Below are positions 1 to 64,000 of a stretch of 64,000 nucleotides of DNA, piece by piece. Made by a program: the position numbers and the translations under genes. Each line of letters opens with the position of its first letter. Position 1 is the first letter of the stretch. Below the pieces are notes generated by a model. The model worked only from the letters and a program-made list of their open reading frames with translations. It was not told where the DNA came from and did not search any database. The DNA comes from Natronorubrum texcoconense (GTDB lineage: Archaea; Halobacteriota; Halobacteria; Halobacteriales; Natrialbaceae). Location of the stretch: contig NZ_FNFE01000006.1 in the NCBI RefSeq assembly GCF_900100335.1, positions 1 through 64,000 of the forward strand, in the 5' to 3' direction.

Positions 1-329
1 GAGACACTACCCGCCGTTCCGACGTAGTACGAGCGCGTCCATTTGATACGGTCGTCGTATCGCTGATTGTAGTACCGCGCGGAGATGCCCTTTAGCCAAT
101 TGACGAGCAACGACGGTTCGTTGCGCGGCGGACTTCCCACGAACAGGTGTACGTGGTCGGGCATGATTTCGACCTCTACGAGTTCGAGGTCTTTGTCGTC
201 GCATATCTCCGCGAAGATGGTTTTGAGACGTTCTTTGGTTGCGCCCATCAGACGTGGCTCCCGGTACTTCGGGATGAACACTATGTGGTAGTAGAGTTCG
301 TATTTCGCGTGACGGGTACTCTTTACCAT
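1..329 (-). CDS. tnpA: IS200/IS605-type transposase TnpA, C-terminus beyond window
   Basis: Y1-type HUH single-strand transposase. Translation from the ATG at 329 gives an N-terminus typical of the family ([14 protein letters not shown]), followed by the metal-binding HUH signature PDHVHLF at about residues 58-64 and the conserved SYYVGTAG near the window edge. The catalytic tyrosine helix normally follows this block, so it lies outside. About 109 of the expected ~130-140 residues are visible. An accessory tnpB/IscB-type gene may lie further left, but that cannot be seen. The identification is firm from the HUH motif and overall pattern; whether the element is intact cannot be judged. Confidence 0.93.
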
Positions 330-460
330 CTATGCATACTATAATCAGATTGATACTTAAACGTGCCGACAGAACCCCGGCAGTGCTTTCGGCGGCGGAA
401 GATTAACGAGAATTACGGCGCGTATCCCCGCCCTGAAGGGCGAGGCTTTGCGCCTGTTTC
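330..460 (-). mobile_element. Putative end of the IS200/IS605 element with a subterminal hairpin
   Basis: Upstream of tnpA (to the right, since the gene is on the minus strand) is a short hairpin at 429-442 (CGCCC-TGAA-GGGCG) with GAGGC after it. Family members carry imperfect hairpins near each end, which TnpA recognises as single strands, so this is a good candidate for the element end. The exact boundary is not determinable, because these elements make no target duplication and have no terminal inverted repeats. The stretch 460-653 holds nothing recognisable. Confidence 0.5.
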
Positions 461-653
461 ACGTAACGTGGTTGCGACCGGTCCGATCGGGTTCTCGTTC
501 ACTCGGTAGCGATCCACTGTCCCAGCTGCTTCGAACCGGCGACGATCCTCGAGTCGCGGACGGGACCTCGAGGCCGTCGCTTCGAAAGGTTATTTGTCGG
601 GAAGAGAAACGTCGAAGGTGACGAGTTGGGTTCGCCCGTCGTCGTTCAGCCCT

Positions 654-1370
654 ATGCTATCACAGATCGCTTTGGATCGCTCCGTCGGCGTGACCGAATA
701 CATCCGAGACGTCCTCCCGGAGTGGTCGGTCCAGCTTTTCGAACTCGCGGCGCTGTTGGGTGACGAACTCGTCGTCGTCGGCGTGTTACTGGTGTTCGTC
801 ACCGCTGACGTCTACCGATCCGTTCGGCGGGGCTCCGACCGGCTCGTCTCGGATCGCGTCGCGTTCGTCTCGGCCGTCGTCCTCGGCGGGCTGGCGCTGA
901 CGCTCGTGGTGAAGACGACGCTCGGATTCCCGCGACCGCCCGAATCGTTGCAGGCGGTCCCGCGCGAGGGAGACGGGTTTCCGAGCGGGCACACGATGGC
1001 GGCCACCGTACTCTGGGGTGCACTTGCGCTCTGGGGAGCGCGATTTACCGGTCGCCAGCGGTTCGGTCTGGCCGCGGTACTGGTGGGACTCGTCGGCTTC
1101 TCCCGGCTCGCACTCGGCGTCCACTACCTCGTCGACGTGCTCGCGTCGGTCGGATTGGGGATCGGTTATCTCGTTCTCGCAGCGGCAGTCACCGGCCGCG
1201 AGCCCAGGTTGGCGTTCGCCGGCGCGGCGGTGCTCGGCGGCGTCGCGGTGCTTTCGACCGGCGGCGACGCCGACGGCTGGCTGGCGTTCGTCGGCTGCGT
1301 CGGCGGGGCGGTCGGCTGGTGGCTCACGACCCTCCCATCGGTTCGGGCGGCCTGGCAATCGGTCACGTAA
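654..1370 (+). CDS. PAP2-superfamily membrane phosphatase
   Basis: Integral membrane phosphatase of the PAP2 / type 2 phosphatidic acid phosphatase family (238 aa). All three signature motifs are visible: KTTLGFPRP (K87 to R94-P95), PSGH (110-113, with the catalytic-cycle His) and SRLALGVHYLVD (150-161, with the nucleophilic His). About five hydrophobic segments surround them. Such enzymes dephosphorylate lipid phosphates or polyprenyl pyrophosphates at the membrane; which substrate is used here is unknown. An in-frame ATG at 594 would add 20 unconserved residues, so the start at 654 is preferred. It is monocistronic, with a long non-coding stretch following. Confidence 0.88.
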   Translation: MLSQIALDRSVGVTEYIRDVLPEWSVQLFELAALLGDELVVVGVLLVFVTADVYRSVRRGSDRLVSDRVAFVSAVVLGGLALTLVVKTTLGFPRPPESLQAVPREGDGFPSGHTMAATVLWGALALWGARFTGRQRFGLAAVLVGLVGFSRLALGVHYLVDVLASVGLGIGYLVLAAAVTGREPRLAFAGAAVLGGVAVLSTGGDADGWLAFVGCVGGAVGWWLTTLPSVRAAWQSVT

Positions 1371-2015
1371 CGTCTTTTGCGCCGTCGACCGGCTCTCCAC
1401 CGCCCGACTGCTGTGCGGAACGCGGCGACCAGATCGTCGCGCTGGCGGGTGAGGACTCTCGAGGACGGTGTCGTCGAAACCCGAAGCGACCACTGGCGAA
1501 ACCCGGCGACCGTCGGCGGAATGCGCCGAGGTCAGTAACGGAAACTGGAGCGAACAGAGCGACGACTGGGTATTCGTCGCCGCTCACCGGATCCGAATCG
1601 GTACTCGAGACGACCACCGCCGAGCCGGCAGCGAACGGACCGTGGTGACGACGGGGCGCTACCGGCAACGCTGGTGAGTCCGTTCTCAGGAGCTGAAAGT
1701 CACCGCGAGTAACCAGTCCAATACGGTCCGGCGAGTCGTATCGATCCGCAGTGAGATCGCGTTCACACCGATCACGTACTGCGGTTTCAAAATGTTATCG
1801 CGGTGAGCTCCGGTCGGAGTCGATCGACCGCTGACCCGGCGTGAAAACACCCTCGTGCCGGGCGGAAGGGACCGCCAATAGATCTCTAGCCGGCTTCTTA
1901 TTCAGGGCAACCAACAGATAACAAAGACCATCTTCGGGATAGACTGGTTTGCGTCGCAGACATTCAGCGGCGAAAGACCCTCACAGGTCGTTTCAAAGCT
2001 GATGCGACAATAACC
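1371..2015. other. Intergenic stretch, no gene seen
   Basis: About 645 bases between the phosphatase and the large surface protein. Open frames here have arginine-rich, low-complexity translations and no family resemblance. The last ~130 bases become less GC-rich and presumably hold the promoter of the following gene, but I cannot pick a convincing TATA box. Confidence 0.5.
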
Positions 2016-3860
2016 ATGAACAGACGATCACAGCTTACGACAGTATTCGTCGCCCTGATGGTCGCCATCTCGATGGTCGGGATGGCCGGCACCGTGGGCG
2101 CGAACGGGAGTATGGATTCGGATCGAACAGTGCACACGATGGAGAACGGGGAGGACGTCTATCTCGTCTTCGGCGTCGACCTCGGCGATCAATCGGTCGA
2201 GGAGTTTATTGACGATCACGTGACGGACAACCCTGGTGAACCCGCAGCTGACCAGGACACCGTCTCCGAAGTGATCCAGTACCAGGACGTTGGCCAAGTT
2301 AACATCAACGAACAAGGTGAAGCCGTCGCCATCGCGATGGACGGCGGCGAGGCCACGGCCATTCAGGAAGCGAACCAGCAGAACGCGAACACCCAGGAGG
2401 GTGCCGCGTCCGCGGACAACAACGCAGGTGTCAGCCAGGAGACGACCATCGAAGAAGTCGGTGACGTCTTCGTGGTCATGGGCGACGAGAACGGCCAGGA
2501 GTACAACGGCTGGGGCGCCGTTGACGAGGACGGTGAGACGACCGTCAGCCAGGACGCCGAAGCCTCCGTCAGCCAGGCCCAGGCAGTCAACCAGGCGAAC
2601 ATCGTCCAGAACAACACCGCACTCGCGTTCGCGGAGAACGGTAGCGAGGCGACCGCGGTGCAGATGACCGAGCAGTCCAACATCAACCTCCAGGAAGGCT
2701 ACGCAAGCGCGACGAACGTCTACGGCGCCGACCTCGAGGGCGACAAGGACCTCCACGACGAACACAAGAAGTACGACGGTGACAGCACGGCTCCGAGCGC
2801 GGAGCAGGACGCTGACGCATCCGTCGAACAGGCCCAAGAGATCGAGCAGGTAAACAGCATCGAGATGGGCAGCGCGATCGCGATCGCAGTCGGTGAGGAC
2901 TCCTCCGCGACCGCCGTCCAGATCACCGACCAGACCAACCTGAACGAACAGCTCGGAACCGCCGAAGCCATGAACGTCCTGATGGACTCCGCGGGGATGC
3001 ACGTCGCAACCGCGAGCGCCGACGGCGCGACCGATGTCGTGACCCAGGACGCCGACGAAGAGTACAGCGACACCGAACTGAAAGGCGATGAGGCCAGCGA
3101 CGTCGGCCAGACCGCCGAAGCGAACGTCACGCAGTACCAGAGCGTCGAGCAGGTGAACATCAACCTCGACAGCTCGGCCCAGGCGATCGCCACGGACGGC
3201 AGCACGGCCGAAGCCGTTCAGCTGACCTTCCAGCAGAACGTCAACGCGCAGATCGGCTCCGCCGAAGCGCTGAACGTCTTCCTGGAAGACGAGGAGATCG
3301 ACTACGACGAGGCGAAGGACCAGTACGAGGGTGCCATCAAGACCTCGACGACGACCGCGATGGTCAACGGTGACGGCCTCGCCGACGCCAACAGCACGAC
3401 CTTCGACTACGACGGCGACAACGAGCAGCTCAACGACGTTGAGCAGTACTCGAGCGCCGACGTCGAACAGAGCCAGGAAGTCGCACAGACCAACCTGCAG
3501 TCGAACAACGCGCTCGCGATCGCCGAAGACGAGGGCGACGCCTTCGCGTTCCAGATGACGATGCAGGAGAACGAGAACGTCCAGTTCACGTCCGCTGAAT
3601 CGGCGACCGTCGCCGAAGGCGCAGTCGGCGACGACGCCGACGAGGACGAGGACGCGAAGGACCACGACGATGACGAGAAGAAGACCGACGACGATGCGGA
3701 CAAGACTGACGACGATGATAAGTCCACCATCGAAGCGAACGAGTCCGACGCCGATGACGACGAGCAGAAGAAAGAGGACGACTCCGTGCCCGGCTTCGGT
3801 GTCGTCGTCGCACTCGTCGCAGTGCTCGCCGCCGCGATGTTCGCCCGATTCGAACACTGA
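2016..3860 (+). CDS. Repetitive Q/N-rich secreted surface protein with PGF-CTERM-like anchor
   Basis: 614-residue acidic exported protein of unrecognised function. Residues 1-29 form a signal peptide (hydrophobic core VFVALMVAISMVGMAGTVGA). Five homologous blocks of ~55 residues follow, at about 83-138, 177-235, 264-323, 365-421 and 477-531. Each shows Q-x3-(V/E)-x-Q-(V/A/T)-N-x(I/L), then an A-rich strand such as AIAMDGGEATAIQ, then Q-x-N-x-N-x-Q-x-G-x-A-x-A. Spacers are acidic. A long Asp/Glu/Lys linker (about 540-588) precedes VPGFGVVVALVAVLAAAMF, a PGF-CTERM-like sorting signal (archaeosortase processing and lipid anchoring). The regular Q/N and small-residue spacing suggests a beta-solenoid or curli-like fold; that is inference. 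Start: ATG followed by an Arg-containing n-region. Confidence 0.85.
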   Translation: MNRRSQLTTVFVALMVAISMVGMAGTVGANGSMDSDRTVHTMENGEDVYLVFGVDLGDQSVEEFIDDHVTDNPGEPAADQDTVSEVIQYQDVGQVNINEQGEAVAIAMDGGEATAIQEANQQNANTQEGAASADNNAGVSQETTIEEVGDVFVVMGDENGQEYNGWGAVDEDGETTVSQDAEASVSQAQAVNQANIVQNNTALAFAENGSEATAVQMTEQSNINLQEGYASATNVYGADLEGDKDLHDEHKKYDGDSTAPSAEQDADASVEQAQEIEQVNSIEMGSAIAIAVGEDSSATAVQITDQTNLNEQLGTAEAMNVLMDSAGMHVATASADGATDVVTQDADEEYSDTELKGDEASDVGQTAEANVTQYQSVEQVNINLDSSAQAIATDGSTAEAVQLTFQQNVNAQIGSAEALNVFLEDEEIDYDEAKDQYEGAIKTSTTTAMVNGDGLADANSTTFDYDGDNEQLNDVEQYSSADVEQSQEVAQTNLQSNNALAIAEDEGDAFAFQMTMQENENVQFTSAESATVAEGAVGDDADEDEDAKDHDDDEKKTDDDADKTDDDDKSTIEANESDADDDEQKKEDDSVPGFGVVVALVAVLAAAMFARFEH

Positions 3861-4054
3861 GCACCGCTCGCGAGTAATTAGCTCCGGTCGGAATTGACCG
3901 CGAGATTCGGCGATTCAATTTCAGCGATTCATTTTCTCTGCGCTCACTACCTCCGAGAGCGGTGCCACACGTATGGCAACGGCTCGGGTACGAGCTGTCA
4001 GTGTACACTCGGTACGTATATAATACAGCTACAGACGACAGTGTCCGCGACCGC

Positions 4055-4825
4055 TCACTCGAGCGTCTCGTCGGCCGCCGAGGCGTCGATATCGTCGTCC
4101 GCGTCCCGATGTTCCGCGAGCGCTTCGTCGATCGTCAACTCGCCCGCGGCGACCCGACGCGCCAGCAACTCGTCGATCGCCCGATTCTCCTCGCTCCGCT
4201 CGCGCGAACGATCCTTGATCACCTGGAGCTCGCCCGCGGTCGGCTCGATCTCGCGCGTGTCGACCACCTCGCCCTCGAGGCGCGCGATGTTCACCGCCGC
4301 CAGCACGTCCCCCATCCCCCTCGAGCCCGTACCGAGGTACGGCGTCGTCCCCGTCTCGTCGACGAGTTCGACCGTGACGTCCTCGAGGTCGTTGACGAGT
4401 TTTGCGCTCTCGAGGCGAGAGCCGTCGCCGATGCGGACGACGGGCGAGGTCGCCTCGTCGGCTTCGCGCTGAATCACGTCTACGGCGTCGGAGATGGGGA
4501 CTTGAAAGGCCGCGACGATCATCTCTCCCGCGAGGATGGCGATGCCGGGTTTGCGGCCCGGATCGACGCCGATGATGGTTCGGCCTCCCTCCCCTCGAAC
4601 CGCCGTCAGCGCCTGGTCGACGGTGCGTCTGGGGTCGTCCGGGTCGGCGACGATCGTCGTCACGCCCGCGAAGGCGTCGGCGTTGTCGGCGCCGGTGACG
4701 ACGACCGTCGTGTGTTCGGGCAGCTCGGCGTCGGGTTCGATGGTCGTGAACTCGGAGCCGCGATCCCGCAGTTCGTTGACGACGCCGTGGTACACCTCGA
4801 AATCTGACGTGGCGACGACGATCAC
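4055..4825 (-). CDS. Conserved haloarchaeal protein with RuvC/YqgF-like RNase H fold
   Basis: 256-residue protein of unknown role. The core motif IIGVDPGRKPGIAIL (about 84-98) has the Asp-x-Gly first strand of the RuvC/YqgF RNase H-like fold. A second acidic site may lie in RIGDGSR or in the segment ending GTGSRGMGDVLAAVNIA. Residues 1-75 form a separate alpha/beta domain, and the C-terminus (about 205-256) is helical and highly charged. I infer a nuclease-like or nucleotide-binding fold; catalytic competence is not shown. The ATG at 4825 is the first good start. Its upstream side faces a dispersed repeat region. Confidence 0.65.
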   Translation of the reverse strand: MIVVATSDFEVYHGVVNELRDRGSEFTTIEPDAELPEHTTVVVTGADNADAFAGVTTIVADPDDPRRTVDQALTAVRGEGGRTIIGVDPGRKPGIAILAGEMIVAAFQVPISDAVDVIQREADEATSPVVRIGDGSRLESAKLVNDLEDVTVELVDETGTTPYLGTGSRGMGDVLAAVNIARLEGEVVDTREIEPTAGELQVIKDRSRERSEENRAIDELLARRVAAGELTIDEALAEHRDADDDIDASAADETLE

Positions 4826-4887
4826 GTGTCGGTGTTGGTCTCGAGCGTGAATAAACGTGTGTCAATTTGGCCCGAGAAGCCGCCGTT

Positions 4888-5130
4888 GCGGTGGCGCGCG
4901 CTGTCGATCGTGTCCGAGCGAAGCGAGGTTCGAGCGGAGTGAGAACCTCGGAAAGAGAACGGTGAACGGAGTGAACCGTGAGCGACAGCGAGGGCCGATC
5001 GCCTACACTGTGCGAGGACGTCGCGAGTAACACGAGCGACTGCGTGGAAGACGCGAAGCGTCTTCCTATGAATGAGCGAACAGCGTGAGCGAATCGGCTG
5101 GGGAGGGCGTGGAAATCCCTGTTGCCAGTA
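4888..5130 (+). repeat. Dispersed intergenic stem-loop element, copy A
   Basis: Copy A begins with GCGGTGGCGCGCGCTG (4888-4903) and ends with the block GAGCGAATCGGCTGGGGAGG (5087-5106) plus GTTGCCAGT. Between them is an enlarged stem-loop: GCTGTCG (4900-4906) pairs with CGACAGC (4983-4989). Nested inside are GAGGTTC/GAACCTC (4925-4931/4943-4949) and ACGGT/ACCGT hairpins. A further hairpin with a GAA loop lies at 5047-5065. The same conserved blocks occur at 5244-5378 (inverted), 46547-46682 and 63127-63225. Confidence 0.7.
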
Positions 5131-5243
5131 ACTGTAGAGCGACCGCCGTCGCTGTCAGTGATCGATACGCGTGCGCATTCTGTTCACTTTGGGCGGCCAG
5201 CCGTGACTCGAGAGAACGAAGAAAGCGGAGTTTCCTGCGACTC

Positions 5244-5378
5244 GTGGCGGCTAGGGTTGCCACATCCTCCCCAGCCGATTCGCTCACTCCCCGTGGTCGT
5301 TCGCTCATCCCTCGCACGGCAACGGACCGCGTCTCACTTCACGTTCGCCGCGGTCCGGCGCGCGCCACCGCACGTGGG
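5244..5378 (-). repeat. Dispersed intergenic stem-loop element, copy B (inverted to copy A)
   Basis: Read on the minus strand: CCACGTGCGGTGGCGCGCGC at 5378, a hairpin GGACCGCG/CGCGGTCC (5349-5356 with 5324-5331), then CGTGCGAGGGATGAG, then GAGCGAATCGGCTGGGGAGG and GTGGCAACCCTAGCCGCCA. It faces copy A, so the two form a large inverted pair across 4888-5378 immediately upstream of radB. It is closest in sequence to copy C (46.6 kb), although the hairpin arms differ. Confidence 0.72.
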
Positions 5379-5512
5379 TTGATCGGTCCGAAGAGGGTGT
5401 GGACGATCTGCGAGGCACTCGAGTCCGCTCGAAACCCGCTTCCGGATCGGCGAGTCGGCCGATCACCGACGTATTCCGGGGGCTTTTTGCACGCTTCCTG
5501 CCAACTCGAACC

Positions 5513-6220
5513 GTGAACGACGAGGCGATCCCGACCGGCTGTGCCCCGGTCGACGAGTTACTCGGTGGGGGATTCGAACGCGGGACCGTCACGCAGGTGT
5601 ACGGCCCGCCGGCCGCAGGGAAAACGAACCTCGCGCTCTCGGCGGCGGTCGAGACGGCCGCGGACGACGGCACCGCCGTCTACATCGACACCGAAGGCGT
5701 CTCGGTCGACCGCTTTCAACAATTGCTCACCGCGCGCGTCGGCGAGGACGACGTCGAGGCCGTCGCCTCCCGGATCGTCGTCGAGGACGCGCTGGACTTC
5801 GAGGAGCAGTCCGAGGCCGTCCGCGACGCCGAGGAGTTCGCCGAGCGCGCCGACCTGATCGTCCTCGACAGCGCGACCGGCTTCTACCGACTCGAGCGAA
5901 CCGGCGACAGCGACGACGGCGAGGCGCTTCGCGGCGTCGCCCGACAGGTGACCCACCTGCTCTCGCTCGCCCGAAAACACGACCTCGCGGTCGTCCTGAC
6001 GAACCAGGTGTTCGCGGATCCCGAGGCAGACCGCACGCGCGCGCTCGGTGGCAATACCTTAGAGCACTGGACCGGCGTCGTCCTCCGCCTCGAGCGATTC
6101 CGCGGCGGCAACCGGCGAGCCACGCTCGAGAAACACCGATCGAAGGCGGTGGGCGAGTCCGTCCAGTTCCGAATCACGGATTCGGGACTCGAGGGTGGCG
6201 ACGACTCGAGTCGGTTGTAG
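5513..6220 (+). CDS. radB: DNA repair and recombination protein RadB
   Basis: RecA-fold paralogue of RadA that modulates archaeal homologous recombination. The 235-residue length fits the family. Visible features are TGCAPVDELLGGG (8-20), Walker A GPPAAGKT (31-38), a Walker B strand LIVLDSATGFYRLE (about 110-123), and VVLTNQVF followed by the conserved ALGGNTLEHW. The N-terminal helix-hairpin-helix domain of RadA is absent, as expected for RadB. The GTG at 5513 starts exactly at the conserved N-terminus; an ATG at 5399 would add 38 unconserved residues read from repeat-flanking DNA and is rejected. The gene stands alone, with a repeat pair upstream. Confidence 0.92.
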   Translation: MNDEAIPTGCAPVDELLGGGFERGTVTQVYGPPAAGKTNLALSAAVETAADDGTAVYIDTEGVSVDRFQQLLTARVGEDDVEAVASRIVVEDALDFEEQSEAVRDAEEFAERADLIVLDSATGFYRLERTGDSDDGEALRGVARQVTHLLSLARKHDLAVVLTNQVFADPEADRTRALGGNTLEHWTGVVLRLERFRGGNRRATLEKHRSKAVGESVQFRITDSGLEGGDDSSRL

Positions 6221-6288
6221 GACGGCGCACTCGCTGGCGCGTTCGGTAGCCAGCAGCAAAAAATCGTAAAATCGAGCAGTCGGTACGT

Positions 6289-7446
6289 TTACAGCTCGTT
6301 CAGCTTCCGGAGGAGCTGCCCGCGGTACTCCTCGTCGCTGGTGACGCCTTTGACCTCCAAGACGTTGCGCTCGAGTTTGTCGATGGCGACGCGGAAGGCG
6401 TTCTCGGCGCCGTAGCCCTCGCCGGTGCCGGCGACCTGGCCCTTGTTGGTCCGAAGGCGGATCTGACACTGGACGAGGTGCGTGCCGCGGAGTTTCTCGT
6501 TGTGCTCGTGGAACCGCACGTGAGCGTGCATCACCTGCATGTCGGCGTACTTGTCGGCGACCTCCTCGATGCTCTGGACGATCGACTCCCGGGTGATGGT
6601 GTCGAGCATCGAGATGTTGGTGATCTGGACGTCCATGTGCTCCTCCTCGGTGAACGTGAGCGCGCGCAGGATGTCGGTCTTGGTGATGACGCCGATGACG
6701 ACGCGGTCGTCGTCCTCGGGGGTGACCATCAGACCGGCGTAGTCCTTCTCGAGCATCGTTTCGACGGCTTCCTTGGCCGTCACGTCGAGCGTCGTAGTCT
6801 CGACGGGGCTGTTCATGATGTCGTAGACGGGGACGTCGAGCAGCCGCTGGGAGTCACCGACGCGGTCGCCCGTCGTCGTCGTGTGGTTCTCTCGGATGAC
6901 GAAGTCAGCGATGTCGTGGGTGGTCACGACGCCGGTGAGAAAGCCGTTCTCGTTGAGGACGGGGAGCCGAGAGATGCCGTTCTCTCGCAGGTAGTTGATC
7001 GCCTTGCCGATCCCGTCGTCCTCCTGTAAGGTAACCGGATCGTCGGTGTAGATGTCCTCGACGGAGAGCGCGTCCAGGTTCTCGAGGACGGCCTCGAGGA
7101 TTGCGTCGTCGGTGATCACGCCCCAGAGCTCGTCGTGTTCGAACACGGGCGCGACCTTCGAGTTACTCTCGATCAGCAGACGTGCGGTCTCCCGGACGTT
7201 CTCCTCGCGGTCGATTTTCGGTGCCGGATCGTTTCGACTCGGTTTGATCAGCGCCGCCACCTTCGCGTCGTCTTCGACGTGTGACTGGAGGACCTCCCGC
7301 TCGCTGATGACGCCCTCGTACGCCCCGTCGTCCGTGACGATAATTCCCTTGGGGTTGCCGTTCTCGAACGTAGAACGAACCTTCCCCATACGCTGCCCGA
7401 CGTCGACTTCGATGTAGTCCCTGGTGGCGATATCAGCGATATTCAT
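6289..7446 (-). CDS. Four-CBS protein with C-terminal ribosome-hibernation-factor-like domain
   Basis: 385-residue cytosolic protein. Four CBS modules occupy about 5-60, 72-128, 137-190 and 215-275, shown by repeated GIIVTDDG, GVITDD, SRLPVLNENG and VIGVITKTDIL strands; such modules usually bind adenine nucleotides. The last ~100 residues (about 285-380) follow the HPF/RaiA (S30AE) pattern: VQITN, VADKYADMQVMHAHVRFHEH, IRLRTNKGQ, GEGY and AFRVAIDKLER. I infer a nucleotide-sensing factor acting on ribosomes, plausibly in dormancy; the link is from sequence pattern only. The ATG at 7446 is chosen over an upstream ATG at 7485 because MNIADIATRDYIEV is the typical family start. Confidence 0.82.
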   Translation of the reverse strand: MNIADIATRDYIEVDVGQRMGKVRSTFENGNPKGIIVTDDGAYEGVISEREVLQSHVEDDAKVAALIKPSRNDPAPKIDREENVRETARLLIESNSKVAPVFEHDELWGVITDDAILEAVLENLDALSVEDIYTDDPVTLQEDDGIGKAINYLRENGISRLPVLNENGFLTGVVTTHDIADFVIRENHTTTTGDRVGDSQRLLDVPVYDIMNSPVETTTLDVTAKEAVETMLEKDYAGLMVTPEDDDRVVIGVITKTDILRALTFTEEEHMDVQITNISMLDTITRESIVQSIEEVADKYADMQVMHAHVRFHEHNEKLRGTHLVQCQIRLRTNKGQVAGTGEGYGAENAFRVAIDKLERNVLEVKGVTSDEEYRGQLLRKLNEL

Positions 7447-7570
7447 CGTTCTATCAGAGTATACTGTCGCCGGGCTTTTGAACATACCGCACGTTTTGGC
7501 CGGGTGGAAACGAGGCCGCTAATCGACGCAGGGCCGATAGTTTTGGACATCGCGCCCGTAGAAACACGTA

Positions 7571-7873
7571 ATGGCACCCGACATCAGCGTGCTCGGTCGG
7601 TACACCTACCTCGCGACGGAACTGGTCTGGGGAAGCGTTGCCCTCGTATTACTCCATCGAGCGAACGCGCTCCGGAAGGCCGCCGTTACGATCCTCGCAC
7701 TGTACCCAATCGCCTACCTCTGGGACCGCTACACCCTCGCCGTCGGCGTCTTCGACATCAAGCTTCGGACCGGGATCGATATCGCGGGGATCCCGCTCGA
7801 GGAACACCTCTTCATGGCGGTCGTGCCCGGACTCGTCATCGGCTTCCACGAAACCATCTTCGGCGCGGAGTAA
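7571..7873 (+). CDS. Small lycopene cyclase-domain membrane protein
   Basis: 100-residue protein with two or three membrane segments (about 12-28, 36-54 and 78-92). The segment IAGIPLEEHLFMAVVPGLVIG carries the PxEE-type motif of the CrtYc/CrtYd/CarR lycopene cyclase domain. Full archaeal cyclases contain two such domains in ~230-270 residues, so this is a single-repeat relative. It might work as a homodimer or with a partner, or in another step of carotenoid or bacterioruberin biology; no carotenoid gene is adjacent. ATG at 7571. The domain is clear, the function is not. Confidence 0.75.
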   Translation: MAPDISVLGRYTYLATELVWGSVALVLLHRANALRKAAVTILALYPIAYLWDRYTLAVGVFDIKLRTGIDIAGIPLEEHLFMAVVPGLVIGFHETIFGAE

Positions 7874-7956
7874 TCGCCACCTACGCCGACGATTCGAGTG
7901 TCAGTCGCTGCAATGGACCACGACTGTCTTATCCCGCCCTCACAACCGTACGGACG

Positions 7957-8733
7957 ATGGAAGACCGGCGTCCGTCGACCGATCCGAACGACAGCGATCC
8001 CACCGATAGAGCCCTGATTCGGGGGATCCTGCGATTTTTCGTCGCCGTCGCGCTGATCGGGGCGCTCGCGTTCGGCGCCGTGCTGTTCGCACCGACGGTT
8101 ATCGACGATATCGGCGGCGTCGAGGAGTTCGAGAGCCCCAACGGCGTCGATATCGGCACGCAGCCGTCGCCCAGTTCCGATCCGCCACCGGCCGGCGAGC
8201 GCGATCCGAACGTTACGGATCCGAACGACCCCGGTAACTCGACGTACGACGCGGACGTCGAGACGATCGATTCGGAGACCGTCGAGGACTTCGTCCACGC
8301 CGGGGTCAACGAACAGCGAGCCGAGCACGGCCTCGAGCCCCTCGAGTGGGACGGCACGGTCGCCTCCGTCTCCCGCGCTCACAGCTACGACATGGCCGAC
8401 CGCGACTACTTCGACCACGTCACCCCCGACGGCGAAGAGCCGATGGACCGCTTCAACGACGTCGACGACTACTGCCGGGGGTACGGCGAGAACATCGCCC
8501 TGACCTACATCGACCGGCCCGTCCAGAACCCCGACACGGACGAGACGGATCGCCACGAGACCGCGGAGGAACTCGCGAACGGGCTCGTCGATCAGTGGAT
8601 GAACTCCCCGCCGCACCGACAGGCGATCCTCGAGGAAGACGGCGTGCCCGACTGGGATCGAGCCGGCGTCGGCGTCTACCTCACTGACGACGGCGAGGCC
8701 TACGCGTCGCACAACTTCTGTCGCGAGTACTGA
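7957..8733 (+). CDS. Membrane-anchored CAP/SCP-domain protein
   Basis: 258 residues. A cytoplasmic N-terminus is followed by one membrane helix (about 24-46, FFVAVALIGALAFGAVLF), a Pro/Asp-rich linker to about residue 100, and then a CAP (SCP/PR-1) domain exposed outside. CAP signatures visible: VNEQRAEHGLEPLEWD, AHSYDMADRDYFDHVTPDGE, GYGENIA, LVDQWMNSPPHRQAIL and GVGVYL. The His and Glu residues of the domain cavity (SRAHSYDM, YFDH, GENI) are present. The role of secreted archaeal CAP proteins is unknown. The ATG at 7957 is chosen because longer in-frame starts run back into the preceding gene. Confidence 0.87.
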   Translation: MEDRRPSTDPNDSDPTDRALIRGILRFFVAVALIGALAFGAVLFAPTVIDDIGGVEEFESPNGVDIGTQPSPSSDPPPAGERDPNVTDPNDPGNSTYDADVETIDSETVEDFVHAGVNEQRAEHGLEPLEWDGTVASVSRAHSYDMADRDYFDHVTPDGEEPMDRFNDVDDYCRGYGENIALTYIDRPVQNPDTDETDRHETAEELANGLVDQWMNSPPHRQAILEEDGVPDWDRAGVGVYLTDDGEAYASHNFCREY

Positions 8734-8852
8734 CCGACCGGTGTCGTCTCGAGTCTCGCTGCACGATCGGTTGGTATCTGAGCCGACACTCACCCGACCC
8801 GGAATCTGTGCCGGATTGACAGAGCTTTGAGGCTGGATCCCTGGGTTCCGGT

Positions 8853-9635
8853 ATGGACGTCCCTGAGACGGCGAAGTCAGTCTATCGAACGGCAACCGAC
8901 CGTGATATCTCCTTTCTCGCGGCCGGCTTTGCTTACTACGCTTTCGTCTCGCTGATCCCGTTGGTGATCCTCGCGCTCGTCGTCGGCTCGTTTCTCGGCG
9001 GGGAGGACGCCGCCGAACGGCTGATTCTGGTCGCCGGCGACTTCCTCCCCGAAGCGGGCGAGGACCTCGTGCTCGAGGCGCTGACGACGGAATCCGGTCG
9101 CGCAGAGGCGACGATCGTCGCCCTCGGCGTCGCCTCGTGGGGTGCGCTCAAGGTCTTTCGCGGCCTCAGTCGCGCTTTCGACACCGTCTACGGCCGGACC
9201 GGCGAAGACACGCTCGTCGATCAGCTCAAAGACGGCGCCACCGTAATTCTCGCCGGTGTCGGTGCCCTGGCGCTCATGATCGGTATCGGGACGGTGATCG
9301 GGCTCGCGGCCGACGTCGTCCCGTTCGCCGGCCTGCTGAGCTGGGCCGTGTTGCTGGTCGGGCTCGTCCTCGTCTTCTTCCCGATCTACTACGTGTTGCC
9401 GCCGATTCCGGTCGACGCGCTCGAGGTTCTTCCCGGGGCCGTTTTCGCCGCCGTCGGCTGGACGGTTCTTCAGGCCGGTTTCCAGCTGTACGCGGCCAAC
9501 GCCGGCCAGTATCAGGCCTACGGCGCGGTCGGCGCCGTTCTCCTCTTCGTTACCTGGCTCTACTTCGCCGGCATGCTCATCCTGTTCGGCGCGGTGCTCA
9601 ACGTCGTCCTCTCGGAGCTTCGCCTCGCCGAGTAG
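8853..9635 (+). CDS. YihY/BrkB-family membrane protein
   Basis: 260 residues with about six membrane helices. The N-terminus shows the family hallmark FLAAGFAYYAFVSLIPLVILAL (about 24-45). A region with VASWGALKVFRGLSRAFDTVYG (about 92-113) follows, and the C-terminus AYGAVGAVLLFVTWLYFAGMLILFGAVLNVV is highly typical. YihY/BrkB proteins are widespread; their molecular function is unsettled, and the old RNase BN label is discredited. Monocistronic, ATG at 8853. Confidence 0.9.
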   Translation: MDVPETAKSVYRTATDRDISFLAAGFAYYAFVSLIPLVILALVVGSFLGGEDAAERLILVAGDFLPEAGEDLVLEALTTESGRAEATIVALGVASWGALKVFRGLSRAFDTVYGRTGEDTLVDQLKDGATVILAGVGALALMIGIGTVIGLAADVVPFAGLLSWAVLLVGLVLVFFPIYYVLPPIPVDALEVLPGAVFAAVGWTVLQAGFQLYAANAGQYQAYGAVGAVLLFVTWLYFAGMLILFGAVLNVVLSELRLAE

Positions 9636-9737
9636 GCGGCCGAAAACGCGACACTGGAACGGGGAGGGACGGCCCCGGTCGTCGGCCACCACCGCTGTGG
9701 GGAACAGTTATGGTTCCGGCACGGCCAGACCTCCACA

Positions 9738-10526
9738 ATGAGCGACGACCAGTCACGGCGGTCCGCCGCCGACTCCGGTGCCGACGCGAGCGAGTCGGCC
9801 GACGACGCGGACGGCGACGCCCTCGCACCGAGCGGCGGTCCCCAGCGAGTCGTCTCCGACCAGAGCGTCGACGACATCCTCGACTCGCTCGGCGAGACGA
9901 AAGCGAACGTGACGGGCTCGAGCGAGTCTCCGGCAACGACCGCGGACGAAGAATCCACGACGGTCGAGTTCGACGAGGACGAGGTGCCGGCAGCCGAGGA
10001 CGCAGCGACCGACACCGGCTCGAGCGTCGAAGCCGACACGGAGCCGGATACGGACGGTACCGAAACGGACGCAGACATCGAAGAACATTCGGACGATACC
10101 GAAACGGATGCTGACGGCGCTAAAACGGACGCAGACGCCACATCGTCGGTCGACGCGGCGGCCTCCTCTCTCCAGGCCGAGACGGCCCGCACGGAGGACG
10201 AAACCGAGTCGATCGATGAGTTGGCCGCCCGCATCGAAACCGGCAGCGTCACCGGCGCGGACGTTCGGGCAGCCGAAGCGGGTGACGGGCGCGAGTCGAC
10301 GCCCGACGTCGACGAAATCGAGCTGTCGATGGACGACCTCGAGGCCACGCAGGCCCAATCGAAAACCGGCAGCCCGAGCACGGCTTCCGGATCCGACCTC
10401 GGTGACGACGCCGGCCCGCTCGCTGGTTCGATTCCGCGCGACGACGGCGACTCGAGCGACGACGGGGAGGACGAGGCCGAATCTCTCGGACTGCTCGGCC
10501 GGCTCAAGCGACTCTTCGGCGGATAA
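9738..10526 (+). CDS. Acidic low-complexity protein, unknown function
   Basis: 262 residues, extremely rich in Asp, Glu, Ser and Thr, with no membrane segment and mostly predicted disorder. Two short ordered-looking parts exist: VVSDQSVDDILDSLGETKANV near residues 36-56, and the C-terminal tail ESLGLLGRLKRLFGG, a short amphipathic helix that might bind a membrane or partner. A degenerate repeat of the type DGTETDAD/DDTETDADGAKTDAD lies at about 99-134. Composition and third-position GC match real haloarchaeal genes. I do not recognise the family. Convergent with the AEC transporter downstream. Confidence 0.6.
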   Translation: MSDDQSRRSAADSGADASESADDADGDALAPSGGPQRVVSDQSVDDILDSLGETKANVTGSSESPATTADEESTTVEFDEDEVPAAEDAATDTGSSVEADTEPDTDGTETDADIEEHSDDTETDADGAKTDADATSSVDAAASSLQAETARTEDETESIDELAARIETGSVTGADVRAAEAGDGRESTPDVDEIELSMDDLEATQAQSKTGSPSTASGSDLGDDAGPLAGSIPRDDGDSSDDGEDEAESLGLLGRLKRLFGG

Positions 10527-10581
10527 CGACGCGAGCGGCTCGTTTCGGAGCGCCTCCCAGTTTTCTCGAGTTCGGTACGCC

Positions 10582-11490
10582 TCAGCCGACCAGCGTGATC
10601 AGTACGAACAGCGTCAGGATCGAAACGAGCGTCGTCGCGAAGACGTTCAGCGAGGCGAACTCCGTGTCGCCGCCGAGTTCGGACGCGAAGACGTAGGTCG
10701 AGACGGCCGTCGGCGTCCCTAACATTACGACCGACGCGGTAAACGTCGCCGAGTTGACCGGGAGCGTCGAGAAGACGAGCCACGCGAGCGCGGGCATGCA
10801 GACGATCTTCAGCGCGACGATGGAGCCCGTCGCGCCGAGATCGGCCGTCGGAAGATCGACCCGGAGCGTCGCGCCGACGCAGAGTAAGGCCAGCGGGAGC
10901 GCGAGCGAGCCGACGGCGTCGAGCCCGACGGCGGCGGTTCCGGGAACCGCGAGTCCGAGCGAGCCGACCGAGAGACCGCAGAACAGCGCGACCAACACGG
11001 GGTTCGTCGCGAGTCCGCGCAGTTCGTCGCCGATCGCCGCGTCGGCCTCGTTGAGCGTCGAGAGGAGGACGATCGTCAGCGGGACCTGTACCAGCGACAA
11101 GACCCCGAGAATCACGCTCGCGACCGCGGTGACCGACGCTCCGAACGTGGCTGCAATCAGCGGAAGCCCGAGATAGCCGAGGTTCGAGTGATAGGACTGA
11201 ATGATCGCCACGCTGCGCTGTCCGGTCGACTCTCGGTTGCGGTGAACGAACCACGCCAGTACGGCCGTCGCGAACAGCACGAACAGTAGCCCGCCGATCA
11301 GCATCGGCGAGAGCAGATCGCCGACCGACTGATCGTACGTCGAGACGAAGATCAGCGCCGGCAGCGCGACGTAGTAGGCCACGGCGTTCAGCGTCGCAGT
11401 TCGGCCGGTATCGAGGACGCCGGAGGCTCGAAGCCCCGTTCCGAGGAGGAGCACGACGAGCAACGCCAGGAGCCGGCCGAGGACTTCCAC
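10582..11490 (-). CDS. AEC-family transporter (auxin efflux carrier superfamily)
   Basis: 302 residues, about ten membrane helices in two halves. The N-terminal pattern LNAVAYYVALPALIFVSTYDQ (about 34-54) with the Pro in helix 2 is the AEC hallmark. IQSYHSNLGYLGLPLIAATFG (about 100-120) is the typical central motif, and the C-terminal MLGTPTAVSTYVFASELGGD is also diagnostic. AEC members move organic acids or other anions; substrate unknown here. The start codon is GTG at 11490. Divergent from the MATE gene, with ~170 bp between them. Confidence 0.88.
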   Translation of the reverse strand: MEVLGRLLALLVVLLLGTGLRASGVLDTGRTATLNAVAYYVALPALIFVSTYDQSVGDLLSPMLIGGLLFVLFATAVLAWFVHRNRESTGQRSVAIIQSYHSNLGYLGLPLIAATFGASVTAVASVILGVLSLVQVPLTIVLLSTLNEADAAIGDELRGLATNPVLVALFCGLSVGSLGLAVPGTAAVGLDAVGSLALPLALLCVGATLRVDLPTADLGATGSIVALKIVCMPALAWLVFSTLPVNSATFTASVVMLGTPTAVSTYVFASELGGDTEFASLNVFATTLVSILTLFVLITLVG

Positions 11491-11659
11491 AGCGGTCTCG
11501 AGTCGACTCGGACGTTTTTACCGTTCGGTTACGGGTGACTGTGCAAACACGTGACAGGGACCGAGCGGCGAGTCGACTGATCGACGTGTCGATACGTTCG
11601 GCTACCGACCGACAGGTCGGAAGCCCTTTGAACGCATTCGATAATGGACTGGTACTGCC

Positions 11660-13105
11660 GTGAGTCGGATTCCGAACCCGCTGCGTTTGACGATCCTCTA
11701 CATCGGTCTCTCGCTTGCACGTCTCGGGCTGATCGACCGAGAGCGCGCCGTCCAGACGACCGTCCTCGCGTGGCCCCGCATCGTCACCGGGATCGCGCGG
11801 ATGTCCAAGAGCGCCGTCGACGTCGCGATGGTCGGCGTCGCGGTCGGCACCTCGGCCGTCGCGGGCGTCGGGTTCGCGGGGCCGTTCTGGGGGCTCGCGT
11901 TCGCCATCGGCGGCGGGGTCGCCGGCGGAACCATCGCGCTCGTCTCGCAGCGATACGGGGCCGACGCCTACGACGAGTTGGGGCTGGCCGTCCGCTCGAG
12001 TACGCTGCTCGTCGTCGTGGTCAGCCTCCCGGTCGCGGCGTGTTTCTGGTTCTTTTCCCACGAGTTCATCTCGCTGCTCAGCAGCAACGAGTCGGCGATC
12101 GATCACGGTGCGACGTACTTACAGGTCGTCGCGCTCGGCATCCCCTTTGCCGGGCTCAACCTCGTTGGGAGCCGGACGCTCGTCGGCGCGGACGACTCCT
12201 ACATCGCGATGCAGATCCGCGCCGGAGGCGCGATCATCAACATCGGACTGAGCGCGCTGTTCATCTTCGAACTCGGATGGGGCGTCGCCGGCGCCGCGCT
12301 CGGGACGGTGCTCGCGAACGTCGCCGTCACCGCGACGTTCGCGGCCGGCATCAGTGCGGGCTGGCTCCCGATTATCGGTGCGTTGCCAATACAGGTCGAT
12401 CCGCTGGGCACCTACCTCGATCACGAGACGCTTCGGGACATCGTGACGATCGGACTCCCCGTCGGCGGACGAAACCTCGTCTGGACCGTCGCCGAGTTCC
12501 CGATGCTCGGCATCCTCGACATCTTCGGCGAGAACACCGTCGCCGCGTTCGTCATCGCGCGGCGCATCTGGGGCATCATGAACACGCCCGGCTGGGGCTT
12601 CGGGCTGGCCTCCTCGAGTCTGGTGGGCCAAGCGCTCGGGCAGAACGACGAGCGGACGGCCGAGGCCTACGGGCGTGACATCATTCGATTCGCCGTGGCA
12701 ACCTATCTCGTCAGCGCGGTCCTCATCGCGCTGTTCGCGGAACAGATCGTCGTGCTCTTCGCGGACGATCCGACGAGCCCCGAGATTCCGATCGCGATCA
12801 CACTCGTCTACGCCTCCTGCGTCGCGGTCGTCTTTCAGGGAGTCGCCGGCGCCGCCGCCGGGCCCCTCGACGCCAGCGGTGACACGAAAGTCCCGTTCGC
12901 CAGCCAGTTCGTCGGGATGTTCCTCGTCTCCATCCCGCTGGCGTACCTCGGTGCGACGACCGCGCTGGGCTACTGGGGCCTGTACCTCGCGTTCGTCGCG
13001 GAGACGAGCGTGCCCGCCGCGATCAACTACTGGCGATTCCGCACCGACAAGTGGAAGGCGATCAGCGAGACGTACCGGCCGGACGTGGCCGTTGCGGACG
13101 ATTGA
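11660..13105 (+). CDS. MATE-family multidrug/Na+ antiporter
   Basis: 481 residues with about twelve membrane helices. Features typical of MATE exporters: VDVAMVGVAVGTSAVAGVGFAG in helix 1-2, GTIALVSQRYGADAYDELGLAV (GxxxLxxQ-like motif), the second-half counterpart FGLASSSLVGQALGQNDERTAEAYG, and VFQGVAGAAAGPLDASGDT. These proteins expel cationic compounds using Na+ or H+ gradients. The GTG at 11660 is used as start, 19 nt after an ATG in another frame. Substrate cannot be told from sequence. Confidence 0.88.
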   Translation: MSRIPNPLRLTILYIGLSLARLGLIDRERAVQTTVLAWPRIVTGIARMSKSAVDVAMVGVAVGTSAVAGVGFAGPFWGLAFAIGGGVAGGTIALVSQRYGADAYDELGLAVRSSTLLVVVVSLPVAACFWFFSHEFISLLSSNESAIDHGATYLQVVALGIPFAGLNLVGSRTLVGADDSYIAMQIRAGGAIINIGLSALFIFELGWGVAGAALGTVLANVAVTATFAAGISAGWLPIIGALPIQVDPLGTYLDHETLRDIVTIGLPVGGRNLVWTVAEFPMLGILDIFGENTVAAFVIARRIWGIMNTPGWGFGLASSSLVGQALGQNDERTAEAYGRDIIRFAVATYLVSAVLIALFAEQIVVLFADDPTSPEIPIAITLVYASCVAVVFQGVAGAAAGPLDASGDTKVPFASQFVGMFLVSIPLAYLGATTALGYWGLYLAFVAETSVPAAINYWRFRTDKWKAISETYRPDVAVADD

Positions 13106-13291
13106 GGGCTGAGACTCGAGACCGTGTGCTCGCCGATCGGTCGTTTCGAGCGGAGATCGAACCCGCTTCGATCGGGTTGTGATTCGACGTGGCCGTAATC
13201 TCGTCCATCGGAGTGAGAACGAACCCCCCATGGTAAAGGTTAACACCACCCATAGCATACGGAACGTCTAACCGACACGAGATCGGTGCCC

Positions 13292-13636
13292 ATGCCAGAA
13301 CAGTCAGCACACACCCAGTCCGTCACGCTATCGCTGCCGCTCGAGGAGCGGTGGACGCTCCATCACGTCCTCCTCGATCGTATCGAACAAGAGCGCACGG
13401 CAACGGATCCAACGACCATCGATCCGCCGCCAGTCGAGGTGTTCCAGGCGTTCGAGACGCTCGATACGGGTCACACCCGTTTTACGATCGCCCAACTCGA
13501 CGCGATCCAGACGGTCCTCGCGGCGTACCATCACTCTCCGACGTGGTGGGAACTCGAGCGGCCGCAACTCGAAGCGCTCCTCCATCACGTCTCGAGTGCC
13601 ATCGACGGCCGCGAACCGGCGGTTTCGGCTGACTGA
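13292..13636 (+). CDS. Conserved small haloarchaeal protein
   Basis: 114 residues, acidic, soluble, apparently all-helical. Recognisable haloarchaeal family pattern: SVTLSLPLEERWTLHHVLLDRI near the N-terminus, then FEALDTG-like FETLDTGHTRFTIAQLDAIQ and the C-terminal helix WWELERPQLEALLHHV. Function unknown; I see no metal site or catalytic motif. ATG at 13292 is preferred over an in-frame GTG two codons upstream. Monocistronic. Confidence 0.72.
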   Translation: MPEQSAHTQSVTLSLPLEERWTLHHVLLDRIEQERTATDPTTIDPPPVEVFQAFETLDTGHTRFTIAQLDAIQTVLAAYHHSPTWWELERPQLEALLHHVSSAIDGREPAVSAD

Positions 13637-13707
13637 TGGGTGCTCGAGCGGTATCGTCGACTCGCGACACGCTCGAGAGCTCGAAGTGATGTTGGTCGTC
13701 AGAAATA

Positions 13708-13797
13708 GGGTGGGACAGATTTGAACGACGCCGAGACGTTCTTGCTCGCCCCCTTCGGTCGCTGCGCGAACTGCGACTCGTCTCGTTCAAATTGCCC
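13708..13797 (-). repeat. Diverged tRNA-Val 3'-end fragment with inverted partner
   Basis: Plus-strand GGGTGGGACAGATTTGAAC (13708-13726) differs by few bases from the 3' end of the tRNA-Val gene at 14027-14046. An inverted, also diverged copy (GTTCAAATTGCCC, 13785-13797) lies 58 bp away, so the unit folds as a long hairpin. It is the outer of two such units downstream of the tRNA gene. Confidence 0.7.
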
Positions 13798-13915
13798 GGA
13801 CAATGGTTCCAACGCAGACTCGTCGTAGTTCGAAAGGCGCGGAGCATCTTTTGTCATCACGAAACGGCGAAGCCGCTCTGAACGACTCCGCACCTCATTG
13901 TTACGTCGGTAAATG

Positions 13916-13982
13916 GGGTTGGGGCAGATTTGAACCACGGTCGTTCCGCTTCGCTTCACTCCCTGATTCAAATCTGCCCAAC
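13916..13982 (-). repeat. Exact 20-nt copy of tRNA-Val 3' end with inverted partner
   Basis: GGGTTGGGGCAGATTTGAAC at 13916-13935 is identical to 14027-14046, the last 20 nt of tRNA-Val (acceptor 3' strand plus most of the T arm). An inverted copy, GATTCAAATCTGCCCAAC (13965-13982), follows after 29 bp. Duplicated tRNA 3' ends are classic attachment-site scars of tRNA-targeting integrases, but the short spacing and the inverted partner are unusual. Confidence 0.8.
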
Positions 13983-14026
13983 GTCACGATCCTGTCGCTC
14001 GCGAATTTGCTCGCGACAGAAGTAGT

Positions 14027-14100
14027 GGGTTGGGGCAGATTTGAACTGCCGGCCTCCTCCATGTCAAGGAGGTGTCATAACCAGACTAGACCACCAACCC
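14027..14100 (-). tRNA. tRNA-Val (GAC anticodon)
   Basis: Minus-strand cloverleaf of 74 nt. Acceptor GGGTTGG pairs with CCAACCC, the anticodon stem CCTCC/GGAGG encloses loop TTGACAT (anticodon GAC), and the T arm is GGCAG-TTCAAAT-CTGCC. CCA is not encoded and there is no intron. Read 5' to 3' it points away from trpD, and its 3' end faces two tRNA-fragment repeats. Confidence 0.95.
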
Positions 14101-14283
14101 GCCTGGTTTCGCTTGCGTGGCCTCCGTCGCCACCTTGTCTGCACTCATTGATTGCCCACCACCGTAATTGAAGGTTTCGAATCGACCGCCGTACGCGACT
14201 CGCACCCACGCACCCCGCCGATACGCTTAAGTTGATGTACTGATTTGGACATTACAAGACAACTACGTACATTGGTGTTCACT

Positions 14284-15300
14284 ATGCAGGAGTATGTCGA
14301 ACGAGTAACTGACGGGGAGGATCTCACACAGAACGAGGCTCGAGCGGCCTCTACGGCGGTCTTCGAGGAGGCCACGGAGGCACAGATCGGCGCGCTGCTC
14401 GCCGCGCTGCGAGCGAAAGGCGAGACGGAAGCCGAAATCGCCGGCTTCGCCGAGGGGATGCGCGAGGCGGCGCGAACGATCTCCCCCGATCGGGAGCCGC
14501 TGGTCGACACCTGCGGCACGGGCGGGGACGACTACGACACGATCAACGTCTCGACGACGAGCGCGATCGTCACCGCCGGCGCCGGCGTTCCGGTCGCCAA
14601 ACACGGCAACTACTCCGTCTCCTCTTCGTCCGGCAGCGCGGACGTCCTCGAGGTCGCGGGCGTCAACGTCGAGGCCGAACCGCCGGCCGTCGAAGACGCC
14701 ATCGAACGCGACGGGATCGGTTTCATGCTCGCGCCCGTCTTCCACCCCGCGATGAAGGCCGTCATCGGCCCGCGCAAGGAACTCGGGATGCGGACGGTGT
14801 TCAACGTGCTCGGGCCGTTGACGAACCCCGCCGGGGCAGACGCACAGGTCGTCGGCGTCTACGACCCCGATCTCGTCCCCGTCCTCGCGGACGCCCTCGC
14901 GCGAATGGACGTCGACCGCGCGCTGGTCGTCCACGGCGCGGGCACCGACGAAATCGCGATCCACGGGGAGACCGTCGCCGCGGAAGTAACTGGCTCCGAC
15001 GTGGAGGCATACACCCTCGAGCCGTCCGATCTCGGTCTCGAGCAACACGATATCGAGGCCATCTCGGGCGGCTCGCCGGAAGCGAACGCCGACGACATGC
15101 GCGGCATCGTCGAGGGGACGGTGACGGGTGCCAAACGGGACGTCATCCTCGCGAACGCCGGCGCGGCGATCTACGTCGCCGGCGAGGCCGACTCGCTCGA
15201 GGCCGGTGCCGACGCCGCGCGCGAGGCCATCGACTCCGGGTCGGCGGCGACGAAATTCGAGCAACTCCGTTCTGGAACCGCAGAGCAGGTCCAGCGATGA
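14284..15300 (+). CDS. trpD: Anthranilate phosphoribosyltransferase
   Basis: Transfers phosphoribose from PRPP to anthranilate, second step of tryptophan synthesis. 338 residues, typical length. Signature segments: DTCGTGGDDYDTINVSTTSA (PRPP-binding, about 77-96), VAKHGNYSVSSSSGSADVLE (about 105-124), AMKAVIGPRKELGMRTVFNVLGPLTNPA and VVHGAGTDEI. First gene of trpDFEG, overlapping trpF by ATGA. ATG at 14284 fits the family N-terminus; a CTTAAG TATA-like box lies near 14226-14232. Confidence 0.96.
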   Translation: MQEYVERVTDGEDLTQNEARAASTAVFEEATEAQIGALLAALRAKGETEAEIAGFAEGMREAARTISPDREPLVDTCGTGGDDYDTINVSTTSAIVTAGAGVPVAKHGNYSVSSSSGSADVLEVAGVNVEAEPPAVEDAIERDGIGFMLAPVFHPAMKAVIGPRKELGMRTVFNVLGPLTNPAGADAQVVGVYDPDLVPVLADALARMDVDRALVVHGAGTDEIAIHGETVAAEVTGSDVEAYTLEPSDLGLEQHDIEAISGGSPEANADDMRGIVEGTVTGAKRDVILANAGAAIYVAGEADSLEAGADAAREAIDSGSAATKFEQLRSGTAEQVQR

Positions 15301-15947
15301 CTCGCGTGAAGATCTGCGGCCTGACCAGCGAGACCGACCTCGAGACGGCCGTCGACGCCGGAGCCGACGCCCTCGGGATCATCTGTGACGTGTCCGTCGA
15401 CACGCCCCGAGAGGTCTCCATCGAGCGGGCGAAAGCGCTCGTCGCCGCGGCCCCGCCGTTCGTGACGACCGTGCTCGTGACGATGCCGTCCGGACCGAAC
15501 CGGGCGATCGAACTGGTCGAGGAGATCGAACCAGATGCGGTCCAGTACCACGGGAGCATCCGACCGGGGGATTTGGCGTACCTGCGCGCGAAGATCGACG
15601 CCCAACTCCTGCTCGCGGTCGACGCGGACGATGCCGAGACCGCCGCGACCTACGACGACGTGGTCGACGGGCTCATCGTCGACACGCCGGGCGAGAACGG
15701 CGGCGGCGGCACCGGTGAAACCCACGACTGGGAACAGACGCGACTGGCCGCGGTCGACCTCGAGTCCCCATTGATCCTCGCGGGCGGACTCACCCCCGAG
15801 AACGTCGAGGACGCAGTCCAGACGGTCGAACCGTTCGCCGTCGACGTCGCCAGCGGGGTCGAAGCAGAAGGTGGCGTCAAGGACCCCGACGCCGTTCGAT
15901 CGTTTATCACCCGAGCCACGAACGCCCGCCGACCGGCGGAGCTCTGA
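15297..15947 (+). CDS. trpF: Phosphoribosylanthranilate isomerase
   Basis: Catalyses the Amadori rearrangement of phosphoribosylanthranilate to CdRP, third step of tryptophan synthesis. 216-residue TIM barrel. Visible: VKICGLTSETDLETAVDAGADALGI, with the general-base Cys in KICG (about residues 4-7), AVDADD with the catalytic-acid region in the middle, and the phosphate-binding end LAGGLTPENV then VDVASGVEAEGGVKDP. It starts at the ATG overlapping the trpD stop, indicating translational coupling. Confidence 0.95.
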   Translation: MTRVKICGLTSETDLETAVDAGADALGIICDVSVDTPREVSIERAKALVAAAPPFVTTVLVTMPSGPNRAIELVEEIEPDAVQYHGSIRPGDLAYLRAKIDAQLLLAVDADDAETAATYDDVVDGLIVDTPGENGGGGTGETHDWEQTRLAAVDLESPLILAGGLTPENVEDAVQTVEPFAVDVASGVEAEGGVKDPDAVRSFITRATNARRPAEL

Positions 15948-15962
15948 CCAATCGATTCCAGC

Positions 15963-17693
15963 ATGAGTGACCCAGACCCCCAATCCGACGCGACGCCGAC
16001 GCTCGACATCGACCGCGAGACCTTCCGCGAGCACGCGGGCGACCGCGACGACCGACCGGCGGTCGTTCGAACCGTCGCAACGCTCGACGTCGAGACGACG
16101 CCCCTCGAAGCCTACGCCGCGCTCACTGGACGGTCGCCCTCGAGCGACCGGGAGCGGTCGCCGTACGCCTTCCTGCTCGAGAGCGCGGAGAAGACCGCCT
16201 CGAGCGATCCGGACGGCGCGTTCCGGCCGAGTTCGGCGCAGACGGATCGCCACGCCCGTTACTCCTACGTCGGCTACGATCCGGACGCCGTCGTCACGGT
16301 CGAACCCGAGGGGACGACCGTCGAAGCACTCAAAGATGACGTCCCGCTCGACCTCGTCGAGACGACCGACGACGGCGACACCGTCGACGCCCTCCGCGCG
16401 GCGATGCCCGACGTTCGGTTCGCGAACGCGCCGAACCACGATCGCCAGCACCTGACCGGCGGGCTCGTCGGCTTTCTCGCCTACGACGCGGTCTACGACC
16501 TCTGGCTCGAGGAGGTCGGCCTCGAACGGCCCGAGTCGCGGTTCCCCGACGCGCAGTTCGTCCTGACGACGAAGACGCTCGCGTTCGACGAGCGCGACGG
16601 GACGATCTCGCTGGTCTGTACGCCGATCCTCGAGGCCGACGACGATCCGGACGCCGTTTACGACGCGCTCCTCGAGGAGGCGAGCGCGGTCGCGGCAACG
16701 CTGCGCGGGGCCGAGCCCCCTGAGACGGGCGGATTCGTCAAAACCGACGAGGTCGCGGGCGCCAAAGACGTCTACGAGGAGAGCGTCGAGCGCGCCAAAG
16801 AGCACGTCCTCGACGGCGACATCTACCAGGGCGTCGTCTCCCGGACGCGAGAGCTGTACGGCGACGTCGATCCGCTCGGATTCTACGAGGCGATGCGGGA
16901 CGTGAACCCCTCGCCGTACATGTACCTGCTCGAGCACGACGACCTGACCGTCGTCGGCGCGAGTCCGGAGACGCTGGTCTCCGTGCGCGGCCCCGAGATC
17001 ATGTCGAACCCGATCGCCGGCACCTGCGACCGAGGAACCGGTCCCGTCGAGGACCGACGGCTCGCGGGCGAGATGCTGGCCGACGAGAAGGAGCGCGCCG
17101 AGCACACGATGCTGGTCGATCTGGCCCGCAACGACGTGCGCCGGGTCGCCGAAGCCGGCTCGGTCCGCGTCGACGAGTTCATGAACGTCCTCAAGTACAG
17201 CCACGTCCAGCACATCGAGTCGACGGTGACGGGCGACCTCGCGAGCGACGCCGACGCCTTCGACGCGACGCGCGCCTCCTTCCCCGCCGGCACCCTCTCG
17301 GGGGCGCCGAAAATTCGGGCGATGGAGATCATCGACGACCTCGAGACCGAACCCCGCGGCCTCTACGGCGGCGGCGTCGGCTACTACTCGTGGTGTGGCG
17401 ACGCGGACTTCGCGATCGTGATTCGGACCGCGACGGTGGAAGAAGGCGCGGCGCGTGACGCCGCGGATCAGCGAGCGGGGAGGGACGACCCGCGAACAGA
17501 AGGGGAGCGAGATCGAATTACCGTGCGAGCAGGCGCCGGACTCGTCGCGGACAGCGATCCCGAGTCCGAGTACGAGGAGACCGAGAAGAAGATGGGCGGC
17601 GTGCTCGCCGCACTCGAGGAGATCGAAGAGTCGGACGAAGACGAGGAGTGCGCCGCAGACGACACCCTCGAGAGCCCGGAGGTGAGCCGATGA
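15963..17693 (+). CDS. trpE: Anthranilate synthase component I
   Basis: Converts chorismate to anthranilate using ammonia supplied by TrpG. 576 residues. Chorismate-binding motifs are clear: GGLVGFLAYDAVYDLW, DIYQGVVSRTRELYGD, NPSPYMYLLEHDDLTVVGASPE, MSNPIAGTCDRG, HTMLVDLARNDVRRVAEAGSVRVD, FPAGTLSGAPKIRAMEIIDDLE and GLYGGGVGYYSW. It is longer than many homologues partly because an acidic/basic insert (about 498-520, GAARDAADQRAGRDDPR) interrupts the conserved VIRTATVE...ITVRAGAGLVADSDPE end. The start is 16 nt after trpF; the gene overlaps trpG by 4 nt. Confidence 0.96.
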   Translation: MSDPDPQSDATPTLDIDRETFREHAGDRDDRPAVVRTVATLDVETTPLEAYAALTGRSPSSDRERSPYAFLLESAEKTASSDPDGAFRPSSAQTDRHARYSYVGYDPDAVVTVEPEGTTVEALKDDVPLDLVETTDDGDTVDALRAAMPDVRFANAPNHDRQHLTGGLVGFLAYDAVYDLWLEEVGLERPESRFPDAQFVLTTKTLAFDERDGTISLVCTPILEADDDPDAVYDALLEEASAVAATLRGAEPPETGGFVKTDEVAGAKDVYEESVERAKEHVLDGDIYQGVVSRTRELYGDVDPLGFYEAMRDVNPSPYMYLLEHDDLTVVGASPETLVSVRGPEIMSNPIAGTCDRGTGPVEDRRLAGEMLADEKERAEHTMLVDLARNDVRRVAEAGSVRVDEFMNVLKYSHVQHIESTVTGDLASDADAFDATRASFPAGTLSGAPKIRAMEIIDDLETEPRGLYGGGVGYYSWCGDADFAIVIRTATVEEGAARDAADQRAGRDDPRTEGERDRITVRAGAGLVADSDPESEYEETEKKMGGVLAALEEIEESDEDEECAADDTLESPEVSR

Positions 17694-18340
17694 GCGCGAC
17701 GGGCGACGAACGCGTAGCGGACGCGAACGGTGAGGGCGAGACGGAGCCGCTGACGGTGCTGTTCGTCGACAACTACGACTCCTTTACGTACAACCTCGTG
17801 GAGTACGTCAGCCAGCAGGCCGGCACCGAGACAGAAGTGCTGAAAAACACCGCGTCGCTCGAGGACGTGCGCGCGGTCGACCCGGATGCCATCATCATCA
17901 GCCCCGGCCCGGGACATCCGAAGAACGACCGCGACGTCGGCGTCACGATGCAGGTTCTCCGGGAACTGAGTCCGGAGGTGCCGACGCTCGGCGTCTGTCT
18001 TGGCCTCGAGGCCGCCGTCTACGAGTACGGCGGCAGCGTCGGCCGAGCGCCCGACCCGATCCACGGGAAGGCCTCGGCCGTCGACCACGACGGTGCGGGC
18101 GTCTTCGCGGGGCTCGAGCAGGGGTTCCGCGCGGGGCGGTATCACTCGCTGGTCGCAACGGAGGTTCCGGACTGCTTCGAGGTCTCGGCGACGGCCGAAC
18201 ACGGAGACGAGACGCTCGTCATGGGCGTCCGCCACCGCGAGCATCCGATCGAGGCCGTGCAGTTCCACCCGGAGAGCGTGCTCACGGCGGTCGGTCACGA
18301 CGTGATCGAAAACTTCCTCGAGTCGGTCGCGGAGGACTGA
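17690..18340 (+). CDS. trpG: Anthranilate synthase component II (glutamine amidotransferase)
   Basis: Glutaminase subunit that channels ammonia to TrpE. 216 residues, class I amidotransferase. VDNYDSFTYNLVEYV (about 23-37), IISPGPGHPKN, the nucleophile segment LGVCLGLEA (the usual H-Q after G is replaced by L-E) and the catalytic His/Glu in VQFHPESVL are visible. ATG at 17690 overlaps the trpE stop (ATGA). The first ~18 residues are an acidic extension before the family core. Last gene of the operon. Confidence 0.95.
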   Translation: MSATGDERVADANGEGETEPLTVLFVDNYDSFTYNLVEYVSQQAGTETEVLKNTASLEDVRAVDPDAIIISPGPGHPKNDRDVGVTMQVLRELSPEVPTLGVCLGLEAAVYEYGGSVGRAPDPIHGKASAVDHDGAGVFAGLEQGFRAGRYHSLVATEVPDCFEVSATAEHGDETLVMGVRHREHPIEAVQFHPESVLTAVGHDVIENFLESVAED

Positions 18341-18500
18341 ACTGTCCGGCAGTGCCGAGGGATTCGTTGCTGTATCTTCGTCAACGGTAGCGCACTGCTG
18401 TAACGCACGCTAACTATACGTTCGAGTTCGCACCGGGCCGCTCCCGGGGACGGATATTTACGTCACGGGTCAGTAGCCGAGAGGACAGCTCTCGGTCGAA

Positions 18501-18683
18501 TTAAAAGAACGGGATGAACGACAGGTCCGTCACGCCGGCCGTATAGAGGCCGGCGAGCACGACGGCGGAGACGATTCCGACTCGGATTGCCAGTTTGATC
18601 GCGATGCGGATCGCAATGATGGCGACCGCGACGGCAGCAAGTCCCGCGAGTACGAGCAGGACCATCGATGATGGTTCGACCAT
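18501..18683 (-). CDS. Small hydrophobic membrane protein
   Basis: 60 residues, almost entirely hydrophobic: two membrane helices at about 7-38 and 38-56, with Arg/Lys between them (IRIAIKLAIRVGI). No homologue is recognised, but hydrophobic pattern and codon use look genuine and the family of tiny haloarchaeal membrane proteins is large. An internal ATG at 18665 is an alternative start. Convergent with trpG. Confidence 0.5.
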   Translation of the reverse strand: MVEPSSMVLLVLAGLAAVAVAIIAIRIAIKLAIRVGIVSAVVLAGLYTAGVTDLSFIPFF

Positions 18684-18969
18684 ATCGACTCCCCGTACTA
18701 CAGGGACGTAATCTTTCTGGATATCGTGACAAAATTCGGATCGTGACTACCATCGACGGGAGAACGCCGACGGGGCCGGAAACGACCGCTCTGAAACTGA
18801 AAATCACCGGACACAGGGGTGGGTTATCCCACTCACGGCTACTTTCAGTTCGGTCTGAAAATCGTTAAGAGCGTCCGCGTTGTAGTCCCAGACAGCACCG
18901 ATCACGACCGTTTCGAACGTCGTGGTCGGAGACGAAACCATAGCGTACAGAGCCATCTATACAACCACA

Positions 18970-18999
18970 GTTGTCCTAATACAAGAAAAGCAGGACAAC
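18970..18999. promoter_or_regulatory. Candidate operator palindrome before nrdJ
   Basis: GTTGTCCT (18970-18977) and AGGACAAC (18992-18999) are perfect 8-bp inverted half-sites separated by 14 bp, ending 9 bp before the TATA box. A smaller ACAAC/GTTGT dyad (18961-18974) overlaps the left arm. Position and symmetry suit a dimeric repressor or activator of ribonucleotide reductase. The regulator is unknown. Confidence 0.5.
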
Positions 19000-19007
19000 A
19001 ACACCCA

Positions 19008-19018
19008 GTTTTAAGATG
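19008..19018 (+). promoter_or_regulatory. TATA box of nrdJ
   Basis: GTTTTAAGATG is the best TATA-like element in the region. A start site 25-27 nt downstream would fall near 19038, leaving a short leader to either the ATG at 19056 or, more likely by family comparison, the one at 19122. Confidence 0.55.
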
Positions 19019-19121
19019 TATCGATGACTACCGAACCTTCGTCACGAACGATGAAATGCAGGACCCGGACCCACGACAGAATCGCCACCCCGCGGCGCGG
19101 TCGCCTCGAGGTGACCCGCGC

Positions 19122-22100
19122 ATGAGCGAATCGGAGCTCTCCGCGGAAGAACTGACACTCCCGATCAAGCGCACCGACGGCGACACGCTCGAGGCGCGCA
19201 TGACCGACAACGCCTATCACAACATCCTCCCCGCACGCTACCTGCGGAAGGATTCCAACGGCGAACTCACCGAGACCCAGGAGGATCTCTTCGAGCGCGT
19301 CGGCACGAACATCGCGCTGGCTGAAGCCGTCTACGAGGCCGAGAAACGCGACCTCGAGATCACGGTCACGCCCGACCAGCTCAAGCCAGGCCACCCGCGC
19401 CGGGACGAACTCGCCGCGGAGGTCTTCGGCGAAGGAATTACCGCGGACGACGACGCGGAAACCGTCCTCACCGAGCGCAACGTCAACAAGTTCGCCTACG
19501 ACACCATCGTCCCCGAACTCCCCGACGAGGTACGCGAACACGTCGAGGACGTCGCGGAGACGTTCATCGAGGGCATGTCGGAACTCTCCTTTATGCCGAA
19601 CTCGCCGACGCTGATGAACGCCGGCGACGAACTCCAGCAGCTCTCGGCCTGTTTCGTCATGTCGCCCGACGACGATCTCTCGGACATCCACGAGACCGCC
19701 AAGAAGGCCGCGGAGGTCTTCCAGTCCGGCGGCGGCGTCGGCTACGGCTTCTGGCAGCTTCGCCCCTTCGGCGACTCCGTCGGCTCGACCGGCGGCATCG
19801 CCTCCGGACCGATCACGTTCATGCGGACCTACGACCAGCTCTGTGAGACGATCGCACAGGGTGGAACCCGACGCGGCGCCCAGATGGGAATCATGCGCGT
19901 CTCCCACCCGGACGTCATCGAGTTCATCCACGCGAAGAACAAGGACGTCTCGCTGGCGCACACGCTCCGTCTGAACGACCCGGACGACTACACCTACACT
20001 ACTTTCTCCGAAGCGCTCGAGGAGGCGCGCAGCCTCATCGACGAGGACGGTCGCGTTCCCAAACATCTGCGTAACGCCGTCGAGGGCCATCTCTCTAACT
20101 TCAATATCTCCGTCGGCGTCACCGACGACTTCATGGCGGCCGTCCAGAACGGCGAGGAGTTCACGTTCACCAACCCGCGGACCGAAGAGCCCCACATCGC
20201 CACCGAGGAAACCAAAGAGATGTACGGCCGCTACGACCTCGGCGAGCACGTCGAGGTCGGCGAACCGCTCTCGATCCCCGCCGAACTCATCTTCGAGCGC
20301 ATCGTCGAGGGCGCCCACGAGAACGGCGAACCGGGCGTCATCTACCTCGAGCGAGTGAATAAACAGCACTCCTTCGACGTCGAAGCGGAGCCGGACCACC
20401 GCATTCTGGCGACGAACCCGTGTGGCGAACAGCCGCTCGAGGAGCACGAGGCCTGTAACCTCGGCCACATCAACCTCTCGACGCTCGCCGATCAGGAGGC
20501 GCCCGACTGGCGCGTCTGGAGCGAGCAACACGCGGACGAGTACGACACGCAGGCCGAAGCCGTCGACGCCTTCCTCGAGGAGGCCATCGACTACGCCGAG
20601 TTCGACGAGCGAATCGAGTACGGCACGCGATTCCTCGAGAACGTCGTCACCATGTCCGACTTCCCGGTCGAAGAGATCGAGGAGAAGGTCCGAGACATGC
20701 GCAAGATCGGTCTCGGCGTCATGGGACTCGCACAGCTGTACATCCAGCTCGGCATCAAGTACGGCAGCGACGAGGGGAACGAGGTCGCCCGTCAGCTGAT
20801 GACCCACATCAACCACGGCGCGAAGGCGACGAGCCACGACCTCGCGGAAGAGCGCGGCTCCTTCGCCGACTGGGAGGACTCGAAGTACGCGACGCCGACC
20901 GAGTACCGCGAGTGGTTCGAGCACCAGACCGGCGAGGACGCCGACGACTGGGCAGACGGCTTCCCCATCCGAAATCACAACGTGACGACCATCGCACCGA
21001 CCGGCACGACCTCGATGGTCGGCAACACGACCGGCGGCTGCGAGCCGATCTACAACGTCGCCTACTACAAGAACGTCACCGACGACGTGCAGGGCGACGA
21101 GATGTTAGTCGAGTTCGACGACTACTTCCTGCGCACCTTAGAGGAGAACGGCATCGACGTCGACGCCGTCAAGGAGGAGGCCCAAGAGCAGATGGCCACG
21201 AATCAGTTCGAGGGCGTCGAAGGGCTCTCGACGGTTCCCGACGCCATCGGCGAGCTGTTCGTCATCACGAGCGATCTCTCGGCGAAACAGCACGCCGCCG
21301 TCCAGTGTGCCGCACAGGCCGGCGTCGACTCCGCCATCTCGAAGACGGTCAACGCGCCGAACGACTCCACGCTCGAGGACGCCAAGGAGGTCTTCGAGTG
21401 GGTCTACGAGAACGGCGGCAAGGGCGTCACCTACTACCGCGACGGCACCCGTTCCAAGCAGGTGCTGACCACGCGCGCCGACAACGCAGACTTCGCCGAC
21501 GAGACCGAAGCCGCACAGGCCCTCGTCGAACAGATCGACGAGATCTTCGGCGGACTCGAGCAGTTCCTCGAGAGCGACGAAGTCCGAGACGTCCTCGAAG
21601 AGGACGTCGGCGGCCTGCTCGACGACGAGCAGGTTACGGTCGACTTCACCGAGAAGCGCGAGCGACCCGACGCGCTGCAGGGCGTGAGCCAGCGCATCGA
21701 CACCGGCTACGGCAAGGTCTACGTGACGATCAACGAGGATCCCGAGACCGGCCAGCCGTTCGAGCTGTTCGCGAACATCGGCCACTCGGGCGGCTTCACC
21801 AACTCCTTCACCGAGGCGCTGGCGAAGGTCATCTCGACCTCGCTTCGCTCCGGCGTCGACCCCGAGGAGATCGTCGACGAACTCTGCGGGACGCGCAGTC
21901 CGAAAGTCGCCTGGGACAAAGGCGAGCAGATTCAGTCGATTCCGGACGCCATCGGCACCGCGATGCGGCGCTACCTCGACGACGAGATCGACAAGCCGTA
22001 CCCGAAACAGCAGACCCTCGAGGAGTCCGCCGACGCGGACACCGAAGTCGAGTACGACGGTCCGCAGACCGACGGCGGCGCTGCCGCCGCACAGGGCGGC

Positions 22101-22238
22101 GCTAACGCCGACGACGACGCCACACAGGACCTCATCGACGCCGGCGAGTCGCCGGAGTGTCCCGACTGCGGCTCGATGTCGCTGTACTTCTCCGAAGGCT
22201 GCAAGACGTGCGAGAGCTGTGGCTGGTCGGAGTGTTGA
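19122..22238 (+). CDS. nrdJ: Adenosylcobalamin-dependent ribonucleoside-diphosphate reductase (class II)
   Basis: Makes deoxyribonucleotides using a B12-derived radical. 1038 residues. Visible: LSACFVMSPDDDL (first redox Cys), GGGVGYGFWQLRPFGD, NPCGEQPLEEHEACNLGHINLS split as NPCGEQPLEE and CNLGHINLS (thiyl-radical Cys region), APTGTTSMVGNTTGGCEP, and TVNAPNDST. A TSCPD-type domain follows (about 865-955, ELFANIGHSGGFTNSFTEAL), then an acidic linker and a C-terminal zinc ribbon CPDCGSMSLYF...CKTCESCGW. ATG at 19122 matches the typical MS..LTLPIKRTDGDTLE start; 19056 is an alternative. No nrdB is nearby, consistent with class II. Confidence 0.96.
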   Translation: MSESELSAEELTLPIKRTDGDTLEARMTDNAYHNILPARYLRKDSNGELTETQEDLFERVGTNIALAEAVYEAEKRDLEITVTPDQLKPGHPRRDELAAEVFGEGITADDDAETVLTERNVNKFAYDTIVPELPDEVREHVEDVAETFIEGMSELSFMPNSPTLMNAGDELQQLSACFVMSPDDDLSDIHETAKKAAEVFQSGGGVGYGFWQLRPFGDSVGSTGGIASGPITFMRTYDQLCETIAQGGTRRGAQMGIMRVSHPDVIEFIHAKNKDVSLAHTLRLNDPDDYTYTTFSEALEEARSLIDEDGRVPKHLRNAVEGHLSNFNISVGVTDDFMAAVQNGEEFTFTNPRTEEPHIATEETKEMYGRYDLGEHVEVGEPLSIPAELIFERIVEGAHENGEPGVIYLERVNKQHSFDVEAEPDHRILATNPCGEQPLEEHEACNLGHINLSTLADQEAPDWRVWSEQHADEYDTQAEAVDAFLEEAIDYAEFDERIEYGTRFLENVVTMSDFPVEEIEEKVRDMRKIGLGVMGLAQLYIQLGIKYGSDEGNEVARQLMTHINHGAKATSHDLAEERGSFADWEDSKYATPTEYREWFEHQTGEDADDWADGFPIRNHNVTTIAPTGTTSMVGNTTGGCEPIYNVAYYKNVTDDVQGDEMLVEFDDYFLRTLEENGIDVDAVKEEAQEQMATNQFEGVEGLSTVPDAIGELFVITSDLSAKQHAAVQCAAQAGVDSAISKTVNAPNDSTLEDAKEVFEWVYENGGKGVTYYRDGTRSKQVLTTRADNADFADETEAAQALVEQIDEIFGGLEQFLESDEVRDVLEEDVGGLLDDEQVTVDFTEKRERPDALQGVSQRIDTGYGKVYVTINEDPETGQPFELFANIGHSGGFTNSFTEALAKVISTSLRSGVDPEEIVDELCGTRSPKVAWDKGEQIQSIPDAIGTAMRRYLDDEIDKPYPKQQTLEESADADTEVEYDGPQTDGGAAAAQGGANADDDATQDLIDAGESPECPDCGSMSLYFSEGCKTCESCGWSEC

Positions 22239-22371
22239 GCCGGTAACAACGGTACTCACGGCTCAGTAACGGTTCGAACGACGCACGACCGATCTTTTTT
22301 GACGCCACCGAATTAGCGCCAGCGGACGCTCGAGTCCGTTGTCGCTGGTCCGCAGAACAATCGTCCACCGA

Positions 22372-23679
22372 TCAGCTAGCCGACCGACGCAACGCCGTCA
22401 CGGCCGCCGTTCGGTGCCACAACAGGCCGACCAATCCGGCACCCGAGAGCACCAGTCCGCCGGCGACGGCGAACGCGAGGCCGTAACTCGAGGCGGCGAG
22501 CCAACCGCCGAGGAGGCTCCCGAGCCCGCCGGCGAACGCCATGAGCGCGCTGTAGACGCCGAGGGCCTCGCCGCGGACTCCCGCGGGCGCGAGTTGGGTG
22601 ACGATCGTCCCCGTCGTCACGGCGATCACGGCCCAGGAGAGCCCGATCAGGGCGAAGACGGCCGTGGTTCCGATGAGACCGATCGTCGTCGCGCCGAAGA
22701 CGATGCCCACGAGGGCGACGAGCGGGAGTCCGACCGCTCGGCCGAGGAGTCCGGCGATCTGGACGAGTTCGGCGTCGTGTCTCGTCGCGAGACGACCGAC
22801 GCGGTCGAAGAAGATCGCCGACGCGATACTCGAGACCAGATAGAGCGCGAAGATGCCGTCGGAACCGTAGCCAGCGTCGCCCAGAAACGCGGGAAGCGGG
22901 GCGAAAAACACCGCGGAGCCGGCGAAGACGAGGACGATCGCGCCGAAGTAGAGGGTGAGATCCGGCGTGAACCGACGGGCCAGTCTGCTGGGGTGGAGGT
23001 CTCGCGGATCGACGCGCACCGGGGAGAACGGAAACGTGACGCCACGGATGTTGAACCGACCGGCGCGCCGAATCGCGCGTCGAAGCTTTTGCGGCGTGGG
23101 CTCCTTGCCCGGCCGGGGGTCCGGCGGTAACAGTCGGCTCGCGGCAAGACAGCTCAGACCGGCACAGCCGGCACAGGCGAGCAGGAACCCCTGCTGGGCG
23201 GCGAGCGGGTCGAGGACCAGCTCCGCGCCGGCGGTCCAGACGGCACCCGCGAGGAGTCCGAGCGCCCAGCCAACGCCCTGATAGGTGTTGAGCCGGGCGA
23301 TTTGGGCGCTCCACTGGGAGTCTGGGACGTCAGTAACCGCGAGGAGCGTCAGGATCGGTAACGCCGCCGCGGAGGCGAACCAGACGACGGCGTTCGCGCC
23401 GACGACGATCGGAATCGACCCCGTGAGCGGAACGAGAGCCGCCATCACGGCGACGAGACCGAGTGCCGCGACGACGAAGCCGCGGCGTTTACCCGTGCGA
23501 TCCGCCAGCCCGCCGAACGCCAGCGCGCCGGGAACTCCGGCGAACGCGGCTGCGGCGGCGAGCACGCCGAGCGTGAACGGATCGCCGCCGAGCGAGACGA
23601 CGTAGAGCGGGACGATCAAGGAGACGCCACCGAACGCGACGGAGCCGAGCGCCCACGCGTACAGCCACCGATGGGACAT
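22372..23679 (-). CDS. MFS transporter
   Basis: 435 residues with twelve predicted membrane helices and a long cytoplasmic loop in the middle (about 185-225, charged, RPGKEPTPQKLRRAIRRAGR). Loop 2-3 has the MFS motif A variant GGLADRTGKRRG (about 55-66); the second half starts near TLYFGAIVLVFAGSAVFFAPLPAF. Drug or metabolite efflux is likely, but no substrate can be named. ATG at 23679 is chosen over an in-frame GTG at 23691. Confidence 0.85.
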   Translation of the reverse strand: MSHRWLYAWALGSVAFGGVSLIVPLYVVSLGGDPFTLGVLAAAAAFAGVPGALAFGGLADRTGKRRGFVVAALGLVAVMAALVPLTGSIPIVVGANAVVWFASAAALPILTLLAVTDVPDSQWSAQIARLNTYQGVGWALGLLAGAVWTAGAELVLDPLAAQQGFLLACAGCAGLSCLAASRLLPPDPRPGKEPTPQKLRRAIRRAGRFNIRGVTFPFSPVRVDPRDLHPSRLARRFTPDLTLYFGAIVLVFAGSAVFFAPLPAFLGDAGYGSDGIFALYLVSSIASAIFFDRVGRLATRHDAELVQIAGLLGRAVGLPLVALVGIVFGATTIGLIGTTAVFALIGLSWAVIAVTTGTIVTQLAPAGVRGEALGVYSALMAFAGGLGSLLGGWLAASSYGLAFAVAGGLVLSGAGLVGLLWHRTAAVTALRRSAS

Positions 23680-23847
23680 TGGTGAGGACACTCGAGCGCC
23701 GCCTCATAAATGGTCGATTTCGGTCGGCGCGTTCGATAGCGATTCTCTCGCTCGAAGGAAGCCACCCACCGTCAGCCGCGAGTCGAACAGCCGGCCGCCT
23801 CGACTGGGAGCACCACACTTAGCACGGTCGGGGCGGTACCGAGCGGT

Positions 23848-24024
23848 ATGGCTGCCGACGACGACGGAGACGGGAACGGGGCGGATGGAGTGGACGGGCC
23901 CAGTGTCGACTCGGGCGGCGCGCCGGCCTGTCCGCACTGCGGGGAACCGTTGTTCAAACGCCACTGCAAGTACGTCTGTCCGCAACACGGCCCCATTATC
24001 GATTGCTCGGATCCCTTCCGGTGA
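23848..24024 (+). CDS. Small zinc-finger protein (58 aa)
   Basis: Found by direct translation. Acidic Gly/Asp-rich N-terminus (1-28), then CPHCGEPLFKRHCKYVCPQHGPIIDCSDPFR: two Cys-x2-Cys/Cys-x3-Cys-type knuckles with an extra His and Cys, a compact zinc-binding fold. Haloarchaea encode many such microproteins; some affect motility or biofilm in Haloferax volcanii, but a role cannot be assigned here. ATG at 23848, stop TGA at 24022-24024. Confidence 0.82.
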   Translation: MAADDDGDGNGADGVDGPSVDSGGAPACPHCGEPLFKRHCKYVCPQHGPIIDCSDPFR

Positions 24025-24108
24025 TCGCGACTCAGCACCCGACTCAGGACGTGAGTTGCGCGGTACTGATACAAGTCGACGCGCTGTGGTCTCGAGTAAG
24101 CGACCTGT

Positions 24109-24621
24109 ATGTCTACACAACCGACGATCCTCGTCGTCGACGACGAGCGCGAACTCGCCGACCTCTACGCGATGTGGGTCGATGGAGAGTACGAGGTGCT
24201 GACCGCCTACGACGGCCGATCGGCGCTCGGGGCGATGAGTCCGGCGGTCGACGTCGTCCTGCTCGATCGGCACATGCCGGATCTCACCGGCGACGAAGTT
24301 CTCGAACGAATCCGAGCCGCGGGCCACGACTGCTGGGTGATCATGGTCACAGCGGTCGATCCCGGACTCGACATCGTCGAGTTGGATATCGACGATTACG
24401 TGACTAAACCGGTGACGCGAACCCAGTTGACCCGAATCATCGAGAGCCTTCGCGTGCAGGCCAAGTTCAGCAACGACGGCCGCCGCGAACTCGCCGCGCT
24501 CTCGAACAAGATGGAGACGCTCGAGGACGAGCAGTCGGTAGACGAGTTAGAAGAGACCGAGGCCTACCGGCAACTCGAGTCGGATCTGACGGAGCTGAGC
24601 GACTCGCTGGTCGAGGAGTGA
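24109..24621 (+). CDS. HalX-domain response regulator
   Basis: 170 residues. A CheY-like receiver occupies 1-117: ILVVDDERE (acidic pocket), VDVVLLDRHMPD (phospho-Asp at about 50 in VLLD), VMVTA-like IMVTAVDPG, and the conserved Lys in DDYVTKPVTR. The C-terminal HalX domain (about 118-170, FSNDGRRELAALSNKMETLEDE) is predicted helical and is specific to haloarchaea. It probably receives phosphate from an unlinked histidine kinase. Convergent with the VTT-domain gene. Confidence 0.92.
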   Translation: MSTQPTILVVDDERELADLYAMWVDGEYEVLTAYDGRSALGAMSPAVDVVLLDRHMPDLTGDEVLERIRAAGHDCWVIMVTAVDPGLDIVELDIDDYVTKPVTRTQLTRIIESLRVQAKFSNDGRRELAALSNKMETLEDEQSVDELEETEAYRQLESDLTELSDSLVEE

Positions 24622-24660
24622 GGCGGAAGATATGAGACGCGTTTGCGAACCGATCTCGAG

Positions 24661-25410
24661 TTAGCTCTCCGTGGACCGACCGGTAGTCCCCGTCTGCCTG
24701 TGCGTTCGAACGACGCGATACGCCGGACCGGCGAGCAGCACCGACGCGGCGACGAGACAGGCGACGGTGAGCGTAACGCCGAGTTCGCCGAGCCCGCCCG
24801 CGGTGACGGTGGCGGCCGACGCGCCGACGACGACGCCCGCGACAGTCCACGGGAGTTCGCCGACGACCGTCCCGACCACGAACTGTCGGAGTCGCACGCC
24901 GCTGACCGCCGCCGCACACGTCGAGACGTCCGAGGGAATCGGTGCTAATCGAGAGACGACGACGCCGCGCGTCGGACCCGCGGTATCATAGTACCGGGCG
25001 ACGACGCTCCCCGCCCGCTCGAGGAGCGAGCCGAACGCGCTTTCGATCGAGGCTTGCACGGAGTCGGCGCGCGTGTTACTCGACGCACTCGTACCGGTGT
25101 CGGCGAACCAGCGAGCGACGAGGAAGACGGGGATCACGGTCACCACGACACCGACGAGTGCGATCGGGATCCCGAGCGTGACGCCATAGCCGTAGCCGAC
25201 GACGACGGCCAGCGGCGTCGTCGGGAGCACGAGCAGCGGTCGGACGAGATAGAGCCCGACCACGACGAGTCCGAACAGATAGGGATCCGCCGAGAACGAC
25301 TCGACGGCCCCGAGCACCGTCGACGGCGAGACGAGCACGCCCATCGCGACGATCGCACCGATCACGACCGCCCCGACGAGCGCGCGGCGTTTCACCGACG
25401 ACAGCGTCAT
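24661..25410 (-). CDS. TVP38/TMEM64 (VTT/DedA-like) membrane protein
   Basis: 249 residues. Core VTT domain: LVRPLLVLPTTPLAVVVGYGYG (about 55-76), a loop, then SRLAPIPSDVSTCAAAVSGVRLRQFVVGTVVGELPWT (about 153-189) with the reentrant-loop Arg and Pro typical of the family. About five membrane helices. Homologues are implicated in lipid scrambling or membrane homeostasis; the role here is unknown. ATG at 25410. Confidence 0.88.
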   Translation of the reverse strand: MTLSSVKRRALVGAVVIGAIVAMGVLVSPSTVLGAVESFSADPYLFGLVVVGLYLVRPLLVLPTTPLAVVVGYGYGVTLGIPIALVGVVVTVIPVFLVARWFADTGTSASSNTRADSVQASIESAFGSLLERAGSVVARYYDTAGPTRGVVVSRLAPIPSDVSTCAAAVSGVRLRQFVVGTVVGELPWTVAGVVVGASAATVTAGGLGELGVTLTVACLVAASVLLAGPAYRVVRTHRQTGTTGRSTES

Positions 25411-25524
25411 CGATTCCAGTTTTTCATCGAGCGTTGAAACTTTTGTGTCTCAATGGGTAAGATCGGGCGCCGTCGATGGCGGACGACACAACGTTTATTC
25501 GCTCGCGGCCGACAGCACTCATCG

Positions 25525-25923
25525 ATGGATCGCGACGAGACCGGACCCGACACGGCCGCCGACGTGAGCGACGACCGGGTCGCGCTCGGCCTGGCGCTGC
25601 TCGAGCGCCTCGAGCACGAGTCGCTTCCCTTGCCCGAGGTCGTCGACCGGATCGAGACGGTGACGACCGATCCGACGGTGACGCGGACGATCCTCGACGA
25701 GGCGGAGCTCCGCGGCATCGTCGAGCGCGAGGACGGCATCATCCGCCCGAAGAGCCGACAGTACGTCCGGTTCGAACAGGACGTGATCACGAAGGAGGGC
25801 GACTTCTCCTGCCAGCGCTGCGGGACGGGCGTCTCGACGGGCTACTTCATCGATCTCGACGCCGGCGAATTGGGGCCCTTCGGCTCCTCGTGCATTCGGA
25901 AGGTGACCGGCCGAGAGGACTGA
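25525..25923 (+). CDS. Conserved haloarchaeal protein (DUF5830-like)
   Basis: 132 residues. N-terminal helical part with ALGLALLERLEHESLPLPEVVDRIE (about 21-45) and TVTRTILDEAELRGIVERE resembles a winged-helix-like fold. The C-terminal part has a CxxC knuckle (SCQRCGTGVSTGYFI) and the tail GPFGSSCIRKVTGRE, giving three Cys for possible metal binding. I recall this pattern as DUF5830; function unknown. ATG at 25525. Confidence 0.78.
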   Translation: MDRDETGPDTAADVSDDRVALGLALLERLEHESLPLPEVVDRIETVTTDPTVTRTILDEAELRGIVEREDGIIRPKSRQYVRFEQDVITKEGDFSCQRCGTGVSTGYFIDLDAGELGPFGSSCIRKVTGRED

Positions 25924-25955
25924 GGACGCTCCCTGTGGAGAGAATTGGGACGCTC

Positions 25956-27260
25956 TTATCGCTGCTTGCGGAGTTCGGCGATCAGTTGCTCGATCGTCCC
26001 TTGCTGGCGTTCGATGACCTCGGTCTGTCGCTCGACGGCGACCTCGAGTGCCTCGACGCGCTCGAGTAGTTCGTCGGTGACGTCGTCATCGAGTTCGGGG
26101 TCGGTCCCGAGCAATGGCGTCGAGTCCGTGCCGAGTCCGCCGTCGTCCTGCGTCGAGACCGTATCGATCTCGGCAGGCTTCGCGTCGATCTCGGTCGGCT
26201 CGGTTCCCTCGAGGTCGCGGTCGTGTTCGCTCACGGTCTCAGCCGACATTTCGAAAGTTTCGGCCTCGCTCGCCGCCGGGTCAGTCTCCTGTCCCTTGGC
26301 CGGGTCGGTCTCGGTTGGCGCCTGCGTCGCCGACTGCGTCTCGGTCTGCTCGCGGTGCGTGGACGCCTGTGCGGGGTCCTGGCCCTGTGGTTCACTCGTC
26401 TGCCTCGAGTCTGCCGCGGACTGTGGTTCGTTCGCGTCCGAGCCCGCGAGCGGCGTCTCATCCGTCAGCGGATCGGGGGTTGCTACGGGTTCCTGGTCGC
26501 CACCGGCCGCCTCGTCGACGCGTTCGTGATCGTCCAGCGACGGCGGGTTAGCGTCGAGGGGATCGACGCCCTCGCCGAAGTCGACCGACGCGCTCCGCTG
26601 TCTCTGCTCGGCCTCGTCGTCACCGCCGACTTTCTCGTTGAGCTCCTCGAGCGAACCGACGTCGTGGTACTCGAAGAGGGCTCGCTGGAGCCGTTCCCGG
26701 AGGTCGTTTGCCTGCTCATTGGGGGCTTTGATCCGCTGCGGTCGGCCGTCGACGGTGAGCACGATCTGCGTGGCGACGCTACCGTCCTCGAAGGAGAGGC
26801 TCGTAACATCCTCGAAGTGGTACTCCTCGTAGTCGCCGTCCCAGACCGCCGCACCGATGTGTTTGACGAGTCTGTCGCTGGTGATGATCAGCGTCAGTTC
26901 GCTGAAGCGGTAGGTCTTGGCGACGGTCTCGCCGGGATCGGTGATCCCGTTGCCGTTCAGGACGCCGGCCAGCACCGGGTGCAAGACGTCGTCAGTTTTG
27001 CCGCTGGGGACGCTGAACGATTTCGTTCCCTCGAGCGGGTACTCGAGGGTGAACTTCGTCTTGCGTCGGCCTTCCGAGAGAGTGAGTCGGTCGGCCTCGT
27101 GGGGGTATTCGTCGATCGACTCGTCGCTCAGCAGGCCTTCGGAGCTGTAGACGAGCGTACTCGAGGGCGTGATGAAGAGTTCGTTCTCGCCACCGAGAGA
27201 GACGCGCGCCGCGATTTCCTCGCCGTTGAGAGTAGACTGGACGATTCCGGGAACGCTCAT
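25956..27260 (-). CDS. Conserved haloarchaeal PH-like-domain protein with coiled-coil tail
   Basis: 434 residues. The N-terminal ~215 residues are conserved in haloarchaea: MSVPGIVQSTLNGEEIAARV, LVYSSEGLLSDESI, HPVLAGVLNGNGITDPGE, and a second PH-like strand set, RLVKHIGAAVWDGDYEEYHFEDVTSLSF. Residues about 240-385 are an acidic, Gln/Thr/Asp-rich disordered linker, and the C-terminus (about 390-434, LLERVEALEVAVERQTEVIERQQ) is a coiled coil likely to oligomerise. Membrane or protein recognition is inferred from the PH-like pattern only. ATG at 27260. Confidence 0.72.
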   Translation of the reverse strand: MSVPGIVQSTLNGEEIAARVSLGGENELFITPSSTLVYSSEGLLSDESIDEYPHEADRLTLSEGRRKTKFTLEYPLEGTKSFSVPSGKTDDVLHPVLAGVLNGNGITDPGETVAKTYRFSELTLIITSDRLVKHIGAAVWDGDYEEYHFEDVTSLSFEDGSVATQIVLTVDGRPQRIKAPNEQANDLRERLQRALFEYHDVGSLEELNEKVGGDDEAEQRQRSASVDFGEGVDPLDANPPSLDDHERVDEAAGGDQEPVATPDPLTDETPLAGSDANEPQSAADSRQTSEPQGQDPAQASTHREQTETQSATQAPTETDPAKGQETDPAASEAETFEMSAETVSEHDRDLEGTEPTEIDAKPAEIDTVSTQDDGGLGTDSTPLLGTDPELDDDVTDELLERVEALEVAVERQTEVIERQQGTIEQLIAELRKQR

Positions 27261-27363
27261 GCGCGGGTAGTTGGGAAGGCCGTGTGATAAATCCGTGGGT
27301 CGGCGTTGCACGCCGGGGTCGAATGAGAAGGTTAAAGAAACAGACGGGGCTATCTGAGAGTGA

Positions 27364-27518
27364 GCCCGGGTGGCTTAGCTGGACATAGCGCCGCACTCAT
27401 AGGGTTCAGAGATTCGGTGCGGTTTCGCCTTGGAAGCCTCCGTGTCCCCGCGAGGACTCATGCCGAGCCTCGGACCTGGGACATGCGGAGATCGAGGGTT
27501 CGGAGCCCTCCCCGGGCA
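27364..27518 (+). tRNA. Elongator tRNA-Met (CAT) with intron
   Basis: GCCCGGG (27364-27370) pairs with CCCGGGC (27511-27517). Anticodon stem CCGCA/TGCGG and loop CTCATA-A hold anticodon CAT (27398-27400). An ~81-nt intron (about 27402-27482) interrupts the loop after position 37, the canonical archaeal site; haloarchaeal elongator tRNA-Met is known to carry such an intron. Exon 2 has the T arm GAGGG-TTCGGAG-CCCTC. Intron ends are placed from loop geometry and may be off by one or two bases. Confidence 0.93.
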
Positions 27519-27570
27519 TGCTTCTCAACACATCACGAGTCGAAGACGAGTGATAACACTGAGAAGCATG
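27517..27570 (+). repeat. 11-bp inverted repeat abutting the tRNA-Met 3' end
   Basis: CATGCTTCTCA (27517-27527) and TGAGAAGCATG (27560-27570) are perfect inverted repeats separated by 32 bp. The left arm overlaps the last tRNA base. It could act as a processing or termination structure, or be one unit of the fragment array that follows. Confidence 0.6.
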
Positions 27571-27651
27571 ACTGGTTCGCTCCGAATCCGTAGGTCCTCG
27601 AGAGTGAACGCAGTGAACGATCGAGGGCACGGAAGAGCGAAGCTCTTCCGG

Positions 27652-27740
27652 GGGTTCGGAGCCCTCCCCGGGCATTTTCCCAAGAAGCAACGAACGTAGT
27701 GAGTGACGACGCTGGAAAATGCCCGGGGAGGCGGAGAACC
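27652..27740 (+). repeat. tRNA-Met 3'-end copy inside a strong hairpin
   Basis: GGGTTCGGAGCCCTCCCCGG and the next bases (27652-27675) repeat the last part of tRNA-Met (27496-27519) exactly. An inverted copy lies at 27714-27740, giving a 17-bp perfect stem (27664-27680 with 27714-27730). Just before it is a second hairpin with GAA loop, GGAAGAGC/GCTCTTCC (27631-27649). Confidence 0.8.
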
Positions 27741-27781
27741 CGGTGGTCTTCGCGAGTGAGTGAAACGAACGAGCGAAGGCT

Positions 27782-27820
27782 CGAGAGAGCTCTGCTCTCT
27801 CGTAGGTTCGGAGCCCTCCC
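27782..27820 (+). repeat. Third, diverged tRNA-Met 3' fragment with hairpin
   Basis: AGGTTCGGAGCCCTCCC (27804-27820) repeats the T-arm part of tRNA-Met. It is preceded directly by the hairpin CGAGAGAGC-TCT-GCTCTCTCG (27782-27802), in the same arrangement as the second fragment. The acceptor part has decayed (CTCGAA instead of CGGGCA). Confidence 0.7.
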
Positions 27821-27858
27821 TCGAATCCGACTAAAAGTCGTCGTACGCTACCGGCTTC

Positions 27859-28494
27859 TCAGTGTCGCGTCGACTCCGGTACGGCCTCGAGCTCGACTTC
27901 GACCTCGTTCGTACGCATGAACGGCGGCGTCCACGGATCGTTGTACTGGAGGAGCGCCGGCTCGTCGCGTATCTCGATAGCTCGCCGAGAGAGGCCCTCG
28001 AGCAGACGGGTTCGCTCTCGATCGACGCGTTCGTCGGTCGCGTACCACGAGAAACGCCGTACCGCCACCGTACGCGGCGGATCGACGACGAGCCGAACGT
28101 CCGAATCGGTCGGCACCGGAGCGGTCTCGCCGGTGTGCGTTCGCGGGAGGTAGAAGGCCATCGTCACGTCGTCGCCGCCCGACCCCGTTCGAACGGGAGC
28201 GGTCATCGGAATCGACGTCCCGCGGACTGTAACCGGTGCGGTCATCGCCACGTCTTCGCTTCGCGTGTTATCGCCCGAGATGTAGCGAAAGAGTCGCCTG
28301 AACGCCGTCGCCGCGTCCGGAGCCGTCGTCTCGGCACGGACCGTGCGCGGGTAGCGGCGGATCTCGATGTCGTCGAAGGTCTCCAGCGTTTCCGAGGGGA
28401 CGCGTTCGGTCGTTCGGATGACGTACGCACCCCACCCGATCCACAACCCGACCAGTGCGGCGGTCCCGAGTAGTGTCGTTCGTATGGATCGCAT
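27859..28494 (-). CDS. SOUL-family heme-binding protein
   Basis: 211 residues. An N-terminal membrane helix or signal anchor (about 6-26, LLGTAALVGLWIGWGAYVI) is followed by a SOUL domain: VPSETLETFDDIEIRRYPRTV, AFRRLFRYISGDNTRSEDVAMTAPV, TMAFYLPRTH, VRRFSWYATDE and the C-terminal LLQYNDPWTPPFMRTNEVEV. SOUL proteins bind heme or tetrapyrroles in several systems; whether heme is bound here is not visible. ATG at 28494. Its 3' end faces the tRNA-Met fragment array. Confidence 0.9.
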   Translation of the reverse strand: MRSIRTTLLGTAALVGLWIGWGAYVIRTTERVPSETLETFDDIEIRRYPRTVRAETTAPDAATAFRRLFRYISGDNTRSEDVAMTAPVTVRGTSIPMTAPVRTGSGGDDVTMAFYLPRTHTGETAPVPTDSDVRLVVDPPRTVAVRRFSWYATDERVDRERTRLLEGLSRRAIEIRDEPALLQYNDPWTPPFMRTNEVEVELEAVPESTRH

Positions 28495-28723
28495 AGATAT
28501 CGAACGACTCGTATCCCAATAGAGCTGAGGGGGTCCGCGGCCGTGCGTCGATCGGTGACAAGTTCCGCCACGATCTTGTCGAACACCGGGCACGGGTATT
28601 GCACGGAGGACATTTCGTTCCTAACACTACATCTCCGCTGGTGCGCTGACGGTGAAGTTCTCGTCGACAAACGGGATAGTCTCCGTCTCGGACGATTCGA
28701 AACGAGCGGTGACGAAACTGCCT

Positions 28724-28890
28724 TCACGAGGACCGTTCGACGACCAGAACGGGAATATCGTCCATCCGTAGAACGCTCGAGGTCACGCTTCCGAGCAACT
28801 GTCGCGTAAGATTCGACCGGCCGTGTGACCCAGTGATGATGGCGTCGACGTCCAATCGGAGACGTACTCGTGGGTGACAGCAGGACGCCC
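28724..28890 (-). pseudogene. Universal stress protein C-terminal remnant
   Basis: The minus strand reads DVDAIITGSHGRSNLTRQLL then GSVTSSVLRMDDIPVLVVER and a stop at 28724-28726, which is the C-terminal ATP-binding half of UspA (G-x2-G-x9-G-S/T pattern, here GSHGRSNLTRQLLGS). Upstream, GRPAVTHEYVSD, also Usp-like, is in another frame, so a small deletion or frameshift separates the parts. No N-terminal half exists. A remnant with no start codon. The rest of 28495-28723 shows no gene. Confidence 0.75.
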
Positions 28891-28909
28891 GTTCGGCAGT
28901 TGTGGACGC

Positions 28910-29545
28910 CTATCCGAGGAGGTTCTGAAGCACCAGGACAATGAAGAGGACAATCACCGCCTCGGAGATAATCCACGAGTTGTCGTCCATCCAGTCGCGA
29001 AGCGTCGGGAGTGCGGCTTCGGCTCGCTCACCGAGCACGAACACGCTGAGTAATGGAGTCGCCAATATAAAGAGCGTCAGTAGGACGAATCCTGCCGCGT
29101 GCGTGATCGGATCACCGTTGGCTGCGAGGTAGGTGCCGACGCTAATCGACGTGACGATGTCGGTCGGGAAGAACCCAAGCAGGAGAAATCCCAATCGAAA
29201 CGAGAACCGCGGCGTCGCGGTGGTCAACTTCCCCATCCACTTTGGTGGCTCCGATACGTTCCGCTTTTGATAGGTCTCTACTGCCGCATAGAGGAGGAGG
29301 ACGAAAACGGCGCCGTAGAGGAGTTGTTGTCCGGTCGGCCCCAACAGGCCGCCACCACCACCGCCGAGACTGTTTCCGATCAGGTACGCGATGCCGACGA
29401 CGAGACTGATAGAGAGAGCCGCACCGAAGACGTACGCGGTCGAGTTCGCTCGCCAGTTTTCGCTCGTGGCGAGGAAGATGGGCGCGAGTATCTGTGGCCC
29501 TGCGATCATCACGACGGCCAGCGGGAGAATCTGTACGAGGCTCAT
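28910..29545 (-). CDS. GAP-family (LysE-like) membrane protein
   Basis: 211 residues with six membrane helices. Start MSLVQILPLAVVMIAGPQILAPIFL resembles the Sap/GAP family within the LysE superfamily. A Gly-rich loop (LGGGGGGLLGPTGQQLLYG) follows helix 2, and the second half begins RFSFRLGFLLLGFFPTDIVTSISVGTYL. Transport of amino acids or lipids is possible, but the substrate is unknown. ATG at 29545 is preferred to one at 29590, which would add 15 unhydrophobic residues. Confidence 0.72.
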   Translation of the reverse strand: MSLVQILPLAVVMIAGPQILAPIFLATSENWRANSTAYVFGAALSISLVVGIAYLIGNSLGGGGGGLLGPTGQQLLYGAVFVLLLYAAVETYQKRNVSEPPKWMGKLTTATPRFSFRLGFLLLGFFPTDIVTSISVGTYLAANGDPITHAAGFVLLTLFILATPLLSVFVLGERAEAALPTLRDWMDDNSWIISEAVIVLFIVLVLQNLLG

Positions 29546-29723
29546 CGCGCAGACCTGCTGTAACTCGAGTTGTGGCACCGATCGAACCATCCACGGATGA
29601 AACTGATCATCGATATCTGGGTTCGAGAGTATTCCGAGCCAGCACCGACCCAGTAACGGTAGCGGAGTAGTCGAGAGACGCAGTTGCGCAATCGACTACC
29701 GAATACGGATCCCAGCACTCGAC

Positions 29724-29927
29724 TCACCCGCTGAACTCTTCGTTCTCTTCTCGACCGATTATGTACAGCACGAGAACGAACAACACGAACGCGGCGAACA
29801 GTGCGAGGCTGACGTATCTCATTTCGTGCTCCCACGCGAACAACAACCCGATGCCGGTGAGACCGATCGCCGTGGCGAGTAGTACCCAAAAGAGTCGGTC
29901 ACGGGTGTGCAACTTTCGATCGCTCAT
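29724..29927 (-). CDS. Small two-helix membrane protein
   Basis: 67 residues: a charged N-terminus (MSDRKLHTRDR), two membrane helices (about 12-31 and 36-57) and the acidic tail GREENEEFSG. Its ATG overlaps the stop of the upstream CBS gene (ATGA), so the two are probably translated together. No family recognised. The coupling suggests that it anchors or acts with the CBS protein. Confidence 0.65.
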   Translation of the reverse strand: MSDRKLHTRDRLFWVLLATAIGLTGIGLLFAWEHEMRYVSLALFAAFVLFVLVLYIIGREENEEFSG

Positions 29928-30220
29928 TCGTCGGAATGCTCCCCGTTTGCGGCGGTTGGAAGTCGATCGATGAAAAGTTCGATAGAGATGCGTGGCTCCG
30001 CCGTGAACTCGCGCGTCGTCCGCGTCATCGGCTCGTTCGACGCGATTAGCGACACGAAATCGGAGCGCGTAACCATACCGATCGGATCGCCGTCGTCGAC
30101 GGTCACGATCGGTTCGTGTCCGGACTCGGCAAAGCGTCTGGCGACCGCATCGGCAGTATCGTCCCGTGGTGCCGTCTCGACGGCACCCATGACTTCTTCT
30201 ACGGATACTGGAACGACCAT
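29924..30220 (-). CDS. Small CBS-domain protein
   Basis: 98 residues, barely more than one CBS module: VEEVMGAVETAPRDDTADAV at the start, HEPIVTVDDGDPIGMVTRSDFVSLI in the middle, then a divergent tail RTTREFTAEPRISIELFID. Most CBS proteins carry pairs, so dimerisation is likely. ATG at 30220 with a TATA-like TTATGAAT (minus strand of 30241-30248) about 25 nt upstream suggests a leaderless mRNA. Overlaps the next gene by 4 nt. Confidence 0.72.
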   Translation of the reverse strand: MVVPVSVEEVMGAVETAPRDDTADAVARRFAESGHEPIVTVDDGDPIGMVTRSDFVSLIASNEPMTRTTREFTAEPRISIELFIDRLPTAANGEHSDE

Positions 30221-30302
30221 GGGGTACGGACGACGTCGAGATTCATAACTACCTGACACCACCCAAAGCGTCTTTTTCCTCAACGATGTCCGTTCCCTGC
30301 CC

Positions 30303-31409
30303 ATGATCCCGAACGGGGACGCCGACGCAGCGTGGTTTCGGTCGAGAGGCTGGTGGTGGACGTTCGCGTTCGCGCTCGCGATCGTATTGATCGCTGCCTT
30401 GAGCGACTACCTCGGCTGGATCGTCTTCGGGATCTTCCTCTACTACGTCGCTCGGCCCGTTTCGAGACGGCTCCACCAACGAGGTCTCTCTTCGGGAACG
30501 AGTGCGACCGTAACGCTCGTGCTCGTCGTCCTCCCGTTCGTCGGTGTGTTGTTCGTCGTCGCGTCGCTGGCGATCGTTCAGATCGCGACCCTGGAGCTAA
30601 CCGATTTCGACGCCGTTCTCGAGCGGTTCTTGCCGGACGTAGACACCGACGAACTCCCGACGACCGATATGGAACTGTATCCGGTCGCGGAGGACCTCGC
30701 GACTGATCCGCGACTCGCCACCGTCGGACAGTGGCTCAGCGGGCTCGTCGGTCGATTTCTCACCGCGTCGTATCTGTTGTTCGTCACGTTTCTGTTCGCG
30801 TTCTTCCTGGTCCGCGACGAACGCCGTCTCGGACGCTGGCTTCGAACCGAAATCGTCGGGGAGAGACCCAACGTAACGACGTATCTACGGAACGTTGACG
30901 CGGGATTGCAGTCGATCTTTTTCGGGTATACGCTGACGATTCTCGCGATCGTCCTGTTAGCCGGCGTCGTATACGCAGGGTTCAACGCGATCGCACCGGC
31001 GGGACTCGAGATTCCACAGGTCCTTTTGCTGGCGATCGTGACAGGGTTCGCGTCGGTGATTCCGCTCGTCGGCCGAAATATCGTGTACGCGAGTATCGTC
31101 GGCTACCTCGCGCTGACGGCGATTCGAACGGACCCCACCGGCCTCTGGTTTCCCGTCGCGTTCTACGTCGTCATGGGCGTCCTTTTCGACGGCATCATCC
31201 GAACCTACGTGCGACCGACGCTTTCGGGACGACTGTTTCCGACTGGGCTGATCCTATTTGCGTATATTCTGGGCCCGCCGGTCTTCGGCTGGTACGGAAT
31301 TTTTCTCGGTCCGATCGTCATGGTCGTTACGGTAGTGTTCGTTCAACAGCAATTACCGCGACTGCTCCACGCTGATCAACGCACGTCCGGGACTGGTGAG
31401 AGGGAGTAG
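30303..31409 (+). CDS. AI-2E-family transporter
   Basis: 368 residues, about eight membrane helices. Family pattern: YLGWIVFGIFLYYVARPVSRRL (about 36-57), FFLVRDERRL then a long amphipathic loop, LQSIFFGYTLTILAIVLLAGVVY, PQVLLLAIVTGFASVIPLVGR and PTLSGRLFPTGLILFAYILG near the end. The family was named for autoinducer-2 export, but many members appear to be ion or metabolite exporters, so the name is not functional evidence here. ATG at 30303; divergent from the CBS gene. Confidence 0.9.
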   Translation: MIPNGDADAAWFRSRGWWWTFAFALAIVLIAALSDYLGWIVFGIFLYYVARPVSRRLHQRGLSSGTSATVTLVLVVLPFVGVLFVVASLAIVQIATLELTDFDAVLERFLPDVDTDELPTTDMELYPVAEDLATDPRLATVGQWLSGLVGRFLTASYLLFVTFLFAFFLVRDERRLGRWLRTEIVGERPNVTTYLRNVDAGLQSIFFGYTLTILAIVLLAGVVYAGFNAIAPAGLEIPQVLLLAIVTGFASVIPLVGRNIVYASIVGYLALTAIRTDPTGLWFPVAFYVVMGVLFDGIIRTYVRPTLSGRLFPTGLILFAYILGPPVFGWYGIFLGPIVMVVTVVFVQQQLPRLLHADQRTSGTGERE

Positions 31410-31611
31410 CAACGCAATTCGTAGTCTTGTGTCACTTCTCTTCCGTAGCTGGGAGAGGATCTACCGAATACGAGCACGATTGCTACCGATGGCTGGTGTC
31501 GAGCGACCGTGCACAACCGTAATACTTCGCTCGAGTGTATAGCACACCGATTCACGACGGGGTACTCGAGACTATCCCTTCTCCCGCTGTTCGACGACGC
31601 TACCTCAGATT

Positions 31612-31850
31612 TTACTTCGCCTTCTGGGTATTCGTCCGCAACCGAATCGGCTGGAACACCGTGACGGTTCCGACCCCAAGCGGAAGAGAGCCCAGTACGT
31701 CGCCGCCCGATACAGAAGCGTTGCAGTCGTCGCTTCCGGTGCCGGAACGCCTGCGGTCGTAACGAGCAACAGGATGAATACCGATTCGACGCGTCCGAGG
31801 TCCCCTGGGGTGCTGTTTGCGCTGATGGGTATGCCCTTCCATCTGATTTA
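31612..31850 (-). pseudogene. Remnant of a flippase-like (UPF0104 / LPG synthase TM) membrane protein
   Basis: The minus strand reads NSTPGDLGRVESVFILLLVT then TAGVPAPEATTATLLYRAATYW, which matches the last conserved block of the UPF0104 / lysylphosphatidylglycerol-synthase membrane family (PGGLGxxE...LLYRxxTYW). Immediately after TYW the frame shifts, and the family continuation LPLGVGTVTVFQ appears in the next frame, ending at the stop at 31612. Nothing of the N-terminal ~250 residues is found. A C-terminal fragment with at least one frameshift. Confidence 0.65.
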
Positions 31851-31901
31851 CCGAGAGGAAACAACGGCCCAGGCGCGGCGCGCGAAGGGGCTGTTCGTCC
31901 G

Positions 31902-32177
31902 CTAGGTAACACGCAATGCGGCCTGAAGTTTCGTTTTCTTCGGTCGTTGGTCTACCTGCGGCGGACTCCCCGTCATCCTGTTGCTTAGACCCGCAATCGC
32001 CGCGACCATCGTTATCTTCGCTCGAAGTAACCGGGAGCGGTCCTCCTGGTCGCACCGTCCCTCGTTTGGACAGCGGGTGAAACGTACCGCAATTTCGCGA
32101 TTGAGCAACGAAACCGGTAGCTCGAACGAGTTCCCGCTCTCATCAGCGATCTCGTGAGCCGATCGTGGCGCACCCAC
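31902..32177 (-). CDS. Doubtful short gene downstream of the channel gene
   Basis: 91 residues from an ATG at 32177, 12 nt beyond the channel stop codon, so operon placement is possible. The sequence has a moderately hydrophobic segment (RAKITMVAAIAGLSNRM) and two Cys (RCPNEGRC) but no recognised family. Given the decayed neighbourhood it may equally be a chance frame. Confidence 0.25.
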   Translation of the reverse strand: MGAPRSAHEIADESGNSFELPVSLLNREIAVRFTRCPNEGRCDQEDRSRLLRAKITMVAAIAGLSNRMTGSPPQVDQRPKKTKLQAALRVT

Positions 32178-32188
32178 TCGAGACGTAC

Positions 32189-33298
32189 TCAGACGGCGTC
32201 AGCATCGCGGCCGAGCGCCGCGGCGGCGGCCGTTCTCGCGAGTGATACCTTCGGGTCGATCGTCACGTCCGTGTCGAACTCCGCCACGTCCGCCGCATCT
32301 CCCGTCGTCGCCACTGCGACGATCGAGACGTCGGGGTCGGCTCGTCTCACTGCGACTACGGCGTACGGAACGGTTTGGGAGTCCACTGCGATCACCACAG
32401 CCGTCAGATCCTCGAGAGCCAGTTCCTCGAGCGTCTCTTCGTCGGTCGGGTCGCCACTGCGGACGTCGATCCCTCGATCCGAGAGGCTGCGTGCCCACTC
32501 TTCCTCAGCCGTCAGCACCGTCAACGAGACCTGCTCCGCCAAGTTTTCGACCACCGCCTCATCGAGACTCGAATCGCCCAGCAGGACGACGTCGTCGCTC
32601 GTCGTGCGGTTCAACTGCCGGACACGAGCGTGCGTTCGCTCGAAGCGTGATTTGAGAAAGGGAGAGAAGAGGCTCCCGACGGCGACGGCGACGGTAGCCG
32701 GGCCGAGAGTAGCGAGTGAGATGGCGAACAACCGTCCGTTTTCGGTCGTCGGATGGATATCCCCATAGCCGACGGTGCTTGCCGTGACGAAGGTGTAGTA
32801 TAGCGCGTCGACGAGGGTGTCCACTTGGTCGAAATCAGTTCGGAGAACGTACGTACCGACGGTCCCGTACACGAAGAAGGCACCGATGGCGAACAGCGTT
32901 CCGGCCTGCGTCGGAGTGAGCGAAATCGACCGCGTAAACACCCGTCGTTGGCGGACGAGCAACGCGACTCCGGCGAGCGAGACGACGACCAACGGAATCG
33001 AGACGAAACGCGTTTGCACGACACCGTGAACCGTCGAGAGAACGAGCAGTAGTGCGGCGGCCGCGTACCCAAGCCAGTAGTCACGGCGCATCCCCCACGC
33101 GGCGGCCAACAATCCGAAGCCGACGAGAACGCCGCTAAATCCGGACGCGATCTGCAGGGCAGCGAACACCCCGTCCGCTTCGAGCATCGGCTCGGTTACC
33201 ATTGCCAGTAATCCCGTTACAATCGAGAGGAGGCCGACCGCGGTGATGAGTGTCGTCACAGACCAATCGAATCCGAATCGGGTGGTGAAACCGGGCAT
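32189..33298 (-). CDS. Two-pore-helix type K+ channel with TrkA-N/RCK domain
   Basis: 369 residues. Four N-terminal membrane helices (about 14-37, 44-64, 72-92, 98-114) precede a 2TM channel module: helix at about 133-152, pore loop with selectivity filter TVGYGD (about 174-179) and inner helix at about 190-210. The rest is an RCK/TrkA-N domain (about 222-369: DDVVLLGDSSLDEAVVENL, GIDVRSGDPTDEETLEEL, AVVIAVDSQTVPYAVVAVRRADP). The nucleotide loop lacks the usual GxGxxG (GDSSLD instead), so NAD binding is uncertain. Likely mediates K+ flux in a salt-in cell. Confidence 0.9.
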   Translation of the reverse strand: MPGFTTRFGFDWSVTTLITAVGLLSIVTGLLAMVTEPMLEADGVFAALQIASGFSGVLVGFGLLAAAWGMRRDYWLGYAAAALLLVLSTVHGVVQTRFVSIPLVVVSLAGVALLVRQRRVFTRSISLTPTQAGTLFAIGAFFVYGTVGTYVLRTDFDQVDTLVDALYYTFVTASTVGYGDIHPTTENGRLFAISLATLGPATVAVAVGSLFSPFLKSRFERTHARVRQLNRTTSDDVVLLGDSSLDEAVVENLAEQVSLTVLTAEEEWARSLSDRGIDVRSGDPTDEETLEELALEDLTAVVIAVDSQTVPYAVVAVRRADPDVSIVAVATTGDAADVAEFDTDVTIDPKVSLARTAAAAALGRDADAV

Positions 33299-33369
33299 AT
33301 CTGTCCCACCACGATGACGGAGTTAAGACGAAGGGGGCGCGAGGACGAGAAGCGTGAGCGCGGGAACAA

Positions 33370-33528
33370 CTAGTCGCGCCACTCACCAATCTCGCCGACG
33401 GTCAGATTTTGGGAGCCGACGAGTTCGGTTTCCTCGAGCGAGAACGACGCGAGCAGTAACAGTCCGAACAACGACGCGATCGTGACGCCAATCTCCCTCC
33501 TGAATCGCCCATTTGAGGGCCTTAGCAT
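33370..33528 (-). CDS. 52-residue single-helix membrane protein
   Basis: Found by direct translation. Basic start MLRPSNGRFRREIG, one membrane helix (about 14-30, VTIASLFGLLLLASFSL) and a short tail, LEETELVGSQNLTVGEIGEW. Its ATG at 33528 lies 4 nt after the stop of the preceding small membrane gene, so they are likely one transcript. No family recognised. Confidence 0.5.
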   Translation of the reverse strand: MLRPSNGRFRREIGVTIASLFGLLLLASFSLEETELVGSQNLTVGEIGEWRD

Positions 33529-33532
33529 CTGC

Positions 33533-33772
33533 TCAGGACGTTTCAGTCGCCGCTTCGGGCGAATTACTCGTCGGTTCGGGCATCGGGTATGCGGTATCCG
33601 CCCAAGACAGTCCGAGATACCTGATCCCGTACGAGAGCGTGATCCCCGCGATCATCACCACACCGAACGACAGCGCGGTCGCAGTTGCGGTCGACGGTGC
33701 GAGGAGGATCGTCACGACGGCTGCAGCAACGACCGATCCTCCGAGCGCGAATCGTCTGGGTGGTGAGGTCAT
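33533..33772 (-). CDS. Small membrane protein (79 aa)
   Basis: 79 residues: Arg-containing start MTSPPRRFALGG, two membrane helices (about 11-30 VVAAAVVTILLAP and 36-58 ALSFGVVMIAGITLSYGIRYLGL) and a polar tail rich in Pro, Thr and Glu. ATG at 33772. It sits directly ahead of the 52-residue membrane protein gene. Function unknown. Confidence 0.6.
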   Translation of the reverse strand: MTSPPRRFALGGSVVAAAVVTILLAPSTATATALSFGVVMIAGITLSYGIRYLGLSWADTAYPMPEPTSNSPEAATETS

Positions 33773-34034
33773 TGCGGTTCGTATTCTACACCGGATACTA
33801 ACGCCAACACGCGGTCCGTTGACAGTCATTTTCCCGGACTGGATCGAGCGCGATCCTTCCACTGAGCTCCGACAGTACCCGATCGACGGTGGTAGTTCGA
33901 CACGCGCCTCTCACAGAAATAGCTGATTCGTAACTGAACCCACGGCCATCGTACGAGTGATCGGACTCTCCACAGTACGACGATACGACGCTGATTTTAC
34001 CGGCGTGAAGAGAGACATGTACCTATAGCCGTTC

Positions 34035-34059
34035 GAAAAACGCCGGCCGGAGCCGGCGT
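34035..34059 (-). terminator. Intrinsic-terminator-like hairpin
   Basis: ACGCCGGC (34040-34047), loop CGGA, GCCGGCGT (34052-34059): a perfect 8-bp GC stem. On the minus strand it is followed directly by TTTTT (34036-34040), the form of an intrinsic terminator. No gene is recognised immediately upstream on that strand, so what it would terminate is unclear. Confidence 0.4.
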
Positions 34060-34395
34060 CACCGTACCCCATCCGCCGTGGTGTGTCAGTGGACAGGCCG
34101 ATCGAAGATCGGCTGTCGATCGTCTCGAGCGACAGGATCTCGATCACTGGCGAGGTCCGGCCGTCTCGAGTGGCCGGGTACCATCGGCAACGACAGTAGT
34201 CCTCCCCTCGCCGGATGGATATTCGACCATCGTCGATTAAAACTACTGGCCGCCCGGCACTGGACACGATCGGTCGCCATCGCACTGCCGTTTACAACCA
34301 TTCCCGTCGAACGCGCCGACTACCGACTGTTCGAGCGAGTTGTGACTCTATTGAGTCCCGCACGAGGCAACTAATTCTTTCGCGAGTGCTTCGCT

Positions 34396-34403
34396 AGTTT
34401 TAT
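34396..34403 (+). promoter_or_regulatory. TATA box of the first HalOD1 gene
   Basis: AGTTTTAT lies about 30 nt before the ATG at 34429. It overlaps an earlier in-frame ATG (34402), which therefore would not be in the transcript; this decides the start. Confidence 0.45.
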
Positions 34404-34428
34404 GCGACACACCATAGCATGGCGTGGT

Positions 34429-34719
34429 ATGGGGACGGGGGTCCCACCGAGCCACAAAGTACTGGCGCAGATCGCATCGTCCGAGGGCGTTTCACCGACG
34501 GACCTCGAGCCACCGCTTCACGACGTCATCGATCCGGAGGCGCTCGACCGGCTGGTCGACTCGTGCGGACGCGCCTCGAGTGACCGCGTCGTGACGATCG
34601 AGTTTCCCTACCGCGGGTACACGGTTCGGGTCGACAGCACGGGCGCCGTCGATCTGACCGTGGGAGATCACCTCCCGGATTCGACCGGCGATTCGACGGA
34701 GGAGTCCCACGGCGACTGA
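34429..34719 (+). CDS. HalOD1 output-domain protein
   Basis: 96 residues, essentially one HalOD1 domain, a haloarchaeal module thought to act as an output or sensor part of regulatory proteins. Visible: SHKVLAQIASSEGVSPTDLEPPLHDVIDPEALDRLV (as KVLAQIASSEGVSPTDLEPP plus HDVIDPEALDRLV) and VTIEFPYRGYTVRVDSTGAV. Convergent with a second HalOD1 gene ~240 bp away. Start chosen from the TATA position. Confidence 0.85.
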   Translation: MGTGVPPSHKVLAQIASSEGVSPTDLEPPLHDVIDPEALDRLVDSCGRASSDRVVTIEFPYRGYTVRVDSTGAVDLTVGDHLPDSTGDSTEESHGD

Positions 34720-34962
34720 TATCGACCATTGTGAGCTGCCGCCGGTTCGACCGTCGTGAGCCGCGCCGACGCGGTGAGCGATGTGTCGAACGCTGGAATA
34801 GCGAGATGGCTGCTCGCGATGACGGTTGCAGCGGTGGTACTTTCGATGCCCCGGACGGCGACGCTCCTGACGATTGATCCGAGAAAAACCGACGGAACGG
34901 AAGTCGAGAGCAGAGACGTTCGGTTCCGGCCCGCGAGTCGAAGCGTCGTGACGTCGAGCGAG

Positions 34963-35262
34963 TTACGCCGTTTCGACCAGAATTTCGCCGTCGGCACCGA
35001 CGGTTACGAGACAGTCGTTGTACTCGAACGTTACCGAGCCGCCGGATCGGAGTCCGTCTGCCCGCGGTTCGAACAGCCGTTCGAGTGCGTCGGCGTTGAT
35101 CGTATAGTGAAGTGGCTCGAGTTCGGTTACGTCGTCGTTACAGAACGTCGCAACCGCGTCGACGACGGCGACGCTCAGTGGTTCGTTATCGAGTCTATCG
35201 TACTGCACAGCGTACTGTTCCTCCGTTAGAACGGACGGTGATTGTGAAGTCATCTCGGTCAT
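34963..35262 (-). CDS. HalOD1 output-domain protein
   Basis: 99 residues: short N-terminal extension, then a HalOD1 domain with LSVAVVDAVATFCNDDVTEL (about 29-48), LHYTINADALERLFEP and SVTFEYNDCLVTVGADGEI. It shares the domain with the gene at 34429 but only weak sequence identity, so the pair is not a recent duplication. Between them (34720-34962) I see nothing coding. Start at ATG 35262; 35250 is possible. Confidence 0.85.
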   Translation of the reverse strand: MTEMTSQSPSVLTEEQYAVQYDRLDNEPLSVAVVDAVATFCNDDVTELEPLHYTINADALERLFEPRADGLRSGGSVTFEYNDCLVTVGADGEILVETA

Positions 35263-35378
35263 AGAGTTCTGCGCACCCCCAGTGCGGTCTGTGGGAAGAC
35301 ATCTTTCCGTTCACGAGTTGCACTGAAGAGCCTGACCGTTAACTGTGTAGCCCACCCTCTCAGAGAGGGGTTAAGCAA

Positions 35379-38300
35379 TTAACCCTCCGACAACGCCTCG
35401 TCGAAGAGCGTCCTGAAGAGCTTCTGCTCGACGGCCCTCACGTGCTTGTGGAAAGCCGGCGAGGAGATGTCGAGCGAGTCCGCGATCTCTTCGCCGTTCG
35501 TTTGCCGAGGCCATTCGAAGAACCCGCCGTGGTACGCCGTCTGGACGACTTCCCGCTGCCGATCGGTGAGTTGCTCGAGCAGCGAGTTGCGCGCGCTGGC
35601 GTCGATGGTCGACCGGTCGGCGGTCGCCTGTTCGCGGCGCGCGATCATCGAGACCGAAAAGCCGCGGCGGTTGAGCCCCGATAGGAGGTCCCTGATTTCG
35701 ATCGATTCTGGAACGTCGACGATGGCTCTGGTGGTCGACTCGTCGGTGACGAACGACCGGAGCGTTCCACCGTGAGAGTCGACGACGGTGCCGAAAAACG
35801 GCTCCGTACACTGAAGCTGTAACAGCGTCTCGTCCTCGGTTTCGGCGATGACCGTGACGCCGTGGATTCCGCCGATATCGGCGAGGTCGGTCGTCTGCTC
35901 GGCCGTGACCGGCGCGTCTGCCACGGCGAAGACGGTCGGCGGTCCGTCCTCCCGTATCGTCGCACCTTCGAACGTCACGCGCGTTCCCAGCCGACTGGCG
36001 AGCCGACAGAGCAACGACTCGTCGGTGAGTTCGAGTTCGAGTTCGGCGGTCGCAACGTCGTCGTCGCGCAGTGCAACCTTGCGCTTGACCGCGTCGATCG
36101 CGTACCCGATCGGTTCGCCGAGTTCGGCGAGCGTCTCGCGAAGGGGTTCGTCGAACGCGTCGCGGTCGTCGCCGTAGATCGACAGCACGCCGTAGAGGAA
36201 TCCGTCGTAGACGAGCGGCACGGCGTAGACCGACTGGTAGTTTCGCGAGAGGGCTTCGACCCGCCACGTTCCGTCTCGGATCGAATCGGCGGCGTTTTCG
36301 ACGTACGTCGGCTCCCGCGTCCGTGCCGACCGCCCCGTCGGCTCGGCCGCGGAGTCGTCGACGGTCGTCACCGAGACCGCGTCGAGGTACTCCCGTTCAC
36401 GTCCGGCGCTGGCCTGCGTCTCGAGTCGATTGCCGCTCGGGTCGGGTTCGCCGATCCAGGCGAACGAGCAGGCCTCGAGATCCGCGAGGCGGTCACAGAT
36501 CCCCCGTTCGATCTCGGCTCGAGAGTCGGCCATCAGGAGCAACTGCTCGATGTCCTGGCGGACCCGACTGGCGGCGTTCAACCGCTCGAGGTGGATGTTC
36601 TGTTGCTGGAGTTCCCGCTCGCGACCGTGGAGTCGACGCGTCCGGGAGATCCGGTCGAGGGCGGCCTCGGCCGTCGTCGCGAACAGTTGGGCGAGTTCGA
36701 ACGTGTCGTCGTCGTACTGCGCCGGTTCGGGATCGAGAGCGACGAGTGTTCCGTGTTCGCCGATCGGAACGTAGAGGCCACTGCGAGCGGTGACGGCCGC
36801 CTCGCAGCATCGATCCGCTTCCGGCGTGTCGTGAAGGCGTGAAGGGGCCCCGTTGACGAACGTTTGCCAGACGGAGCTCTGGTCGGGGCTGACGCGAGGT
36901 GGCCGACCGAAGGTCGACTCGAACTGTTGGGAGTAGGCGGCCGGCAGGAGTTCGTTGTGCTGGTCGTCGAACCGGTAGACGACGCTCTCGAGGTCGAGGA
37001 CGTCCGCCGCGACGTCGACGATGTACTCGCAGGCGGCCTGTTTGGATTCGACGGTCAGCAGGTGACTCGTCGCCTCGTGCAGGGCGTTCAGTGCCTCCTG
37101 ATACTGAGCGCGCTCGGTGACGTCGGCGGCGATGGCGATGACGCGATCGGTCGACCCATCGTCGACGATCGGCCGGTACCACGATTCGAAGACTCGATCC
37201 TTGACTCGGACCGAAGAGTGGGCCGCCTCCCCGTCCAACGCTGCCGTGGCGTCGTCGAGAATTTGGGAGTGACCCTCGAAGACGTCGAACAGCGACTCGC
37301 CGACGATATCGTCCGACCGGCGATCGAATCGCTCGAGGGCGCGCCCCTCGGCGAGCGTGATCGTCCCGTCGGCGTCGAGCACCAAGAGCACGACTGGAAC
37401 GTTCTGGACGAGCGTTTCCAGTCGCTCCGTTCGCTCCCGAAGCTCAGACTCGCGTTCGATCCGGTCAGTGACGTCCGTGAAGTAGATCGAGATACCGGAC
37501 GGGGAAGGGAACAGCCGCACGTTGTACCAGCAGTCGGTGGGTTCGTAGTACCGTTCGAAGGAGACGGGTTCTTGCGTCTCCATCGCTTCGATCGCCGACG
37601 TCTGAAAGGTGGTATCCCGAAGCTCCGGGAACTGATCGTGTATCTTTCGGCCGAGGATCTCCCCCGGATCGGTGTCGAGCAAGGTCGCCGCTCGCTCGTT
37701 GACGTACGTAAATCGCCAGTCGGAATCGAGCGCACAGAACGCGTCCGTCACGCGCTCGAGCGCGTCGTCCAGTTCCTGTTCGACCTGCTGGTGCTCCGTG
37801 ATGTCCCGTATCGAGGCGACGATTCCGCCGATGTCGTCGTCCGCGAGCCGGTTCGTGAGATCGGCCTCGTGGACGTACCAGGAGCCGTCGACGTGCTGAC
37901 ACCGGTAGGTGATCGAGACCGACGTCCCCGGTGCCTGTTCACGGAGCTCCTCGAACGCGGTGCGAACCGTCGAGGTGTCCTCGGGGTGGACGGTCTCGGT
38001 CACGTGATTGCCGACTAGCGATTCGGGATCGTAGCCACCGACTGCTTCGACCGATGGGCCGACGTAGGTGATGGTCCCGTCGGCCTCGGTGACGACTACT
38101 AGATCCGACGACTGCTCGAGCAACGCCTGATACCACGTTTCTTGCCGCGAGGCCGTTCGACGGACGGCGGCGAGTTCGGCTGCCTGCCGAAGCCGATGGC
38201 CGAGAAGGGCGGGCTCGCACTCGGGATCGTCGGCCCGCTGCTTGACGATCACGTCGGTCGCACCGTCGGACCGAAACCGTTCGATCGACTCACACGCCGC

Positions 38301-38546
38301 TGCATCGATGGCGTAGACGACCGGATGCGTCTCGCCGAGCGACGTGAGAACCGCGTCGTCGTCCGTGAGGACACAGTCCACAGCGTCCAATCGCGCTGCG
38401 TCGAGTTCGGAGACGGCTTCGACCGGTCCGTCGACGGCGAGATCGCCGTCTTCCAGCCCGCTCGTCGACGTCTGCAGCCACGGCGACGAGCCGACTGCAA
38501 GCACTCGGACCTGAACCGCCTCAGGGACCTCGAGACCGCGAGTCAT
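35379..38546 (-). CDS. PAS/GAF sensor with bacterioopsin-activator output and HTH-10
   Basis: 1055 residues, cytosolic. Order: degenerate receiver-like region (1-115), PAS at about 140-255 (SSDLVVVTEADGTITYVGPS), PAS at about 262-370 (DAFCALDSDWRFTYVNERA), PAS at about 378-480 (VPVVLLVLDADGTITLAEGR), GAF at about 490-640, GAF at about 655-820, bacterioopsin-activator domain at about 830-985, and a Bat-type HTH-10 at about 990-1050 (LTDRQREVVQTAYHGGFFEW). No kinase domain, so signals pass straight to DNA binding. Ligands for the PAS and GAF domains are unknown; redox, light or oxygen are typical for the class. ATG at 38546. Confidence 0.9.
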   Translation of the reverse strand: MTRGLEVPEAVQVRVLAVGSSPWLQTSTSGLEDGDLAVDGPVEAVSELDAARLDAVDCVLTDDDAVLTSLGETHPVVYAIDAAACESIERFRSDGATDVIVKQRADDPECEPALLGHRLRQAAELAAVRRTASRQETWYQALLEQSSDLVVVTEADGTITYVGPSVEAVGGYDPESLVGNHVTETVHPEDTSTVRTAFEELREQAPGTSVSITYRCQHVDGSWYVHEADLTNRLADDDIGGIVASIRDITEHQQVEQELDDALERVTDAFCALDSDWRFTYVNERAATLLDTDPGEILGRKIHDQFPELRDTTFQTSAIEAMETQEPVSFERYYEPTDCWYNVRLFPSPSGISIYFTDVTDRIERESELRERTERLETLVQNVPVVLLVLDADGTITLAEGRALERFDRRSDDIVGESLFDVFEGHSQILDDATAALDGEAAHSSVRVKDRVFESWYRPIVDDGSTDRVIAIAADVTERAQYQEALNALHEATSHLLTVESKQAACEYIVDVAADVLDLESVVYRFDDQHNELLPAAYSQQFESTFGRPPRVSPDQSSVWQTFVNGAPSRLHDTPEADRCCEAAVTARSGLYVPIGEHGTLVALDPEPAQYDDDTFELAQLFATTAEAALDRISRTRRLHGRERELQQQNIHLERLNAASRVRQDIEQLLLMADSRAEIERGICDRLADLEACSFAWIGEPDPSGNRLETQASAGREREYLDAVSVTTVDDSAAEPTGRSARTREPTYVENAADSIRDGTWRVEALSRNYQSVYAVPLVYDGFLYGVLSIYGDDRDAFDEPLRETLAELGEPIGYAIDAVKRKVALRDDDVATAELELELTDESLLCRLASRLGTRVTFEGATIREDGPPTVFAVADAPVTAEQTTDLADIGGIHGVTVIAETEDETLLQLQCTEPFFGTVVDSHGGTLRSFVTDESTTRAIVDVPESIEIRDLLSGLNRRGFSVSMIARREQATADRSTIDASARNSLLEQLTDRQREVVQTAYHGGFFEWPRQTNGEEIADSLDISSPAFHKHVRAVEQKLFRTLFDEALSEG

Positions 38547-38659
38547 ATCTCCGATGGAACCGGCGCGCGTAAAAAGGTCGTGTTACCCGAGACTGGATAC
38601 GTTCGCCGAGGCTCACTCGAGTGCCTCGAGCACGATGACCGACTCGGAGCCCTCACGAC

Positions 38660-40333
38660 TCAGAAGCCGATCGCGATGCCGTCTTTTCGGGGTTCGGTCG
38701 CGCCGGAGAGCGTCCCGTTGCGGTTGCGAACGAGCTGTGCACCCCCGAACATGACCGGGGGCAGGACGCCGACGTCGTGGCCCATCCGAGCGAGTTTGGC
38801 CGCGTTCGGGAGTCGCTCCTCGATCCCGAGCGAGCCGCTCTCCCGGTATCGCCAGCGCGGCGCGTCGAGCGCTGCTTGCGGGCTCATGCCGTAGTCGACG
38901 AGGTTCGAGAGCACCTGGACGTGGCCCTGGGGCTGCATGTAGCCGCCCATGACGCCGAAGGCCAGCCAGTCGTCCTCGTCCAGTTTCGCGATCGCCGGAA
39001 CCAGTGTGTGGAACGGCCGCTTTCCGGGCTCGAGGCGATTCGGGTGATCGGCGTCGAGCGAGAACGACGCGCCGCGGTTCTGCAGGGCGATGCCGGTGTC
39101 GCCCGCGACGAGGCCGCTACCGAAGCCGGCAAAGCGGGAGTTGATGTACGAGACCAGGTTCCCCTCCTCGTCGCCGACGGTCAACAGGACGGTGTCGGCG
39201 TCCTCGGCGTTGGCGTTCGGGACGCCGACCGCGGGATTCTGGATCGGGCTGTCACCGATCGCCGCCGCACGCTCGCGTGCGTAGGACTTCGAGGCGAGCG
39301 GCGGAACCTCCTCGAATTCGGGATCCGTGATGTAGTGGTGGCCGTCGACGAACGCGAGTTTCATCGCCTCGGTGAAGGCGTGGATCCGTTCCGGGGAGTC
39401 GTACGCGTGCTCGCCGGCACCGATCTCCTCGGCGATGTTCAGCGCCTCGAGTGCGACGAGCCCCTGATTGTTCGGCGGCAGTTCGTACACCTCGGCCCCG
39501 TTGTAGGTCGTGCTGACGGGGTCGACGAACTCGGGTTCGAAGTCGGCGAGGTCCTCGTGGGTCATGAAGCCGCCCGCGGACTGGATCTCGTCGACGATCG
39601 CGTCCGCGATATCGCCCTCGTAGACGTCGTCGGCCCCGTACTCGGCGATCCGCTGCAGGGACTCGCCCAGCCGCGGCATGGTAACCGTCTGCCCGGGATC
39701 CGGACTCTCGCCGTCGAAGAGGTACGCCTCGCGGGCGTGTTCGTCCGTAAAGAGTCGCTTCGCCCCCTCCCAGTGGTGGGCGATAACCGGCGAGACCGGA
39801 TACCCCTCCGTCGCGTAGTGGATCGCCGGCTCGAGCGCGTCGGCGAGCGAGAGTCGCCCCAGTTCCTCGACGGTGGTCTCCCAGCCACGGGCCGTACCGG
39901 GGACGGTCACCGCGTGCGGGCCGAGGAACGGCATTCCCAACTCGTCGGCGCCCGCCCCGCTGTCGACGGCGTAGCCCCGCGACTCGGGGTAGTAGCGCTC
40001 GAGGATTTCCTCGTCGGTCTCCTCGAGCGCGTTCGTCACGTTTTCGATCGTCGCGTCGGCCGGCGCGGGACCGCAGGATCGCATGGCCCCGACGTCGCCG
40101 TCGGCGGTTCGATAGAGCGCGAACACGTCGCCGCCCAGTCCCGTCGACGTCGGTTCGACGACGTTGAGCGCGGCGGCCGTCGCGACGGCCGCGTCGAAGG
40201 CGTTCCCGCCGTCGCGAAGGATCGAGAGGCCCGCCTCTGCGGCGAGTGGTTGGCTGGTCGCGACCATCCCCCGGTTTCCGTAGACCGTCGACCGCCTCGA
40301 GTCGAATCGGTCGAGATCGATAGCGTCGTTCAC
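38660..40333 (-). CDS. ggt: Gamma-glutamyltransferase family protein
   Basis: 557 residues. N-terminal nucleophile hydrolase: GMVATSQPLAAEAGLSILRDGGNAFDAAVA (as GMVATSQPLAAEAG plus ILRDGGNAFDAAVA), VEPTSTGLGGDVFALY, AVTVPGTARGWE. The autocleavage/nucleophile Thr is expected in EDADTVLLTVGDEEGNLVSY (about 379-398), followed by FGSGLVAGDTGIALQNRGA and LVPAIAKLDEDDWLAFGVMGG. Lacks a signal peptide, so it is probably cytosolic. Removes gamma-glutamyl groups from peptides (haloarchaea use gamma-glutamylcysteine as a thiol, which makes that an attractive substrate, by inference). GTG start at 40333. Confidence 0.9.
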   Translation of the reverse strand: MNDAIDLDRFDSRRSTVYGNRGMVATSQPLAAEAGLSILRDGGNAFDAAVATAAALNVVEPTSTGLGGDVFALYRTADGDVGAMRSCGPAPADATIENVTNALEETDEEILERYYPESRGYAVDSGAGADELGMPFLGPHAVTVPGTARGWETTVEELGRLSLADALEPAIHYATEGYPVSPVIAHHWEGAKRLFTDEHAREAYLFDGESPDPGQTVTMPRLGESLQRIAEYGADDVYEGDIADAIVDEIQSAGGFMTHEDLADFEPEFVDPVSTTYNGAEVYELPPNNQGLVALEALNIAEEIGAGEHAYDSPERIHAFTEAMKLAFVDGHHYITDPEFEEVPPLASKSYARERAAAIGDSPIQNPAVGVPNANAEDADTVLLTVGDEEGNLVSYINSRFAGFGSGLVAGDTGIALQNRGASFSLDADHPNRLEPGKRPFHTLVPAIAKLDEDDWLAFGVMGGYMQPQGHVQVLSNLVDYGMSPQAALDAPRWRYRESGSLGIEERLPNAAKLARMGHDVGVLPPVMFGGAQLVRNRNGTLSGATEPRKDGIAIGF

Positions 40334-40391
40334 ACCGGTTCTACGCGGGCCACCACTAAATCACGACGGAAGCGGCGGGGGCAGCCGAGAA

Positions 40392-40721
40392 TCACGACGG
40401 CAACGGACAGAGGCTCGCCGTGAACACGACCGTCTCGTCGGTCTCGTTTCGCGCGCCGTGGATTACGCCCCGTTCGTGGTGGACGACGCCGGGGGCCGAA
40501 ATCTCCTCGCTCTCGTCGCCCTGCACGACCGTCACCGTTCCCTCGAGCACGTGAAAGACGTTCGTGCTGTCGGGATGGTCGTGAGCCTCGAGTTCGGCGT
40601 CGGGACCGAGCGCGAACGCCTTGACCAGCACGTCGTCGGTGACGGCCAGTTCGGTCGTTTCGATCTCGCCTTCGCTCGGCTCGAGGGCCGAAACCGCCGT
40701 CGCGTATTCGTCGAGCGTCAT
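40392..40721 (-). CDS. Cupin-domain protein
   Basis: 109 residues, one cupin barrel. Metal-site motif 1: ELEAHDHPDSTNVFHVLEG (about 48-66, His-x-His-type ligands and Glu) and motif 2: APGVVHHERGVIHGARN (about 79-95). Two His in each motif suggest a bound divalent metal. Small-molecule binding or dioxygenase activity is possible; the substrate is unknown. ATG at 40721; 46 nt separates it from the methyltransferase on one side and 58 nt from ggt on the other, all on the minus strand. Confidence 0.88.
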   Translation of the reverse strand: MTLDEYATAVSALEPSEGEIETTELAVTDDVLVKAFALGPDAELEAHDHPDSTNVFHVLEGTVTVVQGDESEEISAPGVVHHERGVIHGARNETDETVVFTASLCPLPS

Positions 40722-40766
40722 AGTCGCTCGTTCGCGCTCCGGTCCAAAAAACGTGGCCGGTACGAG

Positions 40767-41876
40767 CTATCGACCGTCCTCGCCGAGGCCAAGCGGCGCG
40801 TGCTCGGCCCGATAGCCGTACTCGTCGCCGTCGCCGCTGTTTCCATCGTCGGTATCGGCGTCGATGGACTCGATCGCTTCGACTTCGCGCAGTCGAATTC
40901 CGCGCTCCATCTTGGTGACGACCGGCGTGTCGTAGTAGTCGGCCTCGTACTCGAATCCCTTCCCGTCCTCGCGACGGCTCGCGACGAACTCGCGGTGGCG
41001 CTCGAGGCGCGCCCGACCGACCGACCGAGACAGCGCCGGCACGTCGGGCACGCGGTCGTCGAACCGTTCGACGAAGGCCGCCTCGAGCTCCGAGCCGAGC
41101 GAGTTGCGGCCGGCACACATGGCCGCGAGCGTCGTGGTTCCCGTCCCCCAGAACGGATCGAGGACGGTGTCGCCGTAGGCCGAGTACATGCAGATCAGAC
41201 GATAGGGAATCTCGAGCGGATAGGCGGCCGACCGATCGCGGAGGTCCGCTTCCCCGTCGCCGCCGTCGAGAGCCTGCAGTTCGCCCTGGACGTCGGTCCA
41301 GACGTCAGTGAACCAGCGGTTGCGCTCCTCCCAGAAGTAGGCGGCCTCGTAGCGCCGGTCGGCCCCCGGCTCGAAGCCGCGGCTCTCGCCGCCCTTTCGG
41401 AAGAGCAGGACGTACTCGTGTTCTAAGGTCACGTAGGCGTTCGGCGGGATCATCCCGCTGCCCATGAACTTGGCCGCGCTGTTGGCCGGCTTGCGCCAGA
41501 GCACGTCCGGCAGGGGATCGAAGCCGCGGGACTCGAACGCCTCGAGCACGCGGGCGTGGTTCGGATAGACGCGAAAGCTCCCGTCGATCGTCCGCGTCGC
41601 GTCGCCGACGTTGAGACACGCGATGCCGCCGTCGACGAGCACGCGCTCGAGTTCCGCCCAGACGCGGTCGAGCTGGGCGTGCATCGCGTCGAACGCCGCG
41701 CGGCCGTCGCCGGACTCGAGCGCGTCGCCGATCGCCGGATCGAGCGCCGTAAACAGCTCGTCCCACATCTCGATCATGGGGTACGGCGGGGACGTGACGA
41801 CGAGTTCGACGGAGTCGTCGTCGATCGCGGCGAGGTCTCGAGAGTCACCGACGAAGACGCGGTGGGTCGTCTCCAT
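40767..41876 (-). CDS. Orphan DNA methyltransferase (cytosine-N4/adenine-N6 class)
   Basis: 369 residues. Motif IV is TSPPYP (about 27-32), the SPPY form typical of N4-cytosine enzymes; motif I is DPFWGTGTTTLAAM (about 244-257), C-terminal to it, giving the beta-class order. Between them are LVDGGIACLNVGDATR and IPYRLICMYSAYGD. No restriction endonuclease gene is adjacent, so it is an orphan. Haloarchaea widely carry an orphan CTAG m4C methylase (the Zim group), and this protein is a good candidate; that assignment is by recall, not alignment. ATG at 41876 is preferred over GTG at 41885. Confidence 0.82.
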   Translation of the reverse strand: METTHRVFVGDSRDLAAIDDDSVELVVTSPPYPMIEMWDELFTALDPAIGDALESGDGRAAFDAMHAQLDRVWAELERVLVDGGIACLNVGDATRTIDGSFRVYPNHARVLEAFESRGFDPLPDVLWRKPANSAAKFMGSGMIPPNAYVTLEHEYVLLFRKGGESRGFEPGADRRYEAAYFWEERNRWFTDVWTDVQGELQALDGGDGEADLRDRSAAYPLEIPYRLICMYSAYGDTVLDPFWGTGTTTLAAMCAGRNSLGSELEAAFVERFDDRVPDVPALSRSVGRARLERHREFVASRREDGKGFEYEADYYDTPVVTKMERGIRLREVEAIESIDADTDDGNSGDGDEYGYRAEHAPLGLGEDGR

Positions 41877-42105
41877 TGGGTTCACACTGTCGGCGTCGCC
41901 CCCTTAGCTCCTTCGTCAGCCGTCGGCCAGCTTCCGTTCGTCCCACTACGGTTAGGTAATCGTGCTCGAACGAGCATCTTCGCGTTTCGGTCGGACAGAT
42001 GGGACGAAACGCCGTTTCAGACCACCGTCGGTCGCAACCGTCTCCGCGAAAACGAACGCTTCGGCTATCGGCCGCTCGACGACACTCGGCACCGAGTTCC
42101 GCGGC

Positions 42106-42669
42106 TTACTCTTCCTCTTCTTCCTCGTCGTCAGCGTCGACCTCCATCTCGTCTTCCTCGTCGAACTCCTCCGGCTCCGCACTCGTCGCGGGTTCGAACT
42201 CCTCGATCGGCTCCCACTCGTCTTCCTCGTCGGCGGAGAGCCGACGGCGAATAAGTGCAACGCCGGCGAGGAGACCGACGACGAGCAGCATCCGCGGCAG
42301 CCGGCTCGAGCCGCTCTCGCCTTCCGCCTCGGCGTCCATCTCCGCTTCGGAGTCGTCGTCGTTCATCGTCTCTTCGGCGGTCGACGTCGTCTCCTCGACG
42401 ACGTCTTCGATGATCTCGGGTTCCTGCAGATCCTCGAGCGAGGTGTCCTCGAGTTCGGGCGACTGTCGACCTGCGAGAAAGCCGAGCGCAGCGCCGGCCC
42501 CGAAGAGGGCGCCCGCCAGCGGCAGATTCGTCTTCCCGCCCGTCGATCCGTCCGCCTCCTCGACGGCCTCGAGGATGGAATCCCGCAGGGGCGACTCCAT
42601 TCCCATTCCGACTGCTTCTCTGACGACGGTCTCGGCCAGCGTCTTGTCCTGTTGCTCGGTTTCGGGCAT
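42106..42669 (-). CDS. Acidic membrane protein of unknown function
   Basis: 187 residues. Helical N-terminus (LAETVVREAVGMGMESPLRD), a hydrophobic Gly/Ala segment (about 52-68, LAGALFGAGAALGFLAG), an acidic linker, a second membrane helix (about 124-140, MLLVVGLLAGVALIRRRL), and a C-terminal tail ending in a run of Asp/Glu. Likely membrane-associated; no family recognised with certainty. ATG at 42669. Confidence 0.62.
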   Translation of the reverse strand: MPETEQQDKTLAETVVREAVGMGMESPLRDSILEAVEEADGSTGGKTNLPLAGALFGAGAALGFLAGRQSPELEDTSLEDLQEPEIIEDVVEETTSTAEETMNDDDSEAEMDAEAEGESGSSRLPRMLLVVGLLAGVALIRRRLSADEEDEWEPIEEFEPATSAEPEEFDEEDEMEVDADDEEEEEE

Positions 42670-43108
42670 AATCAGTGCCGACCACATCCCCCTAAATAGT
42701 TCTGTCCAACGTTTCGGTCGCACGAATCGTTTGTGCGGACAGTACACGTCGACTACCATCGTCCGTTCGCTCGAGTAACCGTCCCCTACTCGATCGAACG
42801 ATCCCCCGAGCGGCCGGTTTCAGTTCCTCGAGCGACCGTCCAACGACCACGGAGAGCGGCCCGGCGGCAGCGAGACCGCCGGTCCGGATCGTTCTCGGCC
42901 TGTGAACGATACCGGGGTCGCTGTCGTATCGATCCGACGATGCTACTTGGGGTATCCGCTCGAGAGAGTACCGTCTCGGTCGACCTATTAGCAAAACGAT
43001 TCGTTACCGCCGTATAAATTCCGAGCCGGCAAAGGCGCGATTACGTCCGCGCCACCATGTGGCAGAATGGCTCACATAACGAAAGGGACGGCCTGAGTGG
43101 GACGGTGT
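42670..43108. other. Intergenic stretch, nothing identified
   Basis: About 440 bases between divergent genes. No open frame with family resemblance and no repeat recognised. AT content rises in the last 90 bases, which probably holds the promoter of the gene at 43109. Confidence 0.4.
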
Positions 43109-43753
43109 ATGAGCGTCATCCGTCAGCCTGGCGTCCTCGGCCGAACGACCCGCAGGCGGGTCGTCGGGCTGACTGCAGCGCTCTCGGCGGCCACCGTGGA
43201 AGCGATCGCGGTCGGTCTCTGGTTTACCCTCGTCGTCGACTCGCGGACGACATCAACCGCACTCGCCGGACTGGGAATTCTCTTCTGCGGCGCGCTCCTC
43301 AGAGCCGGCGTCTTCGGCGCGACGATCAGCGAACTGGGCGATCTCCTCGAGCCGCGACGACTCGCCGCCGCGTTGCTGTTGACCGGCGGCTGGGTGGGCT
43401 GGCTGCTCGTCGCCGAACGGATCGGCGGCGTCGCCGGCGTGCTCGTCGCGACGGGACTGCTCGCCGGCGTGCTCGTCGGGCAGTTTACCCTCGAGCGACA
43501 CGTGTTCCGGCACCGGTCGCCGTCCCGGACGGCACGGACGCCGTTCGTCCCCGGCCTGTTGCTCGCCGTCGGGGCGTCGTTGCTGCTCGCGTCCGCCTGG
43601 TTCACCGAGTGGGCGATCGCGACGCCGCCGCTGGCGTTCGAGGTCACCACGCTCGTGATTCGTATCGAGGCGCTGCAAGTCGGCGTGGTCGTCTTCGCAC
43701 TGTTCGCCTTCCTCGCCCACCAGCGGCGCTTCGAACAGTTGCTCGAGCCCTGA
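43109..43753 (+). CDS. Polytopic membrane protein of unknown function
   Basis: 214 residues with about six membrane helices (near 20-42, 46-66, 80-98, 104-122, 147-165, 180-203). Arg-rich cytoplasmic loops (RRRVV, RHRSPSRTAR) follow the positive-inside rule. I recognise no signature motif. ATG at 43109 follows a GTG four codons upstream. Its stop abuts the convergent FMN reductase gene with no intergenic space. Confidence 0.65.
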   Translation: MSVIRQPGVLGRTTRRRVVGLTAALSAATVEAIAVGLWFTLVVDSRTTSTALAGLGILFCGALLRAGVFGATISELGDLLEPRRLAAALLLTGGWVGWLLVAERIGGVAGVLVATGLLAGVLVGQFTLERHVFRHRSPSRTARTPFVPGLLLAVGASLLLASAWFTEWAIATPPLAFEVTTLVIRIEALQVGVVVFALFAFLAHQRRFEQLLEP

Positions 43754-44341
43754 CTACTTCCCCTCCGCACCGACGTTCTGGTCGCCCTGGAACGAGTCCG
43801 GATCCGGCTCGATCGTGGCGTACTGCACCGCACGTCGCCCCAGTGTTGCGACCCGCTCCTCGAGTTTTTCCTCGACGAACTCGCCGTCCTCGAGCGCGGA
43901 GTGGGAGTTCGCGATCGCGGCCTCGTGAGGAATTACCCACGCGTTCAGCGCTCGGCACATCGAGCGCATGTGCTCTAGGGCCGTCACGGGAAACGCGCCG
44001 CCCGACACCGCGAGCAGGCCGACGGTCTTCCCCCTGAACTCGTCGAAGCCACAGTAGTCGAGGGCCGTCTTCAGCGGCGACGCGTACGAGCCGTGGTACA
44101 CCGGCGAGCCGAGAACGATCGCGTCGGCCTCGCGCAGGCTGGTCGCGAGTTCCGCCGCGTCGCCCGCGTCTTCTCGATCCTGATCCGCGTCGAAGATCGG
44201 CAGTTCGTACTCGCGAAGGTCTATCAGTTCCGTGCTCGCACCGCCCGCTTCGGCCGCCTCGAGGACGCGCTCGAGGGCGATTCGGGTAGTGCTCGCGTCG
44301 CGGAGGCTGCCACAGACTGCGGTGACGTGTACGTCGGCCAT
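43754..44341 (-). CDS. NAD(P)H-dependent FMN reductase family protein
   Basis: 195 residues, flavodoxin-like fold. FMN phosphate loop CGSLRDASTTRIALERVL (about 10-27) and the second flavin loop GSPVYHGSYASPLKTALDYC (about 81-100) with GLLAVSGGAFPV are diagnostic. Reduces flavin or quinone-like substrates with NAD(P)H. ATG at 44341 (MADVHVTAVCGS) is the family start. Divergent from the nucleoside-recognition gene. Confidence 0.9.
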   Translation of the reverse strand: MADVHVTAVCGSLRDASTTRIALERVLEAAEAGGASTELIDLREYELPIFDADQDREDAGDAAELATSLREADAIVLGSPVYHGSYASPLKTALDYCGFDEFRGKTVGLLAVSGGAFPVTALEHMRSMCRALNAWVIPHEAAIANSHSALEDGEFVEEKLEERVATLGRRAVQYATIEPDPDSFQGDQNVGAEGK

Positions 44342-44470
44342 GGGTGGTCTTCGGGAACGGGACTCAAATATGCGGGCCAAGCGACAGGGCTTCCGACCGG
44401 TCGCGTCGACTGGTTCCAGGAACTGACGCGATCCGACGGCCATTTCTTTCGGCGATTCGAACGGATCGGC

Positions 44471-45475
44471 GTGGAGTCGCTCGTCTCCGTCCTGTTGACC
44501 GAAGCTCTCCCGCGGGTCCTGACGATTTCGGTGCTCATCGGCATCGGTGTCGGACTGGCGAACCTGGCCGTAGCGTACGGGATCGTCGACGTGATCGCCC
44601 GCGTGGGACGATACCTGACGGAGCCGGCCAACCTGCCCGACGAGGTCGGGGCCGCCGTCCTGACGAACACGGTGTCGGTCACCGCCGGCTACGGGATGCT
44701 CGCGGAGTTTCGCGAGTCCGGACTGCTCGACGACCGCGCGACGCTAGTCGCCGTCGTCATCAACACCTTCTTCGGCTTCGTCCAGCACATCTTCACCTAC
44801 TACGGCCCCGTCCTGATCCCGATTCTGGGGCTCCACGCCGGACTCATGTACGTCGGGGCGCGGGCCGGCATCTCGCTCGCGATTTCGGTCGTCGGGCTCC
44901 TCGCCGGCGCGCTCCTACTGCGGGGCTACGAGTACGACGGGAGCGTCGTCGACCCCGAGGTGCCCGAAGACGGCGAGGGTGACGATGGGGGTCGAACGCA
45001 TCGGGACACCCTTCGACAGGCGGGTGAGAAGACGCTCGAGCGGCTCCGATCGATCGTCCCGCGGCTGGCCGTCGTCTACTCGCTGGTCTTCGTGGCTCTC
45101 GAGTACAGCGAGCAACTCGTCGGCGCGCTCGCCGTAGTCGGAGTCGAAGAGCCCGCTGCGGTCGTCGATCCGATCGCCGGACTCCTCGGACTCCCGGCCG
45201 CGGCGGTGCCGGTGATCCTCGTCTCGCTCGTCGATCCGACGACGGGGGCGATCACCGTGGCACCGATGATCGGGGACGTGCTTACGCCGACCGAGGCGGT
45301 GATCACGCTGCTCGTCGGGAGCCTGTTCTCGCTGACCATCGGCACGGTCAAGCGCTCGATCCCGTTTCAGTACGGCATCTGGGGCTCGGAGTTCGGCACG
45401 AAGGTGATCGTCGTCAACACCGGCTTGAAAGCGATCTTCATCGTCGTGGCGATTCTCGTCTTCCTCGTGATTTGA
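44471..45475 (+). CDS. Nucleoside-recognition (Gate) domain membrane protein
   Basis: 334 residues from GTG 44471, nine or ten membrane helices. Gate-domain pattern: VLTNTVSVTAGYGMLAEFRE, VVINTFFGFVQHIFTYYGPVL in the first half; VILVSLVDPTTGAITVAPMIG and SIPFQYGIWGSEFGTKVIVV in the second. Such proteins resemble concentrative nucleoside transporters and spore-maturation proteins; the substrate is unknown. The start is uncertain: no ATG fits, a TATA-like CAAATATG lies at 44364-44371, and the first in-frame GTG after it is 44471. Confidence 0.75.
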   Translation: MESLVSVLLTEALPRVLTISVLIGIGVGLANLAVAYGIVDVIARVGRYLTEPANLPDEVGAAVLTNTVSVTAGYGMLAEFRESGLLDDRATLVAVVINTFFGFVQHIFTYYGPVLIPILGLHAGLMYVGARAGISLAISVVGLLAGALLLRGYEYDGSVVDPEVPEDGEGDDGGRTHRDTLRQAGEKTLERLRSIVPRLAVVYSLVFVALEYSEQLVGALAVVGVEEPAAVVDPIAGLLGLPAAAVPVILVSLVDPTTGAITVAPMIGDVLTPTEAVITLLVGSLFSLTIGTVKRSIPFQYGIWGSEFGTKVIVVNTGLKAIFIVVAILVFLVI

Positions 45476-45500
45476 CCGTCGGTTGGGTTCGAACCGTCGA

Positions 45501-46454
45501 TCAGCGCTGCAGTCGCGCGACGAGTTCGTCGTCGGCGTCGCTTCGCTCGAGGTCGACCAGTCCGTCGGACTCGAGGTCGGAGAGGAGCCCCGTCAGCCAC
45601 TCGCGGCCGTACTCGCCCTCCGGCGCGTAGTCGACGCGGATTCGGTGGCCGAGCGTGTCCAACTCGAGTTCGTCGTACTCCCGGAGGGTCCCGATCACGC
45701 GCCCGCGGAACTGCCGACGGCTCCCTTCGAAGGAGGGCTGGGTGGGGACGTCGGGCGCGGTGAAGTCGCCGCTCGCGTAGGCGTCACACCACTCGCGCCA
45801 CGGACAGCCCACCTCGTCGCAACGGGGAGTCTGCGTACAGGCGACGCCGCCGAGTTCCATGATCGCGTTGTTCCAGACCCGCGACTCGCCCTCGGGCATG
45901 AGGTCGTTCGCGCCCGCCTCGAAGGCCGAATCGTCGTCCGGAAGCGAGAAGGCGCGGTAGGTGACCCGTTTGACGTTCGTGTCGACCACGGCGTCGCCGT
46001 TGTTGAACGCGAAACTCGCGACGGCGTTGGCGGTGTAGGGACCGACGCCCATCAACTCCTGCAGTTCGTCGGGCGTTTCGGGAAAGGTGCCGTCGTACTC
46101 CGCTTCGATCTGGCCGGCCGACTCGTGGAGGTACTTCGCCCGGTTGTTGTAGCCGAGGCTGTGGCTCGTCCAGAAGCCGACCACGTCCGCCCGGTCCGCC
46201 GCGGCGAGGTCGGCCGTCGTCGGCCAGCGCTCGAGAAACTCCTCCCAGGCTTCGACGACGCGGTCCAACTGCGTCTGCTGGCTCATCACCTCGCTGACCA
46301 GGATCGCGTAGGGGTCGTCCGTCCGCCGCCACGGAAAGTCGCGGTGGTCGCCCTCGTACCACTCGATCAGGGCCGTCTGGACGGCCTCGAGGTCCTCGGG
46401 CAGCGACCAGTCGTCGACCCCGTCCGCGTCGCCGGCACCGTCGCGCTCGCTCAT
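45501..46454 (-). CDS. mutY: A/G-specific adenine DNA glycosylase
   Basis: Removes adenine mispaired with 8-oxoguanine. 317 residues. HhH-GPD core: FPWRRTDDPYAILVSEVMSQQTQ (as FPWRRTDDPYAILVSE plus VMSQQTQ), helix-hairpin-helix LMGVGPYTANAVASFAF, and the catalytic Asp in AVVDTNVKRV. Iron-sulfur Cys: CTQTPRCDEVGCPWREWC, spacing C-x5-C-x4-C-x5-C rather than the bacterial C-x6-C-x2-C-x5-C. The C-terminal MutT-like domain is short, as in other haloarchaea. ATG at 46454. Confidence 0.92.
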   Translation of the reverse strand: MSERDGAGDADGVDDWSLPEDLEAVQTALIEWYEGDHRDFPWRRTDDPYAILVSEVMSQQTQLDRVVEAWEEFLERWPTTADLAAADRADVVGFWTSHSLGYNNRAKYLHESAGQIEAEYDGTFPETPDELQELMGVGPYTANAVASFAFNNGDAVVDTNVKRVTYRAFSLPDDDSAFEAGANDLMPEGESRVWNNAIMELGGVACTQTPRCDEVGCPWREWCDAYASGDFTAPDVPTQPSFEGSRRQFRGRVIGTLREYDELELDTLGHRIRVDYAPEGEYGREWLTGLLSDLESDGLVDLERSDADDELVARLQR

Positions 46455-46818
46455 TGGTCGGGCTAGCGACCGGGCCGTCTTACTGGTGGCGGTTCTCGGT
46501 CGATCGTTTCGGTGGGGGAGAAGCGTGTTTCTGTAGTCCGATCGGACCACGTGCGGTGGCGCGCGCTGTGCCCGCGGTGAGCGGAGAGCGAACCGCGGCA
46601 CAATTTCGTGCGAGGGATGAGTGAGCGACTGGAAAGAGCGAGCGAATCGGTTGGGGAGGACGTGGCAATCCTCGCCGCCAGTGCCAGCAGAGTGCTCGTC
46701 TTCGTAGATGTCCTTTTTAATGCAATACCACAGCACACTGGTCGTCACAGCCGCCACCTCCCAAATCGGACACCCATAGCACGAAAGCCCTATCCCGTCG
46801 GCTCGAGTCTCCACCCGT
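46455..46818. other. Intergenic region containing a dispersed repeat
   Basis: About 360 bases between divergent genes. It holds repeat copy C (46547-46682). The remainder has no recognisable gene. A short frame reading through the repeat starts MRGMSER, as in copy B, but I treat it as a by-product of the repeat. Confidence 0.5.
46547..46682 (+). repeat. Dispersed intergenic stem-loop element, copy C
   Basis: CCACGTGCGGTGGCGCGCGC at 46547, hairpin GTGCCCGCGGT/ACCGCGGCAC (46568-46578 with 46592-46601, one bulge), CGTGCGAGGGATGAG, then GAGCGAATCGGTTGGGGAGG and GTGGCAATCCTCGCCGCCA. Conserved blocks match copy B closely, while the hairpin arms have a different sequence with pairing kept. Confidence 0.75.
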
Positions 46819-47142
46819 ATGAGCCTCGATGACCTCAACGACGACGTACAGGAGTCCTACACCGCCTTCGGCGACGACCTCGCTGTCTCACTCGACCGGG
46901 AGACCACGAACGAACTCGCCCTGCTCGAGGCGGCCCTCGAACCCGACGAGACGGACGAACTCGTCCGGCGGGCGATCCACATGCTGTTTCAGTCGACCGT
47001 CGAAACGGGCAAACTCGACTTCCAGCTTCGCTCGGCCTACGACGTCACCTACGACGAGTACCTCTCGGGGATGACATTCGAAGAGATGACCGGCGCGGAC
47101 CAGTATCCGACGATGGACGACGAGCGACGCTACCAGTTCTAG
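46819..47142 (+). CDS. Conserved acidic haloarchaeal protein
   Basis: 107 residues, soluble, acidic, mostly helical. LDRETTNELALLEAALEPDETDELVRRAIHMLFQS (as two parts: LDRETTNELALLEAAL and DELVRRAIHMLFQS) suggests a helical bundle or ribbon-helix-like element; the C-terminus has YDVTYDEYLSGMTFEEMTG. No metal site. I do not recognise a function. ATG at 46819. Codon composition fits a real gene. Confidence 0.68.
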   Translation: MSLDDLNDDVQESYTAFGDDLAVSLDRETTNELALLEAALEPDETDELVRRAIHMLFQSTVETGKLDFQLRSAYDVTYDEYLSGMTFEEMTGADQYPTMDDERRYQF

Positions 47143-47277
47143 TCGACGAGAGTGCGATCCGACAGACGCCACTGATCTATCGTCGGGACCGTCTACTCGA
47201 GTGACCGTTCAACAGCATACACAGTCATATATACGCATCTTATTGTCACAGAATACTTCTACCTCGATAATAGGCGA

Positions 47278-47286
47278 GCTTATACG
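47278..47286 (+). promoter_or_regulatory. TATA box of the 41-residue zinc protein gene
   Basis: GCTTATACG is centred about 27 nt before the ATG at 47309, the spacing for a leaderless mRNA. The 10-mer TATACGCATC occurs here (47281-47290) and again 51 bp upstream (47230-47239), suggesting a second promoter or a duplicated site. Confidence 0.5.
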
Positions 47287-47308
47287 CATCGAGTGCTCCG
47301 GTCCGAAC

Positions 47309-47434
47309 ATGGCAACCAGTCAGTCCACAACCCACGACTACCGCTGTCCCGAATGTACCGGCTCCCTCCAGTCCCACCACGAGTCGCTCGAGTGCGTCGA
47401 CTGTGGCTACACGCCGCGACACGGTTCGGATTAA
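47309..47434 (+). CDS. Zinc-ribbon microprotein (41 aa)
   Basis: 41 residues: YRCPECTGSLQSHHESLECVDCGYTP. Two CxxC knuckles spaced 15 residues apart form a rubredoxin-like zinc ribbon typical of haloarchaeal microproteins. The ATG at 47309 is supported by the TATA box 27 nt upstream; an in-frame ATG at 47201 would add residues unrelated to the family. Role unknown; DNA, RNA or protein binding are all possible. Confidence 0.8.
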   Translation: MATSQSTTHDYRCPECTGSLQSHHESLECVDCGYTPRHGSD

Positions 47435-47612
47435 ACTCGAGTCGACAACAGCTCTCGCACGGAGTCACACCGCAGTCCTCGTTTTAGCCATCACGATCCG
47501 GCGCGCGCCGCTGTACGTGATTCACTCAGTTCCAAACGAAAACCGAATCCAGCTGTCGCTCCGTCTCAAAACGGATCGCAGAGAAGGATGGAACCGACCG
47601 AAAGGGAGCCGC

Positions 47613-49520
47613 TCAGTCGTCGATCGGCGCGGCACTCGAGAGCGCCTCGTCGATCTCCGCGTCCTCCATCTTGTCGACGAGGGCGTCGATCACTTCCTCG
47701 CGTTTGCCCTTGACGAACTTGATCGAGCCGACGACGAGGTGGCCGCCGCCGGAGACGCCGCCGCCCGAAATCTCTTCCTCGAGCTCCGTCACCATCTGCG
47801 GGATGTCCAGTCGAACGCCGTCGGAGCGGAGGACGGCGAAGTCGGGACCGTAGCCGACCGTGATCACGGGGTCGCCGGTCTCCTCGATCTTGCGGTCGTG
47901 GATCTCGCCCGTGGTCTTCCCCGGTGCGGGGTAGGTAAAGCGGTGGGCGTAGTTCTCGACGTCGATCCGGTAGAGGTGGGCGCCGTTGTCGAGATCCTCG
48001 TGCTCGAGATGCGGCATCGCCGCGTCGAGTTGGACGTCGACGTCGTCGCGAGCGCGGTCCGCGAGGAACGAGACGAGTTCGCGGTGGCGCTCCTCGTCGT
48101 TCGAATCGATCTGAAGCAAGTCCTGAATCAGCTGATCGCCGGAGTTGTAGCGCAGCCAGAAGGCCGCGTAGTCCAGCGCCTCGCTGAGATCCTGCAGTCG
48201 CTCATCGTCGTAGCCTTCTTCGTTGGCGAGTTCGAGGTAGTCGCTCATCGCGTCGGCCTTCGAACGATCCGAGAGGCCGGCGACGGCGGGGACGTGGCGA
48301 AGTTCGTCGGTGATGTCGGGGTAGATCATCCTCGCGAGTTCGACGCAGAGCATCCCCGTCGTGATCCGGTAGTCCTCGTCGTGGAGGTACGGATTGACGT
48401 GGGCGTCGAGGAGATCCTCGACGGCCTCGGGGTCGGGGTGGTGATGGTCGACGACCGCGATCGGAATGTCGTAGTGCGAAAGCGTCTCGTAGGCCGGGAC
48501 GTCCTCGGCCGTCGAGCCGTTGTCCAGCATGAGCAGGAGGGGGAGCTGCTGGCCGTGTTTCTCGCGGTCCTCGAGCGCGAAGTTCAGGTCCCGCGTGGCG
48601 TCTTCCATCTCGTAGAAGGGAGCCTTCGCGGGGAGACGCTTGATGAGGTGTCGCGGCGCGTTCTCGTCCTCGTGCACCTCGGCGATGAATCGCTGGAGAG
48701 CGATCTGAACGGGGACGGCAGCGCACATCCCGTCGCCGTCGGCGTGGTGACGGACGCGGATCGGACGGCCCTCGAGGACGGTCCGGCGGAGCAGTTTCGC
48801 GACCTCCTGGAGGTTCGGTCGGAGCTTCTCGAACGCGGGCCAGTCGATCAGCGGCTCGACGTCGTGGGGTTCGGCGCGGGCCTCGAGGGCCTCTGCGAGT
48901 CGCTCGCGGGCGTCCTCGGCGTCGTCGCCCTCGAGTTTCGAGAGGCCGTCGACCTCGATCTGGACCGATCCCTCGCGGTGTTCGGGGGTGCCGGTGACGC
49001 GAACGACGTCGCCGACTTCGACGGCGGGGAAGGCGCGAACGCCGGCTTCTTCGAACGCCGCACACGGGACGACGCCGTACTCGTCTGCGACGTGGAAGAT
49101 CGTCGGGCCGGCGGTCTGTTTGACCTGGACGACCTCGCCTTCGAGGTGGATCTGGTCGCCGATCGTGGCCTCGAGGCGGTCGGTTCCGGTGAGGCTGTAG
49201 TCGTGGGCGACGGCTTCGACCGCGTAGTCGTCGCCGACGTCGGCGGGTTCGAACGCCATGTCGCCGTTGTCTCGGACGGCCTCGAGTTCGACGACGAGTT
49301 CGTCGCCGACGCCGTAGGTGCCCTCGAGAACGGATTCGTGGACGAGCCCAGAGACGGATTCAGAGAGATCGACGAAGACGCCGTAGTCGACGATGCCGTT
49401 GATTGCGGCGAGGTAAGCCTGGCCGTGTTCGACGTCGTCTGCAGTACACTCGGCAGCGAGATCGTAGACGACGGAATCCCCGTCGTCTGCGCCGGGTTCC
49501 CCGGCGGACGCTCGTGTCAT
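47613..49520 (-). CDS. DHH-family phosphoesterase with S1/OB domains (RecJ-like)
   Basis: 635 residues. Residues about 25-85 form an S1 RNA-binding domain (GIVDYGVFVDLSESVSGLVH). About 105-195 is a second OB-fold nucleic-acid-binding domain (LEGEVVQVKQTAGPTIFHVAD). About 265-420 is the DHH core: VRHHADGDGMCAA, LLMLDNGS and IAVVDHHHPDPEAV. The C-terminus has GGGVSGGGHLVVGSIKF, the DHHA1-type GGGH motif. Archaeal RecJ-like enzymes act as exonucleases in replication, repair or RNA decay; the substrate here is not certain. ATG at 49520 starts at the typical N-terminus. Confidence 0.9.
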   Translation of the reverse strand: MTRASAGEPGADDGDSVVYDLAAECTADDVEHGQAYLAAINGIVDYGVFVDLSESVSGLVHESVLEGTYGVGDELVVELEAVRDNGDMAFEPADVGDDYAVEAVAHDYSLTGTDRLEATIGDQIHLEGEVVQVKQTAGPTIFHVADEYGVVPCAAFEEAGVRAFPAVEVGDVVRVTGTPEHREGSVQIEVDGLSKLEGDDAEDARERLAEALEARAEPHDVEPLIDWPAFEKLRPNLQEVAKLLRRTVLEGRPIRVRHHADGDGMCAAVPVQIALQRFIAEVHEDENAPRHLIKRLPAKAPFYEMEDATRDLNFALEDREKHGQQLPLLLMLDNGSTAEDVPAYETLSHYDIPIAVVDHHHPDPEAVEDLLDAHVNPYLHDEDYRITTGMLCVELARMIYPDITDELRHVPAVAGLSDRSKADAMSDYLELANEEGYDDERLQDLSEALDYAAFWLRYNSGDQLIQDLLQIDSNDEERHRELVSFLADRARDDVDVQLDAAMPHLEHEDLDNGAHLYRIDVENYAHRFTYPAPGKTTGEIHDRKIEETGDPVITVGYGPDFAVLRSDGVRLDIPQMVTELEEEISGGGVSGGGHLVVGSIKFVKGKREEVIDALVDKMEDAEIDEALSSAAPIDD

Positions 49521-49704
49521 CTTGGCCCGTAGTTTGGGACGGTCGCGTATAACCCTTGTCAAGAAGAAGCGACGCTGTCGCCGGAGGCTGTCGGTGAAGA
49601 CACAGTTCGGCCCGCGAGCGACGCTGTCGTTCGCGGCGGTCGTCACCACCGCCCATCGTTACCGACTGTCTCGTGTCCTCGAGACCGACCGCGAGACCGA
49701 TGGG

Positions 49705-50031
49705 ATGGCTCTGTTGAAACACGTAGAACATGATAGGTTTGGCACCCTCTGCGGTAAGTACAGGAACAGCAAGGATCGGGACGGTAAGTGGACAGGTGAT
49801 GTCTCTCGGCTAATCGATCGGGAAGAAAACCCAAGTCGGGACACAGTATCCCTCACTGGATTATCGGATCGCGTGGAATATCGGATTTTCTACGAACGGG
49901 ACGCGGAAAGCAGTAATATAAAACTGCGGATGAATGACAGTACCGGCAGCGGAAAATATGAGTGGTGGACCAAATGGGAACGAAACAATCAGACGAGTTT
50001 GAGAATAACTGCTCAGAAAACTCATCGATGA
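49705..50031 (+). CDS. Unrecognised protein in low-GC islet
   Basis: 108 residues, charged, hydrophilic, with several Trp and aromatic residues (GKYEWWTKWERNN) and no membrane segment. Tandem-looking beta-rich pattern: SRDTVSLTGLSDRVEYRIFYERD. Codon usage is more AT-rich than in neighbours. The ATG at 49705 overlaps a sequence resembling an insertion-sequence end, so the true N-terminus may be different or the frame a fusion. Function unknown. Confidence 0.4.
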   Translation: MALLKHVEHDRFGTLCGKYRNSKDRDGKWTGDVSRLIDREENPSRDTVSLTGLSDRVEYRIFYERDAESSNIKLRMNDSTGSGKYEWWTKWERNNQTSLRITAQKTHR

Positions 50032-50052
50032 ACAGGTGAATTTAAAAGGTGA

Positions 50053-50061
50053 ATTTTAAAA
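50053..50061 (+). promoter_or_regulatory. TATA box of the islet membrane-protein gene
   Basis: ATTTTAAAA is centred about 28 nt before the ATG at 50085, the distance for leaderless transcription. It supports that start over an ATG at 50049, which lies upstream of the box. Confidence 0.55.
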
Positions 50062-50084
50062 GTCGGCTGAATAATAATAATCGT

Positions 50085-50630
50085 ATGGAAACGCTTCTGG
50101 TTGTTTTGTTCTCGTTTTCTGGTGGTTTAGCAGCAGTAGTGCTTAGCCAAATATTAGACATCTATCGACAAGACATAGAAAATTTAAGGAGACTTTCCTT
50201 ACCCTTCAGAAGGCTTAGGTTGTTGATCAAGGGTGAAATCCCACACCATCTGCGTGATAAGGCTCTTGAGGAGATCTCCAATGACATTGAGGAAGTGTAT
50301 ATCGAATATGGATATCTATTATCGGACGAAAGCGAATCCTGGGTCGTTGGATCATTATGGAATATAGATAAATTGGTTGATAGAGATCCTAATCAAGTTG
50401 TTCTTGGTCAATCTTATCGAGAAGAGGATATCGACCCAGATGATATCGTTGAGAAACTCAGTGAGGAACTCTCTGAAAACAGTGATAAATTTCTATCCCG
50501 TGATTTTCAATCGGAAACATCTAAGACGTATTTATTGGGTGCATCACGAGAATTTGAAAATACACTATGCCGAGTCACTTTAAGAGGCGCTGTGAGGAGG
50601 TATCTAGGAAAAAGCAACCCATATTGCTGA
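50085..50630 (+). CDS. Membrane-anchored unrecognised protein in low-GC islet
   Basis: 181 residues. N-terminal membrane helix (about 3-22, LLVVLFSFSGGLAAVVLSQIL), then a long helical, charged cytoplasmic part: YRQDIENLRRLSLPFRRLRLLIK, EEISNDIEEVYIEYGYLLSDE, IVEKLSEELSENSDKFLSRD. Single-pass anchor plus helical soluble domain is common in phage- or plasmid-defence accessory proteins, but no defence motif is seen. Codon use is far more AT-rich than in flanking genes, indicating recent transfer. Start set by the TATA box. Confidence 0.65.
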   Translation: METLLVVLFSFSGGLAAVVLSQILDIYRQDIENLRRLSLPFRRLRLLIKGEIPHHLRDKALEEISNDIEEVYIEYGYLLSDESESWVVGSLWNIDKLVDRDPNQVVLGQSYREEDIDPDDIVEKLSEELSENSDKFLSRDFQSETSKTYLLGASREFENTLCRVTLRGAVRRYLGKSNPYC

Positions 50631-50855
50631 TCGCGTGACTGGGCCGAGAGTCATTCTGGATAGTTATATGACGACGGTACAGGGCGACGAATAGTCTCAC
50701 TGGTAATGAGGCACACGCGCTTTGTATTCAGCACGGCTCGCCGGATATCATTTGGAACTGGTAGGAATCTCAGCAGTATGTTCGCATATGTTATGAGCGT
50801 ACGTTTCACCTAAAACACCGCTGAAGAATGGGGCTCGACGGAGCTGTAAGAGTAG

Positions 50856-53108
50856 CTACTCGCCCTGTGCGTCGACGGTCGCGACGGCGGCCAGATTCAC
50901 GATATCCGTGACCTCGTCGTCGCGCTGGAGGACGTGGACCGGTTCGCCCATGCCGACGAGCATCGGGCCGATCGCTTCGGCGCCGCCGAGTCGTTGGAGC
51001 AGCTTGTAGCAGATGTTCCCCGCCTCGAGATTGGGGAGCACGAGCACGTTCGCGGGCTCGTCGAGGTCGGTGAACTCGTAGTTGCCCTCGAGCATCTCCT
51101 CGACGACGGCGGTGTCGGCCTGCATCTCCCCGTCGACCGGGAAGTCGACGCTCGGATCCTCGCGAAGCCGTTCGGCGGCCCGCCGGGGTTTTCGCGTCCC
51201 CTCGTTGTCGACGCTGCCGAAGTCGGAGTACGAGAGGAGTGCGGCGCGCGGTTCGACGTTGAACCGTCGGGCCAGATCCGCCGTGTGACGGGTGATCTCG
51301 GCCAGCACCTCCTCGTCGGGATCCTGGTTGACGGTCGTGTCCGCGAGGAAGACGACGCGGTTCTTGAACGTGAGCATGTAGACGCCGGCGGCGTAGTCGG
51401 TGTCGGGAGCCGTCCCGATCACCTGCAGCGGCGGTCGAAGCGCCGACGGATAGTGGTTCGTCAGCCCGGTGAGCATCGCGTCGGCGTCGCCCCGATCGAC
51501 CATCACGGACGCGAAGTAGTTGCTGTCCCGGATCAGGTCCACCGCTTCGGTTCGCGTCACGCCCTTGCGCTGGCGGCGCTCGTAGAGCGCGTCGGTGTAC
51601 CCCTCGTAGTCGCCCGCGCTCGGATCGACGACCTCGGGCTGGAACTCGAGTCCCAGATTCGCCACGGTCGTCTTGATCTCGTCTTCGTCGCCGATCAGGA
51701 CCGGCTGGGCGATCTCGCGCTCGTCGATCTGGGCCGCCGCCCGGATGATCTTCTCGTTGCCGCCCTCGGCCAGCGCGAGGCGTTTCGGATCGCTCTTGGC
51801 CTTGTTGAACACGGTCCGCATCATCTCTCGGGACTTCCCGAGACGGGCCTCGAGGCGTTCGACGTACGCCTCGGGATCGAGCTCCGCCCGCGCGGCGCCG
51901 GACTCCATCGCGGCTCGGGCGACGGCGGGGGCCACCTCGAACAGCACCCGGGGATCGAGCGGTTTCGGGATGATGTACTCGGGTCCGAACTGCAGGGGCT
52001 GCTCGCCGTAGGCCTTGCGGACGGCGTCGGGGACGTCCTTCTTCGCGAGGTCGGCGATGGCCTCCGCGGCCGCGACCTTCATCGCCTCGTTGATCTCGGC
52101 CGCGCGGACGTCGAGCGCCCCGCGGAAGATGAACGGGAAGCCCAGGACGTTGTTGACCTGATTCGGGTAGTCCGAGCGTCCGGTCGCCATGATGACGGTG
52201 TCGTCGCGGGCGTTTTTCGCCGTCTCGTAGTCGATCTCGGGGTCAGGGTTGGCCATCGCGAACAGGATCGGTTCGTCGGCCATCGACTGCACCATCTCCG
52301 CGCTCACGATGCCGCCGACGGAGAGCCCGACGAAGACGTCCGCGTCGACCATCGCGTCTTCCAACTCGCCGTCGGGCACGTCGCGGGCGAACTCGCGGCT
52401 GTAGGGGTCGAGATCGTCGGCCTCCGCTCGAGCGGTCGTCAGGATGCCGTCGATATCGACCATGGTGATATTCTCCTTCCGAACGCCGAGCGAGACGAAG
52501 AACCGAGCGGTCGCGAGCGCCGCAGCGCCCGCGCCAGCGAAGGTGACGGAGAGTTCCTCGAGATCCTTCCCGGCGATTTCGGTGGCGTTCAGCAGTGCGG
52601 CCCCGGAGATGATCGCCGTTCCGTGCTGGTCGTCGTGAAAGACCGGGACGTCCATCCGCTCTCGAAGCCGTTCTTCGATCCGAAAACAGTCGGGCGCGCC
52701 GATGTCCTCTAAGTTGACCCCGCCGAAGGTGGGCTCCATCGCCGCGACCGACTCGACGAACGCGTCGACGTCGTCGTGGTCGAGTTCGATGTCGAAGACG
52801 TCGATGTCGGCGAAACGCTTGAACAGGACGCCTTTCCCCTCCATGACCGGCTTCGAGGCCTGCGCGCCGATATCGCCGAGACCCAGGACCGCAGAGCCGT
52901 TCGAGACGACGCCGACGAGGTTCCCCTTCGCCGTGTACTGGTAGGCCTCGGTCGGATCGTCGTCGATCGCCAGACACGGCGCGGCGACGCCGGGCGAGTA
53001 CGCCAGCGAGAGGTCGCGCTGGGTACTCGTCGATTTCGTCGTCCGAATCTCGATCTTTCCTGGCGGATCCTCGCGATGGTAGTCGAGTGAGTCTTCGTCT
53101 AATGACAT
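50856..53108 (-). CDS. maeB: NADP-type malic enzyme with phosphotransacetylase-like domain
   Basis: Oxidatively decarboxylates malate to pyruvate. 750 residues, the hybrid MaeB form. N-terminal malic domain (about 15-145: [36 protein letters not shown]), NAD(P)-binding domain (about 155-400: [54 protein letters not shown]) and C-terminal phosphotransacetylase-like domain (about 420-745: [43 protein letters not shown]). The last domain is usually regulatory rather than catalytic. ATG at 53108. Monocistronic. Confidence 0.95.
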
Positions 53109-53315
53109 GACTCGTGGTACGAACACCCTCCAGAAAAACGCCCCGCTATTCCGCGTAAAAGTGTATTCACACCGAGCGACCGCCGATAATTATCACGGAT
53201 GATTCACATAGTTTGCGCGGACTGGACCGGACCGACGTAGCGGCCAATCGGGACGGAAACTCGAGTCGAGTACCTGATCGGAACGTTTAGCAACCGCAAG
53301 CACTCAGGACGTCAC

Positions 53316-53813
53316 ATGGGGTTGTTCGACGCGCTGTTTCGCTCGAGTTCGATTCTCGGTATCGCCGAGGAGACGCTCGAGTTCGCCATCGAGTCCTCCG
53401 AGGCCTCCCACCCGAACGAGTACATGGGATTCCTCCGGGGAACCGAGGCGGAGCGACTGGGGCTCGACAGTGATGGACTCGTCATCACGGACATTCTCGT
53501 CGTCCCCGGTACCGAGTCCAACAGCGTCAGCGCGACCGTCAAGACGAGCCAGATTCCGAACGACGTGAAGGCACTCGGCAGCGTTCACTCCCACCCGAAC
53601 GGGGTAATCAGCCCGAGCGCTGCGGACTTAGAGACGTTCGGTCGGGGCAGCGTCCACATCATCATCGGCGCGCCGTACCGCCGCTCGGACTGGCAGGCCT
53701 TCGATTCACAGGGCCAGCGGACCCAGTTGAACGTGATCGACGTGGAGCTTCCCGAAACCGAGGACTTCTTCGACTTTACGCAGGCGGATATCGACGACGA
53801 ACTCAGACGTTAG
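53316..53813 (+). CDS. JAMM/MPN-family metalloprotease
   Basis: 165 residues. JAMM zinc-protease motif is complete: Glu in HPNEYMGFL (about 35), then SVHSHPNGVISPSAADLETF (about 88-107) giving H-x-H-x7-S-x2-D. In haloarchaea JAMM proteins cleave ubiquitin-like SAMP modifiers or process sulfur carriers; Haloferax JAMM1 is the known desampylase, and this one could belong to the second group. ATG at 53316. The FAD synthase gene follows on the same strand after 87 bp. Confidence 0.88.
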   Translation: MGLFDALFRSSSILGIAEETLEFAIESSEASHPNEYMGFLRGTEAERLGLDSDGLVITDILVVPGTESNSVSATVKTSQIPNDVKALGSVHSHPNGVISPSAADLETFGRGSVHIIIGAPYRRSDWQAFDSQGQRTQLNVIDVELPETEDFFDFTQADIDDELRR

Positions 53814-53900
53814 TATGATTCTCGAGACGACGCCGACGACGACGACCGTGTTCACGACTACACTCGCGACGAGCCGTTCGGCCGCCCGGCGGAGGCGGAC

Positions 53901-54332
53901 ATGACGCGGACGGTCATCGCCCAGGGGACGTTCGACATCATCCACCCGGGCCACGTCCACTACTTGGAGGAGGCCGCGGCGATGGGCGACGAACTGTACG
54001 TCATCGTCGCGCGCAAGGCGAACGTCGACCACAAGGAGAAGCCGATCTGTCCCGCGACGCAGCGCCGGGACGTCGTCGACGCCCTCGAGGCCGTCGACGA
54101 GGCGATCCTCGGCCACGAGGAGGACATCTTCGTCCCGATCGAGGAGATCGATCCCGACGTGATCGCGCTGGGCCACGACCAGCACCACGACGCCGCGGGT
54201 ATCGAAAGCGAACTCGAGCGTCGCGGGATCGACTGCACCGTCGAGCGTGCGAGCGGGCGCGACCCCGCGGACGACGAGGAGATCCTCTCGACGCGGCTGA
54301 TCATCGATCGGATCCTCGAGCGACGGGGCTAG
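53901..54332 (+). CDS. ribL: FAD synthase (archaeal, RibL type)
   Basis: Transfers AMP from ATP to FMN to make FAD. 143 residues. Nucleotidyltransferase alpha/beta phosphodiesterase fold: [20 protein letters not shown] (about 9-28, with the HxGH motif), a middle [33 protein letters not shown] and the C-terminal ISSTR-like motif [11 protein letters not shown] at 53901. Same strand as the JAMM gene, so possible co-transcription. Confidence 0.93.
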
Positions 54333-54406
54333 CGGCGACGGTCGGTTTCAGCGAGACTTTTCGACAAAAGCGGGTTCCCGATACGATGCCCTCGAGCGAT
54401 CGGACC

Positions 54407-55138
54407 TTACGCACGTCGATAGCCGACGCCCGCCGCGAGCGCGACGAGGACTGCGACCGCGGCCGCGATACCGAAGCCGGAGAGCGGTTCGTCGTCCGCT
54501 CCACCGTCTCCGTCCGCCGTCTCGTCGTCCTCGACCGGTTCGGGCGGCGATGCGCCGACGACCTCGGTATCGTCGTCTACGGAGACGGTTCCGTTGTGGG
54601 TGAACGACTGAAGCGGCCAGTCGTTGATCAGTTCGGACTCGACGTCCGTGACGTTCACGGGCGACGTCTCCCCGTGGGCGTCGTCGGCGACGGTGAACGT
54701 GAGCGTCGCCATCCGATCCTGCCCGGTCGAGCCGCCGTCGGGTGGGTCGCGGTACTGATCGATGAACGCGTACCCCTCCTCGTCGTCGATATCCGTTTCG
54801 GCGACGATCTCGGTCTCGTTGTCCTGTTCGAACCAGGGCCCGCGGGTGATCTCCTCGAGCGCCAGCACGTCGCTATCGTACTCGACGCCGAAGGCGACCC
54901 GTTCGACGCCGACGCCGCCGTAGCCACCGTCGCTGGTCATCACGATCGCGACGTGAATCGTCTCGCCCGGCGGTGCCTGTGCGTCCGCCGGTTCGACCTC
55001 GAAGATCGTGGCGCTGTCGCCCGCGCCGGCGGTGCCGGCGAAGCCGGCGGCTCCCACGCTGACGCAGAGCGCCGCGACGAGAACGACCGCGAAAAGATGT
55101 CTCACCCGGCCCATCGTTGGCTGTCTCCCTTTCCCCAT
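54407..55138 (-). CDS. Secreted cohesin-like domain protein with C-terminal anchor
   Basis: 243 residues. Signal peptide (core LFAVVLVAALCVSVGAAGFAG), then a beta-sandwich domain of cohesin type: APPGETIHVAIVMTSDG, VAFGVEYDSDVLALEEITRG, ATLTFTVADDAHGETSPVNV (about 50-185). An acidic linker ends in SGFGIAAAVAVLVALAAGVGYRR, a PGF-CTERM-like anchor with S in place of P. A Cys-less surface binding module. Its start (ATG 55138; 55114 is an alternative) is 2 nt after the stop of the His-rich lipoprotein gene, so both are one operon. Confidence 0.8.
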   Translation of the reverse strand: MGKGRQPTMGRVRHLFAVVLVAALCVSVGAAGFAGTAGAGDSATIFEVEPADAQAPPGETIHVAIVMTSDGGYGGVGVERVAFGVEYDSDVLALEEITRGPWFEQDNETEIVAETDIDDEEGYAFIDQYRDPPDGGSTGQDRMATLTFTVADDAHGETSPVNVTDVESELINDWPLQSFTHNGTVSVDDDTEVVGASPPEPVEDDETADGDGGADDEPLSGFGIAAAVAVLVALAAGVGYRRA

Positions 55139-55140
55139 CG

Positions 55141-56415
55141 TCAGCTGTCCTCGACCTCGAGCGTCAGTTCGCCCGTCGACAGGAAGGCCGTCTCGTACCC
55201 CTGGTGGCGGGAGACCTGCGGCGGGCTCTCGACCACGATGTGGAGTTCGTCGCCCGCCTCGACGTCCTCGAGCGCCACTCCGTAGTGGAAGTTCAGTTCG
55301 TGGTCGAGCGTCGGGGTCAGTTCCTCGTCGACGACCGTCTCGTCCTCGCGTTCGAGTCGAACGGAGAGCGACTGCTGGGAGAGCACACAGCGGTTGTACG
55401 GCGTCCGCGGCGAGACGGCGAGATAGCGCTCGTCGCCGTCGACGAACCGCGACCCCGCGGATAGCAACGTCGTCGCGTAAACGCCGTCGTCGAGGGTCGG
55501 CTCGCCGAGGAGTTCTCCGGGTAGGTCTTCGGTCGGCGGAAGCGACGAGTACGGCATCTCGTGGTCGTGGTGGTCGCGGCCGTGTCCGTGGTCGTCGCCG
55601 TGGTCGTGGGCATCGTCACCTTGGTCGTCGCCGTCAGCGTGTCCATCGTGGTCGTCGTGATCATTGCCGTCGTCGTGGTCGTTACCGTGTTCGCCGTGGT
55701 CTTCGTCGTGCTCGCCGTGATCGTGGCTCTGCCCCATCGGCGGAACCGCATCGCGGTCGCCCCAGCGGTCCTCCTCGAAGAACTCGATTCGATCGACGAG
55801 ACCGTGGCGCGCCTCGTCGGTAATCTCGAACTCGAACGTCGCCGTCGCGCCCTCGTCGAAACGGTCCGCCAGCTCGCCGGTCAGTCGGACGTCGGAGATC
55901 GACTCGAGGGAGACGGTCGCGGTGTACGTGCCGTTGCCGTCGATCGGGACGTTGTCGCCGAGGTGGAACCCCATCCCCTGGGAGATCATCGTCCACGGAG
56001 AGCGTTCGGAGACGGACTCGCCGTCTTTCGTCAGTTCGATCGTCGAGCCGACGGCGACGGGGATAACGACCTCGGTTTCGGGATCCCAGACCGTGGCCAT
56101 CAGGTGGACGGCGTCGTCGGCGGGCGGGTCGACTTCCGTCGGTCCCGGCATCGTCCAGAAGAAGTGCGGGATCGACAGCATCGGCGACAGCGCGAAGTCG
56201 CCGGCGGTCACGGTGTCGAGCATGATCATTCCGTCGCGGTGGGAGGGCAGATACGTCGCGTTCGGCGGATCCTCGACCCGGGGTAACGCATCGAACCCAT
56301 CGTCCCCGTTCTCGTCGTCATCGCCCCCCTCGCCGTCGTCGCCGCCGAGACAACCGGCCCCGACGGCCAGCGCGCCGGCTGCGACACCAGTGTACAGCAC
56401 CCGTCGACGTTTCAT
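55141..56415 (-). CDS. His-rich lipoprotein, probable metal-binding (iron-transport-like)
   Basis: 424 residues. Basic start MKRRRVLYTG and lipobox LAVGAGC (Cys about 22) mark an exported lipoprotein. Residues about 50-205 resemble the P19/Tp34-type periplasmic iron-transport fold (MLDTVTAGDFALSPMLSIPH, ISQGMGFHLGDNVPIDGNGTY). About 230-285 is a His/Asp-rich stretch (repeated HDD, HDHGDD), a likely metal-scavenging segment. A third beta domain follows (about 295-424, YNRCVLSQQSLSVRLE). Iron, copper or zinc are candidates; the sequence does not decide. ATG at 56415 with a TATA box ~30 nt upstream. Confidence 0.75.
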   Translation of the reverse strand: MKRRRVLYTGVAAGALAVGAGCLGGDDGEGGDDDENGDDGFDALPRVEDPPNATYLPSHRDGMIMLDTVTAGDFALSPMLSIPHFFWTMPGPTEVDPPADDAVHLMATVWDPETEVVIPVAVGSTIELTKDGESVSERSPWTMISQGMGFHLGDNVPIDGNGTYTATVSLESISDVRLTGELADRFDEGATATFEFEITDEARHGLVDRIEFFEEDRWGDRDAVPPMGQSHDHGEHDEDHGEHGNDHDDGNDHDDHDGHADGDDQGDDAHDHGDDHGHGRDHHDHEMPYSSLPPTEDLPGELLGEPTLDDGVYATTLLSAGSRFVDGDERYLAVSPRTPYNRCVLSQQSLSVRLEREDETVVDEELTPTLDHELNFHYGVALEDVEAGDELHIVVESPPQVSRHQGYETAFLSTGELTLEVEDS

Positions 56416-56442
56416 CTTAGTCGAAGAGTGGGGAGAGAACGG

Positions 56443-56450
56443 ATTTATAT
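56443..56450 (-). promoter_or_regulatory. TATA box of the His-rich lipoprotein gene
   Basis: Minus strand ATATAAAT, centred about 30 nt upstream of the ATG at 56415. Supports a near-leaderless transcript for the two-gene operon. Confidence 0.5.
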
Positions 56451-56721
56451 CCCGTGATCGTTGCCGATACCACCGCGATCCCGGTCGTGAATTCTCGACC
56501 GCCATCGGCGGGTCGTCGGCACTCGCTCGAGAGGGACAACCGACGGTCTCGAGGCGGCGTCGACGACGCAATCGATACCAGTCCTCGAGCAGCGATCGTG
56601 AATCCGAATCCGATAACCGTCACCGGTAGCGGCCAGTATTGACCACTATACTGGCAAGAGGAAACTGTTGCCCCTATCTGTGAGATGGCCATATTCGGCA
56701 CTTTCACGCCCTCAGAACGAA

Positions 56722-56731
56722 GGTATTATAC
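56722..56731 (+). promoter_or_regulatory. TATA box of the beta-propeller lipoprotein gene
   Basis: GGTATTATAC, centred about 28 nt before the ATG at 56755, matching leaderless spacing and confirming that start. Confidence 0.5.
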
Positions 56732-56754
56732 TTGGTAGTGGCTAGGTACTGAAC

Positions 56755-57960
56755 ATGACAGCACGGAAAACTCGACGCAGATTTCTGCAGACGAGTACTG
56801 TCGTTGGTGGGGTCGCACTCGCAGGCTGTCTGGGAGGCGACGACGACAACGGTGACGACGACGAGAACGGCGACGACGATGGCAACGGAACCGAGGCGGC
56901 GTTCGCGAGCGCCAGTCCGGTCTGCCACGACTACACGCAGGACGGGCAGTACGCCTACGTGACGCTCGGCCCCGGCTACGGCGACGCCGGTCTACTGGTC
57001 TTCGACGTCGAGAACTTCGAGATCGCCGAGGAGTTCCCGGACGTTCCGGCTAACTGCGGAACCATCGCTCACCCCGAAGAGAACAAGATGTACCTCAACG
57101 GCGGCGTCGCGGACACCGACGAGACCGACCCAGCCGGCGAGTGGTGGGTCTTCGACACCGAGAACCACGAGGAACTCCACAACGAGGACAGTAACGGCTA
57201 CGACACCCACGGCGTCTGGTTCACCCCGGACGGCGACGAGCTGTGGATGGTCAACCGCGACACCGACGACGGCTTCATCGTCGATCCCGAAACCGACGAG
57301 ATCATCGAGGAGATCGACTACGTCGGCACGTCGCCGGACATTCTTACCATCTCCCCGGACGGACAGTACGCCTACGTCACGACGCGTGGTCCGGACCCGC
57401 AGTCCGGCCCGCACGCCATTCAGGGTGACGAGCCGGGCGTCTCCGTGATCGATGTCGAGAGCCGCGAACACCTCCACACGTTCCAGCCCGACGGCGACAA
57501 CGACGCCAGCGACTTCCACGGGATCGGTCTCGTCCCCGGCGACAGCGACGACGACTACGAACTGTGGGCCGTCGACCAGGGTACCGCGACGCTGTACGTC
57601 CTCGAGCCGGCCGGCGACGGCGACCTCGAGATCGCCGAGGAAGTCGACCTCGGCGAGGGCGACGAGGAGACCCCGCACATGGTCGACTTCGACTCCGAGT
57701 ACCGCTACGCTGCGATTCCGAGCACGAGCGGCGGGATCACCCAGATCGTGCGCGTCGACGACTACGAGATCGTCGAGGAGCTCGACACCGGCGCCGGATC
57801 GCACTTCGCGGGCGTCAACCCCGGCGACGAGACGATCCTCGTCGACGTGATCGGCGACGAGAAGTTCGTCGAGATCGACGCCGACTTCGAGGACGAGGAG
57901 TTCGAGATCAGTCAGGAGCTCGTGCTCTCGGACCTCGAGCAGTTCCCCGGCGGCGAGTAA
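56755..57960 (+). CDS. Tat-exported beta-propeller lipoprotein
   Basis: 401 residues. Twin-arginine signal TRRRFLQTS with lipobox VALAGC (Cys about 25), then an Asp/Asn-rich linker and a YncE-like beta-propeller (about 50-395) built of repeats such as SPDGQYAYVTTRGP, GLLVFDVENFEIAEEF, WWVFDTENHEEL, DGFIVDPETDEIIEEI, VSVIDVESREHLHTF. No catalytic residues identified. Probably a surface binding or scaffold protein. Divergent from the His-rich lipoprotein, with which it may share a process. Confidence 0.85.
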   Translation: MTARKTRRRFLQTSTVVGGVALAGCLGGDDDNGDDDENGDDDGNGTEAAFASASPVCHDYTQDGQYAYVTLGPGYGDAGLLVFDVENFEIAEEFPDVPANCGTIAHPEENKMYLNGGVADTDETDPAGEWWVFDTENHEELHNEDSNGYDTHGVWFTPDGDELWMVNRDTDDGFIVDPETDEIIEEIDYVGTSPDILTISPDGQYAYVTTRGPDPQSGPHAIQGDEPGVSVIDVESREHLHTFQPDGDNDASDFHGIGLVPGDSDDDYELWAVDQGTATLYVLEPAGDGDLEIAEEVDLGEGDEETPHMVDFDSEYRYAAIPSTSGGITQIVRVDDYEIVEELDTGAGSHFAGVNPGDETILVDVIGDEKFVEIDADFEDEEFEISQELVLSDLEQFPGGE

Positions 57961-58073
57961 CGAACCAGTCGCCGACGGACGCGATCGCTGCCGATTTCTT
58001 TGGGTCGAACTTGCAGGGTTAGCTCCTCGAGTGGACTCTACAGGCGGAGCAGGCCGAGGCGGTTTACAGTATA

Positions 58074-58149
58074 GTAGACACTGAAACGATTTACACGCCG
58101 ATCGCAACGTCGTCCTGCAATCGGGTGTGCATTGACGTTCAGTGTCTAC
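58074..58149. repeat. 76-bp palindromic element
   Basis: GTAGACACTGAAACG (58074-58088) and CGTTCAGTGTCTAC (58136-58149) are near-perfect inverted arms (one extra A) with a partly self-complementary centre (ACACGCCGAT against ATCGGGTGT). It is flanked by AT-rich TATAGTAG and GATAATTC. It could be a miniature mobile element, a strong stem-loop terminator, or a protein-binding site. It lies between two convergent genes. Confidence 0.6.
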
Positions 58150-58229
58150 GATAATTCGTCGAGAGCTATCAGAGAGTGTGTAGTCGACGCGAAAGCAACC
58201 GTACCACCGCCAGAAACGAGACGAGCGAC

Positions 58230-58385
58230 TCAGTTCTCGATAACGACCGGCGGGGGGAGCCTGATCGAGTCGACGGCGTGACCCGTTTCGACGAAATGAT
58301 CGATCGCGCGTTTCGAGACCTCCTCGGGCGTACACCCATCCTCCGTACTCGCGTGCCAGTCACACTCGAGACAGTATTTGTGCAT
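58230..58385 (-). CDS. Zinc-binding microprotein (51 aa)
   Basis: Found by direct translation of the minus strand: MHKYCLECDWHASTEDGC near the start (Cys-x2-Cys, then His and a further Cys), followed by a helix PEEVSKRAIDHFVETGH and the tail SIRLPPPVVIEN. The pattern C-x2-C...H...C/H resembles compact zinc knuckles of haloarchaeal small proteins (DUF-type). ATG at 58385, stop at 58230-58232. No function known. Confidence 0.78.
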   Translation of the reverse strand: MHKYCLECDWHASTEDGCTPEEVSKRAIDHFVETGHAVDSIRLPPPVVIEN

Positions 58386-58692
58386 CTGTCGCTCTTACAT
58401 ACCAGTCGGCGATAGAGGGTTGAAAGCGTCGTGCAGGAAAGCGACGGTCCATGCACTCGCCTGCGAAAGAAAGTCACGGGTGGAAACGAGTCACAATCTG
58501 TGAGGAACGTTTGGGTGACGGACGGGGCGAGTAGGGCACTCACGGATAGTCCGGTTCTCGGCACGTACCGATCGCCGATACCCGGTTGAGACCCTCCCGC
58601 GACGACCACTGCCCGAACCCGTTCGATCGAGTTTCGACGGGGCTGGTGTCCGTATCCGGGGCCTTTAAGCGCCGAGGAGGCAATCTCACGGT
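58386..58692. other. Intergenic stretch upstream of ilvD
   Basis: About 310 bases between divergent genes. No repeat or gene recognised apart from the ilvD promoter at its right end. Confidence 0.4.
58662..58669 (+). promoter_or_regulatory. TATA box of ilvD
   Basis: CCTTTAAG centred 27 nt before the ATG at 58693: leaderless spacing. A GAGGAGG sequence (58674-58680) sits between them but would not be in the mRNA if transcription starts at the ATG. Confidence 0.55.
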
Positions 58693-60429
58693 ATGAGCCA
58701 ACAGCCCGAACAGCGATCGCCCGCGGAGGGCAAACCCGACGAGTTACCGAGCAAGGAGGTCACGGAGGGGACCGAACGGGCACCCCACCGGGCGATGTTC
58801 CGCGCGATGGGGTACGACGACGACGACCTCGCCTCGCCGATGATCGGCGTCGCGAACCCGGCCGCCGACATCACACCCTGTAACGTCCACTTAGACGACG
58901 TGGCCCAGTCCGCCTACGACGCCGTCGATGAAGCCGACGGGATGCCGATCGAGTTCGGGACGATCACCATCTCCGACGCCATCTCGATGGGAACCGAGGG
59001 GATGAAGGCCTCCCTGATCTCTCGAGAAGTGATCGCCGACTCCGTCGAACTGGTCGCCTTCGGCGAGCGCATGGACGGACTCGTCACCATCGGCGGCTGC
59101 GACAAGAACATGCCCGGGATGATGATGGCCGCCATCCGAACCGATCTGCCGAGCGTCTTCCTCTACGGCGGTTCGATCATGCCCGGCGAGCACGAAGGCC
59201 GCGAAATCACCGTTCAGAACGTTTTCGAGGGCGTCGGCTCCGTGGCCGACGGCGAGATGACCGAGGAGGAACTCGACGAGATGGAGCACAACGCCTGTCC
59301 CGGCGCCGGTTCCTGTGGTGGGATGTTCACCGCGAACACGATGGCGTCGATCTCCGAAACGATCGGCTTCGCGCCGCTCGGTTCCTCGTCGCCGCCGGCA
59401 GAAGACGAGCAGCGCTACGAGGTCGCCCGCGAGAGCGGCGAACTCGCCGTCGAAGCCGTCCACGAGCAGCGAAAGCCCTCCGACTTCCTCTCGCGAAAGT
59501 CCTTCGAGAACGCCATCGCGCTCCAGGTGGCTATCGGTGGCTCGACCAACGCCGTGCTCCACCTGCTGGCGATGGCCGCCGAGGCCGGCGTCGGCCTCGA
59601 TATCGAGGACTTCAACGAGGTCAGCGCCCGCACGCCGAAGATCGCCAAACTCCAGCCCAGCGGCGCGCGGGTCATGAACGACCTCCACGAGGTCGGCGGC
59701 GTCCCGGTCGTCTTGCGGGAGCTGCTGGAAGCCGACCTGCTCCACGGCGACGCGCTGACGGTCACCGGCGAGACGATGGCCGAGGCGCTCGAGCGCGTCG
59801 ATCCGCCACGGATCGAGGAGTTCGACACCGACTTCCTCTACACCGTCGACGACCCGATCAACGAGCGCGGAGCCATCCGCATCCTCACGGGCAACCTCGC
59901 GCCCGACGGTGCCGTCATCAAGATCACCGGCGAGGACCACCTCCGTCACGAGGGACCCGTCCGCATCTTCGAGCAGGAGGAGACGGCGATGGCGTACGTC
60001 CAGGAGGGCAACGTCGAGACTGGCGACGTTATCGGCATCCGCAACGAGGGTCCGCAGGGCGGCCCCGGCATGCGCGAGATGCTCGGCGTCACCTCGGCCG
60101 TCGCCGGGCAGGGCCACGCGGAGGACGTCGCGCTCTTTACCGACGGCCGGTTCTCCGGCGCCACTCGAGGCTTCTCCATCGGCCACGTCGCACCCGAGGC
60201 CGCCGCGGGCGGTCCGATCGCGGCGCTCGAGGACGGCGACACCATCACCATCGACATCGACGAACTCGAACTCTCCGTGGACCTCTCCGACGAGGAGATC
60301 GAGCGGCGACTCGAGGCCCGCGACCCGCCTGAGCCGAACTACACGAGCGGCGTGCTGGCGAAGTACGGCCAGACGTTCGATTCGGCAGCCAACGGTGCGG
60401 TGACGAACCCCGGCGCGAAGCAGGACTGA
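58693..60429 (+). CDS. ilvD: Dihydroxy-acid dehydratase
   Basis: Dehydrates 2,3-dihydroxy acids in isoleucine, valine and pantothenate synthesis. 578 residues, normal length. Cluster-binding Cys in [10 protein letters not shown] (about 60), [11 protein letters not shown] (about 137) and [18 protein letters not shown] (about 203-210) are all present. Other signatures: [59 protein letters not shown] and [20 protein letters not shown]. Other ilv genes are not nearby. Start fixed by the TATA box and family N-terminus. Confidence 0.96.
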
Positions 60430-60482
60430 GTCAGCGTCGCTTTTCGAGTGAAACGATTTCCGTGCCGCTCCGCCCGCACTGG

Positions 60483-61112
60483 CTAGGACTGCTCGAGCCG
60501 CCCCACTGCGTCCCGTAGCGCCGCCTGCGTGTCGATGCTGTCGAACGTTCGGTCGGAGACGCACTCGAGGTCGGCTTCGGCCACCGTCGCGACGTCGAGT
60601 TCCTCGAGTGCGGCCATCACTCGGCCGTCCCCGGCCGCCAGTCGCTGCTCGCAGACGCGAGCCATCGTTTCGGCGCGGTAGACGGCCTGCATGGGTTGCA
60701 GCCAGCCGTCCGCGAGTCGGGCGACGGCGCCGTCGCGTCCGTAGGCGCGGTCGTGAAGAACCTCGAGCAGCGTCGGGTCGACGAACGGCATGTCACAGGC
60801 GACGACGGCAGCGTACTCACAGTCGAGCGCCTCGAGACCGACCTGCATCCCCGAAAGCGGGCCGCGGTCGGGGACCGGGTCCGTCGCATAGCAAAGGTCG
60901 ACGCCGCTTCCCGAGAGCGCGTCTCGGATCGGGTCGAGCTGGTCCGATCGGCAGTTGACCACGCAGTCGTCGGTCACCGTCGCGAGCCGGTCGACGACGC
61001 GACGGATCATCGGCGTTCCGGCGAGGTCGGCGACGGCCTTGTCGGTCTCGCCGAAGCGCGTGGAGTAGCCGCCCGCGAGGACGACGCCGCCGAGTGAGCC
61101 GTTGCGCGTCAC
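60483..61112 (-). CDS. mobA: Molybdenum cofactor guanylyltransferase
   Basis: Adds GMP to molybdopterin to form the guanine dinucleotide cofactor. 209 residues from GTG 61112. N-terminal nucleotide-binding loop GGVVLAGGYSTRFGETDKAV (about 7-26), GTPMIRRVVDRL, PDRGPLSGMQVGLEAL and the metal-binding ACDMPFVDP are all present. A TATA-like TTTATA (minus strand of 61136-61144) is 28 nt from this GTG, which decides it over another GTG at 61148. No other moco genes nearby. Confidence 0.9.
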   Translation of the reverse strand: MTRNGSLGGVVLAGGYSTRFGETDKAVADLAGTPMIRRVVDRLATVTDDCVVNCRSDQLDPIRDALSGSGVDLCYATDPVPDRGPLSGMQVGLEALDCEYAAVVACDMPFVDPTLLEVLHDRAYGRDGAVARLADGWLQPMQAVYRAETMARVCEQRLAAGDGRVMAALEELDVATVAEADLECVSDRTFDSIDTQAALRDAVGRLEQS

Positions 61113-61135
61113 GTCCGGTCGGTACGGATCACGAT

Positions 61136-61144
61136 CGTATAAAG
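61136..61144 (-). promoter_or_regulatory. TATA box of mobA
   Basis: Minus strand CTTTATACG centred 28 nt upstream of the GTG at 61112; implies leaderless initiation at a GTG codon. Confidence 0.5.
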
Positions 61145-61256
61145 TCACAGCGACGCTCCCGGGCGATTGGAAGTCTACGCGCGCCGTCGAGAAAACACCG
61201 CGATGGAACCAGACGGCCGTCAATCGTCGCGAGCGGTGGATCGAGTCCGCGACGGG

Positions 61257-61961
61257 TTACCGAAAGTGCGCTCGAGTCGGCGAGCGGCCGGGAATCGCGT
61301 ACTCGAGATACCCCCTGAAATACGCGAGAAAGAGGGAGATATACCCCTCTTCTCGCTGGCGACGGGCCGAGGTTGCGACCGGGCAGGTCCGATCGTAGAC
61401 GACAGTGCCCTCCTCGCACAATCGCAGGGAGAGGTCGGTGTCCTCGAGAAAGGGCAGCGACTCGTCGAAGCCGCCGACCGCCTCGAACGCCGAGCGACGG
61501 ACGCTGCAGTTACAGCCGGGTTGCTGGACGAAGCCGACGGGCCAGCTGAGGCGGTACCACCAGTCCGAGAGGAGCCGAAACAGCAGTCGGTGTCGAATCG
61601 CGTCCGTGATCGGTCTGAGCGGCCCGCCGACGCCGACAACGGACGGCGTCGCGTAGTGTCGTCGGTGGCGTCGAACCCACGCCGGGGGAACGACCGTGTC
61701 GGCGTCGGTAAAGAGGAGCAGCTCGCCGGTGGCCGCCTCAACACCCTGGTTTCGAGCCGTTGCCGGCCCGTTTTCCCGCTCGTCGACGAGCACGCGATCG
61801 GTAACTGGATGCTCGCGAGCGGCGGCCAGCGTCGCAGAGCCGCTGGCGACCACAACGACCTCGAGTTCGCCGTCGAAGACCTGTCCCGCGAGCGAGTCGA
61901 GCGTTCGCTCGAGGCGCTCGGTTTCCTCGCGGGCGGGGACGACGACCGACGCGGAGTTCAT
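61257..61961 (-). CDS. Family 2 glycosyltransferase
   Basis: 234 residues, GT-A fold. VVVPAREETERLERTLDSLA (about 5-24), NGPATARNQGVEAATGELLLFTDADT (as ATARNQGVEAATGE plus LLLFTDADT, the DxD-type metal site at about 88-92), GFVQQPGCNCSVRRSAFEAVGG and FLEDTDLSLRL (acceptor/catalytic region). C-terminus is slightly hydrophobic (YISLFLAYFRGYLEY). Sugar donor and acceptor unknown. ATG at 61961. Confidence 0.88.
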   Translation of the reverse strand: MNSASVVVPAREETERLERTLDSLAGQVFDGELEVVVVASGSATLAAAREHPVTDRVLVDERENGPATARNQGVEAATGELLLFTDADTVVPPAWVRRHRRHYATPSVVGVGGPLRPITDAIRHRLLFRLLSDWWYRLSWPVGFVQQPGCNCSVRRSAFEAVGGFDESLPFLEDTDLSLRLCEEGTVVYDRTCPVATSARRQREEGYISLFLAYFRGYLEYAIPGRSPTRAHFR

Positions 61962-62137
61962 CGATGGGAACTGTCGGCGCGGGCGAAATAATCGCTGCGG
62001 CTCCGCGGTTTCCGTCAGGCGGCAGGGCGATCCATCGGTCCGGCGGCTCGGCCATCTGTCGGTCAGTCGTGTTCGAGACGTTCACAGTCGTTGCCAGCGT
62101 CGAAATCCCCTTCCCGGGGGCCTCCCTACCGCAGCGT

Positions 62138-63118
62138 ATGACGACCGCGACCGTCACCGCAGGCGCGCGACTCCACGTCGGCTTTCAGAACCTCTCGCTC
62201 GCGCGGCGACGACTCTACGGCGGCATCGGCGTCGGCCTCGAAGAGCCCCGTGTGACGGTCGCGGCCGAACCCGCCTCCGGCGTCGAGAGCGACGATCCGC
62301 TGGTCTCCGAGTACGCCGCTCGAGCCGTCGACGTCCTCGACGTGCCCGGTATCGCGGTCACGCTCGAGGAGCGGCTCCCGCGGCACGTCGGGCTCGGAAG
62401 CGGGACCCAACTCGCGCTGTCGGTGCTCGCTGCCACCGCGCGCGCACACGGTCTCGAACCGGAGGTGCGCGAACGGGCCCCCGCGATGGGACGCGGCGGT
62501 CGCAGCGGCGTCGGCGTCGGGACGTTCGAGGGCGGCGGCTTCGTCGTCGACGCCGGACACCCGACGAACCGGTTTACGACCGAGCCGCCGGCCGAGGGAG
62601 ACTGGACGGTTCCGCCGGTCGTCGCCAGACACGAAATTCCCGACGAGTGGCGATTTCTCGTCGTCGTCCCCGAGGCCGAGCCCGGCCGCAGCGGCAACGA
62701 CGAGGACGCGAGCATGCGCTCCGTCGTCGAGCGTGCCGATCCCGCCGTCGCCGACGAGATCGCCGGCGTCGTCACCCGGAAACTGCTTCCCGCCGCCGCC
62801 GAGGGCCGTCTCGAGCCCTTCGGCGAAGCCATCGCCGAAATCGGGCGCAAGAACGGCGCGTGGTACGCCGACGCCCAAGGCGGCGTCTTCCGGCCGCCCG
62901 CCGGGACGCTCGTCGAAACCCTCGAGGAGTGTCCGGTCTGTACGGGCGTCGGCCAGTCGTCGTGGGGGCCCGTCGTCTACGGCGTGACGGACCGCACACA
63001 CGCCGACGAGGCCGAATCGGCGGCTCGAGACGCGCTGGCGGATAACGGACTCGAGGGACGAGTCGTCGTAACGGAAGCGGCCTCGAGCGGGGCTCGAGTC
63101 CGGATTGACGACGGTTGA
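62138..63118 (+). CDS. Beta-ribofuranosylaminobenzene 5'-phosphate synthase-like GHMP protein
   Basis: 326 residues of the GHMP-kinase fold, RFAP synthase family (first committed enzyme of methanopterin-type cofactor synthesis in methanogens). Visible: ARLHVGFQNLSLARRRLYGGIGVGLEEP (in parts ARLHVGFQNLS and YGGIGVGLEEP), the GHMP loop PRHVGLGSGTQLALSVLAA (about 84-102), GRGGRSGVGVGTFEGGGFVVD and C-terminal GQSSWGPVVYGV. Haloarchaea use folates, so the physiological reaction is uncertain. ATG at 62138. Confidence 0.85.
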   Translation: MTTATVTAGARLHVGFQNLSLARRRLYGGIGVGLEEPRVTVAAEPASGVESDDPLVSEYAARAVDVLDVPGIAVTLEERLPRHVGLGSGTQLALSVLAATARAHGLEPEVRERAPAMGRGGRSGVGVGTFEGGGFVVDAGHPTNRFTTEPPAEGDWTVPPVVARHEIPDEWRFLVVVPEAEPGRSGNDEDASMRSVVERADPAVADEIAGVVTRKLLPAAAEGRLEPFGEAIAEIGRKNGAWYADAQGGVFRPPAGTLVETLEECPVCTGVGQSSWGPVVYGVTDRTHADEAESAARDALADNGLEGRVVVTEAASSGARVRIDDG

Positions 63119-63126
63119 TACTCCCA

Positions 63127-63225
63127 CAGCGGTGGCGTGCGCTGGGCTGTGGTGAGCGAAAGCGAGCCGGAGCCCGTAATTGTGCGAGTGAATCGGCTGG
63201 GGAGGGCGTGAAAATCATTGGCGCC
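63127..63225 (+). repeat. Dispersed intergenic stem-loop element, copy D
   Basis: AGCGGTGGCGTGCGCTG at 63128, hairpin GGGCT/AGCCC (63144-63148 with 63171-63175), TTGTGCGAG, then GTGAATCGGCTGGGGAGGG and AAAATCATTGGCGCCAGTG. The shortest copy: the spacer between the hairpin and the last block is reduced. It sits just upstream of a RecA-fold ATPase gene, as copies A/B sit upstream of radB. Confidence 0.68.
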
Positions 63226-63318
63226 AGTGTGAGCAGCGTGTTCACCGAATCGGTAGCTGCGACTCACGACTACCGTAGCTGCCACAACAGGTAAGCGGAC
63301 TCGAGCAAATCAAATCCT

Positions 63319-64000
63319 ATGAAACGGCTTCCGTTCGGCGTCTCGCGGCTCGATCGGATGATCGGCGGCGGTGCTCCCGCCGGCAGCGTCGTCTTGCTCG
63401 CGGGCGAAGCCGGAGCCGGCGCACGCGAGTTCTGTTACACGGCGACGGCGATGAACGGCCTCGCCGGAGCCGATCCCGACCAGTTCGAGCGCTACTACGG
63501 CGACCTCGAGGCCGAAGCTGTGTTGCCCGACGCCGTCCACTACGTCTCGTTCACCGACGAACGCGGCGCGATCGTCGACGAGATGCGGTACGTCCTGGAC
63601 GACGACCTCGTCGACGCCGGGATGGCCGACGTCTCGGTCGTCGACCTCGGCGAGGCGTACTTTCAGGTGACGCCCGTCCCGACGGCGTGGTACGCCGATC
63701 GGACGAGCGACATCACCGATCTCGGCGATCGGACCGATCGACGCGACGTCCTCGAGACGTTCGGGGATTATCTGACCGAACACGCGGCGGACAACCTCGT
63801 CGTGATCGACTCCGTCTCCGACCTCGTCGCGGCCGCGGACGAGCAGTTCGGCTGGGCGGACCTGACCGTCCTCCTCAAGGGGCTCAAGCGCGCGGCCCAC
63901 CGCTGGGGCGGCGTCATCTTACTGGTAGTCAACACGGACGTCCTCGAGCCCACCGAGTACGGCCGGCTGAAGGAAGCGACCGACGGCACGCTCTCCTTCG
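63319..64000 (+). CDS. RecA-superfamily (KaiC/RadA-like) ATPase homologue, 3' end beyond window
   Basis: At least 227 residues. Starts MKRLPFGVSRLDRMIGGGAP, the usual beginning of RadA/KaiC-like proteins. The P-loop position reads LLAGEAGAGAREF (about 26-38): the Walker A lysine and Ser/Thr are replaced by Ala-Arg, so ATP hydrolysis is doubtful. A Walker-B-like strand NLVVIDSVSDLVA (about 157-169) and VILLVVNTDVLEPTEYGRL follow. Known in haloarchaea as a signal-transduction-like (HTR-like) protein group; function unknown. ATG at 63319; runs off the window. Confidence 0.75.
   Translation, partial: MKRLPFGVSRLDRMIGGGAPAGSVVLLAGEAGAGAREFCYTATAMNGLAGADPDQFERYYGDLEAEAVLPDAVHYVSFTDERGAIVDEMRYVLDDDLVDAGMADVSVVDLGEAYFQVTPVPTAWYADRTSDITDLGDRTDRRDVLETFGDYLTEHAADNLVVIDSVSDLVAAADEQFGWADLTVLLKGLKRAAHRWGGVILLVVNTDVLEPTEYGRLKEATDGTLSF

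Follow-up and report, generated by a model that had tools for sequence, protein, structure and literature searches.

The window, as the whole stretch of 64,000 bp analysed here is called (contig NZ_FNFE01000006.1, positions 1 to 64,000), comes from the genome of Natronorubrum texcoconense and contains an intron-bearing elongator tRNA-Met gene followed by an array of two cassettes. Each cassette consists of a first hairpin, an inverted copy of part of the tRNA 3′ end (I), a second hairpin, and a direct copy of the 3′ end (D), and an inverted copy stands after each of the first two direct copies, giving the order D-I-D-I-D (Table 1). In the window, the tRNA-Met gene was not called by Rfam at its cut-off or by ARAGORN, which probably missed it because of the intron. 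The same order is found at the tRNA-Val gene (array at 13706-14025), in agreement with a preliminary description of this DNA in which two unrelated tRNA genes shared one architecture. The covariance model R1, which was built without tRNA-Met, matches tRNA-Met cassette 1 with an E value of 0.005 in 64 kb; R1 does not recognise cassette 2, whose assignment to the family rests on its anatomy. Only tRNA-Val reached an Rfam 15 gathering score in the window, with no family for the arrays, and a cmscan search with the complete Rfam set (E up to 1) gave only sub-threshold miRNA models for the tRNA-Met array and no match to RtT RNA.

Table 1. Features of the two tRNA arrays in the window and copies of a separate repeat in the same genome
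Feature	Coordinates	Strand	Basis
tRNA-Val (GAC), second array-bearing tRNA of the window	14026..14100	-	ARAGORN, Rfam
tRNA-Val cassette 1, 111 bp, terminal D2 at 13915-13935	13915..14025	-	R1, 101 bits
tRNA-Val cassette 2, 209 bp, terminal D3 at 13706-13726	13706..13914	-	R1, 39.7 bits
Elongator tRNA-Met (CAT), intron-bearing, array host	27364..27518	+	sequence
D1, tRNA-Met nt 53-73, segment recurring downstream	27498..27518	+	
tRNA-Met cassette 1, hairpin 1, TGCTTCTCA...TGAGAAGCA	27519..27568	+	fold; R1 match 27517-27674, 19 bits
tRNA-Met cassette 1, inverted copy I-1, pairing partner 27651-27661	27580..27590	+	fold
tRNA-Met cassette 1, hairpin 2, two stems: 27596-27626 (GCA apex), 27630-27650 (GAA apex)	27596..27650	+	sequence, fold
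D2, tRNA-Met nt 53-73, exact copy	27654..27674	+	sequence
tRNA-Met cassette 2, hairpin 1, TTTTCC...GGAAAA, inside part of the 18-bp stem	27675..27719	+	sequence
tRNA-Met cassette 2, inverted copy I-2, TGCCCGGGGAGGCGGAGAACC	27720..27740	+	sequence comparison
tRNA-Met cassette 2, hairpin 2, two stems: 27745-27779, 27782-27802	27745..27802	+	sequence, fold
D3, tRNA-Met nt 53-67, truncated copy	27806..27820	+	sequence
Separate repeat copies (L279, L276, L278, L275)	C10:235.0 kb, C9:87.1 kb, C3:50.45 kb, C3:700.7 kb		own genome

The 3′ end of tRNA-Met (27496-27519) is repeated exactly at 27652-27675, as first noted, and tight-loop hairpins lie at the positions originally given, with the sequences GGAAGAGC-GAA-GCTCTTCC (27631-27649) and CGAGAGAGC-TCT-GCTCTCTCG (27782-27802). 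The partial third copy is also present; it is exact over 16 nt (27805-27820) and starts one base later than the 27804 originally reported. The stem formed by the second copy is 100% complementary, and it joins 27663-27680 with 27714-27731, making it 18 bp long rather than 17 (27714-27730). The preliminary description did not include the inverted copies, the start of the copied segment at tRNA position 53, or the targets without a tRNA that are described below.

Within the genome, 44 tRNA genes (43 from Rfam plus tRNA-Met) were searched for copies of their own 3′ ends with one local-alignment threshold (score of at least 24, within 500 bp). A direct copy lies downstream of 31 of the 44 genes and upstream of 1, where the copy belongs to the array of a neighbouring tRNA, a tandem duplicate; in controls that took the 3′ end of a different tRNA as the query, 91 of 880 were positive. 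Units are 97 to 210 bp long, mostly 97 to 157 bp, and share the plan hairpin 1, I, hairpin 2, D. The consensus of hairpin 1 is approximately TTTCTGYSGC-GA-ACAAnnCGT-GA-GCSRCAGAAA, with a T-run at the start in many units; that of I is GGATTTGAAC plus tRNA-specific bases, and hairpin 2 often has the form GAAGTCGCAGCG...CGACCGTCTTC. Hairpin modules are common to different tRNAs (at least 18 nt shared by 19 of 39 units, versus at most 14 nt in shuffles), and recombinant combinations of hairpins 1 and 2 occur among the tRNA-Gly units. The genome also holds a separate repeat, with at least four copies away from tRNA genes, in which a hairpin-2-like module (GGAAGTCGCAGCC...GGAACGTCTTCC) is followed by TTTTNATCGAA.

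The match between D and its tRNA rises from 29% identity at nt 51 and 61% at nt 52 to 84 to 100% at nt 53 to 68, and is 74 to 97% up to nt 73, with background values beyond; the units were picked for their D match, so the level of this profile is biased and its edges less so. D is therefore nt 53 to 73 of the tRNA, 21 bases reaching from the edge of the T-loop to the tRNA end, and this start is the one predicted for a tyrosine recombinase that crosses over in the T-loop. I best fits the local tRNA, with a mean fractional rank of 0.06 against 39 other 3′ ends. Hairpin 1 and the I:D pairing covary in an alignment of 18 units, from which the structure itself was derived (score,.367 versus.199 when shuffled and at most.121 when slid). 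Recurrent one-base insertions (TTCA[C/T]AATC), which would bulge from the I:D stem, were seen in the D copies at L036, L037, L039, L041, and L062.

Tandem GA/GA hairpins number 86 in the tRNA sense and 0 in the antisense in 65 units (44 in 39 units of this genome and 42 in 26 units of relatives), and this restriction to one strand indicates that the tRNA-sense strand is the one that folds. Among the GA/GA hairpins with three-base loops, 21 of 26 have the loop form GNA. Stable DNA mini-hairpins are the best-known setting of GNA loops and PyGAPu pairs, but RNA too can form G-A hairpins and GNA loops. A K-turn bound by L7Ae was considered for hairpin 1 and rejected, because the positions next to the tandem GA alternate between A-U and G-C like an ordinary base pair, so that the 3-nt bulge is absent. 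Elsewhere in the window, four tandem GA/GA hairpins are clustered at 4900-5090 (+), with no tRNA found nearby.

It is improbable that the units arose by mutation without any element, D and I being products of slippage and of template switching at the palindromic T-arm that gene conversion then made uniform. Such an origin would agree with the way I tracks the local tRNA, with the hairpins, which favour template switching, and with the recombinant hairpin combinations at tRNA-Gly, but it does not explain why unrelated tRNAs have modules in common, why the G-A hairpins are conserved, or why the units occur in haloarchaea only.

The R1 model matches 57 of 61 genomes of the same order. In a sample of the phylum it matches 52 genomes, all of that order, and 0 of roughly 240 others; G154, a member of the order in this sample, has no R1 match. 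A sequence pattern matches more than 116 GTDB stretches, and all 80 of the matches listed are haloarchaeal. Most R1 matches have a same-strand tRNA no more than 600 bp upstream (41/45 in G001, 44/49 in G019, and 43/51 in G029; 84 to 91%), and units follow 27/43, 24/41, and 31/46 tRNAs in these genomes and 59 to 70% of tRNAs in four genomes, with low-scoring units undercounted by R1. Arrays are thus not restricted to the two tRNAs of the window, nor do their units lack a common structure; shared structure occurs at most tRNAs and across the order. No copy was found at any of 15 tRNAs tested in each of two haloarchaea of 48% GC, G154 and G045 (0/30), and the arrays are therefore dispensable. Two matches lie on plasmids, both directly behind tRNA or tRNA-like genes. 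At one of these sites (L360; Natrinema thermotolerans plasmid CP031304.1, about 235.3 kb), the unit follows a tRNA-Glu-like gene whose anticodon region is interrupted by roughly 30 nt (an intron or a broken copy) and which has no ARAGORN call. A search of a phage collection gave no unit match. Carriage by viruses was considered from four IMG/VR pattern matches, which have no tRNA or unit around them and were read as chance.

Units also occur behind protein genes. Three lie at C4:169 kb (168.9-169.25 kb, L282) and one at C11:8.6 kb (L283), behind paralogous genes whose products end in QDWDGYRFEPV, followed by the stop codon. The last codons of these genes mimic a T-arm (CGGTTCGAACCG / CGGTTCGAACCGGTC), which points to a DNA target rather than a tRNA function.

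Arrays differ between congeners. At tRNA-Met, the module order is A-B in N. texcoconense, B-A in G001, A in G004, and B plus others in G003; the array is decayed in G002, G006, and G008 and displaced by an integrated element in G009. A 129-bp unit at C10:219.1 kb of N. texcoconense has an exact empty site in G001, and a 112-bp unit of G001 has an exact empty site at C5:101.0 kb of N. texcoconense. In the one species pair compared, the extra units are sometimes not the tRNA-proximal ones and polarity is mixed; the filled and empty pairs fit gain or loss by D x D recombination alike.

The main rival reading, which we judge unlikely, is that the units form a tail beneficial to the host, a transcribed structured RNA or terminator in which I sequesters the tRNA 3′ end, or vice versa, and tunes maturation, termination, or a regulatory RNA. 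A regulatory role has reportedly been suggested for the RtT RNA of Escherichia coli tyrT. The presence of units behind 59 to 70% of tRNAs could also reflect a host function, and their occurrence in nearly all sampled haloarchaea, the covarying sense-strand structure, the fit of I to the local tRNA, and the T-run that often opens hairpin 1 all favour one. This reading loses weight because some species do without the units and because turnover is fast: in two low-GC haloarchaea none of the tested tRNAs has a copy, the same tRNA can be without units in congeners, and unit number and type differ at one tRNA. The units behind protein genes and the absence of an Rfam family match count against it as well.

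Integrated elements separate some arrays from their tRNAs. An element of about 54 kb in tRNA-Glu (C2:904.2-958.7 kb of N. texcoconense) splits the tRNA from its array, which now stands 54 kb from the gene, behind a remnant of tRNA-Glu. A second element, of about 6 kb and with an integrase-like reading frame, splits tRNA-Gly from its array (C3:303.2-309 kb). The element in tRNA-Met of G009 (C5:87.1 kb, L259) has no unit at its junction. About 10 of 17 orphan R1 matches in G001, G019, and G029 have a tRNA on their strand 5 to 28 kb upstream, a distance in keeping with displacement of the arrays by integrated elements. Displaced arrays 5 to 54 kb from their tRNAs, the use of these tRNA 3′ ends by integrated elements, and a typical crossover at the T-loop or 3′ end might suggest that each D is the attR scar of a virus or plasmid decayed to about 100 bp. 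We consider this improbable, since the units have a homologous interior with a covarying structure and a similar size, unlike the outcome of random decay, the G009 junction lacks a unit, and there is no phage match. Less probable still is that the host maintains the copies as decoys or buffers that draw integrases away from the tRNA; D copies do hold the 3′ part of known integration sites, and integrative elements do hit tRNAs of this genome, but the displaced arrays indicate integration at D1 in the tRNA and not at the copies.

The reading we prefer, with a probability of roughly one half, is that the two units of the array are copies of a short mobile cassette that is non-autonomous and specialised for T-arm sites in tRNAs. 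Here we infer an enzyme, a single-stranded DNA substrate, and a direction of change. A site-specific recombinase would cross over at the T-loop; tyrosine recombinases are known to cross over either there or at the 3′ end when they use tRNA genes (PMC8371274). The part of the tRNA upstream of the crossover would stay, and a 21-nt copy of the downstream part would flank the insert, leaving the tRNA intact. Pairing of I with D would rebuild a double-stranded T-arm site within one folded strand, and the substrate may therefore be a folded single DNA strand, comparable to the attC hairpins of integrons. Arrays could be made and reshuffled by repeated insertion together with deletion between D copies, and the match of I and D to the local tRNA might be upheld by selection for functional sites, hairpin-templated correction, or conversion. 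No recombinase or autonomous copy for the cassettes was found in this analysis; units of 97 to 210 bp are too short to encode an integrase of their own. We know of no free or circular form of the cassette. The original proposal of a small non-autonomous element that captures or targets tRNA 3′ ends is largely supported, with targeting the best reading; movement and an enzyme are putative, and the element may either have captured the tRNA end or have inserted next to it.

By the features tested, the units fall outside the RtT, SMR, integron, and integrative-element families. The E. coli tyrT locus is said to carry distal repeats of 178 bp with 19-bp copies of the tRNA-Tyr 3′ end and to produce RtT RNA. 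The resemblance lies in a tandem arrangement after a tRNA gene, with its 3′ end repeated in every unit, but the tyrT repeats concern one locus in one bacterium, whereas the present units follow most tRNAs in nearly all sampled haloarchaea and also have an inverted copy and covarying hairpins. SMR-A of Haloquadratum walsbyi is a non-coding, multicopy element of about 110 bp with strict palindrome targeting and enigmatic mobilisation; it has inverted terminal repeats, makes no target duplication, and inserts in palindromes of IS605-type elements and PATEs (PMC3119063). The units resemble it in size (about 110 bp), in being non-coding, haloarchaeal, and present in many copies, and in their strict preference for a palindromic target. 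They differ in that folds and alignments show hairpin 1 and D at their ends in place of a terminal inverted repeat, in that 21-nt direct repeats of the target flank each unit, and in that the targets identified are tRNA T-arms, also palindromes, or a T-arm mimic. Integrative elements that target tRNAs by archaeal tyrosine recombinases, such as those of the SNJ2 type, also cross over in the 3′ portion of a tRNA, leave it intact, and are flanked by direct repeats; they are kilobases in size with their own integrase, unlike the non-coding units of about 100 to 150 bp (PMC8371274).

The comparison extends to integron gene cassettes with attC hairpins (PMC3053210). In both systems the cassettes are tandem, and each is closed by a palindromic site able to fold on a single strand. 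Such a palindrome is present at the cassette end here, as an I-hairpin 2-D hairpin with covariation and with GA hairpins in the sense strand only, and the extra base in several D copies resembles an extrahelical base. Unlike integron cassettes, the units have no integrase gene, attI, or ORFs, lie directly behind tRNA genes, and target any tRNA T-arm, with the core GTTCRAAY versus GTTRRRY in integrons. A bolder proposal, which we hold only as a tentative possibility, is a new archaeal recombination system in which tRNA genes would be docking sites for tiny hairpin cassettes that move, integron-like, as folded single-stranded DNA, with I:D pairing rebuilding the T-arm site for a putative enzyme.

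No earlier description of the element family was found in the open literature, and one may exist in subscription journals. The units seem to represent an undescribed element family behind most tRNA genes of haloarchaea, and the R1 model makes this family testable genome by genome. If the cassettes are mobile, they imply a new recombinase recognising T-arm sites, and integron hairpin cassettes would have an archaeal counterpart; if the cassettes are functional, they would add a new layer at tRNA 3′ ends. Either reading is relevant to the frequent use of tRNA genes as integration sites.
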